Assembly: GCF_900009145.1 (NCBI RefSeq)
Contig: NZ_LN889813.1
Location: 789,875 to 853,874 of the forward strand
DNA from: Planktothrix tepida PCC 9214
GTDB lineage: Bacteria > Cyanobacteriota > Cyanobacteriia > Cyanobacteriales > Microcoleaceae
DNA length: 64,000 bases
Direction of reading: 5' to 3'
Made by a program: the position numbers and the translations under genes. Shown here in pieces: positions 1 through 64,000 of the stretch. Under the pieces are notes generated by a model. That model made no database searches. It was not told the origin of the DNA and was given only the letters and a program-made list of their open reading frames with translations. Numbering within the stretch: the stretch's first letter is position 1; each line of letters begins with the position of its first letter.

Positions 1-2
1 TT

Positions 3-1532
3 AATTTATCGGTATTGGAAGCTGCTGCATCGGGATTACCAATTATTTGTAGTGCTGGAGGCGCGACAGAAGACATTACTGATGAGCAGTTTACCTGGAA
101 AATTAAAAGCTCCTTTAAGAATCAAATTATTCACAACCAAAGTCGGTTTTTCCTACATCCCAGTTGGGAACATTTGGCAGAATTAATGCAAGAAATTATA
201 GACCATTCGGAATGGCGAGAACAAGCTAAAAAAATCGCTCCTCAATGGATAGCAGAACGTTATACCTGGAAACATACCATTGATCAACTGTTGGAAATTG
301 CTCAACAAGAAACTCCCATCGCCTGGGGGGCTCCCCATCGTAACCTTCCCGTTTCTTTATCGTCTCCTCACAGTATTATTGTGGAAGGATGGCGAGATCT
401 TCCCCATTCCTATTCCTTTATTAACAGTTACCAACTGTTAGAAATGGTCAAATATCCAGCTTTAAAAGTTTTTCATAAAGATATCCCCTATGTCACCTCT
501 GAATGGAAGCCGAGTAAACAGTTATTAAGTCGGGAAGCTGAGGATATTTTAGATCGGATTCCTGCTCCTGAAACTGACCAAAAGGCAGATGTTACTCTCC
601 GGGTTTATTGTCCGTTTAATTTAACAGCTTCTCCGAGTAAAAGAACTGCTATTTTTGGTTGTACAGAATGGGGAATTGTACCCCGTTCTATTTTAAACGG
701 GATGAAAATTGACTGTTTTAGAGAAGCACATCGCCATTGGGATACCTTAATTATTACGTCTTCCCATTGGTCACGAGAAGGATTTATTCGCAGTGGTGCG
801 GTTCCTGAACGAGTGGTGGTAATTCCGTTAGGAGTGGATACCCAGATTTATCATCCTTTACCCGAAGAGAAACGACAGGAACTTCGCCAACAATTGGGAT
901 GGAATGATAGTTTTATCTTCTTAAATATTGGAGTAATGTGGAATGAACGTCAAGGGATTGATCGGATTTTAAAAGCCTTTGCTCGAATTACTGAAAAATA
1001 CCCAGAAGCTCGATTATTATTAAAAGGCAGAGATGCAATTTTTCCCTCAAAAGATTATCTCAAACAAGCAACAAAAGACAGCTTAAATGATGAAGAAATA
1101 CAACGAGTTTCTACTCGAATGCGCTATATTGGTAACAATTTATCCTCCCTAGAAATGGCGCAATTATATCAAGCTGCTGATGCTTATGTGTCTCCCTATT
1201 CCGCCGAAGGGTTTAATCTTCCTGTCTTAGAAGCGATCGCCTGTGGCGTTCCGGTCATCTGTACCGATGGGGGGCCAACGGATGATTTTACTAATGAAAC
1301 ATTAGTGTATAAAATCAAAAGTACCTTTGATAAAATTACCTTACCAAGCGGTGAAACTCGATTCTTTTTAGAACCAGATCAAGAACATTTATTTGCCTTA
1401 ATGGAAAAGGTGATTGAAAACGTAAATCTTTATCAAACCTTACAAAAAATGGGGCCGAATTTTGTCGAACAAAACTTTACCTGGAAAATTATTGTTGAGC
1501 AGTTATTAAAGGTTTTATTTCACAACCTTTAA
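3..1532 (+). CDS. Tandem glycosyltransferase (GT4-like), 5' truncated by window edge
   Basis: The reading frame is open to the left edge, so the true start lies outside the window. The visible part holds the end of one GT-B fold glycosyltransferase module (EAAASGLPIICSAGG near the start) and then a second, nearly complete module with the family-1 nucleotide-sugar signature around residues 385-425 (YVSPYSAEGFNLPVLEA, then CGVPVICTDGGPT). The two module ends resemble each other: WKIKS with RFFLHP in the first, YKIKS with RFFLEP in the second, so the protein is an internal duplication. Such proteins transfer sugars from activated donors during exopolysaccharide or surface glycan synthesis. The acceptor cannot be read from the sequence. 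No signal peptide is visible, as expected for a cytoplasmic or membrane-peripheral enzyme. The glycosyltransferase call is firm; the substrate is unknown. Confidence 0.85.
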   Translation, partial: NLSVLEAAASGLPIICSAGGATEDITDEQFTWKIKSSFKNQIIHNQSRFFLHPSWEHLAELMQEIIDHSEWREQAKKIAPQWIAERYTWKHTIDQLLEIAQQETPIAWGAPHRNLPVSLSSPHSIIVEGWRDLPHSYSFINSYQLLEMVKYPALKVFHKDIPYVTSEWKPSKQLLSREAEDILDRIPAPETDQKADVTLRVYCPFNLTASPSKRTAIFGCTEWGIVPRSILNGMKIDCFREAHRHWDTLIITSSHWSREGFIRSGAVPERVVVIPLGVDTQIYHPLPEEKRQELRQQLGWNDSFIFLNIGVMWNERQGIDRILKAFARITEKYPEARLLLKGRDAIFPSKDYLKQATKDSLNDEEIQRVSTRMRYIGNNLSSLEMAQLYQAADAYVSPYSAEGFNLPVLEAIACGVPVICTDGGPTDDFTNETLVYKIKSTFDKITLPSGETRFFLEPDQEHLFALMEKVIENVNLYQTLQKMGPNFVEQNFTWKIIVEQLLKVLFHNL

Positions 1533-1706
1533 TTTTAAAATTAATCCCCAAACAGATGATTTTTAACCGAGAAATTTATTCTCAGTTTTAAGATTGAGAT
1601 GTTCTGACTGTTTTTGTTGAAACGGACTTTATCTAGTCATTCTGGGAAGAATACGATACACTAACAATTACCAGTTTAAATTCTTGACGTTTTTGGTAGT
1701 ACCTCT

Positions 1707-2858
1707 ATGCAATCGGCCGTAACACCTAACACAGAATTAACAATGGATAATCCAAAGCGAGGGATGCCTGTCACCATTATTACAGGGTTCTTAGGCAGTG
1801 GGAAAACCACCCTCCTGAATCATATTTTATCGAATCAACAGGGAATCAAAACCGCCGTCCTGGTGAATGAGTTTGGTGAAATTGGGATTGATAATGAATT
1901 GATTATCAATACCGATGAAGATAATACAATGGTTGAGTTAAGTAATGGTTGCGTTTGTTGTACCATTAACGAAGATTTAGTGAATGCGGTTTATAAGGTT
2001 TTAGAACGGTCTGAAAAAGTGGATTATATGGTGGTAGAAACCACTGGACTTGCTGATCCGCTTCCCGTTGCTCTAACATTTTTAAGCACCGAATTACGGG
2101 ATATGACCCGTTTAGATTCCATTGTAACATTGGTAGATTGTGCTAATTTTAGTTTAGATTTATTTAATAGCCAAGCGGCTAATAGCCAGATTGTCTATGG
2201 GGATATTATTGTTTTGAATAAAACCGATCTGGTGGATGAAGCCGATGTCGATTTATTAGAAATTAGAATTCGGGATATGAAAAAAGATGCCCGAATTTTA
2301 CGCACTCATAATTCTCAAGTTCCTCTTCCTTTAATTCTGAGTGTGGGATTATTTGAATCCGATAAATATTTTAATCCTGAATCTGATGATCATGACCATG
2401 ACCATGACCATCACGATGACCCTGCTGATCATGTTTGTGATGAACATTGCGATCATGATCACGACCATGAACATCACCATCATCACCATCATGATCACGA
2501 CCATAAACACCATCACCATCATCATTCTAACCACTTAGAAAATGATGGGTTTACCTCCCTTTCTTTCCAAAGCGATCAACCCCTATCTTTAAGAAAATTT
2601 CAATACTTTTTAGATAACCAACTTCCTGGGAGTGTATTCCGCGCTAAAGGAATTTTATGGTTTGATGAAAGTCCCAAACGTCATATTTTTCACCTGAGTG
2701 GAAAACGCTTTTCCATTGATGATGATGAGTGGAAAGGGGAACCTAAAACCCAATTAGTTTTAATTGGTCAAGGATTAGATCATGAAACCCTCCAAACTCA
2801 ACTCAATAATTGTTTATGTCTCCCCTCTACAAACCGGGGTAAAGGGTTTGGGAAATAG
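1707..2858 (+). CDS. CobW/COG0523-family GTPase, His-rich metallochaperone
   Basis: This is a G3E-family P-loop GTPase of the CobW/ZNG1 group, which hydrolyse GTP to deliver metals, often zinc, to client proteins. The Walker A motif GFLGSGKT is at residues 27-34, the metal-binding CxCC (GCVCC) at 81-85 and the guanine-specificity motif NKTD at 171-174. A long His/Asp-rich tract (about residues 229-276) with many HDHD and HHHH runs and two Cys separates the GTPase from a C-terminal CobW domain, and suggests metal storage or sensing. The start at 1707 follows no strong ribosome-binding site, and Met13 is an alternative. The COG0523 family is certain. Zinc rather than cobalt or nickel is inferred from the His-rich loop, and no clear Zur box was recognised upstream. 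Confidence 0.88.
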   Translation: MQSAVTPNTELTMDNPKRGMPVTIITGFLGSGKTTLLNHILSNQQGIKTAVLVNEFGEIGIDNELIINTDEDNTMVELSNGCVCCTINEDLVNAVYKVLERSEKVDYMVVETTGLADPLPVALTFLSTELRDMTRLDSIVTLVDCANFSLDLFNSQAANSQIVYGDIIVLNKTDLVDEADVDLLEIRIRDMKKDARILRTHNSQVPLPLILSVGLFESDKYFNPESDDHDHDHDHHDDPADHVCDEHCDHDHDHEHHHHHHHDHDHKHHHHHHSNHLENDGFTSLSFQSDQPLSLRKFQYFLDNQLPGSVFRAKGILWFDESPKRHIFHLSGKRFSIDDDEWKGEPKTQLVLIGQGLDHETLQTQLNNCLCLPSTNRGKGFGK

Positions 2859-2935
2859 ATTGACTGTTGACGGGTAGGGGTGGGATTATCTATTGTGTCA
2901 ACTTCAGCCGAAGACCTCTGATTATAGCCAAGATT

Positions 2936-3052
2936 AGATCCCCCTAAATCCCCCTTAAAAAAGGGGGACTTTGAAGCCTAATCCTTCTCTTAATAAGGGG
3001 GACTGTGGACTCTAATTCCCCCCTTTTAAAGCCAGGTTAGGGGGGGCTAGAA
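2936..3052. repeat. C-rich/G-rich palindromic dispersed repeat
   Basis: In the gap between the CobW gene and dtd there is a run of short inverted repeats: CCCCCTAAATCCCCC facing AAAGGGGGAC, a second GGGGGAC, then CCCCCC...TTAGGGGGG. The arms can pair over the whole segment. This pattern is a common intergenic repeat type in filamentous cyanobacteria. It may act as a transcript-end hairpin for the CobW gene. Confidence 0.6.
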
Positions 3053-3106
3053 CTAGAGAAAAATCAACGAATTAAGTTGACATCGATTAAGTTAACTCCG
3101 CTCCTC

Positions 3107-3152
3107 TAAACTGATAACTGATGATGCGGATACTTGATAACTGATAACTGTT
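3107..3152. repeat. Short direct repeats CTGATAACTG / TTGATAACTG before dtd
   Basis: Three to four copies of a TGATAACTG-like unit lie directly upstream of the dtd start codon. They look like a small slipped-strand expansion and may cover the dtd leader. Confidence 0.5.
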
Positions 3153-3611
3153 ATGCGGGTAATTATTCAGCGAGTTAATCATTCTCAAGTTACTGTTGAT
3201 GGGGAAATTATAGGTAAAATTGGAAGAGGACTCAACCTATTAGTGGGAATTGCAGAGACAGATACCGAAATTGAACTAAACTGGATGGCGCGAAAATGTT
3301 TAGAATTAAGATTATTTCCTGACCCGGAAACCAATACGGGAAAATGGGAAAAATCTGTTCAAGAAATCGGAGGTGAATTATTAGTTGTAAGTCAATTTAC
3401 CCTTTATGGAGATTGTCGAAAAGGTCGGCGTCCATATTTTGACCGTTCCGCACCGCCAGAAAAAGCTGAAAAACTTTATGAACTGTTTGTAGAAAAATTG
3501 CGTTTGAGTGGGTTAAACGTCAAAACTGGCAAATTTGGAGCTTTAATGCAAGTGTTCATTGAAAATGATGGCCCTGTTACGTTAACCTTAGAAAAAGAAG
3601 CAAACCCTTAA
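3153..3611 (+). CDS. dtd: D-aminoacyl-tRNA deacylase
   Basis: Dtd hydrolyses D-amino acids and glycine mischarged onto tRNA, a proofreading step that protects translation. The 152-aa product matches the usual family length of about 145-155. It begins [17 protein letters not shown] and carries the two signature segments, SQFTLYG at residues 80-86 and the cross-subunit active-site stretch NDGPVT at 138-143. It is cytoplasmic. A gap of only 28 bp separates it from the Hsp70-family gene downstream, so the two may be co-transcribed. Confidence 0.95.
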
Positions 3612-3639
3612 TTCTTTCACTAATAAAGTATTTAGAAAA

Positions 3640-5229
3640 ATGACCATTGCTATTGATTTTGGAACCAGTAATACTGTTATTTCCCGTTGGAATCCCGCCA
3701 CACAACAAGCGGAAACTTTAAAATTACCGAATTTATCCTTAATTTCTAGTCAAAATCCCCCCCTAATTCCCAGTTTAGTTTATTTAAAAGATGCCCGTCA
3801 AGGAGACTGTTTATTCGGTCAACAAGTACGGGATGGGGGATATGATATTAGCAATGATTCTCGCTTTTTTAGGAATTTTAAACGGGGAATTGGTAGCAAT
3901 ATTCAAGGATTTTTACCTGAAATTGATGGTCAAACGATTAGTTTTGAACAAGTGGGAGAATTATTTTTAACGGGAATTGTTAATAGGATTCGTCAACTAC
4001 CGATGGCGACTGATTCTTTAGTCTTTACCGTTCCCGTTGATAGTTTTGAATCCTATCGCCATTGGTTAGGAAAAGTCTCTCAATCTCTCGATGTGGAACA
4101 GGTACAACTCTTAGATGAGCCGACAGCGGCAGCATTAGGATATGGATTGGCAGATCAGGAGCTTTTATTGGTGATTGATTTAGGTGGAGGAACCTTAGAT
4201 CTTTCCTTAGTTCGGTTAGATGGAAATAGCAATCAAAAACCCTTGGGATTTATTTTAAAATGGGGTCAAAAATCCTTTGCAGAATCATCAGGACAACGGG
4301 TAAAAACAGCCAGAGTTTTAGCCAAAGCTGGAAAAAACTTAGGGGGTTCAGATATTGATAATTGGCTAGTAGATTATTTTACCCAAACCCAAGGTTTACC
4401 CAAAACTGCGTTAACTACTCGTTTAGCAGAACGCTTAAAAATACAATTGTCTTTACAAACCCAAGCAACAGAAGTGTATTTTGATGATGAAACCTTAGAT
4501 AGCTATGAATTAACCTTAACGAGAAATCAGTTTGAAACAATTCTGAGCAAAGCTCAATTTTTTGAAACTTTAGATGATGCGATTGGAAAAGTCTTTCAAC
4601 AAGCTCGTCGCCAAGGAATCGAAGTTGCGGATATTAATGGGGTTTTGCTCGTGGGAGGAAGTGCTCAAATTCCGGCGGTACAAACTTGGATTCAACAATA
4701 TTTTGAATTCAGTAAAATTCGCTGTGAAAAACCCTTTGAGGCTATTTCTCACGGTGCTTTACAACTAAGTCAAGGCACCAAAATCGAAGATTTTTTATAT
4801 CATAGTTATGGGGTGCGCTATTGGAACCGTCGAGATAATTGCCACAATTGGCATCCGATTATCAAATCAGGTCAACCTTACCCGATGACAACTCCTGTAG
4901 AATTAGTCTTGGGTGCCTCTTTAGAAAATCAACCAAGTATCGAATTAATTTTAGGGGAATTGGGAGATGAAACTGGGGGAACCGAGGTTTATTTTGATGG
5001 CGATCGCTTAATTACCCGTCGCTTAGATCAGCGTCAAATTGTACAATCATTAAATGATAACCCAGGAGGTCGAACAATTGCTCAATTAACTCCCCCAGGG
5101 AACCCCGGAAGCGATCGCATTAAAGTTTTATTTCAAGTGGATGACAAACGTTTTTTACGCATAACCGTCGAAGATTTATTAACAAATAAAATACTATTAG
5201 AGAATCAAGTTGTTGTACAGTTAAGTTAA
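3640..5229 (+). CDS. Hsp70-family protein (DnaK-like, short C-terminus)
   Basis: This is a 529-aa actin-fold ATPase. Phosphate-1 motif AIDFGTSNT is at residues 4-12, phosphate-2 DLGGGTLDLS near 180-189 and the adenosine motif LLVGGSAQIP near 334-343. The nucleotide-binding domain is complete. The remaining 150 or so residues are beta-rich and end without the long helical lid and the EEVD/Q-rich tail of housekeeping DnaK, so this is one of the divergent Hsp70 paralogues that cyanobacteria carry in several copies. Chaperone activity and clients are unknown. It sits 28 bp after dtd and 52 bp before the MCE gene, all on the same strand. Confidence 0.85.
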   Translation: MTIAIDFGTSNTVISRWNPATQQAETLKLPNLSLISSQNPPLIPSLVYLKDARQGDCLFGQQVRDGGYDISNDSRFFRNFKRGIGSNIQGFLPEIDGQTISFEQVGELFLTGIVNRIRQLPMATDSLVFTVPVDSFESYRHWLGKVSQSLDVEQVQLLDEPTAAALGYGLADQELLLVIDLGGGTLDLSLVRLDGNSNQKPLGFILKWGQKSFAESSGQRVKTARVLAKAGKNLGGSDIDNWLVDYFTQTQGLPKTALTTRLAERLKIQLSLQTQATEVYFDDETLDSYELTLTRNQFETILSKAQFFETLDDAIGKVFQQARRQGIEVADINGVLLVGGSAQIPAVQTWIQQYFEFSKIRCEKPFEAISHGALQLSQGTKIEDFLYHSYGVRYWNRRDNCHNWHPIIKSGQPYPMTTPVELVLGASLENQPSIELILGELGDETGGTEVYFDGDRLITRRLDQRQIVQSLNDNPGGRTIAQLTPPGNPGSDRIKVLFQVDDKRFLRITVEDLLTNKILLENQVVVQLS

Positions 5230-5281
5230 ATGTGCCATCAATCAGGTTTTCAGTTCATCCTGATTTTAAGAGGGGGAAAAT

Positions 5282-6736
5282 ATGCGATCGCGCGCCGTTC
5301 GAGAAGGTTCCGTTGGTTTGTTAATTCTGTTAGGATTAGGTTTGCTGGGAGCCGTAATTTTATGGCTCAAAAATATTAGTTTAGGAACTCGCAGCTATAC
5401 TTTAATTGCAGAATTTCCTGATGCGTCTGCATTACAAATCGGAACTCCCGTGCGATATCGAGGAGTTAAAATTGGTCGAGTCACCCGACTGGAAGCTAAC
5501 TTAAATTCTGTCGATGCCATCTTAGAAATTACACCCAGTAGTTTTATTATTCCTCGTAATATCATCATTCAATCTAACCAAATTGGTTTATTAAATGAAG
5601 GATATGTAGATATTATTCCCAAAGGAAATACCTCTCAAAAAATCGCCGATGCAGATCCCTTAAGTCCTGATTGTCCTGACACAATTCTTTGTAATAATAC
5701 TCGGATTCCTGCGGAAACAGGCATTGATATTATGAAACTGATTTCCAGTTTATATCAGTTTGCAGAAATCTATGGAAATCCTGAGTTATATGTTAATTTG
5801 AATACGACCGCAAAAACCACCACAACGGCGGCGCAGGAAGCCACAAAATTGACAGGAAAACTATCGGATTTTTTGGTAGTAGCACAATCTGAAATGAAAG
5901 ACTTAAATGAGTCCCTTGATACAGGAATTGGCGGTTTAAATCAATCGGTTAATCAAGGTGTTACCTCTTTTACCTCAGAAATTAGTAATCTTTCGACCAG
6001 TGTTCAACAAGATACCAGAGAAGTGTCTAAAGCTGCTGTTGAGTCTGCAAACTCAGTGGGTCGTGCGGCGGATCAAATTACGTCTTTGAGTAATCAATTT
6101 AATGGGTTATTAGCCAATAATCGTGTTACGTTAATTTCTACCTTAGAAAATATTAATCAAACCACAAAAGAATTAAGTGTTTTAGTAACAACCCTCACAC
6201 CGATTATGAGTCAGTTAGAACAAGCCAAAATTGTTGAAAATTTAGAAGCCACCTCAGCCAATGCCGAAGCCGCTTCAGCTAACTTAAGAATTCTCTCAAA
6301 AGCCGTCAGTGATCCCGAAAACTTAATGCTAATTCAAGAAACTTTAAATTCTACCCGCAATACATTACAAACCCTGCAAAAAATTAGTGAAGATGTGAAT
6401 CAATTAACCGGGGATGAACAGTTGCAAAATAACCTCAAAAATTTAATTAATGGTTTGAGTCGATTGTTTGGTTCAACTCAACGGTTAGAACGTCAGAAAT
6501 CCATGTCTGAACAATTAGAACCCTTAGCAGAAGCAGTGGAAAAAACTCAAGTTACACTCTCCACACTCAATCAAACTTCAACTTTTGACACTGAAACACC
6601 ACAACCCAATAAAACTATAGAGAAATTGATGGATTCTGCTACAAATTATTCTGTTGATCAAAATCAAAAATTTATTTCTCAACCTTCCTATCCCCTAGAA
6701 ACAAGTTCTTCCCCCATTTTCAATCCTACTCATTAG
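5282..6736 (+). CDS. MlaD/MCE-family lipid-transport substrate-binding protein
   Basis: A single N-terminal membrane anchor (about residues 13-31, LLILLGLGLLGAVILWL) is followed by an MCE domain (about 38-115, with TPVRYRGVKIGRV) and a long helical region, about 160-420, rich in heptad-like Ser/Thr/Asn/Gln residues. MCE proteins form rings that move lipids between inner and outer membranes for ABC transporters of the Mla/TGD type. In cyanobacteria this is the counterpart of chloroplast TGD2. The start ATG at 5282 has a clear AGAGGGGGAAAAT leader. No permease or ATPase partner is adjacent, so those are expected elsewhere. The last 50 residues are low complexity. Confidence 0.87.
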   Translation: MRSRAVREGSVGLLILLGLGLLGAVILWLKNISLGTRSYTLIAEFPDASALQIGTPVRYRGVKIGRVTRLEANLNSVDAILEITPSSFIIPRNIIIQSNQIGLLNEGYVDIIPKGNTSQKIADADPLSPDCPDTILCNNTRIPAETGIDIMKLISSLYQFAEIYGNPELYVNLNTTAKTTTTAAQEATKLTGKLSDFLVVAQSEMKDLNESLDTGIGGLNQSVNQGVTSFTSEISNLSTSVQQDTREVSKAAVESANSVGRAADQITSLSNQFNGLLANNRVTLISTLENINQTTKELSVLVTTLTPIMSQLEQAKIVENLEATSANAEAASANLRILSKAVSDPENLMLIQETLNSTRNTLQTLQKISEDVNQLTGDEQLQNNLKNLINGLSRLFGSTQRLERQKSMSEQLEPLAEAVEKTQVTLSTLNQTSTFDTETPQPNKTIEKLMDSATNYSVDQNQKFISQPSYPLETSSSPIFNPTH

Positions 6737-6748
6737 TCAAAAAGAGCA

Positions 6749-7288
6749 TTAACTAAACCCGGTTTCGGTTCCTTTCCCCCCATGAACTAAGGCTAATTTT
6801 TCATACCGTTTAGCGTGTTCAATTAAATCTGCTGCTTCCTCTGGAGAAATTTCCCGTATTCGTTTTGCGGGAACACCAACAACTAAAGAAAACGGAGGAA
6901 CATCTTTGGTAACAATTGAGCCCGCCCCAATAATACTTCCCGTTCCCACTCGCACCCCGTCCAATATAACCGCCCCAATGCCGATTAAACTTCCTCGTTC
7001 AATATGAGCCGCATGAATCACCGCCCGATGGCCAACGGTAACACAATCTTCTAAATGTGTCACTTTTCCCGGATCACCATGTAAAATAGCACCATCCTGA
7101 ATATTGGTTTTTTCTCCAATCACAATCCGTTCCACATCCCCCCGAACAACAGCACCATACCAAATACTCGCCCCAGCCCCAACTTCCACAAAACCCACTA
7201 CCACCGCATTTGCAGCGACAAAGGCAGCTTGGGAGAGATCTACAGTAGGCCAATAGGTTGGGGGAGTCAACAAAGGTTGATCAGACAT
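6749..7288 (-). CDS. Gamma-carbonic-anhydrase-like hexapeptide-repeat protein
   Basis: A 179-aa left-handed beta-helix protein with isoleucine-patch hexapeptides (IGEKTNIQDGAILHGD, IGIGAVILDGVRVG). The three metal-ligand histidines of the gamma-CA/YrdA/PaaY group are in place: H70 (ILHGD), H87 (VGHRAV) and H92 (VIHAA). It could bind zinc or iron and hydrate CO2, or act as a thioesterase or structural trimer; activity is not predictable for this subgroup. It lacks the RbcS-like repeats of carboxysomal CcmM. The last codons (GTETGFS) are written by an AAACCCGGTTTC palindrome that recurs at other gene ends in the window. The gene is convergent with the MCE gene, 12 bp apart. Confidence 0.85.
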   Translation of the reverse strand: MSDQPLLTPPTYWPTVDLSQAAFVAANAVVVGFVEVGAGASIWYGAVVRGDVERIVIGEKTNIQDGAILHGDPGKVTHLEDCVTVGHRAVIHAAHIERGSLIGIGAVILDGVRVGTGSIIGAGSIVTKDVPPFSLVVGVPAKRIREISPEEAADLIEHAKRYEKLALVHGGKGTETGFS

Positions 7289-7388
7289 GGGTGTAACATT
7301 CCGTGAAAAACGAACAAACTAGAATAGAGAAGAAAGGGTAAAATTCCCATAGCTATAATAAACGACAGCCCTGGTGTAAAACCATTTA

Positions 7389-7898
7389 ATGATGAATTCT
7401 GCCTTGCAGTACCCAATTTTTGGCCCAGAGATTAGTTGTCCCCATTGCCGTCAGCAAATTCCGGCTCTTACGCTGACGGATACCTATTTGTGTCCTCGTC
7501 ATGGTGCTTTTGAAGCTGACCCGAATACAGGTGAGTTGGTTCATTTGCAATCAGGTCGTCATTGGCGAGAATGGCAGGGAGAATGGTATCGACAACATAC
7601 CCATCCCGATGGAATTCGATTTGAAATTCATGAAGCGTTAGACCGACTCTACACCCAAGGTTATCGGGCTACCCGTGTGATTATCGCTAAACGCTATCAA
7701 GAATTAATCAGTGCCTATTTAGAACGCAGTGCCCCTTGGCGGAATGGGACAGATACCACACAACCGAGACTATACGGTTTACCTGTGGAATTTAGCCCCG
7801 ATGCGAAGGATGAACCGTGCTGGGATGTGATTAATTTTGATTTAGATAAAGAACAGGGAGTACCCGTCCGTTATCCCTATTTTCGATTATTTGAATAG
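7389..7898 (+). CDS. TIGR02652-family cyanobacterial protein, zinc-ribbon-like
   Basis: This 169-aa conserved cyanobacterial protein of unknown function matches my recollection of TIGR02652: a Cys/His cluster at the N-terminus (SCPHC, C17 and C20, then C35-PR-H38) followed by WREWQGEWYRQHTHPDGIRF and a conserved helical half. The Cys pair suggests a small zinc site. Two adjacent ATGs occur at 7389 and 7392. The stop at 7896-7898 lies 10 bp before the VOC gene's ATG, with that gene's AGGGGG ribosome-binding site in between, so the two are probably translated from one message. Confidence 0.75.
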   Translation: MMNSALQYPIFGPEISCPHCRQQIPALTLTDTYLCPRHGAFEADPNTGELVHLQSGRHWREWQGEWYRQHTHPDGIRFEIHEALDRLYTQGYRATRVIIAKRYQELISAYLERSAPWRNGTDTTQPRLYGLPVEFSPDAKDEPCWDVINFDLDKEQGVPVRYPYFRLFE

Positions 7899-7908
7899 GG
7901 GGAAATTC

Positions 7909-8349
7909 ATGCACCATGCGTCAATTCGGACGGCTAATATTCATCGAGCGATCGCTTTTTATGAAACCCTGGGATTTACGGTTTGTGAACGGTTTACAAC
8001 GGGATATACCTTAGCGTGTTGGATGGAAGGGTTAAACGGACGAATTGAATTAATTGAAATTCCCCAACCGAAACCCGCCCCCGATGCGTTCTCGGATGAG
8101 CATTATGTCGGCTATTATCATCTTTCGTTTGATTTAACGGATCAAGTTTCTGATTTAGCCAGTTGGTTGAATCATCTTCAACATCAGTTTAATCAAGGAG
8201 TTACAGAACAGCCCAATTTATTTCAACCGTTAAAAATTCTATTAGAACCTATGCAACAAATGATCGGAGATCGGGTGTATGAAGTCATGTTTATTGCGGA
8301 CACAGACGGTTTACCCTTAGAATTTATCCGCATTTTGTCGGCTGTCTAA
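7909..8349 (+). CDS. VOC-superfamily (glyoxalase/dioxygenase fold) protein
   Basis: A 146-aa protein beginning MHHASIRTANIHRAIAFYE, the typical opening of a vicinal-oxygen-chelate beta-alpha-beta module, with a second module ending VMFIADTDGLPLEFI. His2 or His3, Glu58 (RIELIE), a His in YYHLSF and the Glu of LEFI are plausible metal ligands. Substrate is unknown. The ATG at 7909, preceded by AGGGGGAAATTC, is preferred to a TTG at 7891 that would overlap the upstream gene's coding end. Confidence 0.8.
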   Translation: MHHASIRTANIHRAIAFYETLGFTVCERFTTGYTLACWMEGLNGRIELIEIPQPKPAPDAFSDEHYVGYYHLSFDLTDQVSDLASWLNHLQHQFNQGVTEQPNLFQPLKILLEPMQQMIGDRVYEVMFIADTDGLPLEFIRILSAV

Positions 8350-8495
8350 GCAATTTCCACCCATTTCCTAAGAATGTTGTTCATAAAAATATAGAATTCA
8401 AAGTTTCCAAACTTGATATAATTCTCCCAAAAGTTTAGATCAAAACTTTGAAACCTAGAGAATTTCTGTTTTTTTTTAAATAAAAGGGTAAAAAC

Positions 8496-8987
8496 ATGAT
8501 AAAATTTAATTTTGATTTTAAATTATTATTTAAACAAATTTTTGTTGGTTTAGGTTTATTATTGATCCTAATTTTGGAATTGAATTCTATTGAGATTCAA
8601 CCTGCTTTCGCTGCGGTTGATTTATCCCGTCAACCGGCAACGGAAGTTACCGTTAGTTTAAGTAATGAATCAGGAGAATTAAAATTTTTCCCGGATCACT
8701 TCCAATTTGAAGCTGGAAAACCCTATAAATTAATCTTAAAAAATCCGAGTCCCGGTAAACATTATTTCACCGCTAAAGATTTTGCGGATATGAGTTGGAC
8801 ACAAAAAGTTGAGTCTGGAAAATTAGAAGTTAAAGGTGCAATTCACGATTTAGAATTAAAACCGGGTGGGGAAGCAACCTGGGTATTCGTTCCCATCAGA
8901 ACCGGAACTTATAGTTTACGCTGTTCTATCCCCGGACATACTGAAGCCGGAATGAAAGGGGAAATTATTATTACCGAGAACTCGTGA
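8496..8987 (+). CDS. Exported cupredoxin-domain protein (type 1 copper)
   Basis: A 163-aa protein with an N-terminal hydrophobic export segment (about residues 14-40, with likely cleavage near AFAA at 37-40) and one cupredoxin domain. The type 1 copper ligands can be read as H89 (GKHYF), C143, H148 and M153 in CSIPGHTEAGM, the plastocyanin/nitrosocyanin-like C-x4-H-x4-M arrangement. It is expected in the periplasm or thylakoid lumen as an electron carrier or copper-binding protein. It is not classic plastocyanin (petE): the N-terminal His loop differs and the protein is longer. The gene looks monocistronic with an AT-rich promoter region before it. Confidence 0.83.
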   Translation: MIKFNFDFKLLFKQIFVGLGLLLILILELNSIEIQPAFAAVDLSRQPATEVTVSLSNESGELKFFPDHFQFEAGKPYKLILKNPSPGKHYFTAKDFADMSWTQKVESGKLEVKGAIHDLELKPGGEATWVFVPIRTGTYSLRCSIPGHTEAGMKGEIIITENS

Positions 8988-9398
8988 TTACAGTTGTTAG
9001 TATCTTGATTTTTGTAAAGAATAAGTGAGCGCTCTTGATTTTATCAGGTGGCCATCGCTATTTCTTTGCTTTTTTTCCTCCGACCCATGAAACAGCCCTG
9101 GTTTATTAACGGGGGGTTAAGTTGCTCAAAACGTAAAGATTTATTAATAAAATTTAGCTGAGGTAAAGCTTTATGCTCTGGATTTAAAGATTGAGTGAAA
9201 CTAAGACCTATCAGAGTATAGAGGGAAACTGGATGAGGGTGATTATAGTATATTGATGAATATCAGGGGTATTATTCGCATATTTTCTGATGCAAAAACG
9301 GTTTTTCAACCGAGATCAGTTCCCAACCGAACTAATAATTAACACTGCATCTGAGGGAAATAGGGCTGACTGAAACCCACAACCCATAGGGAGACATT
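8988..9398. other. 411-bp intergenic region, no recognised gene
   Basis: Both strands were read. There is no ORF with family features, no tRNA-like fold and no obvious long inverted repeat. It must carry the cupredoxin terminator and the promoter of the small membrane ORF at 9399, but neither is distinctive. Confidence 0.5.
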
Positions 9399-9518
9399 AT
9401 GACAGGGTTAGAATTGGCTATTTTTATTGTAGGGCCGTTAGTTTCGTTTTTATTTGCGATCGCATTAACACCCAACAAACCGGAGATCGTTTCTGATCAG
9501 GAACATTCTCATATTTAA
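9399..9518 (+). CDS. Putative 39-aa single-pass membrane protein
   Basis: A short ORF starts with ATG after AGGGAGACATT, a good ribosome-binding site 5-10 bp upstream. The product has one transmembrane helix (LELAIFIVGPLVSFLFAIAL, residues 4-23) and a charged 16-residue tail ending EHSHI. Size and design resemble the small subunits of photosystems, cytochrome b6f or NDH-1, but I could not match it to PsaI, PsaM, PsbM, PetM, PetN or Ycf12. It contains a HIP1 site. It lies 82 bp before the polysaccharide deacetylase start. Confidence 0.45.
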   Translation: MTGLELAIFIVGPLVSFLFAIALTPNKPEIVSDQEHSHI

Positions 9519-9600
9519 TCAAACTTTAGGAGAGTTTGCAGGAGTTAGAGGAAAAGTCTCCTAAACTAGAGTCAGATTATTTTGACGCTGAAAATTGATC

Positions 9601-10503
9601 ATGGGTTCCCCAAATTTTAAACGGTTTCCACAGATTCTACTGGGTGGTGTGAGTGGAATGTTTATTCTTAGCTTTTATTTTGGGCAAGTTGCTGTATCCT
9701 TGCCCCCTGTTGCGTTGTCAACTCAAAATCAGGTTCTTCCAACCGAGATTAATTCTTCTGAAGATGACATCGAAAAACCCCCTATTCCCCCTTTAGGAGA
9801 ACCAGACCCCTTTATCCCCAGACAACCTTTCCCCCCTCCCAATTTAAAAAAGCCTGAAAAACCTTATTATTCTTTAATTCCAGACCGCTATAAAGGCAAA
9901 ACGATTTATCAAGTTTCTCCTCGAAATCAAGAAAAAGTAATTGCCTTAACCTTTGATGATGGCCCTTGGTTAGAAACCTTAAAAGTTTTAGCGGTTTTAC
10001 AACAGTTTGATATTAAAGCCACATTTTTTATTTTAGGTCGCAATTTACTATTATACCCTGAAATTATGCAACAAGTGGTTCAAGCGGGTCATGCGGTTGG
10101 GAATCATACTTGGACACATTCTTATCCCAAAATGGAACCTTTGCGGGCAAAATCAGAAATTGAAAATACATCAGCCAAATTACAGTTAATGACAGGGTTA
10201 AAAACCCGGTTATTTCGTCCTCCTGGAGGCATTTTAGATAATGGAACGGCGGAGTATGCTCGCAGTAAAAACTATGCGATTATTATGTGGTCAATTGATA
10301 CGAAAGACTATCAACAAGCTTCGGCTGAAATTTTAGCAGATCGGGTTTTAAATCAAGCGCGTCCAGGGGATATTGTTTTAATGCACGATGGCGGTGGAAA
10401 TCGGTTTCAAACAATACAATCCTTAAAGATTATCATTCCTGAATTACAAAAACGAGGCTATCGGTTTGTCACGGTTCCTGAATTATTAGCCTTATCTGAA
10501 TAG
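9601..10503 (+). CDS. Polysaccharide deacetylase (NodB domain, CE4)
   Basis: An exported or membrane-anchored carbohydrate esterase. After an N-terminal hydrophobic segment (about residues 11-33) and a Pro-rich linker (59-88) comes a NodB domain of about 190 residues. Motif 1 is TFDDGP at 117-122, motif 2 is H169 and H173 (NHTWTHSYP), motif 3 is FRPPGG (205-210) and motif 5 is VLMHDG around H262. The Asp and two His bind the catalytic metal used to remove N-acetyl groups from glycans such as peptidoglycan or exopolysaccharide. The ATG at 9601 is preferred to a TTG at 9595. Confidence 0.9.
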   Translation: MGSPNFKRFPQILLGGVSGMFILSFYFGQVAVSLPPVALSTQNQVLPTEINSSEDDIEKPPIPPLGEPDPFIPRQPFPPPNLKKPEKPYYSLIPDRYKGKTIYQVSPRNQEKVIALTFDDGPWLETLKVLAVLQQFDIKATFFILGRNLLLYPEIMQQVVQAGHAVGNHTWTHSYPKMEPLRAKSEIENTSAKLQLMTGLKTRLFRPPGGILDNGTAEYARSKNYAIIMWSIDTKDYQQASAEILADRVLNQARPGDIVLMHDGGGNRFQTIQSLKIIIPELQKRGYRFVTVPELLALSE

Positions 10504-10740
10504 TAGGGTGTGTAAGCTAACTTCCACGAACTAGGTAATCATTGATGGAATTTAGCCAACGCACTCTAGTCTCATCATTTCTCCAACCTTTGACAGATGA
10601 ATTTTAGAGTTAAAACTCTTTAAACTAACAAAATGTTCAATGAATAAATTGAGTTTATACAGCCCCAAAACAAACAATTTTAAAGCTCAGATTGTTCATT
10701 CAAACTTTAATAGTCAATTCATCATCATTAGGAGAATAGC

Positions 10741-11838
10741 ATGGCATTAAACTATAACGATTTATCTAAAAAACGAGTTGCAATTTTAATTGAAAATGGA
10801 GTCGAAGATGCAGAGTTTCTAATTCCTTATAATGCCTTTAAAATGTCCGAGGCAGAAACCGTTGTTCTCGGTTCTCGGATGAATGAAAAATACAAAGGAA
10901 AACAAGGAAAAATGACTCATTTCGCTGATGGGACGACCACAGAAGCGCGTCCAGAAGACTTTGATGCTGTGATTATTCCGGGGGGAATGGCACCCGATAA
11001 AATGCGCTGTAACCCCAATACAGTTAAATTTGTGCAGGCGATGATGGAGCAAGGAAAATGGGTCGCTGCGGTTTGTCATGGGCCCCAGGTATTAATTGAA
11101 GGAGATTTATTACGCGGAAAAAATGCAACGGGGTTTGTATCTATTCGCAAAGATATGATGAATTCTGGGGCGATTTATTTGAATAAGCCTTTAGTTGTTG
11201 ATGGAAATTTAATTACCTCCCGTCAACCGGGAGATTTGGCTATTTTTACCACTGCTATTTTAAACCGATTAGGCTTAGGAAAACAGGCAGGTCTTCCTGA
11301 TGAAAATAATACTTTAGCAGAATGGTGGAAATTAGCCGATGCTTGGGGAGGTTCAACCAAAGGAGAAATTGCTAAAGCCTTAAATACAGCTTTAGCGGGG
11401 GAACACTATTCTTTAGAAGCCTTAGAACAGTATGCCGAAAAAGCAGATTATCTGAAATTAAAGTTAATGTTGAAGGATTTTATTTCCCTTAAACGGCGAC
11501 ATATTGATCAATTAGAAACTCGTTTGCAAGAGTTAGGAGAAAAACCGAGTTTACCGTCAGCAATGGCTGAACCCTATGCGAAGTTAAAAAGCTGGTTACA
11601 GTCTAGTGATGATATAGCGGTTACAAAACGAGCATTAGGGGATATTCAAACAGGGGTTGTTGATGTTTTTAATTTACGGGTTCAAACCACTGACCCGGTT
11701 TCAACGGCATTATTTACTGAAATTGAACAACATTTAGCTGAACAAGAACAACAATTAGTCGAACTTTATCAAACCATGTTAGGGTCAAAATCTCCTGAAC
11801 CTGCGACACCTTCTACGGGTGCTGCTATTAGTATGTAA
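10741..11838 (+). CDS. DJ-1/PfpI-domain protein fused to a helical C-terminal domain
   Basis: Residues 10-180 are a DJ-1/PfpI (YhbO/PH1704-like) domain. The nucleophile is C112 followed by H113 in AAVCHGPQVLIE and the conserved acid is E18 (LIENG). Members act as glyoxalases, deglycases or stress proteins. Residues 195-350 form a separate helix-rich, Glu/Leu/Lys-rich domain (EHYSLEALEQYAEKADYLKL onward) that looks like a four-helix ferritin-like bundle, although I cannot see a convincing diiron EXXH pair. Normal YhbO-type proteins are about 170-190 aa, so the second half is an addition. The start has AGGAGAATAGC immediately upstream. The gene stands alone between two intergenic regions of about 240 and 400 bp. 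Confidence 0.82.
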   Translation: MALNYNDLSKKRVAILIENGVEDAEFLIPYNAFKMSEAETVVLGSRMNEKYKGKQGKMTHFADGTTTEARPEDFDAVIIPGGMAPDKMRCNPNTVKFVQAMMEQGKWVAAVCHGPQVLIEGDLLRGKNATGFVSIRKDMMNSGAIYLNKPLVVDGNLITSRQPGDLAIFTTAILNRLGLGKQAGLPDENNTLAEWWKLADAWGGSTKGEIAKALNTALAGEHYSLEALEQYAEKADYLKLKLMLKDFISLKRRHIDQLETRLQELGEKPSLPSAMAEPYAKLKSWLQSSDDIAVTKRALGDIQTGVVDVFNLRVQTTDPVSTALFTEIEQHLAEQEQQLVELYQTMLGSKSPEPATPSTGAAISM

Positions 11839-11881
11839 GTTGTTTGAATTCAAGGCTTTAGCCCAACAATAAATTTTTTTG

Positions 11882-11917
11882 AGCGATCGCTTCTTGATTT
11901 AAAGAGGGGCGATCGCT
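11882..11917 (+). terminator. HIP1 stem-loop, possible terminator of the DJ-1 gene
   Basis: AGCGATCGC and GCGATCGCT can pair as a 9-bp stem with an 18-nt loop, followed by ATTTTAT. The stem is GC rich and lies 44 bp after the stop codon, so a rho-independent role is plausible although the T tract is short. Confidence 0.45.
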
Positions 11918-11967
11918 ATTTTATCGCGTAAATCTAAATGAATCTATAGATGATCTCTAAATACCCC

Positions 11968-11995
11968 GTAGAGACGCGCCATGGCGCGTCTCTAC
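11968..11995. repeat. Perfect 28-bp palindrome (GTAGAGACGCGCC half-site)
   Basis: GTAGAGACGCGCC is followed immediately by its inverted complement, with CATG at the centre. Relatives with the same length occur at 24077-24104, 27840-27867 and 42380-42407, and a longer-loop relative at 57516-57569. Confidence 0.8.
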
Positions 11996-12008
11996 ACAAT
12001 ACGGATGC

Positions 12009-12180
12009 GTAGCAAGTATTTAAAGATTTCATATAAGTTTAAATCAATTGTACAACTGTTTTGATTCCAAAATTATCGTAGGGGCGAGGTAGGACACAAG
12101 CCCCTACCTAGAAATCACAGTATTTTTGGGGATTAATAATTAGGCTGACTATTTTATAAAATTGATTTAGACTTGCTATA
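12009..12180. mobile_element. Possible decayed MITE related to the element at 28585-28801
   Basis: The right end TTTAGACTTGCTATA is identical to that of the better-preserved element at 28585-28801, and GGATTAATAAT occurs about 40 bp before it in both. A degenerate left end, TAGCAAGTATTTAAA, is at about 12010. No transposase is present. Confidence 0.4.
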
Positions 12181-12234
12181 TAGCGGTTTCCTATTCTATC
12201 TCCTAAACAGCCAAATCTTTTAATTGAATGGAAT

Positions 12235-12738
12235 ATGATATGTCATTTTATGATTGGGGTTCCGGGTTCAGGAAAGTCAACGATTGCTCAACAACTTGCG
12301 GAAATTACGCAGGGTGTGATTATTTCTACAGATCGAATTCGAGAACAGCTTTATGGGGAGGAAATTATTCAGGGAAATTGGTCAGAAATCGAAGCAGAAG
12401 TTTTAAAACAAATGGAAGCAGCAATCACTTCTTCTCAACCGATTATTTATGATGCGACTAATGCTTATCCTCAGTGGCGACTCGAACTATTAGAAAAAAT
12501 TGCTTTAATTTCTCCTGAAATCTCTCGGTCTTGGGTGGCTTGGGTATTAGAAACCCCGATAGAAATTTGCAAACAATGGAATCAAAATCGCCAGCGCCAC
12601 GTTCCTGAATCTGTTATTGAAGAAATGGGAAAAGCGATCGCCAATTTTCCTCCCACTTTATCAGAAGGATTTATTACCATTTATCCTGTAAAACCTGGAT
12701 ATCTCGATTTAAAAATTCTACTAATCACTAACTATTAA
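12235..12738 (+). CDS. AAA-family P-loop kinase (polynucleotide-kinase-like)
   Basis: A 167-aa single-domain P-loop protein with Walker A GVPGSGKST at residues 8-16 right after the first strand, a DRIREQLYG segment and a YDATNAYPQWR segment typical of the kinase domains of T4 polynucleotide-kinase-like and zeta-toxin-like families. It probably transfers phosphate from ATP to a small or nucleic-acid 5'-OH substrate, but the substrate cannot be read. Met6 is an alternative start. No antitoxin-like neighbour is visible, so a toxin role has no contextual support. It is convergent with the TamB gene. Confidence 0.72.
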   Translation: MICHFMIGVPGSGKSTIAQQLAEITQGVIISTDRIREQLYGEEIIQGNWSEIEAEVLKQMEAAITSSQPIIYDATNAYPQWRLELLEKIALISPEISRSWVAWVLETPIEICKQWNQNRQRHVPESVIEEMGKAIANFPPTLSEGFITIYPVKPGYLDLKILLITNY

Positions 12739-12753
12739 CAGTCAACAATTAAC

Positions 12754-15700
12754 TTAAAATCGCGTTTCATACTCAAACCGAATTTCACTTTCATTACCGA
12801 AATTTGTAGCTCCGCGTAACAATAAATTATCATTCAGACGATAATTAATATTAAATAGAAAAGGTTGATGAGCCGCTAAGACACGACTTAAAGACACATA
12901 GGTATTATTGGTTACATCTAAACCCACTTCAATTCCCACCCCTAATGCTGAAGCTCTTCCACTCGAACCTCGTTCAGCAACCCGTGAGGGATAAATTCTA
13001 AATTCCGTTAATCCCGTTGCATTAATAATATCCTGCTGTAGCTTACCAAATAATCCCGCGCTGGCAATATTTGCTAATACTAATGTACTATCATCTTGAA
13101 TGCCTTGAATCACACTTCCACCCAATAAAGCGACTAATTCATTTTGAGAACGAGGCGGAGAACTTTGTAACTTAATAATATCATTAATTTCCGATGCCGG
13201 GCCGCGCACAAGGGCAACAATACGAATCGTTCGCACAGTTCCAAACCGAGACGGACTTAAGGCTTCCGTTTGTTCAGCCGGGAATGCAGAGGGAGGAGAA
13301 ACAAACCGCACCGCTTCAGGAACACGGGTGACTAAGCGAACGTTTAAAATGGGGTCGAGTCCCTCAGAAGGAACAAAGATGGCTTGTTGAGGATAGCCTC
13401 GATCTAATCGTAATTGACTGGTATAAAGATTCACTTGTCCTCCCGTTAAGTCAATGGTTCCTTGAGGACGAATATCATTAATACTCGCTAAACTTCCATT
13501 CAATTGAATTGTTCCTTTGGCAGTAAAATTAATTAAAGGAGCATCTAAAATTGGGGGCGTCATGACTTGAATATTATCGGCTAATGTAAGTTTTAATCCA
13601 TTTAAACTGACATTCACCGGTGATTGAGAATTTGTTTCTGGGGTATCGGTTGGTAAGGTGGCGGTTTCTTGAGACGGTAAAATCACTCTTCCCTTACTTA
13701 ATACGACTTCTCCGCCTAATTTGGGTTTTAAAGCTGTTCCTGTAATTGTGATAGCACCGGAAGCATTTCCTTTATAGAGATCGGGTAAATTTAGGGTTAA
13801 TTGATCTAAGCTTAATTGTAGAGGAGTTTGCAGATCGGGATCAGTTTCAGCCAAGGGAGAAGACACGGGTAAAACGCCACTTAAGAGGATATTTCCTGTT
13901 CCTTTATCTCCTTGTAATTCCCCTTTAATTTCTTTAACCTGAATGCGATCGCCTGTAAATAAAGCCGTTCCACTTAATCCTACAATAGACTGTTCTAAAC
14001 TGCGGGCGGTTAAGACTGCATCTTGAATTTTAAATAACCCTTCCGGTTTGAGATTGAGTTTAATTCCTCCTGTTTCTGGTTGTTGCAAACTGCCACTAAT
14101 TCTTAATTGGACTAACCCCTTTCCTTCTTGCCAATTTAACTCAGGATTCAGTAAATTAATCACCGCTAACCCTTCATCTTTAATATCCACTCGCACATCC
14201 ACTAAATCGCTTTCTGGAGTGACTTTAGCAAAGGGTAATTTAAAGGGGAGAGTTCCTTTAAAAGCAATAGGATCAACTTCAGTAACTAATAAGCTACCTC
14301 CAAATCTTAAGCGAGCATTATTATAACTAAAACTGCTTTGAGCTTCTTGAACCGGATCACCATTGACTGTTGCTTCTAATAAAGTTAATTCTCCCGATGC
14401 TTGGGGATTATCTAAAGTTCCCCCAACACTCGCCCGCACATTTAATTGTCCGGTTAAATCAACATTCGGTAAATCGACAATTTTTTCAATTTCTTCTAAG
14501 CGGATATTTTTAACTCGTAATTGACCAGAGGGTTGTTGATTGGCTAAATTTAATTGTCCGCGAAAATCATATAATGTTGCACCCGAACGCAGTTGTATAG
14601 GTTCAACTCGTAAAACATTATCAGCGAAATTAGCGTCTAATAGAAACTGATCAGCCCTATATTTTCCATAGTTCCAATCTTCACCTTTAACCGTTGCAGT
14701 CGCTTGAATTCCTGATTGAATTGAACCTTGAAAAGCAATTTCTCCGGTAAATTTTCCTTGTAAATCTTGTAAGGGAGGTAAAGGTTCCTTCGCGGCTTCT
14801 TCAATTGATTGTTGTAAGATGGCTTGAATTTCTGCAAATCGTCGTAATTGTTGCAATAATGTGGGATTTCCTGGTAAACCGACGGGTACTGGGGCGACTT
14901 CTGTAGCTGTTGCATAGTCAGGGGGTTTTAATCCTCTGGCTAAATCTTCTAAATTAAAGATTTTTAAGGCGGTTAAGACATCTTGTAAACTACCTTGGGG
15001 GATTTTAATGGTTCCTTCAAATTGATTGGATACAGTTGATAAATTTTGGGTATTGGGTGCGGAAAGACTGGCTAAAATTTCAGAAACCTGGGCTTTAGTA
15101 TTAATTAAAACTTGAGTGATTCCCTTCTTCAGTTCAGCATCCGTTAAGGTTACAATTCCATTTTGATAATTAAAATTTCCTTTAAAGGAATCCGCTTGAA
15201 TATATCCTAAAGCGGGTTCTTGAACAATAATATTTCCCGTTGCAGCAATTTGATTCAGGTTAAAACTGGCTAAATTAGAAACTGTAACTTGTCCCGATGC
15301 TATCCCTTTTAACAGTCCAATATCGAATTGGGCTAAAGGAGAAAAACTTAAAGTTTGTAGGGGAAATTGTTCTAAACTAATGTTTAAATTATTGCCTTGG
15401 GATTGTCCGACTAATAAGCTTTTATCCCGTTGAACTAAGAATGAAATCGGTAAGTATTTATCATCTAAAACCAGTTCTATTTTATCCTGTTCTCCTGCTA
15501 AAGCAACATTTACCTGCTGACCGGGACTAATATTAACGGTTCCTGCTAAAAGGGGATCAAAAGTGACATCCCGCAGGGCAAAATTATTTAATCTTAAATC
15601 TCCGTTTAAATTTAAGGCGGAAAGGGTTCCGGTTAACTTCCCATTAAAATTAACAATTCCCGCCACTAAAGGGCTATCTCCGGTTGTAACTTCTGGGGGT

Positions 15701-18700
15701 AAAATTGCTAAAATATTTTGAGCTAAGGGAGATTGTAAATCAAAATTATTGACCCGAACATTTAAGTTTAAATTTGAGAGTTGGAGAATACCATTTCCTT
15801 GAAATTCAACCCCAACAAACCCATCGGTTGAAAATCCTGGGGTTTCTGCTTTTTGAATATTAATTTGTTGACCATTCCAACTCGCAATGGCATCAAAGGG
15901 TTGTTTAATAATCGGTAATTCTGTTAGTTGTAATTGGCCTAAAGCTTGGATCGTTTTAGGATTAATAGAGGCTAGATTTCCTTGTCCCAAGATTTCAGTA
16001 TTTAATAATCCTCGTAATAAAGGCATATTTTCTGCTTGGTCTAGCAGTCCATTTTGACGTAAATTAGCCATGAGTTCCGGGATTTGAGATTCGACTAACC
16101 GAGAGAACCGACTAAGGGCAATTTCATCTCCTTTAAAACCTGCTTTCCATTGTCCTTGTTGGGTTTCTCCAGTTGCTAAAACGAAGCCTCCTCCTTGACC
16201 TAAATTAACTTGTCCATCCAGACTTGCTATTAAGTTATTGGGTGAAAAATTGGTTAAATTTCCGCGAAAGTTAGCTGAACCTTGGAGAAATCCTCCTTGT
16301 AAATTTAAAGCGTTAATTTCAGCGACTAAACTGGGTTGTAAATTGGCTAAGGGTAATCCTAAATTAATTAAAGGTTGTAGAGGAATTTGATTGGTAATGA
16401 CTTGAGCTATTAACTGATTATTTTGTAATTGTCCTTCTGCATTAATCGTACCGCCAAAATTACCTAAATTAACTTGTCCTGATGCGTTAGCAATTAGCGT
16501 ATTTAGGTTTAAGTTATCTAAATTTCCGGTAATATTTCCCCCCCCAGTTAAACGACTATTCCGCAGGTCAATTGTTTGAATTTGAGTTTTAACATTATTG
16601 GGTAAATTAGCAAGGGGTAAGCCTAAATTAATCCAAGGATTTAATTGAATATCTCTGGCGTTAAATTCGCCTTTAAACTGTCCTTGATTGATTTGGCTAT
16701 TGGCGGTAATGATTCCCCCTAAATTTCCTAAATTAATTATTGTTTTTGCGTTTCCCGTGAGGCTATTCGGGGTAAAATTTTCTATATTTCCGTTGAGAGA
16801 ACCTGCAATTTGTAAAGTTCCTTGGCTGAAATCTAAGTTTTGCAGTTGTGCGGTTGTGGTCTGGGGTAAATTTGCTAAGGGTAATCCAATATTAATTAAT
16901 CGAGGTAAGGCTAAATTATCGCTGGAAAATTCCGTTTTAAATAGTCCGTTTTGCAGTTGAGCGATCGCATTAATCGTGCTATCCCGAAAATTAAGTTGAA
17001 TTTGACTATCTGCAATTAAAGTATTTAAAGAAAATCCCTTTAAATTTCCTGATAATTTTGCAGCGAGATTCAAACGACCATCAGTTAAATCAACCGATTG
17101 AATTTGTTGTTTTGTCGCATTGGGTAGGGAGGCAAATAATAAGCCTAAATCTACTAAAGGCGTGATTGCAATTTGATTCCCTAAAATTTCAGCGTTCCAA
17201 ATATCATTATTATTTTTTTGAGCAATCAGATTCAGATTACCGTTAGCAATTTCAACTTGTACTTTCGCCGTTGTTCCTGCAAATTGAGCTTGACCCAACA
17301 TCGGATAGGTCACCGAGGGTAAGCTAAATTTAGCCTCACCTTTTAAGTTGTCTAAATTTCCAGAAACTTGAGCATTTGCGGATAAATTACCAATTCTAAA
17401 ACTTGGTAAAAGTCCATAGGATTGAGCGATCGCATCCCCTGGAATATTATCTACAGTAAAATCTAACTTAACCGTCGGATTAAATTCGACTTTTCGGGTT
17501 GTAATTTCAGGCTTTGGAGGTAAGGTTGGGAGCGATTGATTCGGAGTGGGTTTTTGTTGACGGATAATGACTTTATCACCGGGTTTAAGCAGTTCCGGTT
17601 GGGTTCCTAATAATGCCGTTAATCCGTTTAATTGAACTTCTCCATTTCCCTTAACGGAACCGCCAACGGATGGTTGAATTAATAAATTTTGAATACCAAT
17701 AACCGGATCGGCTAAAATTTTAAAATTGGGATCAAATTTGGCTAATAGATTAAAATCGGTTTGAATTGTATCAAAATAAATTCGATCAACTAACGTTTTT
17801 TGAGTAGTAGCAATCGTTCCTGAAATTTGAGGGGTTTGTAAATAGCCTTTTAAGTTGACATCAGCTTTTAATTCTCCCGTAATCGGAAACGGTAATTTCA
17901 GAGGTTCTCCTTGAATTCTTTCTACAGTTTTTAACAGCGTTGAAATTTGAACAGGTTTTAAATTAGCTGCTAAATTAACTTGAGTTTTAGCCAATTCTAA
18001 ATTAGGATTTGTTAAAACAGATCCCTTCAGATTGAGAGCTAAATCCCCCATTGTTGTATTAAACTGATCAATAATCAGTTGAGTTCCCGCAAATCGCAAT
18101 TTAGCTTGACTTAAATTAACCGTATCGGGAAGATTTTCAACCCCAACTTTAATTTGATCTAAATTTAACGTTCCTCGAACATCTAGGGGTTTATAATTCT
18201 CTAATTTAACGCTTAAATTTGTATTTAATTTCCCTTGTTTGACGGACACACCCGGAGTAGAAACAAACCAGGCGATTAAGGGTAAATCTATACGATTGGC
18301 TTGAATTTGGGCATTTACTCTGCCTGGTTCTAGTAAGGCATCTCCCTTAATTGCAAAGGTTCCCGTATCCCCAATTGTTCCAGCTAAATCTGCTTGAATT
18401 CGAGCATTATCTTCGCTTAAGTTAGCTCTAACTTGATCAACCCCAATTTTAATTGGTTTTTGCGTTTTAGTTCCTTGGGAATTAGCTTTCAAAATCTCAT
18501 AAGGCATTAAATTAATTTGAGCCTTTTCAATGCCAATGGTTCTAAAAACTAAAGTAATGGCAGGATTCGGATCTAAATTTAGCTTTGTATTTAGCCAATT
18601 TCCTGATGCGTCTTCTTCGATATAAATATTAGGTTTAACTAATGTAATATCCAGTTGAACTTTGGGTTTATATAAGGATAAAAGGGAAAAATTAACTTCT

Positions 18701-18999
18701 ACGGCTTCCGCTACAGCTTTATCAGTATCTGTTGCGGTAGGGGGAATAGATGAGTGACCAAAACGAATACTATTAAGGGTAAATCCTTCAACGGGGCCGA
18801 CATTAACAGGCCGTTGTATAATAGTTTCTAAGGTACTGCCAATAATGGGTGCTAACCGATATCGAATAAACCAGGCGGCTGTTGTTCCCACTGTTAAGAG
18901 GGTGATTCCGCATCCGACACCCCCCCAAACCAGGATGCGCCTTAACCGTTGTCGGGGATGTAAAATTGGTTCAGAATTAGGATTAGGAGAATGAGTCAT
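12754..18999 (-). CDS. tamB: TamB-like translocation/assembly protein (DUF490), very large
   Basis: This 2081-aa protein has an N-terminal membrane anchor (about residues 22-45, GGVGCGITLLTVGTTAAWFI) followed by a continuous beta-rich AsmA/TamB body and the C-terminal TamB domain (about 1650-2081), which ends in the strand-like RLNDNLLLRGATNFGNESEIRFEYETRF pattern shown here only in part: NYRLNDNLLLRGATNF. TamB-type proteins span the periplasm as hydrophobic grooves and serve outer-membrane protein assembly or lipid transfer with an Omp85 partner. Between about residues 600 and 1000 a unit of 87-90 residues repeats at least four times, each with a LGLPLANLP-like motif. Length is well above E. 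coli TamB (about 1260 aa) but usual for cyanobacteria. No Omp85 gene is adjacent. Confidence 0.9.
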   Translation of the reverse strand: MTHSPNPNSEPILHPRQRLRRILVWGGVGCGITLLTVGTTAAWFIRYRLAPIIGSTLETIIQRPVNVGPVEGFTLNSIRFGHSSIPPTATDTDKAVAEAVEVNFSLLSLYKPKVQLDITLVKPNIYIEEDASGNWLNTKLNLDPNPAITLVFRTIGIEKAQINLMPYEILKANSQGTKTQKPIKIGVDQVRANLSEDNARIQADLAGTIGDTGTFAIKGDALLEPGRVNAQIQANRIDLPLIAWFVSTPGVSVKQGKLNTNLSVKLENYKPLDVRGTLNLDQIKVGVENLPDTVNLSQAKLRFAGTQLIIDQFNTTMGDLALNLKGSVLTNPNLELAKTQVNLAANLKPVQISTLLKTVERIQGEPLKLPFPITGELKADVNLKGYLQTPQISGTIATTQKTLVDRIYFDTIQTDFNLLAKFDPNFKILADPVIGIQNLLIQPSVGGSVKGNGEVQLNGLTALLGTQPELLKPGDKVIIRQQKPTPNQSLPTLPPKPEITTRKVEFNPTVKLDFTVDNIPGDAIAQSYGLLPSFRIGNLSANAQVSGNLDNLKGEAKFSLPSVTYPMLGQAQFAGTTAKVQVEIANGNLNLIAQKNNNDIWNAEILGNQIAITPLVDLGLLFASLPNATKQQIQSVDLTDGRLNLAAKLSGNLKGFSLNTLIADSQIQLNFRDSTINAIAQLQNGLFKTEFSSDNLALPRLINIGLPLANLPQTTTAQLQNLDFSQGTLQIAGSLNGNIENFTPNSLTGNAKTIINLGNLGGIITANSQINQGQFKGEFNARDIQLNPWINLGLPLANLPNNVKTQIQTIDLRNSRLTGGGNITGNLDNLNLNTLIANASGQVNLGNFGGTINAEGQLQNNQLIAQVITNQIPLQPLINLGLPLANLQPSLVAEINALNLQGGFLQGSANFRGNLTNFSPNNLIASLDGQVNLGQGGGFVLATGETQQGQWKAGFKGDEIALSRFSRLVESQIPELMANLRQNGLLDQAENMPLLRGLLNTEILGQGNLASINPKTIQALGQLQLTELPIIKQPFDAIASWNGQQINIQKAETPGFSTDGFVGVEFQGNGILQLSNLNLNVRVNNFDLQSPLAQNILAILPPEVTTGDSPLVAGIVNFNGKLTGTLSALNLNGDLRLNNFALRDVTFDPLLAGTVNISPGQQVNVALAGEQDKIELVLDDKYLPISFLVQRDKSLLVGQSQGNNLNISLEQFPLQTLSFSPLAQFDIGLLKGIASGQVTVSNLASFNLNQIAATGNIIVQEPALGYIQADSFKGNFNYQNGIVTLTDAELKKGITQVLINTKAQVSEILASLSAPNTQNLSTVSNQFEGTIKIPQGSLQDVLTALKIFNLEDLARGLKPPDYATATEVAPVPVGLPGNPTLLQQLRRFAEIQAILQQSIEEAAKEPLPPLQDLQGKFTGEIAFQGSIQSGIQATATVKGEDWNYGKYRADQFLLDANFADNVLRVEPIQLRSGATLYDFRGQLNLANQQPSGQLRVKNIRLEEIEKIVDLPNVDLTGQLNVRASVGGTLDNPQASGELTLLEATVNGDPVQEAQSSFSYNNARLRFGGSLLVTEVDPIAFKGTLPFKLPFAKVTPESDLVDVRVDIKDEGLAVINLLNPELNWQEGKGLVQLRISGSLQQPETGGIKLNLKPEGLFKIQDAVLTARSLEQSIVGLSGTALFTGDRIQVKEIKGELQGDKGTGNILLSGVLPVSSPLAETDPDLQTPLQLSLDQLTLNLPDLYKGNASGAITITGTALKPKLGGEVVLSKGRVILPSQETATLPTDTPETNSQSPVNVSLNGLKLTLADNIQVMTPPILDAPLINFTAKGTIQLNGSLASINDIRPQGTIDLTGGQVNLYTSQLRLDRGYPQQAIFVPSEGLDPILNVRLVTRVPEAVRFVSPPSAFPAEQTEALSPSRFGTVRTIRIVALVRGPASEINDIIKLQSSPPRSQNELVALLGGSVIQGIQDDSTLVLANIASAGLFGKLQQDIINATGLTEFRIYPSRVAERGSSGRASALGVGIEVGLDVTNNTYVSLSRVLAAHQPFLFNINYRLNDNLLLRGATNFGNESEIRFEYETRF

Positions 19000-19464
19000 C
19001 TCAAATCTGGCTCTGGGTGAATCAAAACACTATTATAGAAGCAATTGAGACTTTAGCATTTTAGCAGTGAACTGCATAAAATAGTAGGTGGATAAAATTA
19101 ATAACGTGTTAAGGCGAACTTCTGGTTCATCAAGTTGGATTCCTGTATCAATATTAAACTTAAATTGAGCGGGTTTTCTGAAGTTTACACTCGTTGATTA
19201 ACAGGTAAGCTACAGCATTCTTATCAGTCAAAGTTTATTTAATTTTAATTAATTAAGTATTCTCCCGGAGTTAAATTTCTACAATCTATTCAATTATTAC
19301 CTAAAATTCAGTGCATATACGGGGATAGCCACAAAATACAAGGGGAAAAACCCAATTTCGTTTTGACAATTATTAAAAAATGTTAAACACAAAAATATAA
19401 AAACTTTCTTAAGATTTCCGGGTATATTGAAAATACAAGCCAAGGAAACTGGAGCCATACATCT
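19000..19464. other. 465-bp divergent intergenic region
   Basis: It separates the divergent tamB-like and pentapeptide genes and so holds both promoters. It is AT rich. A TTGACA hexamer lies at 19363-19368, about 100 bp before the pentapeptide gene start, but no convincing -10 box is spaced from it. No RNA gene or repeat was recognised. Confidence 0.45.
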
Positions 19465-20376
19465 ATGCTAGTCAGCCAACTCTTGAGGCAGTACGAAGAA
19501 GGGGAAACCAATTTTACAGAGGTAGACCTCCAAGGTGCAGACCTATCGGGTACGATTTTGATTGGCGTTAACCTTTCCAGAGCGAACCTGACGGGAGCCA
19601 ACCTTAGTCGAGCCTTCCTGAGTCGGGTCAAATTGAATGGGGCCTGTTTGCATCGTGCTAATCTCAGTTATGCCAAAATGAACGAAGCAAAATTAGGGGA
19701 TGCTAACCTGAGTAAAGCCAATTTGAGTGGTGCTTTTTTAGTCAAAGCTAAACTTCCTAATGCTAATTTGAGCGGTGCTATTTTGACGGGAGCTAATTTA
19801 AGACGCGCCACACTCCCTAATGCTAATTTATGCTCGGCAAATTTACAATTAACCAATTTAAGAGAAGCAAATTTAACGGGAGTTAACTTAAAATGGGCGA
19901 ATTTAATCGCGGCAAAACTCAGTGGAGCCAACCTATTCGGAGCAGAATTAAACGGAGCTAATCTGCAAAAAGCTTATATGAATGGTCTTAAATTAAGTCG
20001 AGTTAATCTTGAGGGTGTAAATCTAAGTGAAGCTAGGCTTAATGGTGCAGATTTAGAAGATGCCACCTTAATTAATACTAACTTTAGTAAAGCTCAAATG
20101 CGAGGAATTCGGTTAACAAACGCAGATTTAACCGGGGCTAATTTAGAACGAGCGAGTCTGATGTGGGCTAATTTAAACTGGGCAAAATTACCTCAAGCTG
20201 ACTTAAGGAATGCCGATTTAAGAGATGCGTCTTTATTGGGAGCAACCCTTGAAGGAACTCAATTTCAAGGCGCAAAATTACCTCAATCTTTAAAACTTTA
20301 TCTGGATTTAGCGATTACTTGTTCTAATTTATATCAAGCTCATACTCAAAAGTGTGCGATTGAGTTAAGATCATGA
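19465..20376 (+). CDS. Pentapeptide-repeat protein
   Basis: A 303-aa protein made almost wholly of A(N/D)Lxx pentapeptides from about residue 25 to 270 (for example GADLSGTILIGVNLSRANLT), predicted to fold as a right-handed quadrilateral beta-helix. The first 20 residues (MLVSQLLRQYEEGETNF) are a helical cap common in cyanobacterial members. There is no signal peptide or membrane segment. Function is unknown; members range from structural proteins to DNA-gyrase protectors. ATG at 19465 follows GGAAACTGGAGCC. cutA starts 24 bp downstream, perhaps on the same transcript. Confidence 0.9.
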   Translation: MLVSQLLRQYEEGETNFTEVDLQGADLSGTILIGVNLSRANLTGANLSRAFLSRVKLNGACLHRANLSYAKMNEAKLGDANLSKANLSGAFLVKAKLPNANLSGAILTGANLRRATLPNANLCSANLQLTNLREANLTGVNLKWANLIAAKLSGANLFGAELNGANLQKAYMNGLKLSRVNLEGVNLSEARLNGADLEDATLINTNFSKAQMRGIRLTNADLTGANLERASLMWANLNWAKLPQADLRNADLRDASLLGATLEGTQFQGAKLPQSLKLYLDLAITCSNLYQAHTQKCAIELRS

Positions 20377-20400
20377 TTATAAAGAGTTAATCAGACATCA

Positions 20401-20724
20401 ATGGGAACAGATTATGCGGTAGTGCTTGTTACGGCAAGTTCTAGGTTAGAAGCGGAAAAAATTGCTCAAGCTTTAGTTGAAAAAAAACTGGCGGCTTGTG
20501 TTAGCTTAATGCCTATTCATTCGATTTATACCTGGAAATCAGAATTATGTCAGGAGGATGAATGGCAATTAATGATCAAAACCGATCTCAGACAGTTTGA
20601 GCAGTTAGAAACAAAAATCAAACAACTTCACTCTTACGAAGTCCCTGAAATTATTGCGTTACCGATTATTAAAGGTTCGGGGGATTATTTAAACTGGATT
20701 TCTGAACAAACTCAGAAACATTAA
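20401..20724 (+). CDS. cutA: Divalent-cation tolerance protein CutA
   Basis: A 107-aa protein matching CutA1 throughout: VVLVTASSRLEAEKIAQALV, then KLAACVSLMPIHSIYTWK, EDEWQLMIKT and YEVPEIIALPI. CutA forms very stable PII-like trimers in the cytoplasm. It was linked to copper tolerance in E. coli, but its function in cyanobacteria is unclear. ATG at 20401 is the only reasonable start. It lies just after the pentapeptide-protein gene. Confidence 0.95.
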   Translation: MGTDYAVVLVTASSRLEAEKIAQALVEKKLAACVSLMPIHSIYTWKSELCQEDEWQLMIKTDLRQFEQLETKIKQLHSYEVPEIIALPIIKGSGDYLNWISEQTQKH

Positions 20725-20791
20725 AATTAAATTTTCATTTTCTCTTAATAATTTTATCCTTCTTATTCAGGTATTTAAGATACAATTAGCC

Positions 20792-21988
20792 TTAAGGTTT
20801 TTCCTTTTTCGTCGCTAACATCATATTGGATTGGTTCACCCCAAACTTATAACCGACTCCAAAATTAAGCGGTTTTATAGAAGAATTAGTTTGATAAACT
20901 TTCCTTAAATCCGATTGATAACGAACACTAAATAAGGAAATGGGGGCGGTATAGGTTCCAAAAAAATCTAAATTCCATTGTTTTTCTGCAAAGGATTTAA
21001 GCGGTATCCCAGAATCATCTTGTAAAATGGCTTGACTTTGATCGAGAATTAATTCTCGAATTGCTGAAAAAGTGGGTCTGTGCATTAAATAGGATGCAGC
21101 TTTAAGATAGGTCACGGGTTGATTAATTTGTTTAACAAATTGGCTGTATTGGGGTGTTTTTTTCAAGCCGTCATCGGAAATATCTGCGGAAAAATAATAT
21201 AATGTTCGCGGTTGTTTTTCCCCTTTAGGAACAAAATCAATTTTTACCCCTGGAATCATTCCTTTTTCAAACTTTTGAATTTTAGCATCTTGATCTAATC
21301 CAATATATTGTAGATCTAAAATTCTATTATTGGTTCTTGCCATAAAGAATACAATTAACGGTAAAACGCCTTGATTCGATAAATCAGATTTCATTTCTTT
21401 GGTTTGAAAAAAGCTAAACTGAAGTAAAGAATAAAGAGAGTTTTTAACATCCGCTAACTTTTGATTACGTTGAGTTTCCGATAATTGATTAAAATCAGGA
21501 AGAGTTCCAACGGGTTCTAAAGCAGTAAGAACATATTTTTTAGATGTGGGAAAAAATAAATAAGCATATAAAAAATCAGGGCCACTAAAGGGATAAAAAA
21601 TCTCAGGATTGGATTGATTAATCGTCGCTAATTCTTGTTCTGACCATTGACTGACTTTCGCCAGTTGTTGTTTTTCGAGTTTTGACCAAGCCGAATCAAT
21701 AAAATTATGATAATTCATCCAAAAATTTGATTTTTCTAAGGAATAAAGTTTGCTTTTGGCATCTACTTTCATTCCAGCCATCAATTTAGCTGTATCGGTT
21801 AAATTATCAGCTTTTTTTGGGTCATAACTAGCTAAAGAGTCAACAGGTTTAGGGGGAATTGGTGGTGTTGTTTTCGTTTGACTGACTTCAGGTTGAGGTG
21901 TTTCAATATCTTGTTGAGGTTGAGTTTGAGAACAAGATTGCAATCCAGTAACCGTTAAAATAAGGGCTAATAAGGCTTTGATTTTCAT
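20792..21988 (-). CDS. Putative lipoprotein of unknown function
   Basis: I do not recognise the family. The 398-aa protein starts with a lipoprotein signal (ALLALILTVTGLQSCSQ) whose lipobox LQSC puts the lipidated Cys at residue 19, so it should be attached to the periplasmic face of a membrane. A Pro/Gln/Thr-rich linker follows (20-55), then a globular domain with aromatic motifs such as NFWMNYHNFIDSAW and FYPFSGPDFLYAYLFFP. It lies 3 bp downstream of the amino acid permease gene on the same strand, so the two are probably one operon. A link to permease function is only a guess. Confidence 0.75.
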   Translation of the reverse strand: MKIKALLALILTVTGLQSCSQTQPQQDIETPQPEVSQTKTTPPIPPKPVDSLASYDPKKADNLTDTAKLMAGMKVDAKSKLYSLEKSNFWMNYHNFIDSAWSKLEKQQLAKVSQWSEQELATINQSNPEIFYPFSGPDFLYAYLFFPTSKKYVLTALEPVGTLPDFNQLSETQRNQKLADVKNSLYSLLQFSFFQTKEMKSDLSNQGVLPLIVFFMARTNNRILDLQYIGLDQDAKIQKFEKGMIPGVKIDFVPKGEKQPRTLYYFSADISDDGLKKTPQYSQFVKQINQPVTYLKAASYLMHRPTFSAIRELILDQSQAILQDDSGIPLKSFAEKQWNLDFFGTYTAPISLFSVRYQSDLRKVYQTNSSIKPLNFGVGYKFGVNQSNMMLATKKEKP

Positions 21989-21991
21989 AGA

Positions 21992-23347
21992 CTATACTAA
22001 TTTTTTGTGAACACCGATAAAATAGAAGGGTAAACCTAAGGCTATTGTTCCTAATCCAGCTAAGGATTCTAAAGGTTTATCCTGAAAAATAAATATTAGC
22101 ATCCAAAGGCTAATTCCTAAAAAAATAATTGGGGTAATAGGATATCCCCAAGTTTGATAGGGACGGGGCGCACCAGGATAGCGAAATCGATAAACAAAAA
22201 CCCCTAAAACGGTGATCGCCGAACATAGGGTTAAGGTAAATCCTAAATAGGTTATTACGGCTTCAAAGCTGGCTGTAATGATTAAAATCATCACAATTGC
22301 AAGTTGGAAACAGATCGCATAATAGGGAATTCCATGTAGATTTTTTCGAGATAAAATTTTAAACAAAGGAATATCTTCTCCGATGACTTGGGTAACTCTT
22401 GGCCCTGCTAATACCATTGAACTGATAGAAGAAATTAACCCAAATCCAATTAATAATCCCATTAATTTTGCCCCGAAGTTGCCGAAAATTTGTTGGGCTG
22501 CAATATAACCAATTTCTAATTGTCCGGCTAATTGGTTGATGGGTGTGGTATAGAGAAAAATAAAATTTAGAAGTAGATATAAAATTGTCACAATTAAGGT
22601 GCCAATTAAAAGCGATCTTGGTAAGTTTTTTTCAGGTTCTTGGAGTTCACTCGCTAAATAAACGGCTGCGTTCCAACCGGAATAGGAATAGGTCACATAG
22701 ACTAAAGAAATGGCAAAAGAGGAACTAAAAATCACTTTAAAATCATTAATATTAGGTAAAAATTGAATCGGTTGTGGGTCGGCTAGGATGAATCCCGATA
22801 GAATAAAAACTAGGATGAGAATCACTTTTAAAACCGTAAAGCCTTGTTGAAATAAACTGCCAATTTTTAAGGTTTGGCTATGAATCAAAGAAACTAAGAT
22901 AACGGCTATTAAAGCGATCACTATTGGATACTTTAAACTAGGAAATACGCTGGATATATACTTACCAAATGCCATCGCTGCGGCGGCAATGGGAGCGGCA
23001 AAACCAACGGTGACAGAAACCCATCCAGAGAGAAACCCCAACAGAGGATGATAAATTTTAGATAGATAATGATATTCTCCCCCAGAACGGGGCATTGCTG
23101 CTCCTAATTCCCCATAACAAAGGGCACCAGAAAGGGCAAAAATACCGCCAATTAACCACAAAAACAAAATGGCAAAACCAGATTTAATATCGATGACTTG
23201 GAACCCCAAACTGGTAAATACACCCGTTCCAATCATATTCGCAACGACAATACAAATAGCCGTTAATAATGAGATTTGATTCGGGGATGAATTGGGTTTT
23301 TCTGGGAAATTAGAGGTGGAATTAGGAGGATCGTTAAATTGATTCAT
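21992..23347 (-). CDS. APC-superfamily amino acid permease
   Basis: A 451-aa polytopic membrane protein with about 12 hydrophobic helices. It starts with a cytoplasmic Asn/Pro/Ser-rich tail and then the APC signature of helix 1, VANMIGTGVFTSLGFQ, where the GTG break binds the substrate amine and carboxylate. Further APC landmarks are GALCYGELGAAMPRSGGEY in helix 2 and YSYSGWNAAVYLASEL. It most resembles the LAT/basic and neutral amino acid exchanger-like group. Substrate and direction are not predictable. The lipoprotein gene follows after 3 bp. Confidence 0.9.
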   Translation of the reverse strand: MNQFNDPPNSTSNFPEKPNSSPNQISLLTAICIVVANMIGTGVFTSLGFQVIDIKSGFAILFLWLIGGIFALSGALCYGELGAAMPRSGGEYHYLSKIYHPLLGFLSGWVSVTVGFAAPIAAAAMAFGKYISSVFPSLKYPIVIALIAVILVSLIHSQTLKIGSLFQQGFTVLKVILILVFILSGFILADPQPIQFLPNINDFKVIFSSSFAISLVYVTYSYSGWNAAVYLASELQEPEKNLPRSLLIGTLIVTILYLLLNFIFLYTTPINQLAGQLEIGYIAAQQIFGNFGAKLMGLLIGFGLISSISSMVLAGPRVTQVIGEDIPLFKILSRKNLHGIPYYAICFQLAIVMILIITASFEAVITYLGFTLTLCSAITVLGVFVYRFRYPGAPRPYQTWGYPITPIIFLGISLWMLIFIFQDKPLESLAGLGTIALGLPFYFIGVHKKLV

Positions 23348-23509
23348 GAATATTTTTTTATGAATTAAAGGGAACTATAACAGATTTTGAGCTAATTTTC
23401 TATGATTTGCTGTTATAATAATTCATCGCTACTCAATTGAGAAGATTTAGAAAAGCATGGGGTTAATAAATTGGCTTGAATTGAACCGCAATAAAGATTA
23501 CTGATTTTC

Positions 23510-23977
23510 TCATCGTCGATTTAAGTTTAAAATTGTGCTGACTTCTTGCAAGAGTTGATTTTGTTCTTGATGAATATTCTCTAAGTGTTGTAGTAAAATA
23601 ATCAGCCGTTCTTGCTGTTCTAAACTCAGTGATTCTATCCGTTGTTGAGGGTGGGTTGATAAAAACTGTGATAAGCGACTTTGACGAAGTTCGGAATTCA
23701 AGGGTCTGCCAGGGTTTAAAATCCATTGAGAAATCCAAATTAAGCTATATTGAAATAGTTGAAAAGGACTGGTTAAAATGAATAGCCATCCTTGTTTAAA
23801 TAAACTACTAATCGCTTGTAAAAATCCCGAAAATAAGCTAATTAAAAATACAAAGAGAATGAAACCCATCCCAGGATGGCTAATTAACCAAGAGATAAAA
23901 GGATGAGCATTAATCCAATCTTGGATTAGAGAGTGAACCGCGTTTTTAAGGGCATCATTGATTGATAAATTAGGCAT
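23510..23977 (-). CDS. Hypothetical membrane protein with C-terminal coiled coil
   Basis: I do not recognise the family. The 155-aa product has a membrane stretch at about residues 33-60 (HPGMGFILFVFLISLFSGFL) and a second hydrophobic region around 65-90 (QGWLFILTSPFQLFQYSLIW). A polar helical tail rich in Gln, Glu and Leu follows (LSLEQQERLIILLQHLENIH), probably a coiled coil. It is transcribed away from the permease promoter side and stands alone. Confidence 0.65.
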   Translation of the reverse strand: MPNLSINDALKNAVHSLIQDWINAHPFISWLISHPGMGFILFVFLISLFSGFLQAISSLFKQGWLFILTSPFQLFQYSLIWISQWILNPGRPLNSELRQSRLSQFLSTHPQQRIESLSLEQQERLIILLQHLENIHQEQNQLLQEVSTILNLNRR

Positions 23978-24076
23978 ATAAAACTGATGTTTGAGGCATT
24001 TTTTATATTTTATTCCCCATCAAAGATTAAGTTATCTATCTCTCAGTTGATTTTTAATGGTTTTAATCCCATGCTT

Positions 24077-24104
24077 GTAGAGACGTTTCATGAAACATCC
24101 CTAC
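24077..24104. repeat. 28-bp imperfect palindrome of the GTAGAGACG family
   Basis: The left half GTAGAGACGTTTCATG faces AAACATCCCTAC. It has the same length and CATG centre as the perfect copy at 11968-11995 and sits 19 bp after the murD stop codon, where it could serve as a terminator hairpin. Confidence 0.7.
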
Positions 24105-24122
24105 ATTAACATTGAATTAATA

Positions 24123-25487
24123 TTAACCCTTTAATTCTAAACACAACTGACGGAAATGTTCTCCTCGATGTTCAAAACTTTGATATTGATCAAAACTAGC
24201 ACAAGCTGGAGATAATAACACAACTTTTGCTCCTAATTTAGGGGCAATTTCAGAGGCTTTTTGAATAGCTTTTTCCAGGGTTTCAACAATTTCAAAATTA
24301 AAGTAATTTTCTGCTTTTAACCGTTGAGAAAATGCCTCGGCTGCATCTCCAATTAATAACACTGAGGCTACTTTTTCTTTAATTCTATAAATCCAAGCCG
24401 TATCATCTCCTTTTTTAGCCTCTCCCCCAGCAATTAAAATCACCGGAGAATCAACCGCCGCTAATCCCACTTCTGCTGCATCATAATTGGTGGCTTTACT
24501 ATCATTAATCCAATCAATTCCTTGCCAAGTCATAATCTGTTCTAAACGATGGGCAACCCCAGGAAAATTAGAAATAGCATGACAAATAGCTTCTGTTTCA
24601 ATTCCGGCTAATCTAGCTGTAGCAACAGCCATTAATAGATTTTGTTGGTTATGACTTCCCACCATTTTTAAAGCATCGGCTTGAACAATGGGTTCTCCAT
24701 TTTGCATCACCCAATTATTCTCAATATAAAATCCGAGTTCAGAATTAGCCACTAATTTTTCTTGTCCTAAAACACTTGTCCAACAGGCAGAAAGCCAACG
24801 TTGATGAGCCGTTTCTCTTAAATAAGGATCATCCCCATTAATTACTTGTTGTTGGGATTGATATAATAATTTAGCTTTAATATCATAATAGCGTTCTAAG
24901 GTGTAATGACGATTCAAATGATCCGGTGTAAACGTTGTCCAAACCGCAATTCTAGGATTTAAAGTGGATGAAGATTCGATTTGATAACTACTCACTTCCG
25001 CAATAATCCAATCTAACGGTTGAGCGCTTCCTTCGTATTCTTGTAAGGCTAATTCACAGGCTGCATACCCAATATTTCCACAGGCTGGAGCGTTTAAACC
25101 TGCGACTTGAAATATCGCAGCAGTCAGGGCTGTTGTTGTGGTTTTTCCATTCGTTCCTGTAATACAAACCCAAGGCACATCTCGCAGATTTCGCCAAGCT
25201 AATTCCATTTCTCCAATGGTTTCTATGCCTAAATTTCGGGCGGTTTTTAACCCCGGAATATCCCAAGGAACCCCAGGACTAACCACCACTAAATCTAAGG
25301 ACTCATCCGGTTGAAAATTCTCTCCTAAATTAACTACAATTCCTTCGCTTTCTAATTGTTGTTTTTGGGGTTCTAATTGAGAGGAATTGTTGCGATCGCT
25401 TAAACTAACATCCCACCCTTGCAATTTTAACAACCGTGCTGCGGCATTTCCAGATTTTCCTAAACCAATAACATGAGCTTTGAGCAT
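24123..25487 (-). CDS. murD: UDP-N-acetylmuramoylalanine--D-glutamate ligase
   Basis: MurD adds D-glutamate to UDP-MurNAc-L-Ala in the cytoplasm, the second peptide step of peptidoglycan synthesis. The product opens [19 protein letters not shown] (Rossmann-like UDP-binding domain), has the ATP loop GTNGKTTTT at residues 111-119 and the C-terminal ligase segment [15 protein letters not shown]. From ATG 25487 it is 454 aa, the family norm. An in-frame GTG at 25556, 15 bp after the glyS stop and preceded by AGGGGTAGG, would add 23 residues with no homology in the family. It has the better ribosome-binding site, so the start is uncertain. The gene is coupled to glyS in one operon. Confidence 0.95.
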
Positions 25488-25571
25488 AGACAATGTAATG
25501 ATACCCTGTATAAATTCGTTGATTGTACTTGATAAAGAGGGCAGGTTTAGATTCACAACCTACCCCTATTT

Positions 25572-27725
25572 TTAACTTTTGACAATTGCTCCAAAATCAG
25601 CTAAAACACGGGCATGATTTCTTAATAATCCCAATAAATTCAAACGATTACGTTGAATATTTGGATCATCATCCATCACTAAAACACTTTCTGAGCCATC
25701 AAAAAAGCTACTAACCTTCGGGGTAATTTCTGCTAATGCTTCGACCAATTGACGATAATTTCGCGTTGTTTGAGACGCTTGGGTTTTGGGAACTAACTGC
25801 ACTAATGCTTGATAAAATTCCTGTTCAGAAGATTTTTGGAAAAGATCAGGTTTAACCTTTTTGTCCGGTTGCAATTCTAGGGTGCCTAAATCTCCGTGTT
25901 TGGCTAACCGAGTGGAACGATTAACGGTTTCATAAATTTGATCTAATGTGCCATCATTACGGATAGTTTGTAGGAATAACGCTCGATCTCGGACATCCAA
26001 TAAATCCTGTAACGCCCGTTCTTTATATTCGAGATCATTGTCTCCTAAAACCGCATTGACTAAATCATAATCAATGGCTTTTTCATCCTGTAATAAGGTT
26101 CTAATCCGTTGCAGGAAAAAATCATCTAATTGATGAGTTAATCCTAGCATGGCATTAGGAAATGTATTGACAAAATCGGCTGAAATTTGTTTCAAAAGTT
26201 GATATAAATTCAACGATAAATCTGCCGACCAAATAATATTAATTACCGCATTTGCCGCACGACGTAAGGCAAAAGGATCAGAGGAACCTGTGGGTAACAT
26301 TCCCAAACCAAAAATACTAACTAAGGTATCAAGTTTGTCCGCTAAACCCACCACTCGACCGACTAAAGTTTGGGGTAAATTATCAGTCGCACTGCGAGGT
26401 AAATAATGTTCAAAAATCGCCGTTGCTACCGCTTCCGGTTCTCCCCCTTCACGCGCATATTTTTCTCCCATTACCCCTTGCAATTCGGGGAACTCATACA
26501 CCATTTGGGTGACTAAATCCGCTTTACATAATAATGCTGCCCGTTGAATTAAATTGCGATCTGATTCATTCACATTCAGTTGATCTGCAATCCAGTTAGC
26601 AATTTTACCAATGCGATTAACTTTATCTCGAACTGAACCTAAATTCTCTTGAAATGTCACTGCTTCTAAGGCAGGTAAATAGCTTTCTAAGGGCGTTTTT
26701 AAATCCGACTTATAGAAAAATTGACCATCCGCTAACCTCGCCCGAATGACCCGTTCATTTCCGGCTGCAATTAAATCTGATTTAGCGGGATCACCATTAG
26801 AAATCGTGATAAAATAGGGTTTTAACAGCAATGAATTTTGAGTTTCTGTTGTTAATACCGGAAAATACCGTTGATGGGTTACCATGACCGTTTTAATGAC
26901 TTCAGCAGGTAAATTCAAAAATTCCTGATCAAATGTTCCGACAACAGCCGTCGGCCATTCCACTAAATTAACAACTTCTGCTAATAAATCTTCGGTAATT
27001 TCTGCCTGTCCTCCCACACTATTCGCTGCTATTTTAACTTCTTTTTGAATCGTCTGAATCCGTTCTTGGGGGTCAACTTCAATAAACCCTTTCCTAATAG
27101 ATTCAGCATAGGTTTTAGCCTCAGAAATGGTAATCGGTTCTGGATGTAAAACTCGATGTCCTTGGGAAATGCGATCGCTTTTAATTTCTTCGGAACCACT
27201 AACTAATGTAACGGGTAAAATCTGGTCATCCAATAACGTAATTAACCAGCGAATCGGACGGGGAAATTTTAAATCTCCATCCCCCCAACGCATAAATCGT
27301 TTTCCTTCTAATTTGCTAATCCATTCTAGGGTTAATTTTGCTAAAATATCTGCTGTTAATCGACCCGGAATTTTTTTTAAAACAAAGACAAAATCCCCTT
27401 TAGAAGTGGGACGAATCTCTAGATCTTCTAAAGTCACACCCTGTTTTTTAATGAATCCTTCCGCCGCCGGAGTCGGTTTGCCGTCTTTGAAAGCGGTCGA
27501 TGCTGGGGGGCCTTTAATTTCTTCTTCCCGGTCAGGTTGGTGGCTAGGAAGTCCTTCAATTAATACAGCTAACCGTCGTGGTGTTCCCCAGACATGAACG
27601 GACTCAAAGGTTAAAAACTGTTCTTTGAGACTGACGGAAATTTTTTGTTGCCATTGTTGAATGGCGGTTTCCACAAAGGTTGCTGGTAATTCTTCTGTAC
27701 CCACTTCGAGTAAAAAACTAACCAT
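25572..27725 (-). CDS. glyS: Glycyl-tRNA synthetase beta subunit
   Basis: The 717-aa product is the beta subunit of the bacterial alpha2beta2 glycyl-tRNA synthetase, which recognises tRNA-Gly while the alpha subunit (glyQ, not in this window) carries out aminoacylation. It begins with the typical [19 protein letters not shown] and contains [15 protein letters not shown], the HD-like region with [17 protein letters not shown] sequence ([14 protein letters not shown]) and a C-terminal anticodon-binding domain with [16 protein letters not shown]. Full length. murD follows within about 85 bp on the same strand, so cell wall and translation genes are co-transcribed here. Confidence 0.96.
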
Positions 27726-27839
27726 AGGAAATTTTATAAGGGATGTTGCTAAGAAAATTAAGGTTACAAATAATTACCATAGCAGGTTAGGGGGTCATTA
27801 CTCAAGGGTTAACCATTTTTTGAGAATTTTTCAATCCCC

Positions 27840-27867
27840 GTAGAGACGTGTCATGGCGCGTCTCGAC
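27840..27867. repeat. 28-bp imperfect palindrome of the GTAGAGACG family
   Basis: GTAGAGACGTGTC faces GGCGCGTCTCGAC around CATG. It lies 20 bp beyond the stop codon of the Uma2 gene and upstream of glyS. Confidence 0.7.
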
Positions 27868-27886
27868 AAGACTTTTGAAAATGCTT

Positions 27887-28546
27887 TTATTCCATAGGTT
27901 CGACGCCTAAAGATCGTAATTGTTCGGCTAAACATTCAGCCCGATTTTGAGCTTTTAATGCAGCTTCTTCAGGAGTCGGAATAACATCACCTTCTGGGGT
28001 AAAATATCGAAGTTTTTCTTGATAAATTCCCAGACATAATCCTAACACTTCACTTTCCAATAATCCGGTAGCATTCGGAATAATTTCTTCATATTCCTGT
28101 CCGACTAATTTAAACCCTGCTAATTCTAAATCATCGGGAGAAAACCAAAAATATTCCTGGGTTCTAAAGCGATCTTGATATAAATTTTTTTTAGTAGTTT
28201 TATCGGTTTCTGCCGTTGAGTCGGAAAGCAGTTCAATAATTAAATCGGGATATTTCCCTTCTTCTTCCCAAACCACCCAAGATTTCCTCGGACGTTTATC
28301 AGTATTTCTCACCAAGAAAAAATCCGGCCCTCGAAAGTCTCGATTTCTTAGTTGTTGACGACTAAAATAAATCGTTAAATTTGCCCCGATAAAATAATTT
28401 GTTGTGTCTCTCCACAACCAATCTAAGCAAGATACTAATAATGCCAACTGGAGATAATGTAAGGTACTTTCCATTTCTATATATTCACTTTCAACCTGAG
28501 TTCCATCGGGCATTAAAGCCTCTAGTTGTTCTGCGGTAATTGACAT
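27887..28546 (-). CDS. Uma2-family putative endonuclease
   Basis: A 219-aa Uma2 protein (PD-(D/E)XK-like fold), a family highly expanded in cyanobacteria. It starts MSITAEQLEALMPDGTQVES. The catalytic-core-like segments are PDFFLVRN, then YPDLIIELLSDSTAETDKTTK (residues 105-125 in part) with the usual PDL-x-IE-LLS motif, and YLDRF-like QDRFRTQEYFWFSPDDLELAGF. A charged C-terminal helix follows. Biological role and target are unknown. Some have been proposed to be mobile or defence nucleases, but most are simply paralogous. It lies upstream of nothing obvious and next to a MITE-like element. Confidence 0.88.
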   Translation of the reverse strand: MSITAEQLEALMPDGTQVESEYIEMESTLHYLQLALLVSCLDWLWRDTTNYFIGANLTIYFSRQQLRNRDFRGPDFFLVRNTDKRPRKSWVVWEEEGKYPDLIIELLSDSTAETDKTTKKNLYQDRFRTQEYFWFSPDDLELAGFKLVGQEYEEIIPNATGLLESEVLGLCLGIYQEKLRYFTPEGDVIPTPEEAALKAQNRAECLAEQLRSLGVEPME

Positions 28547-28584
28547 TCTTACTTCTCCTCATTTGAGGTTGGCTTAATTTATTA

Positions 28585-28801
28585 TATAGCAAGTATAAAG
28601 GAATTGTATAAAAGCAGGATTACGATTGTGAGGTTAAATAACTAATAACATCTAGCATTAACCGTTGTGATCGCCTCCTATCTTTTCCTTAAGTTGACAC
28701 CAATGGGACGTGCCTCGCCCCTACACAGGGATTTGCGTTCATTTCTTAGGATTAATAATCAGCCATGATTATGAGGGTACAATCCATTTAGACTTGCTAT
28801 A
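28585..28801. mobile_element. 217-bp MITE-like element with 15-bp terminal inverted repeats
   Basis: The left end TATAGCAAGTATAAA and the right end TTTAGACTTGCTATA are inverted repeats matching at 14 of 15 positions. Both ends carry TA dinucleotides, the target duplication made by IS630/Tc1-mariner transposases. The interior (217 bp with ends) has no ORF and includes the dispersed block TGCCTCGCCCCTAC. A relative is at about 12009-12180. A non-autonomous element mobilised by an IS630-type enzyme encoded elsewhere is inferred. Confidence 0.6.
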
Positions 28802-28823
28802 GTTTAAAATTTTTATATTCATT

Positions 28824-29126
28824 TTAATTTAAGTTAATCTGTTTTAATTCTAAATCTTTTTCAAAAATTTCATCAATGGGTAACATTTGACCATGAGTGG
28901 TCATAAATTTATGATCTTTTGTTGCTCGAATAACTGAACCATCTTCTAGGCAATATTCAAAAACTTCTTGTTCTCCTCGATGGTGCCATTGGGCGATAGG
29001 TTGAGTATAGATATAACCCTGATTATTAACAGTATAAACGGTGCATTCTATTTTTTCCTCAACAATTTTACCGATGGGCATTAACCCATATTCAACAGTT
29101 AAAATTTCTGTATCATAACTCAAACA
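28824..29126 (-). other. DnaE split-intein N fragment (coding segment)
   Basis: Within dnaE-N, nucleotides 29126 down to 28827 encode 100 intein residues plus the stop. Cys1 is the splicing nucleophile (codon 29124-29126), the block B T-x-x-H appears as TKDH, and the fragment is very similar to the Nostoc-type DnaE-N as I remember it ([31 protein letters not shown]). It needs the roughly 36-residue C fragment from another locus. Confidence 0.93.
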
Positions 29127-31493
29127 ATATTCAGCGAATTGAAGCATCTGTTCAAACAATTTTTCGGCAATTTCTTGGCGAACTCCATTTTTCGTTGCCC
29201 CATCAATAAAGGTTTCCCGTTGCTTCTGCATTTCTTCCGCTTTTTTCTTCCCCATCGCGCGGCGTAATAAGTCCGCTTGACCTAAAGAATAGCCCGCTAA
29301 ATCTTGAGCTAATTTCATGATTTGTTCTTGAAAGCATAAAATTCCATAGGTTTCTTTTAAAATCGGTTCTAACATCGGGTGATCATAGCGAATTTCATCC
29401 CGTCCATGTTTACGATCAATAAATTGGGGAATTAAACCTGCATCTAATGGCCCCGGACGATAGAGGGCTAAAATAGAAGAAATATCATCTAAACAGGAAG
29501 GTTTGAGTTTTTTAACAATATCCATCATCCCAGAAGATTCTAACTGAAAAATTCCATCTAAATCCCCTTTTTCTAATAATTTATAAGTTTTCAATACATC
29601 TTCGGGTAACTTTTTATGGGTTTTATAAGCATCTTGCGCTCTCTTTTCTACATCAGAAGGTAGTTTTTCAGGATCAATTTTATGCTGATATTTTTCTTCA
29701 ATATAATCAACGGCTTTTTGAATCATGGTTAAATTTTTTAAACCCAAAAAATCCATTTTTAATAATCCAACCGCTTCTAAATCCTCCATATAATATTGAG
29801 TAATGACCGCCCCATCATTATTACGTTGGAGGGGAACAATTTCGTCTAAAGGTTGTTTAGAAATCACCACACCCGCCGCATGAACTCCGAAGGTTTTGTT
29901 GGTTCCTTCGATACGAATTGCCATATCTAGCCATTGTTTAACTTTAATACTTCCGACTTCATCGCCTGCATCATTATGAATGGCAACATCTTCATTATCA
30001 TAAGCTTCTTTGAATTCTGGAGCGGGACTTTGATCGGAAATCATAACTTTTAAACGGGTCGGTTTTCCCCGCGAAACCGGAATTAATTTTGCCATTTGAT
30101 CCGATTTTTTATAAGAAATTCCTAACACCCTGGCGACATCTTTTAACACGGCTTTAGAGGTCATGCGGTTAAAGGTAATAATTTGAGCCACCTTATCTTC
30201 GCCATATTTATCAGTCACATATTTAATCATTTCGTCTCGCCGTTCAATACAGAAATCCGTATCAATATCAGGCATCGATTTTCGTTCAGGATTCAAAAAT
30301 CGTTCAAATAATAAACCGTGAAAGACCGGATCAATATTGGTAATTTTTAAGGCATAAGCTACTAATGATCCGGCGGCTGAACCTCGTCCTGGCCCTACGG
30401 GAATATTGTTATCTCTGGCAAATTTAATATAATCCCAAACGACTAAAAAGTAAGTCGAAAACCCCATCTGTTGCATCATTTTAAGTTCATATTCTAAGCG
30501 CTCTTTATAAATAGGTTTAATCTCGCTTCGAGTTTTAGCATTCATCCGTTCTAATAACCCTTTCCAAGTCACTTCTTCTAAGTATGTATCGGCTGTATGA
30601 TCGGCAGGAATGGGATAGTCAGGAATACGAGGTTCGCCTAAAATACCCTTATAGGGTTCAACTTTATTGGCAACTTCTACGGTATTATTAATCGCTTCTT
30701 GAATAATGTCATCGGATAAATGATCTCGAAATAGTTGCGCCATTTCTTCAGCAGATTTTAAATATTCTGTACCGCTATAGCGCATTCGTTTATCTTCATT
30801 AATTAACTTCTGGGTATTAATACAAAGTAAGGCATCATGGGCTTCCACATCGTTACAGGAGATAAAATGGGAATCATTTGTAGCCACAATTTTAATATTT
30901 AATTCTTGACTAATATTAACAATCTCAACATTAACCATCCGATCTTCTGGAGAGCCATGATCTTGAATTTCCAAATAAAAATCCTCTCCAAATACATCTT
31001 TATACCATTGAGCAACTTTTCGCGCCACATCATACCGTCCTTGTAAAATTGCCTGGGGAATTTCTCCGCCTAAACAAGCACTGGTAACAATTAACCCTTC
31101 ATGATATTGTTCTAATAGCTCTTTATTAATACAGGGACGTGCAAAAATGCCTTTTCCTTGAAATCCTTGCAGGTGTGAAATGGTTGTTAATTTAACTAAA
31201 TTTTTATACCCTTGGGTATTTTTTGCCAAGACGACTTGATGATATTTTTTCCGTCGAGAATCTTGAATATTAACATCCCCATTAACTACATACATCTCAT
31301 TGCCAATAATGGGTTTAATATTCTTATTTCGACAAATTTTAATTAACTCAATTGCCCCATACATGACACCATGATCGGTGACAGCGATCGCAGGCATTCC
31401 TAACTCTAATGCTCGATCAATTAATTGAGGTAATTGAGATGCACCATCTAGTAAACTATAATCACTATGAATATGTAAACCGACAAAAGACAT
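28824..31493 (-). CDS. dnaE: DNA polymerase III alpha subunit, N-terminal half with DnaE split-intein N fragment
   Basis: This is the first half of the replicative polymerase catalytic subunit. Residues 1-789 are extein: a PHP domain ([12 protein letters not shown] near the N-terminus) and the Pol III palm with PDIDTDF at about residues 405-411 carrying catalytic aspartates. At Cys790 the sequence changes to a 100-residue intein N fragment ([10 protein letters not shown] onward, with block B ATKDHKF), ending at the stop codon. The extein junction is LQFAEY followed by Cys. In cyanobacteria the C fragment is encoded by a separate dnaE gene, and the two proteins join by trans-splicing. That partner is not in this window. 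The gene is divergent from menD, 46 bp apart. Confidence 0.96.
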
Positions 31494-31539
31494 GGTTGAG
31501 TTCCTTTATTAAATTAAACTTAAAAATACTTGAGATAAA

Positions 31540-33303
31540 ATGATTGACTTTCGTAATATTAACACAGTTTGGGCATCCATATTAGTGGAAACCCTCGCTC
31601 AATTAGGATTAAAAACAGCCATTCTTTGTCCCGGTTCCCGTTCTACTCCTTTAACCCTTGCTTTTGCTCAACATTCTAGCATAGAAACGATTCCGATTTT
31701 AGATGAACGGTCTGCCTGTTTTTTTGCGTTAGGAATTGCAAAAAGATCGGGTTTACCGACGGTTTTAGTGTGTACGTCAGGAACCGCCAGTGCTAATTTT
31801 TATCCGGCTATTATCGAAGCAAAAGAAAGCCGAGTACCTTTATTAATTCTAACAGCAGATCGTCCCCCGGAATTACGAGATTGTCATGCAGGTCAAACTA
31901 TTGATCAAGTTAAATTATATGGGAATTATCCTAACTTTCAAACAGAATTAACGGTTCCGAGTTTAGATTTAGGATTGTTACGTTATTTGCGACAAACCTT
32001 AATTTATGCTTGGGAGCGATCGCAACTTCCCATCCCTGGCGTTGTCCATCTGAATATACCTTTTCGTGACCCGTTACATCCCGTTTCTCAAGCGGAAGCC
32101 ACAGCTTTAAAAAGTGTATTTCCTGATGATTTTTTTACCAAAATTAATCTGATCAAAGCTCCTGTTTTATCGAGTTTTCATGCTTCTGATTATTTTAAAC
32201 TCTGGTATAATTATTCCCAAGGAATTATTATTGCTGGGGTGGCACAACCTCAAAATTCAGAAGTTTATTGTCAAGCTATCACCCACCTTTCTCAACAGTT
32301 AAACTACCCCGTATTAGCCGAAGGATTATCTCCCGTTAGGAATTATTCTAACCTAAATCCCTATTTAATTTCAACCTATGATTTAATCTTAAGAAATTCT
32401 ACCTTAGCCGAAAAACTTGCGCCTCAAGTTGTGATTCAAATTGGAGATTTACCCACCAGTAAAACCCTGAGAAACTGGTTAGAACAACAACAACCCGATT
32501 ATTTTATCCTTGACCCTAGCTATCAGAATTTAGATGGGTTGCATGGAAAAACAACCCATTTAAGAATATCAATTGAACAGTTATCAGAACAAATTTATCG
32601 CCGGGAAGCTCCAGACACCTTAAATTTGACTGAATCTCAATTCTATTGTCATCTTTGGTGTGAGTTAGAAGCTCAAGCGAGAACTACCATTGATCAACAA
32701 TTAGAACCTATTAACTTATTAATAGAACCTAAAGTTGCTTGGTTGCTGCCTCAAATTCTACCTCAAAACACCCCCATTTTTATTGCTAATAGTATGCCAG
32801 TCCGAGATGTAGAATTCTTTTGGGCTCCTAATTCTTTAAATATTCAACCCTTTTTTAATCGGGGTGCAAATGGGATTGATGGGACTTTATCCACTGCGTT
32901 AGGAATAGCCCATCATCAGCAAAGTAGTATTTTATTAACCGGAGATTTAGCTTTACTCCATGACACCAATGGATTTTTAATCAGCAACAAATTCATCGGT
33001 CATTTAACGATTATTTTAATTAATAATAATGGCGGTGGGATTTTTGAAATGTTACCCATTTCTCAATTTAATCCTCCCTTTGAAGATTATTTTGCCACCC
33101 CTCAAAATATTAATTTTGCTCAATTAGCCACTACTTATAATGTTGAGTATGAACAAATTAAATCTTGGGAACAACTACAACAACGTTTAAATCCGCTTCC
33201 CGAAACAGGAATTAGAATCTTAGAAATCCCAACAAATCGCAAAAAAGATGCTCAATGGCGACAACAGTATTTAAGGGAATTAGCAGATAAATTAAAGTTT
33301 TAG
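31540..33303 (+). CDS. menD: 2-succinyl-5-enolpyruvyl-6-hydroxy-3-cyclohexene-1-carboxylate synthase
   Basis: MenD condenses isochorismate with 2-oxoglutarate, using thiamine diphosphate, in the pathway to phylloquinone, the photosystem I electron carrier. The 587-aa product shows the family opening (WASILVETLAQLGLKTAILC, then PGSRSTPLTLAFA), the ThDP-dependent enzyme domain with FNRGANGIDGTLSTALG, and the cofactor/metal segment GDLALLHDTNGF. Length is normal. It is divergent from dnaE-N. Its stop codon overlaps by 4 bp the end of the convergent ligase gene, inside an AGAAACC-C-GGTTTCT palindrome. Confidence 0.95.
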   Translation: MIDFRNINTVWASILVETLAQLGLKTAILCPGSRSTPLTLAFAQHSSIETIPILDERSACFFALGIAKRSGLPTVLVCTSGTASANFYPAIIEAKESRVPLLILTADRPPELRDCHAGQTIDQVKLYGNYPNFQTELTVPSLDLGLLRYLRQTLIYAWERSQLPIPGVVHLNIPFRDPLHPVSQAEATALKSVFPDDFFTKINLIKAPVLSSFHASDYFKLWYNYSQGIIIAGVAQPQNSEVYCQAITHLSQQLNYPVLAEGLSPVRNYSNLNPYLISTYDLILRNSTLAEKLAPQVVIQIGDLPTSKTLRNWLEQQQPDYFILDPSYQNLDGLHGKTTHLRISIEQLSEQIYRREAPDTLNLTESQFYCHLWCELEAQARTTIDQQLEPINLLIEPKVAWLLPQILPQNTPIFIANSMPVRDVEFFWAPNSLNIQPFFNRGANGIDGTLSTALGIAHHQQSSILLTGDLALLHDTNGFLISNKFIGHLTIILINNNGGGIFEMLPISQFNPPFEDYFATPQNINFAQLATTYNVEYEQIKSWEQLQQRLNPLPETGIRILEIPTNRKKDAQWRQQYLRELADKLKF

Positions 33304-34625
33304 AAACCCGGTTTCTGAAGTTGCCAAACTCTTCGGCGTTTTTGACCTATTGGAATAGCCGGAAATTCATCAAGAAATACAATTTCAGGCATCTCACAGT
33401 GCAGACGTTCAAAAAGTGATTTTAACGATTTCTTAACCTCTTCTTGAATCACATCTTTTTCTCGATTTCTAACTTTCAAAGCAACTTCTATCCGATTAAA
33501 ACTTAACTGCATGACTTGATAATCTTCAATATCCGCAGAAACCATAATAATTGTCCTCCGAATAAAATCAGGAAAAATTCTTACCCATTCATTTGTAGAC
33601 TGATGAGGTAGATAAAAAATATCATCCTGTCGTCCTTCAATTCGTTCAATTGCCATTAATATTGATCCACATTGACAGGGTGTTTTACGTTCGACTAAAA
33701 TATCATTCAGTTTATAACGGATTATCGGTTGCGTTTTGCGTCTAAAATCGGTTATAATCGGCATAAATCGAGATTGATTATCATCTAAATAGTCTTTCTG
33801 AATAGCAACAATATCCTCATTGAGATGTAAAGTTCCATAATCACAGGTATAACCTAAAAATCCTTCTGTACATTGATAAACTTGATGAATCATTTGATTA
33901 AAAACACCGCTCATATAATCAGCATCTAAAGGATCAAGCACTTCTGCAACAGAAACTATTTTTTTTGGTGATATTTTTAAACAGCCTTGTGCTTGAGATT
34001 CCGCTAATAATCTTAATAAAGAAGCAGGTGCAACTAAAAGTGTGGGTTGATAATGATTTAATCGTTGAATATGGTTGGTAATTGGGTCTAATAAATCAAA
34101 GAATTGGAACTGCAAATGCCGACTTTTTACCGTTTCATATAATCGACTATTTGCCCTCAGAAAAAATGCAATTTTTTCAGGGTATAAAATAAAATTGGGT
34201 AATAATTTAGCTAAAATGGTTCCAGCCCAAATCCATTGTTCCTGAGAACTAACTAAAAATAATCCTCGATTTCCACTGGTTCCCGTTGATAATCCAACGG
34301 TATAGCCGTATAAATTAGAGTTAAAATCCCGTGTTTGTTCAGCTTTTAACGCTATTTCAAAGGCTTCTGAGGCTGAAATTCCAACGGTATTAAGTTGATC
34401 AAAGTTTTCCATCATTTTTGCTTTATCAATCATCGGAAAATTTTGCCAATCAGAAATTTCTAAACCTTGATAATACTGTTGATAAAAGGGAGATTTTGGC
34501 AAAACCTTATTGAAAAACTTCTGAACCTGTTGATTTTGCCAAGTTAATAATTGTTCTCGGCTGTTGAATTGTCTAAAATATTTTGTTTGTAAATAATGTT
34601 TAAGAATGGTTAATGTGCGTTTCAT
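33300..34625 (-). CDS. F390 synthetase-related / PaaK-like adenylate-forming ligase
   Basis: A 441-aa member of the phenylacetate-CoA ligase / coenzyme F390 synthetase branch of ANL enzymes, which activate a carboxylate or phosphate with ATP. The P-loop-like signature is TVGLSTGTSGNRGLFLVSS (about residues 108-126). Later motifs include IIRYKLNDILV and the zinc-ribbon-like CQCGS with RIEGRQDD (about 315-335). Cyanobacteria do not make F420-derived F390 as a redox alarm, so the real substrate is unknown. Related genes are found in polysaccharide or secondary-metabolite loci, but the neighbours here do not help. The C-terminal LQKPGF is encoded by a dispersed palindrome shared with the menD end. 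Confidence 0.8.
   Translation of the reverse strand: MKRTLTILKHYLQTKYFRQFNSREQLLTWQNQQVQKFFNKVLPKSPFYQQYYQGLEISDWQNFPMIDKAKMMENFDQLNTVGISASEAFEIALKAEQTRDFNSNLYGYTVGLSTGTSGNRGLFLVSSQEQWIWAGTILAKLLPNFILYPEKIAFFLRANSRLYETVKSRHLQFQFFDLLDPITNHIQRLNHYQPTLLVAPASLLRLLAESQAQGCLKISPKKIVSVAEVLDPLDADYMSGVFNQMIHQVYQCTEGFLGYTCDYGTLHLNEDIVAIQKDYLDDNQSRFMPIITDFRRKTQPIIRYKLNDILVERKTPCQCGSILMAIERIEGRQDDIFYLPHQSTNEWVRIFPDFIRRTIIMVSADIEDYQVMQLSFNRIEVALKVRNREKDVIQEEVKKSLKSLFERLHCEMPEIVFLDEFPAIPIGQKRRRVWQLQKPGF
33302..33316. repeat. AGAAACC-C-GGTTTCT palindrome across two converging stops
   Basis: A 15-bp palindrome covers the menD stop and writes the last residues and stop of the converging ligase gene. The same core is at 6755-6766 and 41572-41620. 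Confidence 0.7.
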
Positions 34626-34956
34626 TTTAATAATATCCTTGTAGGGTATGTTTTAAGCAGGATGATTATTATTGTATTGAATCAATAGATGGTGCGTGTG
34701 CTGCGATGACTAAAGGTTACAATGGCCTGTTGTATTGAATTAATATAGGGTGCGTGCGATGCAGCTTACGCACCCTACATATTACAGATAAAATTCAGTA
34801 AATTTACGGTTTATTTTTATGATTTTATCCTCTATTCTGATATTGGGAACTTTGAGCGATCGCTTCTGCTGAACCCTTGATCAATATTTCTACCCGCTTC
34901 CATTCTCCACATCACCCCCCCTCTCTGCTGCTTTCCATCTACCTCAAACACAAATT
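34626..34956. other. 331-bp intergenic region with two direct repeats
   Basis: Two similar segments of about 26 bp (TTGTATTGAAT followed by AATA and GGTGCGTG) are at 34672-34697 and 34730-34757. The second ends in a hairpin GGTGCGTG...CGCACCC. The rest holds a HIP1 site and no gene. Promoters of the two divergent flanking genes must lie here. Confidence 0.5.
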
Positions 34957-36315
34957 ATGACAAATAAACCATCATTTGACCTAGCCAAACAAGGTGATCC
35001 GCAAGAGATTGCTAGACTAATCACTTATTTAATGACAGAACAAGAAATTATTGCTTTTGCAGAATTCAAGCAAGATTATCTGGAAATTAGCTTAGAATCT
35101 ACCCCTGTTTCTCCACAACAAGAATCTGTTGCAGTTGTTGAGAGGATCATGCAAAAATTAAACTGTCCTTATATTAAATCAGTTGTTATTCAAGGTAAAG
35201 AACTAGCACTAGAGGAACCGATTTGGACTGAATGTATTAGTTTAGAGCAAAAAACTAAACCCCATCAAAAAAAATCCACCTTCACTTTTTTTCAGGGGTT
35301 AAAATGGCCAGTTTGGTTTCCCTATCCCAATTCTTGGTTGAGAACCATTCTGCTAATCGTTTGGATTATCTCTGTTGCTAAAATTACCCTATTTTGGGGA
35401 GCATTGATAGGGGGATTAACTTCAGATATTGAAATTGATCCTCGACCATTTTTACAATCATTGGGAATCGCATTTTTAATCTCTGGAGTCATTTATTCCT
35501 ACGCGCACCACTGGATTTTTAATCGATCATTGCGGTATTTTTCCCCTTGGACACCCCATTATAGAAGTTTATGGGAAGGAATTTATGCTTTAATTGTCTT
35601 CTTGTTATCTATACTCATTGTTTTAGGCATTTTAATTCCCTTTTATCCAATTGAGAATTGCTATTCTTACATTATAGACAACTTTCAAGTTCAAGCGTGT
35701 CGTTTTCGAGAGCATCAGCAATGGGTAGAATCAGCAGGATTATTACAGATTATTTGCATTTTGTATCTCTATCAAATTGAATATCTGATTCGCCATAATC
35801 CTCAATTGAAAAAAAATGTGATTTTAATGGGATGTATTGGTTTAATTGCGGCGGTATCCATTCCTCTGTATTCTAAAAACATAGAAAATATTAAAACGGT
35901 ACGTTCTTGGGTTGTTTCTTATCTTCCTGAAGGGAGAAAAACTGAAAATATTGTTAATAAAAATAGCGCAACCCAAACTGAGGCTTATTTAAACCGTGAT
36001 GGAATTGCTCAAGAACAAATTCAACAAGATCAAAGTCGTTTAGAGTCTAATTACCAACCTCTAACTCCATCCTTAAAACCACCAGAAACTTATTTTCAAC
36101 AAGGGTTAAATGAAGCGAATACCGCAGCGTTATTAACACAAACTTCTAAATCAAAAGATGAATGGGAATTTGTAGCTAGTCAATGGGAAAAAGCCATTGA
36201 AAATATGAAAGCGGTTTCGACTTCTGATGTTAATTATGGGAAAGCACAACAACGGGTTATTCAGTATCAAAAAAATCTGGATTATGCGCGTTTAGCTGCT
36301 AGTCGTGCTAAATAG
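34957..36315 (+). CDS. Hypothetical multi-pass membrane protein
   Basis: I do not recognise a named family. The 452-aa product has a soluble N-terminal domain (residues 1-110, LAKQGDPQEIARLITYLMTE onward) of a type seen fused to many cyanobacterial membrane proteins, then about five transmembrane helices (about 128-150, 166-188, 207-230, 262-280 and 286-303). A soluble C-terminal helical region with WEFVASQWEKAIENMKAV and YARLAASRAK, a tail common in cyanobacteria, completes it. No catalytic motif is seen. It precedes the ATPase/TOPRIM pair by 83 bp on the same strand; any functional link is unproven. Confidence 0.7.
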   Translation: MTNKPSFDLAKQGDPQEIARLITYLMTEQEIIAFAEFKQDYLEISLESTPVSPQQESVAVVERIMQKLNCPYIKSVVIQGKELALEEPIWTECISLEQKTKPHQKKSTFTFFQGLKWPVWFPYPNSWLRTILLIVWIISVAKITLFWGALIGGLTSDIEIDPRPFLQSLGIAFLISGVIYSYAHHWIFNRSLRYFSPWTPHYRSLWEGIYALIVFLLSILIVLGILIPFYPIENCYSYIIDNFQVQACRFREHQQWVESAGLLQIICILYLYQIEYLIRHNPQLKKNVILMGCIGLIAAVSIPLYSKNIENIKTVRSWVVSYLPEGRKTENIVNKNSATQTEAYLNRDGIAQEQIQQDQSRLESNYQPLTPSLKPPETYFQQGLNEANTAALLTQTSKSKDEWEFVASQWEKAIENMKAVSTSDVNYGKAQQRVIQYQKNLDYARLAASRAK

Positions 36316-36398
36316 TAAAACGAGCTAGACAACTTCTAGACTCAATGTGCTAAAGTTAAAGTAGATTAGGGCTATTTTTACAGCACAATTTGATTAAT

Positions 36399-37457
36399 AT
36401 GCTTGAACATATAGAAATTCAAAATTTTAGATGTTTTGAAGATACTAAAATTTTAGGGTTTAAACGAGTGAATTTAATTGGAGGTAAAAATAACGCAGGA
36501 AAAACAGCTTTTTTAGAAGCTTTACTGCTGCATAACTTTCCTCGCCCTAAAAGTATAATTGAACTGAAGAAAATTAGGAGAGAATCTTCAGAGATTTCAA
36601 AATCAAGACCTGAACGGACTTGGGATAATTTTTTTTTAGATCAAAGCCATCAAGGGCAAATAAAAATTAGTGGTGGAGATTCAGAAAATTTGAAAACGAT
36701 AGAGCTTTCTATTTCGGATACAATTAACTCTGAAGATCAACAAGATATAAAAAAATTGATTGACTTTATTTCTCAAAATGAATCAGTAACATCACTTAAT
36801 ATTAAAGTCATTCAAAATCAAGAGAAAATATCTGAATCTTCGGTAATTTCAAGCTCTAACGGAATAATTTCAGTGAATGGTTCAGACTCCATTGATATAC
36901 CCATTATCCCCTCTGGTTTAAGAATGTCGAATCAAGAGTTAGCTGAAGCTTATGATAAAGCTCGTTTAGATGAAAAAGATGGTGAAGTTTTAAAATTATT
37001 ACAAATTCTTGATTCATCAATTCAAGAAGTCGATAGTTTTTTGATTGGTGAACCTACTTTATATTTAAGAAGCATCAATAAACGTCGTTTACCGATTTCA
37101 CTTTATGGAGATGCTATTATTCGGGCTACAACTATGATTTTAAAATTAATTAATAATAATCATAAAATTTTATTAATTGATGAAATAGAAAATGGGATAC
37201 ATTATACTAATCAACGAGAATTCTGGAGAACCTTATTTCGGCTATCACAAGCACTAGATACTCAAATTTTTGCCACTACCCACAGTTTAGAAATGATTCA
37301 AGCTTTTGGAGATGTAGGCTTAGAAACAGATGAGGAAATGAGTGCTTATTTTGAACTAGCCAGACATCCTAAAACCAACAATATTATAGGGATTAAAAGG
37401 GATGTAGAAACTCTAAAATATGCTTTAGAACATGGAAAAGGAGTTAGAGGTGAGTAA
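36399..37457 (+). CDS. AAA/ABC-type ATPase of the OLD-like (AAA_15/21) group
   Basis: A 352-aa ATPase starting MLEHIEIQNFRCF, the standard opening of SMC/RecF/OLD-type ATPases. Walker A is GGKNNAGKT at residues 28-36, Walker B is LLIDEIENGIHY near 256-267 and the H-loop is ATTHSLEM near 292-299. About 150 polar residues are inserted between them. OLD proteins carry a TOPRIM nuclease at their C-terminus. Here the ATPase stops after the H-loop region and a TOPRIM-like protein is encoded by the overlapping next gene. ATG at 36399 is preferred to TTG at 36390. Together the pair resembles two-component PARIS or OLD-type systems, inferred from architecture only. Confidence 0.88.
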   Translation: MLEHIEIQNFRCFEDTKILGFKRVNLIGGKNNAGKTAFLEALLLHNFPRPKSIIELKKIRRESSEISKSRPERTWDNFFLDQSHQGQIKISGGDSENLKTIELSISDTINSEDQQDIKKLIDFISQNESVTSLNIKVIQNQEKISESSVISSSNGIISVNGSDSIDIPIIPSGLRMSNQELAEAYDKARLDEKDGEVLKLLQILDSSIQEVDSFLIGEPTLYLRSINKRRLPISLYGDAIIRATTMILKLINNNHKILLIDEIENGIHYTNQREFWRTLFRLSQALDTQIFATTHSLEMIQAFGDVGLETDEEMSAYFELARHPKTNNIIGIKRDVETLKYALEHGKGVRGE

Positions 37458-38148
37458 TCTTTTAATTGTGGAAAGTAAAAATGATAAATTTTTTCTTCAA
37501 GCTCTAATTAAAAAGCTAAATTATGATATTGAGATTGATGCTCCTATTTGTATTGATGACTATGAGTGTTTAGAAGGATTAAGTGAAAAAAGGCTAGTAG
37601 AGGCTTTAAAGTCCTTGTTAGCTGATATCCAGAAAAGACAAATTAGTAAAATTGGAATTGTGATCGATATTGATCACTATTCTAAGCAAGACCGTTTACA
37701 ATTTATTAATCAATGTTTAGGGCAGGTTTTTCCTTTAAATCATGAATTTTCTGATATATCACAATTTATAACGGTCAATATTCCTGACTATGATTCTATT
37801 AAAATCGCTTGCTATTTTACTAATGTAGAAGGTCAAGGAGAGTTAGAAACTGTTTTAAAACTGATTAAAACCCAAGAATCTCTTTATGCAGATTGTTTAG
37901 ACAGTTGGCGAACTTGTTTAAAAAGTAATAATAAATCGATTAGTGATAAAGACTATGATAAATTTTGGATTAGTCTTTATCTTAGATTTGATACTTGTTC
38001 CCGTCGAGATCGATATCAAGCAGAACGAAAATGCAGCATGACAAATTTTAACTATATTATGGAAAATAAACAAGATATCTGGAATTTTAATCACCCTGTT
38101 CTGGATGAGATCAAAGATTTTTTACGTCTTTTCGTTACTGAGAGTTGA
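37450..38148 (+). CDS. TOPRIM-like DUF3226-type protein paired with the ATPase
   Basis: A 232-aa protein (from GTG 37450) that begins NLLIVESKNDKFFLQALI, the acidic first strand of a TOPRIM domain (Glu8), followed by KIGIVIDIDHY with the DxD pair near residues 71-75, and FTNVEGQGELETVLKLI. This pattern fits DUF3226, with DUF4435 as the alternative. TOPRIM folds bind metal and cut or join nucleic acid. The GTG start has AAAGGAG 6-9 bp upstream and overlaps the ATPase gene by 8 bp, so translation is coupled; an ATG at 37432 is the other option. The tight overlap implies a complex of the two proteins. Confidence 0.75.
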   Translation: MSNLLIVESKNDKFFLQALIKKLNYDIEIDAPICIDDYECLEGLSEKRLVEALKSLLADIQKRQISKIGIVIDIDHYSKQDRLQFINQCLGQVFPLNHEFSDISQFITVNIPDYDSIKIACYFTNVEGQGELETVLKLIKTQESLYADCLDSWRTCLKSNNKSISDKDYDKFWISLYLRFDTCSRRDRYQAERKCSMTNFNYIMENKQDIWNFNHPVLDEIKDFLRLFVTES

Positions 38149-38198
38149 TCAAAATGTAAAATCGATTATCCTATTAAGAATAGTTTATTCTAACTGCT

Positions 38199-39797
38199 AT
38201 GTCTCTCACTGAAGAAATTTTATCTCAAATCCCTGGAAACCCTTTGAACGGTTTACGGAAAGCAGATGAACTATGGACGGGTTTAAAAAATAATAGTCTT
38301 CCCCTTCCTAATACCGTTAAAGAGGAATCTCAACGCTTGGAAACGGTGGATTATGATGTTGTTATTGGTGGGGGGACTCTGGGAATTTTAATCGGTACAA
38401 CCTTAGCGATGAAAGGGTGGCGAGTAGCGGTATTAGAACGTGGAAAATTGCAAGGACGGGAACAAGAATGGAATATTTCTCGCAAGGAATTAGAGGTTTT
38501 TATTGACTTAAATTTACTGTCTGAGGTAGAATTAAAAACAGCGATCGCAACAGAATATAACCCAGCCCGTTTAAGCTTTCCGAATAATATTGAGATTTGG
38601 GTGAAAGATGTTCTTAATATTGGAGTTGATCCAGTTTATTTATTAGAAACTCTCAAAAATCGGTTTTTAGAAGCCGGAGGAATCTTATTAGAAAATACGG
38701 CTTATGAATCGGCTATTATTCATCCTGATGGCGTGGCGGTAAATGTAACCGAAATTCATTCCCCTCGCCTTGCAGGAGAGGGGTTAGGGGAGAGGTCAAT
38801 CATTCTAAAAACCCGTTTATTAATTGATGCAATGGGTAATTTTTCCCCTTTAGTTCGACAAGCCAGACAAGGACAAAAACCTGATGCAGTTTGTTTAGTG
38901 GTGGGAACCTGTGCAACGGGTTATCCTAATAATGAAACAGGTGATATTTTTGCCTCTTTTACTCCTTTACAAAATCAATGTCAATATTTCTGGGAAGCGT
39001 TTCCCGCGAGAGACGGAAGAACGACTTATTTATTTACCTATTTAGATGCTGACCCCCAACGATTCAGTTTAGAATCTTTGTTTGAAGATTATTTTAAACT
39101 CTTACCTGAATATCAACAGATTGAACTTCATCAATTAACCTTTAAACGAGCGTTATTTGGGTTTTTTCCTTGTTATAAAAATAGCCCGTTAAAAATGCCT
39201 TTGAATCGTGTTTTTGCCATTGGAGATAGTAGCGGAAATCAATCTCCGTTAAGTTTTGGAGGCTTTGGGGCGATGGTACGTCATTTACAACGGTTAACGA
39301 ATGGTATTGATCAAGCGTTAACAACTGATCAATTAAGCCAAAATGCCTTATCTTTATTACAACCCTATCAACCTAGTTTATCCGTTACTTGGTTATTTCA
39401 ACGGTCGATGAGTGTGGGGGTTAAACAAACCCTTAACCCAGAACAAATTAATCAGTTATTAGCAACGGTATTCCAAGAAATGGAAGAATTGGGAGAACCA
39501 ATTTTAAAACCCTTTTTGCAAGATGTGGTACAGTTTTTAGCGTTAACTAAAACCTTATCTAAAACGGCGATTAATCATCCCGGTTTGATTTTTAAAATTA
39601 TTCCACAAGTGGGGTTAACCTCTTTAATTAATTGGACAATTCACTACTGGAATTTAGGGCTTTATACGGGTTTATATCCAGTTGCCAAAACCCTAGAACC
39701 TCTGTTCCAAAAATTACCTCCGGCTTCTCAATATTATTATTATCGTTGGTTGGAAGCTTGGCAATATGGGTCAGGACAGGATTATCATCAATCATAA
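38199..39797 (+). CDS. cruP: Lycopene cyclase-family flavoprotein (CruP-like)
   Basis: A 532-aa FAD-dependent protein of the CruA/CruP group. The dinucleotide-binding motif GGGTLG is at residues 57-62, later than usual because of an N-terminal extension characteristic of CruP. VFAIGDSSGNQSPLSFGGFG near 340 is the second FAD motif. CruA cyclises lycopene; CruP is a paralogue reported to limit carotenoid epoxide formation, so a cyclase role should not be assumed. Residues about 186-200 (HSPRLAGEGLGERS) are encoded by a dispersed C-rich/G-rich repeat inserted in frame. The gene follows the TOPRIM gene by 50 bp. Confidence 0.82.
   Translation: MSLTEEILSQIPGNPLNGLRKADELWTGLKNNSLPLPNTVKEESQRLETVDYDVVIGGGTLGILIGTTLAMKGWRVAVLERGKLQGREQEWNISRKELEVFIDLNLLSEVELKTAIATEYNPARLSFPNNIEIWVKDVLNIGVDPVYLLETLKNRFLEAGGILLENTAYESAIIHPDGVAVNVTEIHSPRLAGEGLGERSIILKTRLLIDAMGNFSPLVRQARQGQKPDAVCLVVGTCATGYPNNETGDIFASFTPLQNQCQYFWEAFPARDGRTTYLFTYLDADPQRFSLESLFEDYFKLLPEYQQIELHQLTFKRALFGFFPCYKNSPLKMPLNRVFAIGDSSGNQSPLSFGGFGAMVRHLQRLTNGIDQALTTDQLSQNALSLLQPYQPSLSVTWLFQRSMSVGVKQTLNPEQINQLLATVFQEMEELGEPILKPFLQDVVQFLALTKTLSKTAINHPGLIFKIIPQVGLTSLINWTIHYWNLGLYTGLYPVAKTLEPLFQKLPPASQYYYYRWLEAWQYGSGQDYHQS
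38757..38800. repeat. Dispersed C-rich/G-rich repeat inserted in frame in cruP
   Basis: CCCCTCGCCTTGCAGGAGAG and the following GGGGTTAGGGGAGAGG belong to a repeat type that is normally intergenic in filamentous cyanobacteria. CCCCTC and GAGGGG can pair. Here it adds about 14 codons without breaking the frame. Confidence 0.6.
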
Positions 39798-39865
39798 TAA
39801 AATAGCCCCTAGAAAATAGCGGGGCTGGGGAGGAGTATTTCTGTTATCATTAAAAGTAGAATTTA

Positions 39866-39888
39866 TCAGGTGCATGGGGATGCACCCT
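39866..39888. terminator. Stem-loop between converging cruP and psaK
   Basis: GGTGCA and TGCACC form a short hairpin with a GGGGA-type loop between the two stop codons. It could end both transcripts, although no T run follows clearly. Confidence 0.35.
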
Positions 39889-39902
39889 ACATCTAAAATG
39901 GG

Positions 39903-40163
39903 TTAAATGACTCCCAAACTGGATAATCCTAAAATCACACCCGCCCCTAAAATATGACCAAAACTTGTAGTTGCTAAAACCGCAGGTAAGCCAAACCCAC
40001 CAAACAGATTAGAAGAGGGTAATTGAGGGCCAGCATTGGGGTGCTGAATTGAGAATTTACCAATGGCGATCGCTACAATATTGGACAAAATCATTACAAT
40101 CGCGATGGTGGGACTCCAAGCGTGAGTAACGGGAGTGTTAGTAGCGGCGGCTAAAAGCATCAT
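39903..40163 (-). CDS. psaK: Photosystem I reaction center subunit PsaK
   Basis: The 86-aa product has the two transmembrane helices of PsaK, one near the N-terminus (WSPTIAIVMILSNIVAIAIG) and one at the C-terminus (SFGHILGAGVILGLSSLGVI), joined by a loop with the conserved NLFGGFGLPAVLATTSFGH. PsaK sits at the edge of photosystem I, binds chlorophyll and takes part in energy transfer from antennae and state transitions. The start has AGGAGATGATTCC upstream. Adjacent ATGs at 40163 and 40160 leave a 1-residue uncertainty. The gene is divergent from the type-2 NADH dehydrogenase gene. Confidence 0.95.
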   Translation of the reverse strand: MMLLAAATNTPVTHAWSPTIAIVMILSNIVAIAIGKFSIQHPNAGPQLPSSNLFGGFGLPAVLATTSFGHILGAGVILGLSSLGVI

Positions 40164-40344
40164 GGAATCATCTCCTAAAGTTTTTTAAACTGTAGCCAAT
40201 GGAAATTAATCGTTATAGCTAAGATGTTTTACCAAACAAAGGGAATTCATTTTCGTCCTTGTAGCAATACTTAACATTTTCTGATTAAAATTGCTATCCT
40301 AGTTTAAAGAAACGGCCCGACTCCGAGAAACCATAGATTCTAAT

Positions 40345-41565
40345 ATGACTGAACAGCAAACCCGCATCTGTATCCTTGGTGGAGGCTTTGGTGGACTCTA
40401 CACCGCCTTACGTTTGAGTCAACTTCCTTGGGAAAAATCCCAGGAACCGGAAATTGTTCTGGTGGATCAGAATGACCATTTCTTATTTTTACCTCTGCTG
40501 TATGAACTGCTGACGAATGAACTACAAGCCTGGGAAATTTCCCCTGCTTTTGAAGATCTGTTAAAAGATACAAATGTGCGGTTTTGTCAGGGAGTTGTTA
40601 GCAAAATTGACATTGACGATAAACAAGTTAAACTGGAAAACAACACTTCAATTCCTTATGATTATTTAGTATTGGCAATGGGAAGCGAAACGCCTTTAGA
40701 TTTAGTGGCGGGTGTCAAAGATTATGCGATTCCTTTCCGAACCATTGCGGATGCTTACCGTTTAGAAGAACAGTTGCGACGGCTAGAAACCTCAAATCAA
40801 GATAAAATTCGGGTGGCAATTGTTGGCGGAGGTTATAGTGGCGTAGAATTAGCTTGTAAATTGGCTGATCGCTTAGGAACAAAAGCCCGGATTAGAATTA
40901 TTGAACAATCAGAGGAAATCTTAAAAACCTCCCCCGAATTTAATCGAGAAGCCGCTAGAAATGCTTTATCAGAACGGCAAGTTTGGATCGATTTAGAAAC
41001 CACTGTCGCCGCCATTGAAGCAGATAGAATTTCCCTAGAATATCGAGGTCAAATTGATGAGATTCCGGTTGATATTGTATTGTGGACAGTGGGAACAAAA
41101 GTTTCTCCTGTCGTCCGAGAGCTTCCTTTAAAACAAAACCAACGGGGTCAAATTGTTACAACCTCAACCTTACAAGTGATTGATCATCCTGAAATTTTTG
41201 CATTAGGAGATTTAGCAGATTGTAAAGATGCGGACGGTCAAACAATTCCAACCACAGCCCAAGCCGCTTTTCAACAAGCAGATTATACCGGGTGGAATCT
41301 TTGGGCGTTATTAACACAAAGACCTTTATTACCCTTCCGTTATACTGGCTTAGGGGAAATGATGACATTAGGAACAGATAACGCCACCTTAACAGGTTTA
41401 GGGATTCAATTAGAAGGTCAATTTGCCCATTTAGCCCGACGATTAATTTATTTATATCGTTTCCCGACCTTAGATCATCAGATTCGAGTTGCGGTTAATT
41501 GGATCACGCGCCCGTTGCAGGATTTATTAATCTCAATGGATCAAAAAATAGGAACGGGGGAATAA
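40345..41565 (+). CDS. Type-2 NAD(P)H dehydrogenase (NDH-2 family)
   Basis: A 406-aa two-dinucleotide-binding flavoprotein. The first Rossmann motif RICILGGGFGGLYTAL (FAD) is at residues 7-22 and the second VAIVGGGYSGVELA (NAD(P)H) near 155-168. FALGDLADC near 284-292 is the final FAD contact. NDH-2 enzymes pass electrons from NAD(P)H to quinone without pumping protons. Cyanobacteria have three types (NdbA, NdbB, NdbC). The sequence looks nearest to the NdbB type, which is linked to demethylphylloquinone reduction, but I cannot settle this by eye. A 12-bp inverted repeat follows the stop. Confidence 0.87.
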   Translation: MTEQQTRICILGGGFGGLYTALRLSQLPWEKSQEPEIVLVDQNDHFLFLPLLYELLTNELQAWEISPAFEDLLKDTNVRFCQGVVSKIDIDDKQVKLENNTSIPYDYLVLAMGSETPLDLVAGVKDYAIPFRTIADAYRLEEQLRRLETSNQDKIRVAIVGGGYSGVELACKLADRLGTKARIRIIEQSEEILKTSPEFNREAARNALSERQVWIDLETTVAAIEADRISLEYRGQIDEIPVDIVLWTVGTKVSPVVRELPLKQNQRGQIVTTSTLQVIDHPEIFALGDLADCKDADGQTIPTTAQAAFQQADYTGWNLWALLTQRPLLPFRYTGLGEMMTLGTDNATLTGLGIQLEGQFAHLARRLIYLYRFPTLDHQIRVAVNWITRPLQDLLISMDQKIGTGE

Positions 41566-41571
41566 AAATTG

Positions 41572-41620
41572 AGAAACCGGGTTTTTCTGTTAAAATCTAT
41601 TTTGTAGTAACCCGGTTTCT
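41572..41620. terminator. 12-bp inverted repeat AGAAACCGGGTT/AACCCGGTTTCT
   Basis: The two arms at 41572-41583 and 41609-41620 are perfect complements with a 25-nt loop, directly after the NDH-2 gene stop. It may terminate that transcript. The arm sequence is the same palindrome core found at the ends of two other genes in the window. Confidence 0.55.
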
Positions 41621-41652
41621 GATTTAACCGTTAAATCATTAGAAAGTTGACC

Positions 41653-42378
41653 ATGATTAACCTGGAACATTCTGCACCCGAAAAACCCCGTGTTATTTTT
41701 TTAGATGCTGTTGGTACATTGTTCGGAGTGCGTCATAGTGTGGGGGAAGCGTACCGAATCATTGCTGATGAATTTGGGGTAAAAGCTGAAGCCGAAATTT
41801 TAGATCAAGTCTTTTTTCAATGTTTTTTAGCTTCTCCGAGTATGGCGTTTCCAGGAGCAGAGCCCGGTGAAATTCCGCAATTAGAATTTGAGTGGTGGAA
41901 AGCGATCGCTGAACAAACCTTTAAAACCGTTGGACTCTATGATAATTTTACAGACTTTTCTGTATTTTTTCAAGCCTTATACAGTTATTTTGAAACGGAA
42001 AAACCTTGGTTTGTTTATGCTGATGTTCCCCCTCAATTAAAATATTGGCAAGAACAAGGAATAGAATTAGGGGTATTATCCAACTTTGATTCCCGATTAT
42101 ATCCCGTTTTAGAAGCCTTAAATTTAGCTGATTTTTTTAAATCTGTGACCATTTCAACCGAAGCAGGAGCCGCAAAACCCAGTTCTCAAATCTTCCAAAT
42201 TGCTTTAAATAAACATGACTGTTCACCGGAAGAAGCTTGGCATATTGGTGATAGTTTAAAAGCTGATTATCAAGGCGCAAAAGCTCTAGGAATACGCGGA
42301 ATTTTAGTGCATCGAGAGGAACCCCCAAACGGGATTTTAGATGAATATGAAAGTTTAGAACAAATTCCGATATCCTAA
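41653..42378 (+). CDS. HAD-superfamily hydrolase, subfamily IA
   Basis: A 241-aa HAD protein with motif I VIFLDAVGTLFG at residues 14-25, motif II LSNFDSR near 143-149, motif III lysine in AAKPSSQIF near 173-181 and motif IV WHIGDSLKADYQGAKALG near 195-212. Motif I keeps the nucleophile D18 but has Val at position +2, where phosphatases have the acid/base Asp (DxD). This DAVGT form occurs in the REG-2/HDHD3-like group. Substrate unknown. ATG 41653 is preferred to TTG 41647. Confidence 0.85.
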   Translation: MINLEHSAPEKPRVIFLDAVGTLFGVRHSVGEAYRIIADEFGVKAEAEILDQVFFQCFLASPSMAFPGAEPGEIPQLEFEWWKAIAEQTFKTVGLYDNFTDFSVFFQALYSYFETEKPWFVYADVPPQLKYWQEQGIELGVLSNFDSRLYPVLEALNLADFFKSVTISTEAGAAKPSSQIFQIALNKHDCSPEEAWHIGDSLKADYQGAKALGIRGILVHREEPPNGILDEYESLEQIPIS

Positions 42379-42379
42379 A

Positions 42380-42407
42380 GTAGAGACGAGCCACGGCGCG
42401 TCTATCT
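42380..42407. repeat. 28-bp GTAGAGACG palindrome copy
   Basis: GTAGAGACGAGCC faces GGCGCGTCTATCT. It starts next to the stop codon of the HAD gene, and its right end is the start of a decamer array. Confidence 0.65.
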
Positions 42408-42450
42408 TTGTCTATCTTTGTCTATCTTTGTCTATCTTTGTCTATCTTTA
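42401..42450. repeat. Five tandem copies of TCTATCTTTG
   Basis: Four exact copies and one with a final A, each 10 bp, run head to tail. The first copy overlaps the right end of the palindrome at 42380-42407, as if the palindrome end had been amplified. The array lies 36 bp before the GTG start of the DUF4336 gene. Confidence 0.9.
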
Positions 42451-42485
42451 AAGGCTCTCTACAAAAAACAGGAGTTAGGAAAACA

Positions 42486-43697
42486 GTGGAGTACAGTCGG
42501 AAAACCCAAGAAGAACCTGTTCAAAATCTTTCGTTTCGGGAGTTTTCATGGCCCTTTTGGCCCGTTGTCCCCATTTATCCCTACGGTCAACGGCGAACCC
42601 TCCGCACGGAAGTTGTTCCCAATACTATTTGGACATTTGAACAGGTACAGGGAATTCTGTATGTGGTGGTTCCCATTCGGATGACGGTGGTGAAACTTGA
42701 CCAGGGGGGTTTGTTGGTTTATGCTCCCGTTGCTCCGACCCCAGAATGCCTCTGTTTAATGAGACAATTAATCATAGAACATGGGGATATAAAATATATT
42801 ATTCTGCCCACAATTTCAGGAATTGAACATAAAGTTTTTGTTGGCCCCTTTGCTCGAAAATTTCCCCAAGCTCAAGTTTTTGTAGCCCCCGGACAGTGGA
42901 GTTTTCCGATTAATTTACCTCTAAGTTGGTTAGGTTTACCGTTAAAACGGACTCATATTCTACCTTTAGATAGCCAAAAAACACCCTTTTCCGATGAATT
43001 TGACTATCGTATTTTAGGGCCGTTAGCATTAGGAGTTGGGCGGTTTGCAGAAGTAGCTTTTTTCCATAAACGTTCCCATACCCTATTAGTAACCGATACC
43101 ATTGTTTCCATTCCTGATACCCCTCCCGCTATTGTACAACTTGATCCCTATCCGTTACTCTTTCATGCTAAAGATGATACCTTTCATAAAGTAGAAAATA
43201 ATGAAATCACCCGTCGCCGAGGATGGCACAGAATCTCGTTATTTTCCTTTTATTTTCGTCCCAGTGTATTAGATACGGTAGAATTAGGGGATGCGTTTCG
43301 AGAATCTTGGCAAGCACCCGACCGTTCTAAAAAAGCTTATTTTGGGATTTATCCGTTTAAATGGAAACCGAATTGGCAACAATCTTTTGAAGCATTGAGA
43401 GGAAATGGACGGTTATTTGTCGCCCCCATTTTACAAACTTTAATTTTAAATCGTGCCCCCGAAGAAACGTTAATCTGGGCAAATCAAGTGTCTGAATGGG
43501 ATTTTAACCGGATTATTCCTTGTCATTTTGATTCTCCTATTCTAGCAACATCGAAACAATTTCGACAGGCGTTTAGTTTTTTAGAACAACATAATAATAA
43601 CGATTTATTACCTCAAGAAGATTTTGAATTATTATTAGAAATTGATGATCTATTAAATAAATTTAAGATTACACCACCATCTAAGCCTAAAGTTTAA
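42486..43697 (+). CDS. DUF4336-domain protein
   Basis: A 403-aa protein matching the DUF4336 family as I recall it: WPVVPIYPYGQRRTLRTEVV, then TPECLCLMRQLIIEHGDIKYIILPTISGIEHKVFVGPFARKFPQAQVFVAPGQWSF-type sequence read in segments, and FFHKRSHTLLVTDTIVSIP. The HKVFVGPFARKFP and related parts recall a metallo-beta-lactamase fold without the full HxHxDH motif. Plant relatives are chloroplast proteins. Function is unknown. The GTG at 42486 (VEYSRKTQEEP) with AGGAG at 42470-42474 is preferred to a TTG at 42408 that would translate the decamer array. Confidence 0.78.
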   Translation: MEYSRKTQEEPVQNLSFREFSWPFWPVVPIYPYGQRRTLRTEVVPNTIWTFEQVQGILYVVVPIRMTVVKLDQGGLLVYAPVAPTPECLCLMRQLIIEHGDIKYIILPTISGIEHKVFVGPFARKFPQAQVFVAPGQWSFPINLPLSWLGLPLKRTHILPLDSQKTPFSDEFDYRILGPLALGVGRFAEVAFFHKRSHTLLVTDTIVSIPDTPPAIVQLDPYPLLFHAKDDTFHKVENNEITRRRGWHRISLFSFYFRPSVLDTVELGDAFRESWQAPDRSKKAYFGIYPFKWKPNWQQSFEALRGNGRLFVAPILQTLILNRAPEETLIWANQVSEWDFNRIIPCHFDSPILATSKQFRQAFSFLEQHNNNDLLPQEDFELLLEIDDLLNKFKITPPSKPKV

Positions 43698-43756
43698 AGT
43701 TGTGAGTAAAGCTAAAGGGTCAAACTTAGGTGATGTATTTTTACTAATAGTCCTGA

Positions 43757-43948
43757 TTATTTAATAGTTTTCTGTGACTTTCCTAAACGATAAGCGGTTA
43801 AAGAACTTTTGCGAATATCCGTTTCTAACTGTGAGATGAGTTCATCTAAATCTAAAAGATTTGTATCAATCCGTTTGCATAAATCTCGCATTTTAGTAGC
43901 AGAATGCAATCTGACTTCAGCATTAGGAATTTTAGGTTGATTCATCAT
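43757..43948 (-). CDS. Small hypothetical protein
   Basis: A 63-aa polar protein (MMNQPKIPNAEVRLHSATKM onward) with a predicted helix DTNLLDLDELISQLETDIRK. I do not recognise a family. The paired ATGs at 43948 and 43945 are chosen over a TTG at 43960. It is convergent with the DUF4336 gene, 59 bp away. It may be a conserved Oscillatoriales orphan, but evidence is limited to an open frame with sensible composition. Confidence 0.4.
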   Translation of the reverse strand: MMNQPKIPNAEVRLHSATKMRDLCKRIDTNLLDLDELISQLETDIRKSSLTAYRLGKSQKTIK

Positions 43949-44011
43949 AGTAAGTTCCAATTTATTTTAACTTCTTGAATACTAGCTTACATAGCTTCAG
44001 CATTAGCCTCA

Positions 44012-44092
44012 GCTTTTGCCACCAGAATACCGGAGGCGGAGCCATCCCTAATGGTGTCCCAAGGCAGAGCCTTGGAACAAGGGAATGGGAGG
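44012..44092. repeat. Composite dispersed repeat with CCAAGGCAGAGCCTTGG hairpin
   Basis: The block before the WD40-RpoA fusion gene contains CCAAGG-CAGAG-CCTTGG (44059-44075) and GGAGGCGGAGCCATCCCTAA. Such blocks recur in intergenic DNA of Planktothrix-type genomes, and GGCGGAGCCATGCC is seen again at 57532-57546. Confidence 0.55.
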
Positions 44093-44180
44093 ACTTTTTT
44101 GGCAGGTTTGGACTAAAACCTCTGTTATTTGATGCAGTTATGGATTTAAAATGAATCTATAACCTGTAATAGGTAGCACC

Positions 44181-47100
44181 ATGACTGAACCCTCTCAACA
44201 GCAGGCTATCCAGAATCTCCAGCGTCAATTCACCAGTCCAGACGTTCAACAACGACTTAAAGCACTTTCAGACTGTCTGAAATTTGATCCAGGCTTGGAT
44301 TTACTAGCGCAACAAGCATTAACCGACCCTTCAGAACAGGTTAAACAATCCGCTTATTGGGTGTTGTATGGTGATAATCCTTATTTAACTGAAAATGTTT
44401 ATTTGAGATCGCCTAATATTGTACCTGAAGATACAATTTCCTCTGTAGCAATTAGTTCAGAACATAAAATTATCATCGGTGGTGGTTGGAAAACTATCAG
44501 AATTTGGAATTTAGAAACAGGAAAATTAATTGATACCCTTGATGCTCATTCCCATTGGGTTTTATCCCTTGCGATTAGTTCTGATGGTCAATATTTAGTC
44601 AGTAGTAGTATTGACAAAATCGTTAAGTTATGGAGTTTAAAAACTAAAACTCTTTTGCATATTTTTACAGGTCATACAAGTTGGGTTAATGTCGTTAAAA
44701 TTACCCCAGATAATCAACGGTTAATTAGTGGAAGTGCAGATAAAACCATTAAAGTCTGGAATTTAGAAAAAAGAGAACTCGTCCATACTTTTAACGGTCA
44801 TACCGGATGGATATCTTCTTTAGCAATCAGTTCCGATAGTCAAGTTTTAATCAGTGGAAGCACCGATAAAACGATAAAAGTATGGGATTTGACCCAAAAA
44901 CAATTATTAAGAACTCTTGAAGGACATTCAGATTGGATTCAAAATGTCGCCATTAGTTCTGATGATCGATCTTTAGTTACAGGGAGTCGAGATGGAACTC
45001 TTAAAATTTGGCAAAAAGATCCCAAAACTCAAGGTAAAAATGAAAATTTTAATATTCCTTTTGTAACCGATGTTTTGAGTTTCTTTTTTGGAAAGAGTAA
45101 TAATGAATCTCAATCTCAATTCCCCGTCAATACTTTAAAATGTGTTAAGACTATTACGGGAAAATTTCAAACCCTGACGGATTTTGATATTACTCCTAAT
45201 GGTAATATTCAAGTGATAGGAACCCATAATGGAATTATTTATATTCAAAGCCCTAATCAATACCCCAATCAATCTCGTAAAATTACAGGTCATGCTGGAT
45301 TTATTGGTTCTATTGCTGTTAGTTCTAATGGCAAATTATTTGTTAGTGGAAGTCGGGATTGGATCAAACTTTTGGATTTGCAAATAGGAAAAGTTTTAGA
45401 GGTTTTAGAAGGTGAGTCTCCTAAACTCAGATCGTTAACAATTAATCCTTCAAAAATAACGTTATATTGTGGTGACTATCAAGAGTTTACTATTCAAGGC
45501 TTTGATCAATATAATAAACCGATTAAAATTGAAAACATAACTTGGACTGCTACAGGGGGAGAGGTCGAAGATGGACTATTCCAAGCCGGAAATACATCAA
45601 ATTCTAACTTTACAGTTCAAGCTAAAGTTAACACGGTTAGTTGTCAAGCGTCAGTTACAATTCGTGAACGACCTAAACTAACATCATTAACCATTAATCC
45701 TACAACAACAACTTTATATTGTGGTAAATCTCAACAATTTAAAGTTGAAGGTTTTGATCAATATAATCAACCCATTAAACTTGATCAAATTAATTGGACT
45801 GCTACAGGAGGAACCATTAAAAACGGATTATTTACGGCTGGAAATTTATCAGCTTCTAACTTTACAGTTCAAGCGAAAGTTAACACCGTTAGTTGTCAAG
45901 CGTCAGTTACAATTCGTGAACGACCTAAACTAACATCCTTAAAAATTAATCCTTCAACAACAACTTTATATTGTGGTAAATCTCAGCAATTTAATGTTAA
46001 AGGTTTTGATCAATATAATCAACCTTTTTCCATCGCACAAGTCCGTTGGACTGCTACAGGAGGAACAATTAAAAATGGACTATTCCAAGCTGGAAATCTA
46101 TCAGGTTCTAACTTTAAAATTAAAGCACAGGTTAACTCAGTTAGTTGTGAAGTTTTAATTACAATTCGTGAACGACCTAAACTAAAATTGTTAACAATTA
46201 ATCCTTCAATCACAACTTTATATTGTGGTGATACTCAACAATTTAGTGCGGAAGGCTTTGATCAATATAATCAACCTTTTTCCATTGGACAAGTTACTTG
46301 GACGGCTGATAATATACAACTTCCTAATAATGGAATATTTATTGCGAGTCGCTTTGAAACAACAGTTACTATTACCGCAAAAGTTGAAACCATTAGTCGA
46401 TCTGTCCAAGTAGAAGTTATTGAACATCCAAGATTAACCTCTTTGATCATTTCTCCATCATTGATAGAAATGTGTCCTGGTCAAAGCCATAAATTTACAG
46501 TTGAGGGTTTAGATCAAAGAGGAAATCCTATTTCAATTGAAAGAGTCAATTGGACTGCTACAGGAGGCAAAATTAAGGACAATGGAAATTATACCGTTGG
46601 GAATAATAGTAAAGGACAATTCACTGTTACCGCTTCAATACCCGGTCAAACAATTAGCGCAACAGCTAAAATTATTGTTCCTTCTATTTTAACTGATCTG
46701 ATTATTTCACCGCAGACTATTTCTGCTGAACCGAATGAACCGATCACGTTTCAAGTCATGGGTTTAGATCAGATTGGAAATTGGATGTGGGTGAATAATA
46801 TTGAATGGAAATGTACCGCCGGAGGTCGAATTAACCCAGAGGGAATTTTTAAAGGAGGTTATGAAAAAGATCTAGTTACTGTAACCGCCAAAGTAGGGTT
46901 ACTTCAAGTTAGTGCAACTGTTCATATATTACCTGTTTTAAGACGAATTCAGATTAATCCTAATCGGAATATTTCTCTTAAACCTAATGAAAGTATAACT
47001 TTTAATGTCGTTGGGTTTGATCAATATGGAAATGAGATTGAAACCGGAAATATTGTTTGGGAAGAAAAAGGGGGAAGAATTGATCAGAATGGGAAATTTA

Positions 47101-49349
47101 CAGCCAAGAATAACGATAAAGGCTCATATCAAGTAAAAGCTAAAGTTTCTCCATTATCTCCGTATGATATTCGCTCAAAAATATTAGCCTTTGGCATTTA
47201 TACAAAATTAATATCTCGGAGTATTTACTGGGCAGAACGGTTATTTTCTCTGAGTGATAACATTCAAAGTGTATTATCGTCTAATTCTGCGGAAACAGAG
47301 ATTGAAGATCAATCTGAAACAACTGATAATATCTCACCCGCTTCTGAGCAAAATTCGTCTTCAGAACTCTTTAATTTTGAAATGGCTGTGCAAGCTTGGT
47401 TGATTAAACAAGCGATTAAAAGAACTATTCGTTTATTAGATTGGGTGGGGAACTCTTGTATTAATTTTGCTCAAATTAGTGATTCTGTTAATATCCAGGT
47501 TATTCCTGTTTTAAGAAGGTTAAGAATTCAGCCAGAACAAGTGGAAATTAAATCTGATCAACATTTTCAATTTGAAGTTACTGGATTTGATCAGCAGGGA
47601 GATTTTATCGAACCTAATTATATTGAATGGGATGCAACAGGGGGAACAATTAATCAGAATGGTGATTTTGTTCCTTCAGCATCCTCTGATGGAAGTTATG
47701 AAATTTATGCTACAGCTATCCCAGAGAATATTAGCGATTTAGCTGAAATTAAAATTGTTCGGGTGACTCAAAAGCCAGATGTTTATATTCCACTACCAGA
47801 TTTTAGTGATAGAAATTCGGGTCAACCCTCTTTCATCGGTGAAGTGATTAAAACGGTCAGTGAAACAATAGATGAAACAATAGAAGATGTTAGAGAAATA
47901 TTGGATAATTCCAAAAATCATCCTAACCCCGAACAAATATCACGTCCAACACCGAGTCCGACTCCACGTGCAACACCAAGTCCAACACCGAGTCCAACAC
48001 CAAGTCCAACACCAAGTCCAACACCAAGTCCAACACCAAGTCCAACCCCAACTCCAAGCCCAACTCCAACACCGAGTCCGACTCCAAGCCCAACTCCGAC
48101 TCCGAGTCCGACTCCAAGTCCGACTCCAAGTCCATCGGTGGCAGGATTTAAGATTGAGTGTATTGAATCGAACACTGATGCACACCGGACTCAGTACGGA
48201 AAATTCGTCTTAGAGCCTTTAGAACGGGGTCAAGGGACGACAGTTGGTAATGCTCTTAAACGGGTTTTACTCTCTAACTTAGAAGGAGCAGCCATTACAT
48301 CAGTACGGGTTGCTGGTGTTAATCATGAGTTTGCAACGATTCAAGGGGTTCGGGAAGATGTTTTAGAAATTCTCCTAAACTTGAAAGAAGTTGTACTCAA
48401 AAGCTATACCCACCAAAAACAAATCGGTCGCTTAGAAATTCAAGGCCCAGCGACGGTAACGGCAGGTCACTTTGAGTTACCTTCAAAGGTTGAGGTCGTA
48501 GACAAAAACCAATATATCGCTACCCTGGCTCCTGGGGCAACCTTGGAAAGGGAATTCCAAGTTGAGAAGGGAACCGGATATCGCGCGATTGAAAGCAGTC
48601 ATGATGCAACGGCTGTAGATTTTCTGCAAATCGATGCGGTGTTTATGCCTGTGCGAAAAGTGAATTATATCGTTGAGGAAGCGCGGTTTGGTGGGAATGA
48701 AGAAAAAGATCGCCTGATTCTGGAAATTTGGACAAATGGGAGTTACACCCCCCAAGAAGCCTTGAGCCAAGCTGCGACAATTTTATTAGATTTGTTTATA
48801 CCGTTAAAAGATATCACACTGGAATCGATTAAAAGCGATCAAAATGATGATATCGATCAAATCTCGATTGAAGAATTAGGGTTATCCGTTCGGGCTTACA
48901 ACTGTCTCAAACGCGCTCAAATCAGTTCAGTGGCAGACTTACGAGATTATACTCAAGAAGACCTCTTAGAAATTAAAAACTTTGGTCAGCAGTCTGCGGA
49001 AGAAGTCATCGAGGCGTTACAAAAACGCTTAGGGATTACATTGCCTCAAGAACGAGCCTCTAAGTCAGCTACGTCAAAAAATATCACCCCGGAATCGATT
49101 AAAAGCGATCAAAATGATGATATCGATCCAACCAGTCAAATCCCGATTGAAGAATTACAGTTATCAGTTCGGTCTTACAACTGCCTCAAACGTGCTCAAA
49201 TCAACTCAGTAAGGGACTTACTAGATTATACTCAAGAAGACCTCTTAAAAATTAAACACCTTGGTCAGCAGTCTACTGAAGAAGTCATCGAGGCGTTACA
49301 AAAACGCTTAGGGATTACATTACCTAAAGAACGAGCCTCTGACTATTAA
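44181..49349 (+). CDS. WD40 - Ig-like - Pro/Thr linker - RNA polymerase alpha fusion protein
   Basis: One open frame of 1722 aa. Residues 1-70 are a short helical cap. Residues 80-405 hold about seven WD40 blades ([20 protein letters not shown], with KVWNL/KIWQ ends). Residues 411-1190 hold eight Ig-like domains repeating every 82-86 aa ([39 protein letters not shown]), with a spacer at 990-1105. Residues 1254-1319 are a TPSPTPSP linker. Residues 1320-1545 are an RNA polymerase alpha N-terminal domain ([32 protein letters not shown]), then two alpha C-terminal domains at about 1558-1630 and 1650-1722. No signal peptide. It is not in a ribosomal-protein operon, so it is a paralogue, not the housekeeping rpoA. 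Function unknown; it could tether to or imitate RNA polymerase. Confidence 0.9.
45641..45937 (+). repeat. Near-identical DNA repeats of Ig-like domains
   Basis: Segments beginning TTAGTTGTCAAGCGTCAGTT recur at about 45641 and 45888 with almost no changes, and weaker copies follow near 46140. They mark recent tandem duplication of the Ig-like unit of about 250 bp. Confidence 0.75.
47946..48135 (+). repeat. CCAAGTCCAACA-type low-complexity coding repeat
   Basis: More than 25 copies of a six-base unit (CC[AC]AG[TC] alternating with CCAAC[ACT]) encode the Ser-Pro-Thr-Pro linker between the Ig-like and RpoA parts. It is prone to length change by slippage. Confidence 0.9.
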
Positions 49350-49506
49350 TGAATTGACAAGCCAACATCTACCAATTAATTGTTTTAATATGATTGTATT
49401 TGCGATCGCCCATTTTTATATTAATATCAATTATTGAGCGCGATCGCACTCCAAAAGAAATTGCCGAAAATATGCTATAATTAAATTCAGTAACGAGGCA
49501 AACTTT

Positions 49507-49824
49507 ATGAAATTGACTACGACACAACACAAGTATATAGAACTGAATGAAAACGACGTTCCCTACATTGCTGGAACAACGATGAAAGTAATTGAATTAG
49601 TTTCCGGTCATCTGGCTTTTGGCTGGAGTCCCGAAGAAATTAAATTTCAACATCCCTATTTAAGCATGAGTCAAATTTATTCTACCTTAGCTTACTATTG
49701 GGATAATAAAGAAGAATTAGATGCTGATATACAGCGACGATTTGAGAATGTTGAAACGTTACGTCAACAAGCAGGTGAATCGGCTTTAGTTAAAAAACTT
49801 CGCACCCAGGGACTCATTAAATGA
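49507..49824 (+). CDS. DUF433-domain protein (antitoxin-like)
   Basis: A 105-aa protein of the DUF433 group, which is usually the helix-turn-helix antitoxin partner of DUF5615 PIN-like toxins. The core reads YIAGTTMKVIELVSGHLAFG, then SPEEIKFQHPYLSMSQIYSTLAYYWDNKEELD, here quoted in parts: SPEEIKFQHPYLSMSQ. The C-terminus is basic. ATG 49507 follows GAGGCAAACTTT. Its stop overlaps the ATG of the toxin gene (ATGA at 49821-49824), the typical arrangement of a coupled pair. The toxin is broken, so the antitoxin may now be an orphan. Confidence 0.82.
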   Translation: MKLTTTQHKYIELNENDVPYIAGTTMKVIELVSGHLAFGWSPEEIKFQHPYLSMSQIYSTLAYYWDNKEELDADIQRRFENVETLRQQAGESALVKKLRTQGLIK

Positions 49825-50190
49825 CCTTAGCCCTTTACATGGATGAACACATTCGTCGAGCAATTACTAACGGTTTAAAATTGCGCGGTATAGACGTTCT
49901 CACAGTACAAGAAGATGGACGAACTGGCACGCCTGACCCAATTTTACTTGATTCCCTACGGGACGCTACGCGAACGCGCCACAGAACTTGATCGCGTTAT
50001 CTTTACCCAAGATGATGATTTTTTAGTAATAGCTAACCGTCGCCAGCAAGAGGGGCTAAAGTTTAGTGGGGTTATTTACGCACATCAACAGTCTGTCACC
50101 GTTGGAGAATGTGTGCGGGACTTAGAAATAATTGCCAAAGCCAGTGAACCAGAAGATTTAGTGAACCAAGTTCAATACTTACCTTTTTAA
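49821..50190 (+). pseudogene. DUF5615-type PIN-like toxin, frameshifted by a 22-bp repeat
   Basis: Frame 1 from ATG 49821 gives TLALYMDEHIRRAITNGLKL, then RGIDVLTVQEDGRTGTPDPI and LLD. The matching continuation RATELDRVIFTQDDDFLVIA is in another frame, open to the stop at 50190. Between them lies a 22-bp insert (49953-49974), and removing it restores one frame of about 115 codons with the DUF5615 pattern of DEH near the start and TQDDDF in the middle. The family is thought to be a PIN-like RNase toxin. As it stands, the product would be cut after about 57 residues, so the toxin is predicted inactive. Confidence 0.8.
49953..49974. repeat. 22-bp dispersed repeat inserted in toxin gene
   Basis: TCCCTACGGGACGCTACGCG plus AA interrupts the DUF5615 gene. 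I recall the same motif (CCCTACGGGACGCTACGCGA) as an abundant short repeat in Nostoc and related cyanobacteria. Its length is not a multiple of three. Confidence 0.75.
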
Positions 50191-50366
50191 CAATAAAGAG
50201 TAAAATATAGCAGTTATGATTTTATCACTTAAAGCAGTGCGAGCGTTCTCTCTCGCTACACCCCAACATCTATCAATTAATTGTTTTAATATTATTGTAT
50301 TTGCGATCGCGGATTATCAGAATTTGCTAGAGTTAAGCTAGTGCTTTGTACTGGAGCAGCAAAATT

Positions 50367-50603
50367 ATGATCCAAGTAATGATTAGCCCACAGTCCTTAC
50401 TGGAAACAGGCATTAAAGTTGAGAAGGTTGATAGCCTTCGACTCTTCAAATTTACCGACGAGTTACAATCTAACCTCGAAGATTTGCTAGAAAAAAACAA
50501 GACAGGTTCACTAACCCTAGAAGAAGAGGCAGAACTCAACGCCATCGGGGAACTTGACCGTATCTTTACCTACCTCAATTCCCTCTTAGTTGCCGAGCAA
50601 TGA
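50367..50603 (+). CDS. Small protein coupled to an HNH endonuclease
   Basis: A 78-aa acidic protein (MIQVMISPQSLLETGIKVEK onward) with a helical C-terminal half rich in Glu and Leu (TGSLTLEEEAELNAIGELDR). I do not recognise a named family, but small proteins of this kind often precede HNH genes in cyanobacteria. Its stop overlaps the HNH start (ATGA at 50600-50603), so the two are translationally coupled and may interact, the small protein perhaps restraining the nuclease. ATG 50367 is preferred to TTG 50346. Confidence 0.65.
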   Translation: MIQVMISPQSLLETGIKVEKVDSLRLFKFTDELQSNLEDLLEKNKTGSLTLEEEAELNAIGELDRIFTYLNSLLVAEQ

Positions 50604-51055
50604 CTATTAATGAATTGACAAGGCAACTCGTGCGGAAACGTGCAGGCTACCTGTGCGAATATTGTCACTCTCCTGAGAAAATCAGCACCTCTCGTTTCAC
50701 CATCGATCACATCCAGCCGCGCTCTCTAGGTGGCTCTGACAATTCTGATAACCTGGCTTTAGCTTGTAGCCGTTGTAACCAGCGTCGTTATAACTTCATT
50801 GTGGGTCGGGATGTGGAAACCTCAGCAATTCTGCCTTTATTTAATCCCCGTCAACAGCACTGGCCTGACCACTTCATCTGGAATGCGGAGGGTACGGAGA
50901 TTGTCGGCACAACTCCCATCGGTCGAGCCACTTGTGAGCGTCTTGACCTCAACGACGAACGCTATAGAGGAGAACGTTCTATCCAAGAAGCCCGGACGCT
51001 ATGGGCTCAGGCTGGCTGGCATCCTCCCTCAGAAGATCCCCGGCAGCTTGAGTAA
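50600..51055 (+). CDS. HNH endonuclease
   Basis: A 151-aa HNH nuclease. The first zinc Cys pair is C19 and C22 (YLCEYCHS), the catalytic ββα core is TIDHIQPRSLGGSDNSDNLA with D36-H37 and N51, and the second Cys pair is C56 and C59 followed by N60 (CSRCN). The C-terminal third (WNAEGTEIVGTTPIGRATCE) is conserved in this cyanobacterial subgroup. It should cut DNA with a divalent metal. Sequence specificity is unknown, and no methyltransferase is adjacent. It is coupled to the 78-aa gene before it. Confidence 0.9.
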   Translation: MTINELTRQLVRKRAGYLCEYCHSPEKISTSRFTIDHIQPRSLGGSDNSDNLALACSRCNQRRYNFIVGRDVETSAILPLFNPRQQHWPDHFIWNAEGTEIVGTTPIGRATCERLDLNDERYRGERSIQEARTLWAQAGWHPPSEDPRQLE

Positions 51056-51170
51056 GCAGATTTGTTGTATTTGCGATCGCTCTTATTTAAAACAGTAAAA
51101 TGACTTGAAAATTTATCAAATTTATGATAAAATAAATTATACTATTTTTAAATACAGAGGCAATTTCTTT

Positions 51171-51274
51171 ATGAGAAATAATTTTGAAAAATTAAAGAAT
51201 ATTTTTGGTCTGTTATTGAACCAAATTTACCTAAATTAAAAACTCAGATCGAAAAGATTTTACGACCTATATAA
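51171..51274 (+). pseudogene. Possible small frameshifted ORF
   Basis: An ATG preceded by AGAGG at 10 bp opens a 22-codon frame (MRNNFEKLKNIF) that stops early. Shifting frame near 51205 continues WSVIEPNLPKLKTQIEKILR to 51274. This looks like one small gene with a single-base change, but no family is recognised and chance is possible. Confidence 0.25.
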
Positions 51275-51305
51275 AATTAACAATATTTTTTGTATTAATA
51301 TTAAT

Positions 51306-52229
51306 ATGTCTAAACACTATCCAAGAAATATGATCGGTTATGGTCGCCATACCCCCGATCCAAAATGGCCGAATCAAGCCCGAATTGCTGTACAATTTGT
51401 GATTAATTATGAAGAAGGCGGCGAGAATTGTATTCTACACGGAGATCAAGCTTCAGAAGCTTTTTTATCAGAAATTATTGGGGCTGAACCCTTTCAAGGA
51501 TTGCGCCATTTGAACATGGAATCTATCTATGAATATGGCAGTAGATCCGGATTTTGGCGACTGTATCGGCTGTTTACCCAACGTCATATCCCCCTGACCG
51601 TTTATGGGGTGGCAATGGCTTTAGAACGCAACCGAGAAGTTGTTGCAGCGATGTTAGAAGCAAACTGGGAAATTGCTAGTCATGGGTATCGCTGGATTGA
51701 TTATAAATATTTTAATGAAGAAATGGAACGGGAACATTTACAAAAAGCGATCGCCATTCATACCGAAGTTACGGGAACTCGACCCCTCGGTTGGTATACC
51801 GGACGCACCAGTTCCCATACTCGAAAATTAGTCGTAGAGGAAGGCGGATTTTTGTATGATGCTGATAGTTATGCCGATGATTTACCTTATTGGGTTTATG
51901 ACTATGGAAAACCCCATTTAGTCATTCCTTATACCCTGGATAATAATGATATGCGGTTTGCTACAAATCAAGGCTTTAACAGTGGGGAACAATTTTTTAC
52001 CTATTTAAAAGATGCCTTTGATTTGTTATATGCTGAAGGAGAAACCGCACCTAAAATGATGAGTATTGGATTACATTGTCGTTTAGTGGGTAGACCTGGA
52101 CGGGCAGCAGCATTAGCTCGCTTTTTAGATTATATTCAAAATCATGACCGGGTTTGGATCTGTCGTCGGATTGATATTGCTCAACATTGGCATGAGTATC
52201 ATAAACCTATCGCCGGAAACAACGCTTAA
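51306..52229 (+). CDS. puuE: Allantoinase PuuE (polysaccharide-deacetylase fold)
   Basis: A 307-aa protein of the metal-independent allantoinase family, which opens allantoin to allantoate in purine degradation. It matches PuuE along its length: YPRNMIGYGRHTPDPKWPN at the start, ARIAVQFVINYEEGGENCIL, SRSGFWRLYRLF, ANWEIASHGYRWIDY and TGRTSSHTRKLVVEEGGFLY. Like other family members it lacks the CE4 metal triad. No other purine-catabolism gene is adjacent. The RTX gene starts 30 bp downstream. It is cytoplasmic. Confidence 0.9.
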   Translation: MSKHYPRNMIGYGRHTPDPKWPNQARIAVQFVINYEEGGENCILHGDQASEAFLSEIIGAEPFQGLRHLNMESIYEYGSRSGFWRLYRLFTQRHIPLTVYGVAMALERNREVVAAMLEANWEIASHGYRWIDYKYFNEEMEREHLQKAIAIHTEVTGTRPLGWYTGRTSSHTRKLVVEEGGFLYDADSYADDLPYWVYDYGKPHLVIPYTLDNNDMRFATNQGFNSGEQFFTYLKDAFDLLYAEGETAPKMMSIGLHCRLVGRPGRAAALARFLDYIQNHDRVWICRRIDIAQHWHEYHKPIAGNNA

Positions 52230-52259
52230 GGATTTATTAACTTTAACCCCTAAATTAAT

Positions 52260-52904
52260 ATGGCAAACACAACGGTTACTTTGAATAATAATACCTTTCA
52301 GTTGTTATTAGGAACAGAAGAAAGTGATACAATATTAGGAGATGCAGGAGATGACTTAATTTTAGGACTTTCCGGTAATGATTTTCTATCGGGAAATTTA
52401 GGAAATGATTGGTTAAATGGAAATTTGGGTAATGATGCGGTTGTGGGAAATGAAGGCAATGATAGCCTTTATGGCGGACAAAATAATGATGTTTTAGATG
52501 GTCGGAGTGGTGATGATTTGTTATATGGAAATTTGGATAATGATGACCTCACGGGAGATATCGGAACTGATACTTTATTTGGCGGTCAAGGAACCGATAT
52601 TCTGCGGGGAAATGATGGAGATGACTGGTTATATGGAGATAAAGGAGATGATACCTTAATTGGAGGAACAGGACGCGATCGCTTTATCCTCGCCAACAAT
52701 TTAGGGAGTGATACGATTAATGATTTTACCAAAGGTGAAGATTTGATTGGGTTAATGGGAGGATTAACTTTTGCACAATTAACTTTAGTTTCTGATCCGA
52801 ATAATACCCTAATTCGGGTCACTAACACTAACCAACTTTTAGCAACCTTAATTAATGTTTCTGCTAATAGTCTCAGCAGTAACGATTTTCAAATTCTCCC
52901 TTAA
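52260..52904 (+). CDS. RTX/hemolysin-type calcium-binding repeat protein
   Basis: A 214-aa protein with about ten GGxGxDxLx-like nonapeptides between residues 18 and 135 (for example GDDLLYGNLDNDDLTG, GGQGTDILRGNDGDDWLYG), the beta-roll that binds Ca2+. A final GTGRDRFILANNLGSDTIND and a C-terminal cap typical of cyanobacterial members follow. RTX proteins are usually secreted by type I systems without an N-terminal signal, and none is seen here. No enzyme domain is attached, so this is a bare repeat protein. ATG 52260 is chosen; there is little ribosome-binding signal. Confidence 0.88.
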   Translation: MANTTVTLNNNTFQLLLGTEESDTILGDAGDDLILGLSGNDFLSGNLGNDWLNGNLGNDAVVGNEGNDSLYGGQNNDVLDGRSGDDLLYGNLDNDDLTGDIGTDTLFGGQGTDILRGNDGDDWLYGDKGDDTLIGGTGRDRFILANNLGSDTINDFTKGEDLIGLMGGLTFAQLTLVSDPNNTLIRVTNTNQLLATLINVSANSLSSNDFQILP

Positions 52905-53214
52905 ATAAAATAGCTCTAATCTATAGCAGTTGCACCGGGTCGCTAGGACATTAATGATTGCTTTGATCCTCACTCCAGCAAAGACACACCATTGCTTGTC
53001 TCTAGTGACTCCTGCTCTCCAATATAAAGTTTAGTTAAAAGTTTTAGCAAAATATGAAGCTCTCGGACTTTTACAATCTCTCTGTTGTTTAAGTCCCGTA
53101 AGGGTTTAGACACTTTAACCATCTAATTCTTGTCCCCTAGGGCTTTTATAGAAACTTGGTACAATGCAACCAGCGAATTAAATTAGTTTTGGAATTCTGA
53201 ACCCTTTAATTTCT
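52905..53214. other. 310-bp intergenic region without a recognised gene
   Basis: It includes GTCCCGTAAGGG and short inverted pieces around 52990-53020 and 53090-53115, but no tRNA fold, ORF or promoter that I can support. Confidence 0.4.
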
Positions 53215-53679
53215 ATGACAACTGCAACAGCATATCCTAACGCCCCTGATATCTCCACTGATGATTATGTCGTCATTGGTTTAGCAACCTGTTTTATTAA
53301 AGAAGATGGGGAAGTTCATCAAGTTCAAGTCGTTGAACCCATTCCCTCAGCGGCTTTGGAAGCTATTTTGAAAGGAGTTCCTACATCCTATTCAATTGCT
53401 TATGCTGTAACATTGGGTTCTATTTTAAGTAATGGAGAAGCTAAAATTCCCGCAGAATTGGGAACAGATGCCCATTTTTGTGAAAATTTTAACGATCGCG
53501 CGATCGCTGCAACTCGCACCTATAAAAATCGCCCTCAAGCTAAACTTCATATTCCTTTAGGAGCAAATTTTAAAGAATTTAATTACTCCTTAGAACGGAA
53601 ACGGGTGTTAAATTCTGAGCGTATTATTCGCACTGAAGATAATGTAAAACAACACGCTTATACTCACCAAGTTCTTTAG
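53215..53679 (+). CDS. Conserved cyanobacterial protein of unknown function
   Basis: A 154-aa protein (TTATAYPNAPDISTDDYVVI onward) that I recognise only as a widely kept cyanobacterial hypothetical. It has no signal peptide or membrane helix. Motifs that look conserved are DGEVHQVQVVEPIPSAALEA and HIPLGANFKEFNYSLERKR. A stand-alone gene with an ATG start following AATTTCT. No function proposed. Confidence 0.75.
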   Translation: MTTATAYPNAPDISTDDYVVIGLATCFIKEDGEVHQVQVVEPIPSAALEAILKGVPTSYSIAYAVTLGSILSNGEAKIPAELGTDAHFCENFNDRAIAATRTYKNRPQAKLHIPLGANFKEFNYSLERKRVLNSERIIRTEDNVKQHAYTHQVL

Positions 53680-53748
53680 TTTGTTGAGATTTAAGTTAGG
53701 GTGATATCCTTTAACACTAGCCAAGGGTAAAGGATATCACCTCAATCT

Positions 53749-54615
53749 TTAATTATTTTGATTGTCCTGTTGTTGACTCTGTTGTAACGCTTGAATTTGT
53801 TCAACCGTTAACTCTGTTGTTTGAGAAATTTGTTCTAAACTCATCCCCATTCTCAGTAATAAAATCGCAACTTGTCGTAGTGCTTCAGCCCGACCTTCGG
53901 TAAGCCCTTCAGCCCGACCTTCGGTAAGCCCTTCAGCCCGACCTTCAGCCCGACCTTGTTCTTTACCTTGTCGTAAAATTTCTTGATACATCGTTGATTC
54001 TTGCATAATATCACTCCTAATAATCCGTTGAATGACATTGGTTTCTAACACTAATCCGGCGAGAATTGAAGATGCGGCGATCAGATTACTTTGAACGCGC
54101 CGATCTGCAATTTGTTCAGCAATTTGAGAGACTTGAGTTAATACCTGGGCGGGATCATTAGTTTGACTTAATACCGCAAAGGGTAATAACCCAGAAACTC
54201 TTAAAAATTCCTCTGTGGGCTGTTCCCAGAGACGAATTACCTCAAATTCATGGGAGGTTTTTTCGAGTTTAAAGGTATTTTGTTGAACTAAGGGGGAATT
54301 AGTTCGTTGTAAATAAATCACCACCTGACGCATTAGCTTTTGGGGAAACCGTCGATAGACCCTTACTCGATAATCTAACATCCGAAAGGGCATTATGGTA
54401 TCCGGTTAAGTTTGAAATTCTGTATGTAAAACTAACTCATCGGATTGTAGTAAAATTAAAGAATCTGCACGAATCGGTTCTAAGGATAACTCCGTTGGAC
54501 TCAGTTGTGTTAACTGAATGGGAGAACCCAATAACCAACTGGCTAAATCCTCAGAAAAATTCTCCGCGATAAATTTGCAGATATTATCAAACACGCTTCC
54601 TTTTCCTTCCCTCAT
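53749..54615 (-). pseudogene. Rpn/PD-(D/E)XK-type nuclease-family gene with an in-frame stop
   Basis: The frame from 54615 starts VFDNICKFIAENFSEDLASW and reaches ELVLHTEFQT, then meets TAA at 54406-54408. The same frame continues without a stop as PDTIMPFRMLDYRVRVYRRF to 53749. EFQT followed by MPFRMLDYRVR is contiguous in Rpn/DUF4351-type proteins, so a single nonsense change has split a gene of about 288 residues. Catalytic parts (ADSL, HTEFQT) lie in the short N-terminal piece. The C-terminal piece carries EGRAEGLTEGRAEGLTEG repeats and a helical tail. Either piece could still be translated (ATG at 54393 for the second), but an active nuclease is unlikely. Confidence 0.75.
53885..53957. 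repeat. 24-bp coding tandem repeat (EGRAEGLT units)
   Basis: CAGCCCGACCTTCGGTAAGC-type units repeat about three times inside the Rpn-like gene, giving the EGRAEGLT octapeptides. Such arrays change length easily. Confidence 0.8.
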
Positions 54616-54676
54616 CTTGATAATTTAATGATAAACTTTTTAAAAGACTTCTCATCTTAAAAAAGGATAAACATCA

Positions 54677-55234
54677 ATGTTAAAACTCTATGGTGGTGCT
54701 CGTAGTCGGGCTTCAATTGTGCAATGGTATTTAGAAGAAATCGGGGTTCCCTACGAATTTATTCTATTAGATATGCAAGCCGGAGAACATCTGCAACCGG
54801 AATTCATGGCGATCAATCCCATTGGTAAAGTTCCCGCAATTGTTGAGGACGATTTTAAACTGTGGGAGTCGGGAGCAATTTTATTATATTTAGCCGAAAA
54901 ACACGGTAAACTGCCTCATTCTCCCGAAGAAAGAGCCGAAATTTATCAATGGGTATTATTTGGAAATGCAACTTTAGGAACGGGAATTTTTATAGAAGCA
55001 AATCGGGAAAAAGAAACCCCCCGTTTACTCAATCCTTTGAATGAAATTCTGTCGAAACAACCCTTTTTAATGGGGAATGAATTGAATGTCGCCGATATTG
55101 CAGTGGGTTCGATTTTGGCTTATATTCCGATTATGTTGAAGTTGGATTTAAGCCCCTATCCGGCTGTTTTAGAATACATTAAACGGTTAACGGAAAGACC
55201 TGCATTTCAAAAAACCATTGGTAGCAGGAAGTAA
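54677..55234 (+). CDS. Glutathione S-transferase family protein
   Basis: A 185-aa cytosolic GST. The N-terminal thioredoxin-fold domain has LYGGARSRASIVQWYLEEIG (Ser at the usual catalytic position), the cis-Pro segment NPIGKVPAIVEDD and the glutathione-gamma-Glu contact WESGAILLYLA near residues 63-73. The C-terminal helical domain contains the N-capping box NVADIAVGSILAYI. It is a little shorter than the usual 200-220 aa, from a compact C-terminal domain. It conjugates or reduces substrates with glutathione; these cannot be predicted. Confidence 0.9.
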   Translation: MLKLYGGARSRASIVQWYLEEIGVPYEFILLDMQAGEHLQPEFMAINPIGKVPAIVEDDFKLWESGAILLYLAEKHGKLPHSPEERAEIYQWVLFGNATLGTGIFIEANREKETPRLLNPLNEILSKQPFLMGNELNVADIAVGSILAYIPIMLKLDLSPYPAVLEYIKRLTERPAFQKTIGSRK

Positions 55235-55348
55235 TATTTACCTAAGATGGCTATCAACGTTGAGTTAGAAAGACGGGGAAGTTAAACCCTCGATTGAGTA
55301 AACCTCCGCAATTTTCCAGCTTAACGCTGATAGCTTAAACTGTTTTTT

Positions 55349-55486
55349 TTATTTGAATCCCACAGAGGCTTGCCAAACAAAAGCCAACAACAGGAAAAAG
55401 ACGGGGATAACAGGCAGAATGTCAACGACAGGGCTAAAAATGGAGTAAGCTTCGGGTAGCTTTGCTAAAAGCAGTGCTGCTTCCAT
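55349..55486 (-). CDS. psbK: Photosystem II reaction center protein K
   Basis: A 45-aa product on the minus strand reads [17 protein letters not shown], then [20 protein letters not shown] and ends WQASVGFK. This is PsbK: a short propeptide ending before KLPEAY, one transmembrane helix and the conserved DxLPxIPxFF segment. PsbK is a low-mass photosystem II subunit near CP43 that helps bind plastoquinone and pigments. The start ATG at 55486 follows a GAGAGG ribosome-binding site. It is convergent with the GST gene. Confidence 0.95.
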
Positions 55487-55571
55487 GAATTAATATACCT
55501 CTCTAAAAATTATGTGGGCGAATTTTAAGGTATTTTACCATGCTCGGTGATGGCAACTTACGAATTTTATA

Positions 55572-55634
55572 GAGTAGGGGGGGAGAGGAGAGCAGGGGGA
55601 GCAGGGGAGAGGGGGACAAGGGGACAAGGGGAAG
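55572..55634. repeat. Polypurine G/A-rich tract
   Basis: About 60 bp of almost uninterrupted purines on the plus strand, built from AGGGGGAC and AGCAGGGG units, sits just after the transglutaminase stop. Similar tracts are frequent between genes of Planktothrix-type genomes, and it may form unusual DNA structure. Confidence 0.65.
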
Positions 55635-55641
55635 ATTGCTT

Positions 55642-56490
55642 TTAACTGTCAATTTTGGCAATTGAAACGTGAAATTCCATCTGGGAGGTGGCACCAATTC
55701 CTCGAAATGTCCCTTTAATGGGGGCGGCGTGGCGGGGAATGGCTGTGGCGACTAAGGGAATATGGCGATCGCTAATGGCTAATCCTTGAGTCGGATCATA
55801 GCCTCGCCATCCCGCACCGGGTAAATAAACTTCAGCCCAAGCGTGTAAATCCCGTTTTTCTCGGTTTAAATTCCCTTCTTGATACCCACTAACAAAACGA
55901 GTCGCTAAATTCATCATCCGACACGCTTCCATAAACACAACCGTTAAATCTCGACAGGAACCAAACTGTTGTGTCCAAGTGATCCCAGGTGGTAAGGGAC
56001 GACCTTTGGGGCGAATAATATGTTGACAAGTCTCATGAATTTTTTGATTTAATTCACTTAAAAAAGTGAGGGTTTGTCCTTGGGTTTTATGCCAAATTTC
56101 TTGAGCAAGTTGGGTAATAATAGGATCAGGAAGTTGTTGTAAATAGGGTTGTAAATGACTCAATATAGGAGCCGGATAATCTACAATAGGCAACTCCAGT
56201 GCCCAAGGTTCTAATAAATAATGAAAGGGGTTAGTACAGTGGGTTTCCACTTGGGAGTTAACCTTAATTTTTAATTCTTGAGTGGGTTGAGAAAACCAAA
56301 TCTTAATGACATTATTTCCATCTAATTCCAAGCAATGTGATATCCCTTGAGGTTGAGGAAAAATGTCTACAGAAAATTCTTGTACCGTTTGAAACGCATC
56401 AGAACGAGGGCGTAACTGAATCAGATGGGGATCTAAAGTAACAGGTTGACTGTAAGTGTAATGGGTAAGGTGAGTAATATTATAGATCAT
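55642..56490 (-). CDS. Transglutaminase-like protease/amidase family protein
   Basis: A 282-aa protein with an N-terminal beta-sandwich (YNITHLTHYTYSQPVTLDPH) and a transglutaminase core. The triad is C179 (QQFGSCRDLT), H216 (DLHAWAEVYLP) and D232 (YDPTQGLA). Bacterial members are cysteine proteases or amidases acting on peptides or peptide-like polymers. It is the last gene of a three-gene set with the alpha-E and ATP-grasp genes and overlaps the alpha-E gene by 4 bp. This trio is widely conserved and is thought to make and process a peptide-like product, which is not identified. Confidence 0.92.
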   Translation of the reverse strand: MIYNITHLTHYTYSQPVTLDPHLIQLRPRSDAFQTVQEFSVDIFPQPQGISHCLELDGNNVIKIWFSQPTQELKIKVNSQVETHCTNPFHYLLEPWALELPIVDYPAPILSHLQPYLQQLPDPIITQLAQEIWHKTQGQTLTFLSELNQKIHETCQHIIRPKGRPLPPGITWTQQFGSCRDLTVVFMEACRMMNLATRFVSGYQEGNLNREKRDLHAWAEVYLPGAGWRGYDPTQGLAISDRHIPLVATAIPRHAAPIKGTFRGIGATSQMEFHVSIAKIDS

Positions 56491-57476
56491 GAACTCGCTT
56501 GAGTTTGACTCAATATCAGGGGACTTGCAACCGGTTTAAGCGCAAAAAAGGCTTCAAAAATTCGTTCGCCGACGCGATTCATTCGATCTTGTAAATCATC
56601 TAAAAATTCATGAATTCCCTCTTGCATAATTTCTTCAATTGTGATATAATCAAGCTCAGAACGTAGCCTTCCTAACTCTCGTTCTGCGGGGTTTTGCCAA
56701 GTGCCAGGGCTAGTTCCTGTAATACATTGTAGCGATCGCTCTGCCTGTAATAAACAATATTCAATTGATCGCGGAAATTCTCGATCTAAAATCAGAAATT
56801 CCACAACCCTAGACGGTGTAATCCGGTGTTGTTTGCGTTTGCGATACATTTCATAAGCACTGGCAGATTTTAACAAAGAAATCCACTGAATTTCATCAAT
56901 GGTTGTTCCGACATCATTAACTGAAGGTAATAAAATATAATACTTCACATCCAAAATTCGAGAGGTTTTATCCGCCCGTTCTAATAGTCTACCCATATTG
57001 CCAAAATGCCAGCCTTCATTATGAGACATGGTAGCATCCATAACCCCTGCAAATTGATGTCCGCGCATTTTAACTTGATAGAAGAAATCCGAGAGTTGAT
57101 AGTAACTTTCTCCCATCGCCGCATCTCGAACCATCAGATAAAATTCGTTAACTTGTTCCCACATTTCTGAGGAGATAATTTCCCGAACAGAACGAGCATT
57201 TTCACGAGCCGCCCGTAAACAAGATAAAATAGAATTCGGGTAATTACTATCAAAAGTTAAAAATCGGATGACATTTTCTTCTGTCGCTTCTCCATAGCGT
57301 TCTTTAAACAGTTCTAAATCCCCCGTTGTCACAACAATCGGTTTCCACTGTTGTTGAACACCAGAGGGAGAATCTAATAACAAATTTTGATTCACATCAA
57401 TAAAACGAGCAATATTTTCCGCCCGTTCTACATAACGATTTAACCAATAAATAGAATCTGCAACACGGCTTAACAT
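56487..57476 (-). CDS. Alpha-E domain-containing protein
   Basis: A 329-aa protein of the alpha-E family starting MLSRVADSIYWLNRYVERAE, with NIARFIDVNQNLLLD next, the standard opening. It is nearly all helical with ARENARSVREIISSEMWEQ as a further conserved block. Its biochemical role is unknown. It always travels with a circularly permuted ATP-grasp enzyme and a transglutaminase, as here. ATG 57476 is preferred to the open frame beginning at 57542, because the extra 22 codons are just a translated heptamer repeat (TTGACGG) and a palindrome. Confidence 0.92.
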   Translation of the reverse strand: MLSRVADSIYWLNRYVERAENIARFIDVNQNLLLDSPSGVQQQWKPIVVTTGDLELFKERYGEATEENVIRFLTFDSNYPNSILSCLRAARENARSVREIISSEMWEQVNEFYLMVRDAAMGESYYQLSDFFYQVKMRGHQFAGVMDATMSHNEGWHFGNMGRLLERADKTSRILDVKYYILLPSVNDVGTTIDEIQWISLLKSASAYEMYRKRKQHRITPSRVVEFLILDREFPRSIEYCLLQAERSLQCITGTSPGTWQNPAERELGRLRSELDYITIEEIMQEGIHEFLDDLQDRMNRVGERIFEAFFALKPVASPLILSQTQASS

Positions 57477-57487
57477 ATTTAAAATTC

Positions 57488-57515
57488 TTGACGGTTGACG
57501 GTTGACGGTTGACTG
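57488..57515. repeat. Four tandem TTGACGG heptamers
   Basis: Three exact and one variant (TTGACTG) copies lie 12-40 bp upstream of the alpha-E start codon, with a longer-loop relative of the GTAGAGACG palindrome (57516-57569) beyond them. Confidence 0.8.
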
Positions 57516-57569
57516 TGTACAGACGTGCCTGGGCGGAGCCATGCCGATAGGCTATTGGCGCGTCTCTAC
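57516..57569. repeat. Longer-loop relative of the GTAGAGACG palindrome
   Basis: GTGTACAGACGTGCC and GGCGCGTCTCTAC form the arms, with GGCGGAGCCATGCCGATAGG as the inner loop. It fills the gap between the ATP-grasp and alpha-E genes, so a co-transcript would carry this hairpin. Confidence 0.6.
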
Positions 57570-57578
57570 TGACTATTT

Positions 57579-59012
57579 TTATTCACACAAAACCCAAGTA
57601 TCCTTACTCCCCCCTCCTTGAGAAGAATTAACAACTAATGACCCTTTTTTCATCGCCACACGGGTTAATCCCCCTGGATGAACATAGATATCTTCACCAT
57701 ATAAAACATAGGGTCTTAAATCAACGTGACACCCTTCAAAAGTATCTCCTAATAAAGTCGGAACTCGTGATAAAGATAACGTCGGTTGAGCGATATAATT
57801 TCGAGGATTTGCTTTAATTTTTTCTCCAAATTCTAGGCGTTCTGCTTCCGTTGATTGGGTTCCCACTAACATCCCATAACCTCCCGCTTCATTTGCGGCT
57901 TTAACAACTAATTGATCGAGGTTTTCTAAAACATATTCAAGTTGTTTGGGTTCCCAACATAAATATGTCGGAACATTCGATAAAATTTGTTCTTCTCCTA
58001 AATAATATTGAATCATTTGGGGAACATAAGCATAAATCACTTTATCATCAGCAATCCCCGTTCCTAACGCATTCGCCAGCGCAACTCGACCATTTCGATA
58101 CACTTCCGTTAACCCTGGAACCCCTAACATGGATTCAGGATTAAAAGCTAACGGATCAATAAACGTATCGTCAATTCTACGATAAATCACATCCACCCGT
58201 TGTAATCCTTTTGTGGTTCGCATTTGCACATAACCATCACTCACCACTAAATCCCGTCCTTCCACTAATTCTACCCCCATTTGTTGGGCGAGAAAAGAGT
58301 GTTCAAAGTAGGCAGAATTATACATCCCCGGCGTTAAGACAACAACGGTGGGATTGCTAATATGAGTCCCCACTAAATTCAACAAAGCATCTAATAAATG
58401 ACTGGGATATTCATCAACGGGTTGAATTCCTAATTTAGCAAAAACTTGTGGGAATGTGGTTTTCATCACCCGACGATTTTCTAAGACATAAGAAACCCCA
58501 GAAGGACAGCGTAAATTATCTTCGAGAACGTACCATTTTCCCTCTTTATCCCTAACTAAATCCGTTCCGGTAATATGACACCAAATTCCTTTAGGTACTT
58601 TCAAACCCATACAAGGTTTCAGGAATCCCTTAGAAGAATAGATTAACTCTTCAGGGATAAACCCGTCTTTGATAATTTTCTGTTCTCCATAAATATCATC
58701 TATAAATAAGTTCAGCGCATGAATTCGTTGCTTTAATCCCTGTTCTAACCAAGCCCATTCTGAAGCGGAAACAATACGGGGAATTAAGTCAAAGGGTAAA
58801 ATACGTTCTGTCCCTTGACTATCACTATAGACATTAAATGTCGCCCCTAATTTCATCATCGCAGTTTTAGCCGCTTCCTGTCGGATTTCTAAATCTCCAG
58901 GGGATAGAGAATTAATCCGATCAATTAACGCTGCTGCGTAGGGACGAGGTTGTCCTTTAGCTACAAAAAGTTCATCGTAGAATTCACCTGGATCGTAGGA
59001 TTGAAATCGCAC
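57579..59012 (-). CDS. Circularly permuted type 2 ATP-grasp protein
   Basis: The 477-aa product is a circularly permuted ATP-grasp ligase, opening with YDPGEFYDELFVAKGQPRPY. Further conserved blocks are WYVLEDNLRCPSGVSYVLEN (with metal/ATP acidic residues), RRIDDTFIDPLAF and KAANEAGGYGMLVGTQ. It probably joins an amine and a carboxylate with ATP, perhaps building a short peptide. It is first in the set, followed by the alpha-E gene (about 100 bp later) and the transglutaminase gene. The substrate is unknown. Confidence 0.93.
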   Translation of the reverse strand: MRFQSYDPGEFYDELFVAKGQPRPYAAALIDRINSLSPGDLEIRQEAAKTAMMKLGATFNVYSDSQGTERILPFDLIPRIVSASEWAWLEQGLKQRIHALNLFIDDIYGEQKIIKDGFIPEELIYSSKGFLKPCMGLKVPKGIWCHITGTDLVRDKEGKWYVLEDNLRCPSGVSYVLENRRVMKTTFPQVFAKLGIQPVDEYPSHLLDALLNLVGTHISNPTVVVLTPGMYNSAYFEHSFLAQQMGVELVEGRDLVVSDGYVQMRTTKGLQRVDVIYRRIDDTFIDPLAFNPESMLGVPGLTEVYRNGRVALANALGTGIADDKVIYAYVPQMIQYYLGEEQILSNVPTYLCWEPKQLEYVLENLDQLVVKAANEAGGYGMLVGTQSTEAERLEFGEKIKANPRNYIAQPTLSLSRVPTLLGDTFEGCHVDLRPYVLYGEDIYVHPGGLTRVAMKKGSLVVNSSQGGGSKDTWVLCE

Positions 59013-59301
59013 TGGCTTTTATCCTAATTGATTACAATATAATTGAGATATAAAAGTTTGAGAGACTACTTAACTGTAGCTTCTGATACAAATCTCCAAA
59101 CCCTTGAACTTGATCTGAAACAGGGATCGAGGAATTAGGCTGGAATTGGCATCAAACCCCAAGTTTCCTTTTAACTCTTCCTGAAGACATCTTGTATTCT
59201 TTGGGGAACATTCTATAAAATAGACCTGTTCTTATTATTAAACAATTATCTCATTTTAATCTAAAAAGATAGTTAAGATTTTTGCAAAGTTTTGTAATTT
59301 T

Positions 59302-59811
59302 ATGCCACAGGGATCAATGTTCAACAGTCACAGCCGAAAAATCTCGTTAAGTTATGAAGGAACTTATACTTGTCCAATTTGTCGTTGTGGTCAGATTTCT
59401 AATCTCACCTTGATGGAAGCTTTAGGGTGTGATGTCTGCCATCATATCTTTACGATTAACCTAGAAACACAAAGTTTAAAACTCGCAGATCGAGAACCAG
59501 CTTTAACCTGGCGTTGGACAGGAAAAACCTGGAAAGGTGAACATTTAGGCAATCTCGAACTCAGTTGGATTTATTGGATTATTGCTCTTAGTTTTGTTTT
59601 ATTTCCTCCAAGTTTAATTGGTTTATCTGCTTTAATTTTTCCTCCCGTTTCGGGTAATGCTTGGAGTTGGTTTCCGCTAATCTGGACAATTTTAGCTTTT
59701 CTCGTTCATCTGTTTATTCTACTTTGGTTAATGGCAGAAGCTTATCAATTTCCGGTTTTATTATTCTTGAAAACTCAAGGGAGACGGATATTCAATATTC
59801 GTAATTCGTAA
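59302..59811 (+). CDS. Hypothetical membrane protein with zinc-ribbon-like Cys pairs
   Basis: The 169-aa product has an N-terminal CPIC (C24, C27) and a CDVC (C43, C46) that can form a zinc ribbon, a short WRWTGKTWKG segment, and two transmembrane helices at about 89-112 and 122-145. I know similar cyanobacterial proteins only as hypotheticals. The Cys arrangement recalls the TIGR02652-type protein at 7389. The start is ATG 59302 or Met6 at 59317. Confidence 0.65.
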   Translation: MPQGSMFNSHSRKISLSYEGTYTCPICRCGQISNLTLMEALGCDVCHHIFTINLETQSLKLADREPALTWRWTGKTWKGEHLGNLELSWIYWIIALSFVLFPPSLIGLSALIFPPVSGNAWSWFPLIWTILAFLVHLFILLWLMAEAYQFPVLLFLKTQGRRIFNIRNS

Positions 59812-59857
59812 TTCAGTTACCTAGAGGTGAAGAATGGAATACCGATTATTGATAAAA

Positions 59858-61063
59858 CTATAAAAAATTGAGGAAATTTGGAATCACAAGAGCATTCGCA
59901 ATATCCATAAAAAAAGCTCCGACTAAGGGAACAATAATAAAGGCTTGAGGTGAAGCTCCAAAATGTTCAGTTACGGCGGTCATATTAGCCATTGCGGTTG
60001 GAGTCGCCCCTAATGCGAGTCCCGAATATCCTGCCGAAATCACCGCCGCATCATAGCTTTTACCCATAACAGGAAACACTAAAAAGACCGTGTAAACCGT
60101 AATTATGAATAACTGTACGAACAATAATAAAGCGATTGGCCCAGCTAAGTCTACCAATGTCCACAACTGTAAACTCATTAAAGACATCGCTAAAAATAAC
60201 CCCACACTCACATCAGAAATTAAAGCCAGAGAAGGAGTATCAGACGGCCAAGTAAAGCCTTTAAAGACCAAAGGCACAGTATTAGTTAAAATAATTCCAG
60301 CTAATAAACAACCCACAAACAAAGGTAATTTTAAACCGATAGCGGTAGCGATCGCATTGATTTCTAGTCCCAAACCAATAGCAAGATTAATGACTAATAT
60401 AGAATTGAGCATAGTATTGTAATCAATTATAACATTCTTCTGATCGTTCTTAATACCGATGCTCAGATCTTGATTTGGGTTATTGGTTTGGAGTTGGTTT
60501 TTGTTAATTAAAAATTTGGCGATGGGCCCACCAACAATTCCTCCAAAGACTAAACCAAAGGTCGCACTGGCAATGCCTATTTCCGTAGCATTAGCAATTC
60601 CATAACTATCCTTAAATAGAGGCGACCAGGCGATCACCGTCCCATGTCCTCCACTCAGAGAAATCGACCCCGCCAGCAAACCAATGGGCAATTTTAACCC
60701 CGTTAAGGCTGCGATCGCAACCCCCGTGATATTTTGTACAATTAGATAACTGATCGCCATGACTAACAAAATTAATAGCGATTTCCCCCCTTTTACCAGG
60801 GTTTTGAGTTTGGCCGAAAGCCCAATAGTTGTAAAAAAAACAATCAATAAACCATCACGGACATTGAGATCGAATTCTATTTGATGCTGGAAAACCGCAA
60901 AACAAAGACCAAAAAATAAGGAGGCGAGGACACCTCCCGAAACCGCATCGGGGATATTAAAATCTCGAAGGAATTTAATCTTTTCGGTTAAATATTTCCC
61001 CAGATACAGAACTAAAATCGCCACAATCACCGTTTCGCGTACATTGAGTTGCAGGATATTCAT
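59858..61063 (-). CDS. gltS: Sodium/glutamate symporter GltS
   Basis: A 401-aa polytopic membrane protein that fits GltS (ESS family), which takes up glutamate with Na+. It has two inverted halves, each with a re-entrant loop containing GG-x-GT: SGGHGTVIAWSPLFKDSYGI in the first half and SAGYSGLALGATPTAMANM in the second. Around 10-12 helices are seen. GltS has been shown to be the main Na+-dependent glutamate transporter in Synechocystis. ATG 61063 is the start. It is monocistronic. Confidence 0.92.
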   Translation of the reverse strand: MNILQLNVRETVIVAILVLYLGKYLTEKIKFLRDFNIPDAVSGGVLASLFFGLCFAVFQHQIEFDLNVRDGLLIVFFTTIGLSAKLKTLVKGGKSLLILLVMAISYLIVQNITGVAIAALTGLKLPIGLLAGSISLSGGHGTVIAWSPLFKDSYGIANATEIGIASATFGLVFGGIVGGPIAKFLINKNQLQTNNPNQDLSIGIKNDQKNVIIDYNTMLNSILVINLAIGLGLEINAIATAIGLKLPLFVGCLLAGIILTNTVPLVFKGFTWPSDTPSLALISDVSVGLFLAMSLMSLQLWTLVDLAGPIALLLFVQLFIITVYTVFLVFPVMGKSYDAAVISAGYSGLALGATPTAMANMTAVTEHFGASPQAFIIVPLVGAFFMDIANALVIPNFLNFL

Positions 61064-61125
61064 GGTGTAAAATCTTAATCCCTGAGCATTGCACTTAAGT
61101 TTTTGATTATACGTTAAGTTCGGTG

Positions 61126-61150
61126 TCGTAGTCAGCCCTTCAGGGCTTCC
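61126..61150. repeat. GTAGTCAGCCCTTCAGGGCTTC repeat, left copy
   Basis: A small AGCCCTTCAGGGCT palindrome. A second copy in the same orientation (GTAGTAAGCCCTTCATGGCTTC) lies at 62027-62050, so the two bracket the toxin-antitoxin pair. Confidence 0.7.
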
Positions 61151-61240
61151 GCTATAAGTTATAATAGGGGGATATATAAATTTTTGTCTAGTCTAGTTGG
61201 TTAGTCTAAAAAACGATGGGAATAAATCACAACAGCTATT

Positions 61241-61471
61241 ATGAATATTGATACGGAAATCCTACAAATGGTTGGGATAATGCCAGAATCTCTAAAACAA
61301 GAGCTTCTACATTATGCTAACTATCTTATGGAAAACTACTCCCAAAAGACTCCCTCAGAGCAGCCCCCTGTTAAAAAACGTCGCTCAGGAATATTACAAG
61401 GGACTTTTGTTTTACCTCTATCTGATGATTTTGATGAACCTTTAGAAGATTTTAAGGAATATATGGAATGA
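61241..61471 (+). CDS. DUF2281-type antitoxin (VapB-like)
   Basis: A 76-aa antitoxin-like protein (MNIDTEILQMVGIMPESLKQ) with an N-terminal helical part and a tail with KKRRSGILQGTFVLPLSDDF and DEPLEDFKEYME, the typical DUF2281 end that wraps around a PIN toxin. Its stop overlaps the toxin's ATG (ATGA at 61468-61471). Upstream lies TCTAGTCTAGTTGGTTAGTC, which could include an operator for autoregulation. Confidence 0.85.
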   Translation: MNIDTEILQMVGIMPESLKQELLHYANYLMENYSQKTPSEQPPVKKRRSGILQGTFVLPLSDDFDEPLEDFKEYME

Positions 61472-61854
61472 ATTCTTTTCTGTTAGATACTCATACTTTT
61501 ATTTGGTTATCGGAAAATGATCCTAATTTACCTGATAGCCTAAGAGAGATGATTGATATAGCGGATCATGTTTATCTGAGTATTGCCAGTCTTTGGGAAA
61601 TTGCGATTAAGTTAAATTTGGGTAAATTGTCATTACAACAAAGTTATAAAACCATTGAAGATAAGCTTGAAAATTCAGATATTCTTTTGCTCCCTATTAT
61701 GTTTATTGATACGTTACAAATTTGTAATCTACCCTTACATCATCGAGATCCTTTTGATCGAATGTTAATCGCTCAAGCCATCAATAGATCCCTAATTTTA
61801 ATTAGCAGAGATATCAAGTTTGATGCTTATCCTATTCAGAGATTATGGGATTAA
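61468..61854 (+). CDS. Type II toxin, PIN-domain RNase (VapC-like)
   Basis: A 128-aa PIN-domain protein with acidic active-site residues D7 (LLDTHTFIW), E44 (SLWEIAIK), D97 (RDPFDRML) and D115 (ISRDIKFD), complete in length and frame. It should cleave RNA when freed from the antitoxin encoded just before it. The gene overlaps the antitoxin by 4 bp, giving coupled translation. Unlike the DUF5615 toxin at 49.8 kb, nothing here is broken. Confidence 0.92.
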   Translation: MNSFLLDTHTFIWLSENDPNLPDSLREMIDIADHVYLSIASLWEIAIKLNLGKLSLQQSYKTIEDKLENSDILLLPIMFIDTLQICNLPLHHRDPFDRMLIAQAINRSLILISRDIKFDAYPIQRLWD

Positions 61855-62026
61855 AAACAATAAAAATAATCTTGGGTTTCGTTACCTTAACATCTGTCTA
61901 CTATTCTTAGGAAGTCCAATCTACAAACAATTGTGAGACAACATATCAAGATAGTATCCGAAGCGATCAAAAGACCCAACGATTTCTGGGACTGGGTAAC
62001 TGCCAACTGTTCCCAAGAACGCAGTA

Positions 62027-62050
62027 TCGTAGTAAGCCCTTCATGGCTTC
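62027..62050. repeat. GTAGTAAGCCCTTCATGGCTTC repeat, right copy
   Basis: Same orientation as the copy at 61126-61150, located just beyond the end of the type ISP gene. Confidence 0.65.
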
Positions 62051-62055
62051 TTCTC

Positions 62056-63999
62056 TTAGGATAATCCCAAATCGGGCAAATGATTAACAATTTTAACAGT
62101 TTCCAAACTAACCGTTATCACTTGACCAATTAACCTAATAATATATTGTTCATCGTCTAAACGGTTCGGATCATTAACAATTCCACTGCGTTTATAAATT
62201 TTAACTTGATATTGATCAATAATCCAATCTAACGCCGAACGATTTCCTAACCGATATTCAAACACTTCAGGAGGAATACCGCTTAATGTCAGAAACTCAT
62301 TATAAATAATTTGGGTTTTATCTTTACTGAGTTTCATTTTTTCAACTCGCCAATTTAACGGAACTTGATCATTTTCAATGAATTTAAGGCTATATTCGGG
62401 TTGTTGTTCATAGTTGAGATGGAGGTCTGCTAATTGTTGTCCAGCATCAACAAAACCGCGAAAATCTGGCGCGTAGGGAATGCGAGGAAGTTCTCGTTTG
62501 AGGTTGGCAGCGTAGCGTTCTCGATAGGTGGGATGATGCAATAATCCATAAGTATAATAGAAGATATCCCATTTTGTAATCGTCTGAACTTGGTAATAAT
62601 TTCTAAATTGTTCAAGTGACCAGTCGGTGATATTTTCTTTTCGGTTTGTTCCGTCTTCGTCATAGGTGTAGAAGGGGAAACATTGAGCTTTTTCAAAAGC
62701 CAAGTCTAAAGCAATAATAAATTTACTAATAAAACAACCAAATTCTTTTCTATTTCCAACTCCAGCAATAGAAATAATTAGATTTTCTGTTTCAGGCGTT
62801 GGAAGTAGATAAGGAAATTGATAACGACGCTCGTTTAAGGTTTTATCAAAATATAGATAATTTTTAGTAAATGGTCGGTAAAGTGATTGATTAATATAAT
62901 CAGGTTTATACTCTATTTTAAATCCTCTCTTTAAGTAAATTTTTAATCCTTCAGACCAACTAATTTTAGTTTCATCCTTAGTTACAAAATCGTCTATTTT
63001 TAGAGAATGCTCAATACTCTGTGTCCAACTGAACATTTGTTCATTATAAGTTAATATAGTGCGTTTAACATTCTCTCCAAGATTAATCGCATCAAAATTA
63101 TATACCCAGCAATCTCGACAAGTAGCTACTCCTCTACTATAAAGTTTAAAGATAGCATGAATTTCTTGCGTTTTTGATAATTTACTTTCTTTATTACCAA
63201 TTGATATAAAATCATCAAAATCATAGTTCAAGCTTTCAGTTAACCAGGTATATTTTTTATCAGGCTCCATAAGATTCCATTGTACACCATCCCATTTCTG
63301 ACATTGGTTTAAATAGTTATACTTTTCTTCTTTGCGCCAAAACTCATCAACTCTTGCATAATAAATTTGGGTAGATTGTGATCGCTTTTCTTTTTTTCTA
63401 ATTAATAAATTAATACTCACTCCAACTTGAATTCCAAAAACATTATGCGTTGTGCCTGATAATTTACTGTTTTTTCTGACATTTCCTCCTAAATCTAAAA
63501 TATAAATTACATCAAAATCTTTTTCTAAATTACATCGCATCCCATCAAAAGCAATTTCATTAATAAAACTATTATTTGTAACTAAAGCAATAATTCCCTC
63601 ATCTCCAATTCTATCAGATGCCCAACGAAATGCTTTAACATAAGGATCAGAAAGCGCATTTTTATTCGTTGCTTTTGAATCTTTAGAATAAGTTGCAGCA
63701 ACTCGATCATCAATTCCGGTTTTATCTTTATTCGTATATCTTCGATTTTTATTATTATCATTTTCATTTACTTGAGACGCATTATAAGGAGGATTTCCAA
63801 TAATCACAAAAATCGGTGAACTTCTCTGACGTTGAACCCTAGCGGTATTTTCAGGCGTAAATAAAGATAACTGTTGCACCTGTTGATCAGAAAAGGTATC
63901 GACTAAACAAATACCCTCAAAAGCTTTATAACCTCCCGTTGCTTCAAAATATTGATGCTCAATATTCATCGAAGCAATATAATAAGGTAATAACATCAC
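62056..63999 (-). CDS. Type ISP restriction-modification enzyme, C-terminal part (truncated by window edge)
   Basis: The frame is open to the right edge, so the N-terminus (expected nuclease and helicase domains) lies outside. The visible 647 residues hold the N6-adenine methyltransferase motif IV IIGNPPYNASQ at about 67-77 and the target-recognition region. Conserved blocks of the LlaBIII-like group are present: DKTLNERRYQFPYLLPTPET, YTYGLLHHPTYRERYAANLK (with RELPRIPYAP), NRSALDWIIDQYQVK and IGQVITVSLETVKIVNHLP at the end. Such single-chain enzymes methylate one strand and cut after translocation. I see no interruption in the visible part. Confidence 0.88.
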   Translation of the reverse strand: MMLLPYYIASMNIEHQYFEATGGYKAFEGICLVDTFSDQQVQQLSLFTPENTARVQRQRSSPIFVIIGNPPYNASQVNENDNNKNRRYTNKDKTGIDDRVAATYSKDSKATNKNALSDPYVKAFRWASDRIGDEGIIALVTNNSFINEIAFDGMRCNLEKDFDVIYILDLGGNVRKNSKLSGTTHNVFGIQVGVSINLLIRKKEKRSQSTQIYYARVDEFWRKEEKYNYLNQCQKWDGVQWNLMEPDKKYTWLTESLNYDFDDFISIGNKESKLSKTQEIHAIFKLYSRGVATCRDCWVYNFDAINLGENVKRTILTYNEQMFSWTQSIEHSLKIDDFVTKDETKISWSEGLKIYLKRGFKIEYKPDYINQSLYRPFTKNYLYFDKTLNERRYQFPYLLPTPETENLIISIAGVGNRKEFGCFISKFIIALDLAFEKAQCFPFYTYDEDGTNRKENITDWSLEQFRNYYQVQTITKWDIFYYTYGLLHHPTYRERYAANLKRELPRIPYAPDFRGFVDAGQQLADLHLNYEQQPEYSLKFIENDQVPLNWRVEKMKLSKDKTQIIYNEFLTLSGIPPEVFEYRLGNRSALDWIIDQYQVKIYKRSGIVNDPNRLDDEQYIIRLIGQVITVSLETVKIVNHLPDLGLS

Positions 64000-64000
64000 T

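What the first reader, a model, noticed from the sequence alone, without database searches (positions are those of the whole stretch)
44181..49349. RNA polymerase alpha subunit fused to a WD40 propeller and Ig-like domains
Seen: one uninterrupted 1722-codon frame carries a WD40 propeller, eight Ig-like units, a TPSP linker and then an RpoA N-terminal domain plus C-terminal domains. Known: RpoA is normally a separate gene of about 315 residues in a ribosomal-protein operon; I know of no described fusion of this kind. Inferred: the alpha part is a second copy, captured downstream of a large repeat protein. It could dimerise with or imitate alpha, bring the propeller to RNA polymerase, or act as an inhibitor.
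Basis: partly seen in the sequence, partly recalled or inferred. Interest (0 to 1): 0.93.

Follow-up and report, generated by a model that had tools for sequence, protein, structure and literature searches.

The report
Scaffold with swappable RNA polymerase parts
In this cyanobacterium one long gene joins a propeller-and-Ig scaffold to a spare copy of an RNA polymerase subunit, and relatives of the gene carry other polymerase subunits at the same end, so the protein likely docks on, or would imitate, the cell's transcription machine.

Summary
The open frame at 44181-49349 (1722 aa) reads WD40 propeller, eight Ig-like units, a (TPSP)n linker, then a complete RpoA N-terminal domain and two C-terminal domains. 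It is not an assembly join: contigs of 5.46 and 4.78 Mb in two other Planktothrix genomes carry it. It is not the cell's only alpha: a normal rpoA sits in the ribosomal-protein operon. The join lies 8 bases upstream of rpoA's GTG start, without its Shine-Dalgarno.

The larger finding: the same gene family carries different RNA polymerase parts at its C-terminus. Among 33 loci: alpha 4, alpha CTD alone 1, sigma70 5, full-length beta 1; elsewhere a beta C-terminal piece, sigma regions 3-4, and omega in Microcoleaceae. Other members end in a second propeller, an acidic 'WFYRSQLFYDGYS' tail or nothing recognisable; no other domain was recognised (16 tails by profile, 1 by homology, 16 by eye).

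Fused alpha and sigma are under purifying selection, and the locus shows exchange between species. Best reading (inferred): the captured subunit docks the scaffold on RNA polymerase, perhaps in conflict with phages. Main rival: it is bait for phage proteins that seize the polymerase. Function is untested. Nine paper searches listed no description of this family.

The parts
44181..49349 (+). Whole fusion gene, 1722 codons
   Evidence: homologous fusions in other genomes
44181..44429 (+). N-terminal segment before the propeller (helical, HEAT-like by eye; not assigned by a tool)
   Evidence: translation
44430..45419 (+). WD40 propeller (limits approximate)
   Evidence: Pfam PF00400 2.2e-55
45420..47800 (+). 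Eight Ig-like (Big-type) units, counted by eye; the first 3.4 as a 252-base tandem repeat
   Evidence: predicted Ig/S-layer/LigA-like fold of residues 849-1219
47169..47471 (+). Predicted hairpin of two 40-residue helices inserted at the seventh Ig unit
   Evidence: AlphaFold2 model, mean pLDDT 78
47944..48134 (+). (TPSP)n linker repeat, 12-base units
48130..48142 (+). Capture junction GTCCATCGGTGGC, shared with the leader and start of the housekeeping rpoA; the rpoA Shine-Dalgarno is not included
48138..48794 (+). RpoA N-terminal domain (GTG at 48138 corresponds to the rpoA start codon)
48837..49025 (+). RpoA C-terminal domain, copy 1
49110..49304 (+). RpoA C-terminal domain, copy 2 (tandem duplication, period 279)

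Best explanation
The protein joins a WD40/Ig scaffold to a captured spare copy of RNA polymerase alpha, and that copy likely serves to dock the scaffold on RNA polymerase. Shown: one gene family carries alpha, alpha CTD alone, sigma70, beta (and in Microcoleaceae omega) at the same C-terminal place; separate housekeeping alpha and sigma genes exist in the genomes checked (the separate rpoB of the beta-tailed genome reads with a disrupted frame); the fused alpha and sigma parts are under purifying selection. Inferred: because any one of several subunits of a single machine will do, what is selected is membership of, or contact with, that machine; the subunit is incorporated into, or held by, the polymerase and carries the propeller and Ig rod to it. 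Inferred more weakly: the purpose is conflict with phages that take over transcription, since the gene is patchy, exchanged and tail-swapping, and other cyanobacterial and defence proteins also carry sigma or alpha-CTD modules.
For: Tails of 33 loci in 31 genomes (30 found by the Ig-part model among 388 genomes of the order, plus G008; a second locus each in G000 and G003): alpha 4 (G000, G001, G002, G004), alpha CTD alone 1 (G005), sigma70 5 (G003, G008, G009, G171, G233), beta 1 (G018), omega-like but weak 2 (G011, G206), WFYRSQ-type tail 6, second WD40 propeller 11, no recognised tail 3. Outside that set: sigma in P0011, P0112, P0123; sigma regions 3-4 in P0035 (Limnoraphis robusta); beta from residue ~394 to the end in P0034; omega in L120 (Microcoleaceae UBA9251) and unnamed P0029, P0031, P0037. 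P0011, P0034, P0035, P0112 and P0123 share both the WD40 and the Ig parts with P0001. Independent captures: the sigmas of G171/G233 lie outside the SigA clade that holds those of G003/G008/G009; the two beta fusions start at different points. dN/dS of fused alpha pairs 0.13-0.40 (6 pairs, Fisher p 2.7e-3 to 1.1e-5), of fused sigma pairs 0.05-0.11 (3 pairs). G001 against G002: the housekeeping rpoA NTD differs by 1 N and 1 S change, the first 290 codons of the fusion by 32 N and 26 S, so the locus was exchanged. Precedent read: GreA/B-C conflict proteins predicted to act on hijacked polymerase (PMC8195603, section 7).
Against: No binding, expression or phage data. The alpha CTD alone (G005) and sigma regions 3-4 alone (P0035) should not replace a subunit in the enzyme. 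Fused alpha is relaxed: 10, 6, 3 and 8 changes in G000, G002, G001 and G004 at 147 columns invariant in 13 housekeeping RpoAs (G001 also lacks the first 9 of those columns), against 0 in eight and 1 in one of nine Planktothrix housekeeping copies left out in turn; of two other genera tested so, G018 had 1 and G011 4. Most family members (22 of 33 loci, 20 if the weak omega calls count) have no RNA polymerase part. No defence gene was recognised among 7 neighbouring genes except an HNH gene with weak PtuB similarity.
Confidence: 0.5

Rival explanations
1. Bait (integrated decoy): the captured subunit is not built into the enzyme but is bound or modified by phage proteins that seize RNA polymerase; the scaffold then sequesters them or triggers a response.
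For: Truncated tails occur (alpha CTD alone in G005; sigma regions 3-4 in P0035). In multi-CTD copies residues recalled as DNA contacts are changed: K298Q in both G000 CTDs, N268T and S299N in two of three G002/G001 CTDs, while R265 is kept (residue roles and numbering recalled). Tail swapping, exchange and patchiness. Other cyanobacterial sigma fusions carry a NERD nuclease plus TPR (P0109), a precomputed PDDEXK domain PF12705 (P0110, P0116, P0120, P0121, P0128) or an AAA ATPase with MzaA-like sigma (P0143). Phages are known to attack host RNA polymerase (PMC12409349, passages).
Against: No effector domain seen in the WD40/Ig proteins; no phage partner known; the same CTD residues are unchanged in the single CTDs of G004 and G005 and the first CTD of G002; fused sigma is kept nearly intact (4, 10 and 10 changes at 283 columns invariant in six SigA), more than a bait may need.
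Confidence: 0.3
2. Recombination by-product: the proline-repeat linker is a hot spot that picks up pieces of conserved, highly expressed genes; the RNA polymerase tails have little function.
For: Microhomology GTCCA between linker repeat and rpoA leader at the junction; a transposase-like gene interrupts the G003 copy; recent 99.4% identical beta capture in G018.
Against: Purifying selection on alpha and sigma tails; recurrence of RNA polymerase parts, and no other recognised domain except WD40 in the tails looked at; the Microcoleaceae omega and the G171/G233 sigma are diverged, hence probably old.
Confidence: 0.12
3. Trans-dominant regulator: the fused subunit enters the enzyme and alters or inhibits transcription itself, with the scaffold as a steric block or membrane anchor.
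For: Complete NTD collinear with solved alpha; hydrophobic stretches in some members (G018, G001, G005, G171); bacteria with two alpha genes can form heterodimers (Francisella, PMC3294249, title and start of abstract seen).
Against: Would not explain why beta, sigma and omega serve equally, nor the alpha-CTD-only member.
Confidence: 0.08

Closest known systems
EAD10 / GreA/B-C conflict proteins (PMC8195603, section 7 read)
   Same: Multidomain proteins of bacteria including cyanobacteria that carry an RNA-polymerase-association module and repeats; predicted to act on polymerase hijacked by viruses
   Different: Their module is GreA/B-C, not a copy of the cell's own polymerase subunit; they have nuclease or other effectors and TPR repeats, which are not seen here
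MzaA of the MZA system, and BREX PglW
   Same: Defence-system proteins with a sigma70 (MzaA) or alpha-CTD-like (PglW) module (passages)
   Different: Only the CTD part of P0001 matches PglW, and P0001 has no MzaA match
Francisella alpha1/alpha2 RNA polymerase
   Same: A second rpoA besides the first
   Different: Two free alpha subunits forming a heterodimer, not a fusion (title and start of abstract only)
Natural beta-beta' fusions (Helicobacter, Wolbachia) and engineered bacterial two-hybrid baits on alpha or omega (recalled)
   Same: Polymerase subunits tolerate fusion; alpha or omega fusions tether proteins to polymerase
   Different: The first joins two subunits, the second is artificial; here nature uses alpha, beta, omega and sigma on one scaffold

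Membership tests
Bacterial RpoA (alpha subunit) | NTD and CTD profiles above curated cut-offs | tested here: met
   TIGR02027 410 bits, NF003516 561 bits
Bacterial RpoA (alpha subunit) | Gene in the ribosomal-protein operon, about 315 aa | tested here: not met
   The operon copy is elsewhere (G000:C46); this one is the end of a 1722-aa protein
Bacterial RpoA (alpha subunit) | Dimerises and assembles into the core enzyme | not testable with these tools
   Sequence collinear with 8gzg and 8syi; no binding data
MZA / BREX defence proteins | Match beyond the sigma or CTD module, and system partner genes | tested here: not met
   PADLOC on P0001: only WD40 (HEAT-ARM_XIII) and CTD (PglW) stretches; 1 of 7 neighbouring genes matched anything, an HNH gene with weak PtuB similarity
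STAND/NLR-type conflict receptors | NTPase domain | tested here: inconclusive
   None in the 25 of 54 Pfam families shown for P0001; the other 29 were not displayed
Polymorphic C-terminal (toxin-tip) proteins | Constant N-part with exchangeable C-terminal modules | tested here: met
Polymorphic C-terminal (toxin-tip) proteins | C-terminal toxin domain with an immunity gene | tested here: not met
   In the 16 tails scanned with Pfam the recognised domains are RNA polymerase parts, WD40 or the Ig units; immunity gene not tested

The most novel reading that the evidence does not exclude
Cyanobacteria have an immune-type protein family that uses captured copies of the host's own RNA polymerase subunits (alpha, beta, omega, sigma) as interchangeable integrated decoys for phage transcription-takeover proteins, with tails swapped between strains as in an arms race.
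Probability: 0.3. Interest if true: 0.95.

Novelty: categorically new. Interest (0 to 1): 0.86.

Why it matters
RNA polymerase subunits are among the most conserved genes of the cell and, to my knowledge, are not known as swappable domains of accessory proteins. A scaffold that acquired different subunits of one machine on several occasions is a natural 'Rosetta stone': it predicts a physical link between an unstudied propeller/Ig protein family and transcription, and gives a testable route to a new kind of polymerase-associated, perhaps anti-phage, system in bloom-forming cyanobacteria.

Tried and rejected
Assembly join: rejected, same fusion inside contigs of 5.46 and 4.78 Mb. Only alpha of the cell: rejected. 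Internal translation start giving a free alpha: unlikely, because the housekeeping Shine-Dalgarno is not part of the captured DNA; not tested by experiment. Plasmid or phage source: no megablast match of the scaffold DNA in the plasmid collection; the alpha part's best matches in plasmid and phage records are all below 60% identity. The WFYRSQ tail as a general sorting signal: in 61 genomes the only matches at E below 1e-3 were in family genes (3 matches). Omega in the Lyngbya-type and Snowella tails: weak, not counted as shown. With a model of 15 housekeeping omegas the Snowella tail (L134) had E 0.064 and P0014 1.9, and the Lyngbya aestuarii tail (P0021, L122) was not listed; Pfam puts the P0021 tail just at its cut-off (26.0 bits); NF001574 did not find the G011 and G206 tails in a genome search. 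Fold search of the Ig/hairpin model gave mainly Ig, S-layer and cadherin-type hits in the 50 rows shown and no lead for the hairpin. Nine paper searches listed no description of this family; beyond the listings I saw passages of PMC12839542, PMC12409349, PMC9523054 and PMC8195603, and section 7 of PMC8195603. (protein collection, alpha region, 947-3013 aa) did not list the 1705-aa alpha fusions of G001 and G002; unexplained. The tail tally uses one locus per genome (two in G000 and G003); weaker paralogues were not read. Rows dropped: 17 rpoA genes not recovered by my pattern; in the sigma tree six group-2-type sigma loci and P0011, P0130, P0139.

Full report
Observation. The frame at 44181-49349 is open for 1722 codons. 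It holds a WD40 propeller, eight Ig-like units (counted by eye), a (TPSP)n linker at 47944-48134, and an RpoA part with one NTD and two CTDs. The alpha part passes curated RpoA cut-offs and aligns collinearly with alpha chains of solved cyanobacterial polymerases (8gzg, 8syi).

Not an artefact, not the only alpha. The genome (6.78 Mb, 99.85% complete) has a second rpoA, 89% identical, in the usual operon. In 10 genomes of the genus searched, the fusion is an intact frame in the window's genome, G002 and G001, with three CTDs in the latter two. In G004 it is split over two contigs that break in the linker repeat, with one CTD before a stop. In G005 only one CTD follows the linker. The other five showed only a housekeeping rpoA or, in the 73% complete G006, no match. 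Contig lengths and record titles identify G002 as P. rubescens PCC 7821, G003 as P. paucivesiculata PCC 9631 and G004 as P. serta PCC 8927, so the genus is Planktothrix. In a 388-genome sample of the order no further row with an open frame above 500 appears among those listed (the list was cut).

How it was made. All nine Planktothrix housekeeping rpoA genes looked at read GGGAGGTCCATCG|GTGGC; the fused copies of G000, G002 and G004 read CCAAGTCCATCG|GTGGC (G001 has another join). Homology therefore starts within the ribosome-binding leader, at a GTCCA that the linker repeat also contains, and the Shine-Dalgarno is left out. The fused NTDs form one clade (100/100) beside the rpoA of five Planktothrix genomes (98/99) in a tree of 4 fused and 13 housekeeping sequences (17 further rpoA genes were not recovered by my pattern). 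One capture, later spread, is the simplest reading.

The same gene carries other polymerase parts. The scaffold searched alone led to G008 and G009, whose proteins continue through the same kind of linker into a sigma factor with regions 1.2 to 4 (RpoD model 681 and 694 bits), and to G018 of another genus, where the Ig part runs into a full-length RpoB (TIGR02013 1718 bits). Upstream of the G018 gene lies the same neighbour as in the window (by eye; recalled as DUF4336). A genome scan with organism names, a 388-genome sample of the order and a protein search gave the rest. Tally of 33 loci in 31 genomes: alpha 4, alpha CTD alone 1, sigma 5, beta 1, omega-like but weak 2, WFYRSQ-type tail 6, second WD40 11, none 3. 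Sixteen of the tails were assigned by profile search, the G003 sigma by homology, the other 16 by eye. The G003 copy has lost its N-part to an inserted transposase-like gene. Outside the tally: omega in L120 (Microcoleaceae UBA9251) and three unnamed proteins (E 5e-8 to 1.4e-7 among 35 tails and 3500 shuffles), sigma regions 3-4 in Limnoraphis robusta, a beta C-terminal 670-residue piece in P0034 (79% identical to the G018 beta), and sigma in P0011, P0112 and P0123. In a sample of 386 genomes of the phylum, the 10 with the scaffold at E <= 1e-30 all belong to this order.

Housekeeping copies elsewhere. G003, G008 and G009 each have a separate SigA that matches the G009 fused sigma at 96%, and G171 and G233 have SigA too (89%). 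G018 has an rpoB in the usual operon, 15 mismatches in 3267 aligned bases from the fused one, but it reads with small gaps that break its frame. Because the rpoB of its sister genome G019, for which no second copy was found, also reads in two frames, sequencing error is likely. The housekeeping omega of the Microcoleaceae genome was not looked for.

Independent captures (inferred). Alpha in Planktothrix, sigma in Planktothrix, sigma in G171/G233 (a pair with 99/98 support, separated by a 100/100 branch from the SigA clade), SigC-like sigma in Limnoraphis, two beta fusions with different starts and Microcoleaceae omega make at least six. The Planktothrix fused sigmas as a clade have only 80/80 support, and P0112/P0123 are not resolved from them. 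Polymerase and sigma genes are about a dozen of several thousand (recalled), so random capture would not be expected to repeat them.

Selection and exchange. Fused alpha pairs have dN/dS 0.13-0.40, fused sigma pairs 0.05-0.11, housekeeping sigma about 0.01-0.02, and housekeeping rpoA pairs of the genus 0.02-0.16 apart from one near-identical pair (0.31 from two changes). So the tails are kept, with relaxed constraint. G001 and G002 are almost identical in rpoA (1 N, 1 S change) but differ by 32 N and 26 S in the first 290 codons of the fusion. Over the 21 pairs of seven Planktothrix genomes the scaffold dS is lower than the rpoA dS in 16 and higher in 5, which fits exchange between species. 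Planktothrix rubescens protein P0002 shares its first 170 residues exactly with the PCC 7821 fusion but ends in the WFYRSQ tail. The locus recombines between strains and species.

Anatomy between. The conserved part of the scaffold includes two predicted 40-residue helices inserted at the seventh Ig unit (AlphaFold2, 15 sequences, mean pLDDT 78, pTM 0.53). Fold comparison shows Ig/S-layer/cadherin-like domains. A simple hydropathy scan finds no membrane segment in the window's protein, though some relatives have one.

Mechanism. One scaffold joined to several different subunits of one complex argues that contact with that complex is what counts. I commit to docking on RNA polymerase (0.5). The bait reading (0.3) explains the truncated tails and the altered recalled DNA-contact residues in several CTDs at least as well. 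A link to phage conflict rests on analogy: cyanobacterial nuclease-sigma and ATPase-sigma proteins, the sigma factor MzaA (passage in PMC9523054), the alpha-CTD-like domain of PglW (passage in PMC12839542) and GreA/B-C conflict proteins (section 7 of PMC8195603). None of these was shown to share the scaffold, and the neighbourhood is not an evident defence island.

Verdict. The finding is real, conserved within a genus, and part of a wider pattern that nine paper searches did not turn up. Function is untested.

Noticed in passing
L251 and L117 (G018): The operon rpoB of G018 reads with a disrupted frame while the fused rpoB is intact; probably sequencing error, but if true the fusion would be the only intact beta.
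   Followed up: partly
P0109, P0110, P0116, P0120, P0121, P0128, P0143, P0190: Other large proteins, several named as cyanobacterial, carry sigma70 modules with a NERD nuclease and TPR, a PDDEXK domain (precomputed Pfam), or an AAA ATPase (P0143); P0109 and P0143 have no blastp match to the WD40/Ig scaffold.
   Followed up: partly
P0093: FHA-VIT-vWA protein with an alpha CTD about 76% identical to the window's.
   Followed up: no
P0080: A 1345-aa protein with repeated RpoA NTD and CTD-like segments in one frame.
   Followed up: no
L253:2003-3103: A transposase-like gene (IS630-like by eye) interrupts the sigma-tailed copy in P. paucivesiculata PCC 9631.
   Followed up: no
L106 (G000:C59:274500-280500): A second family member in the window's own genome with the acidic WFYRSQ tail instead of alpha.
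   Followed up: partly
window:49507-51055: Downstream neighbours: an antitoxin-like gene (recalled as DUF433), a second short gene whose frame is shorter than in G004, and an HNH gene with weak similarity to PtuB (2.1e-10).
   Followed up: partly
L292 (G011:C12:29363-29575): A second free omega gene (98.7 bits, 88-aa frame) in the genome whose scaffold protein has a weakly omega-like tail.
   Followed up: no
L021 (G008 housekeeping rpoA): It shares the stretch GTAITSARFANVNHEFATI with fused alphas of G001, G002 and G004, which suggests gene conversion between fused and housekeeping copies.
   Followed up: no
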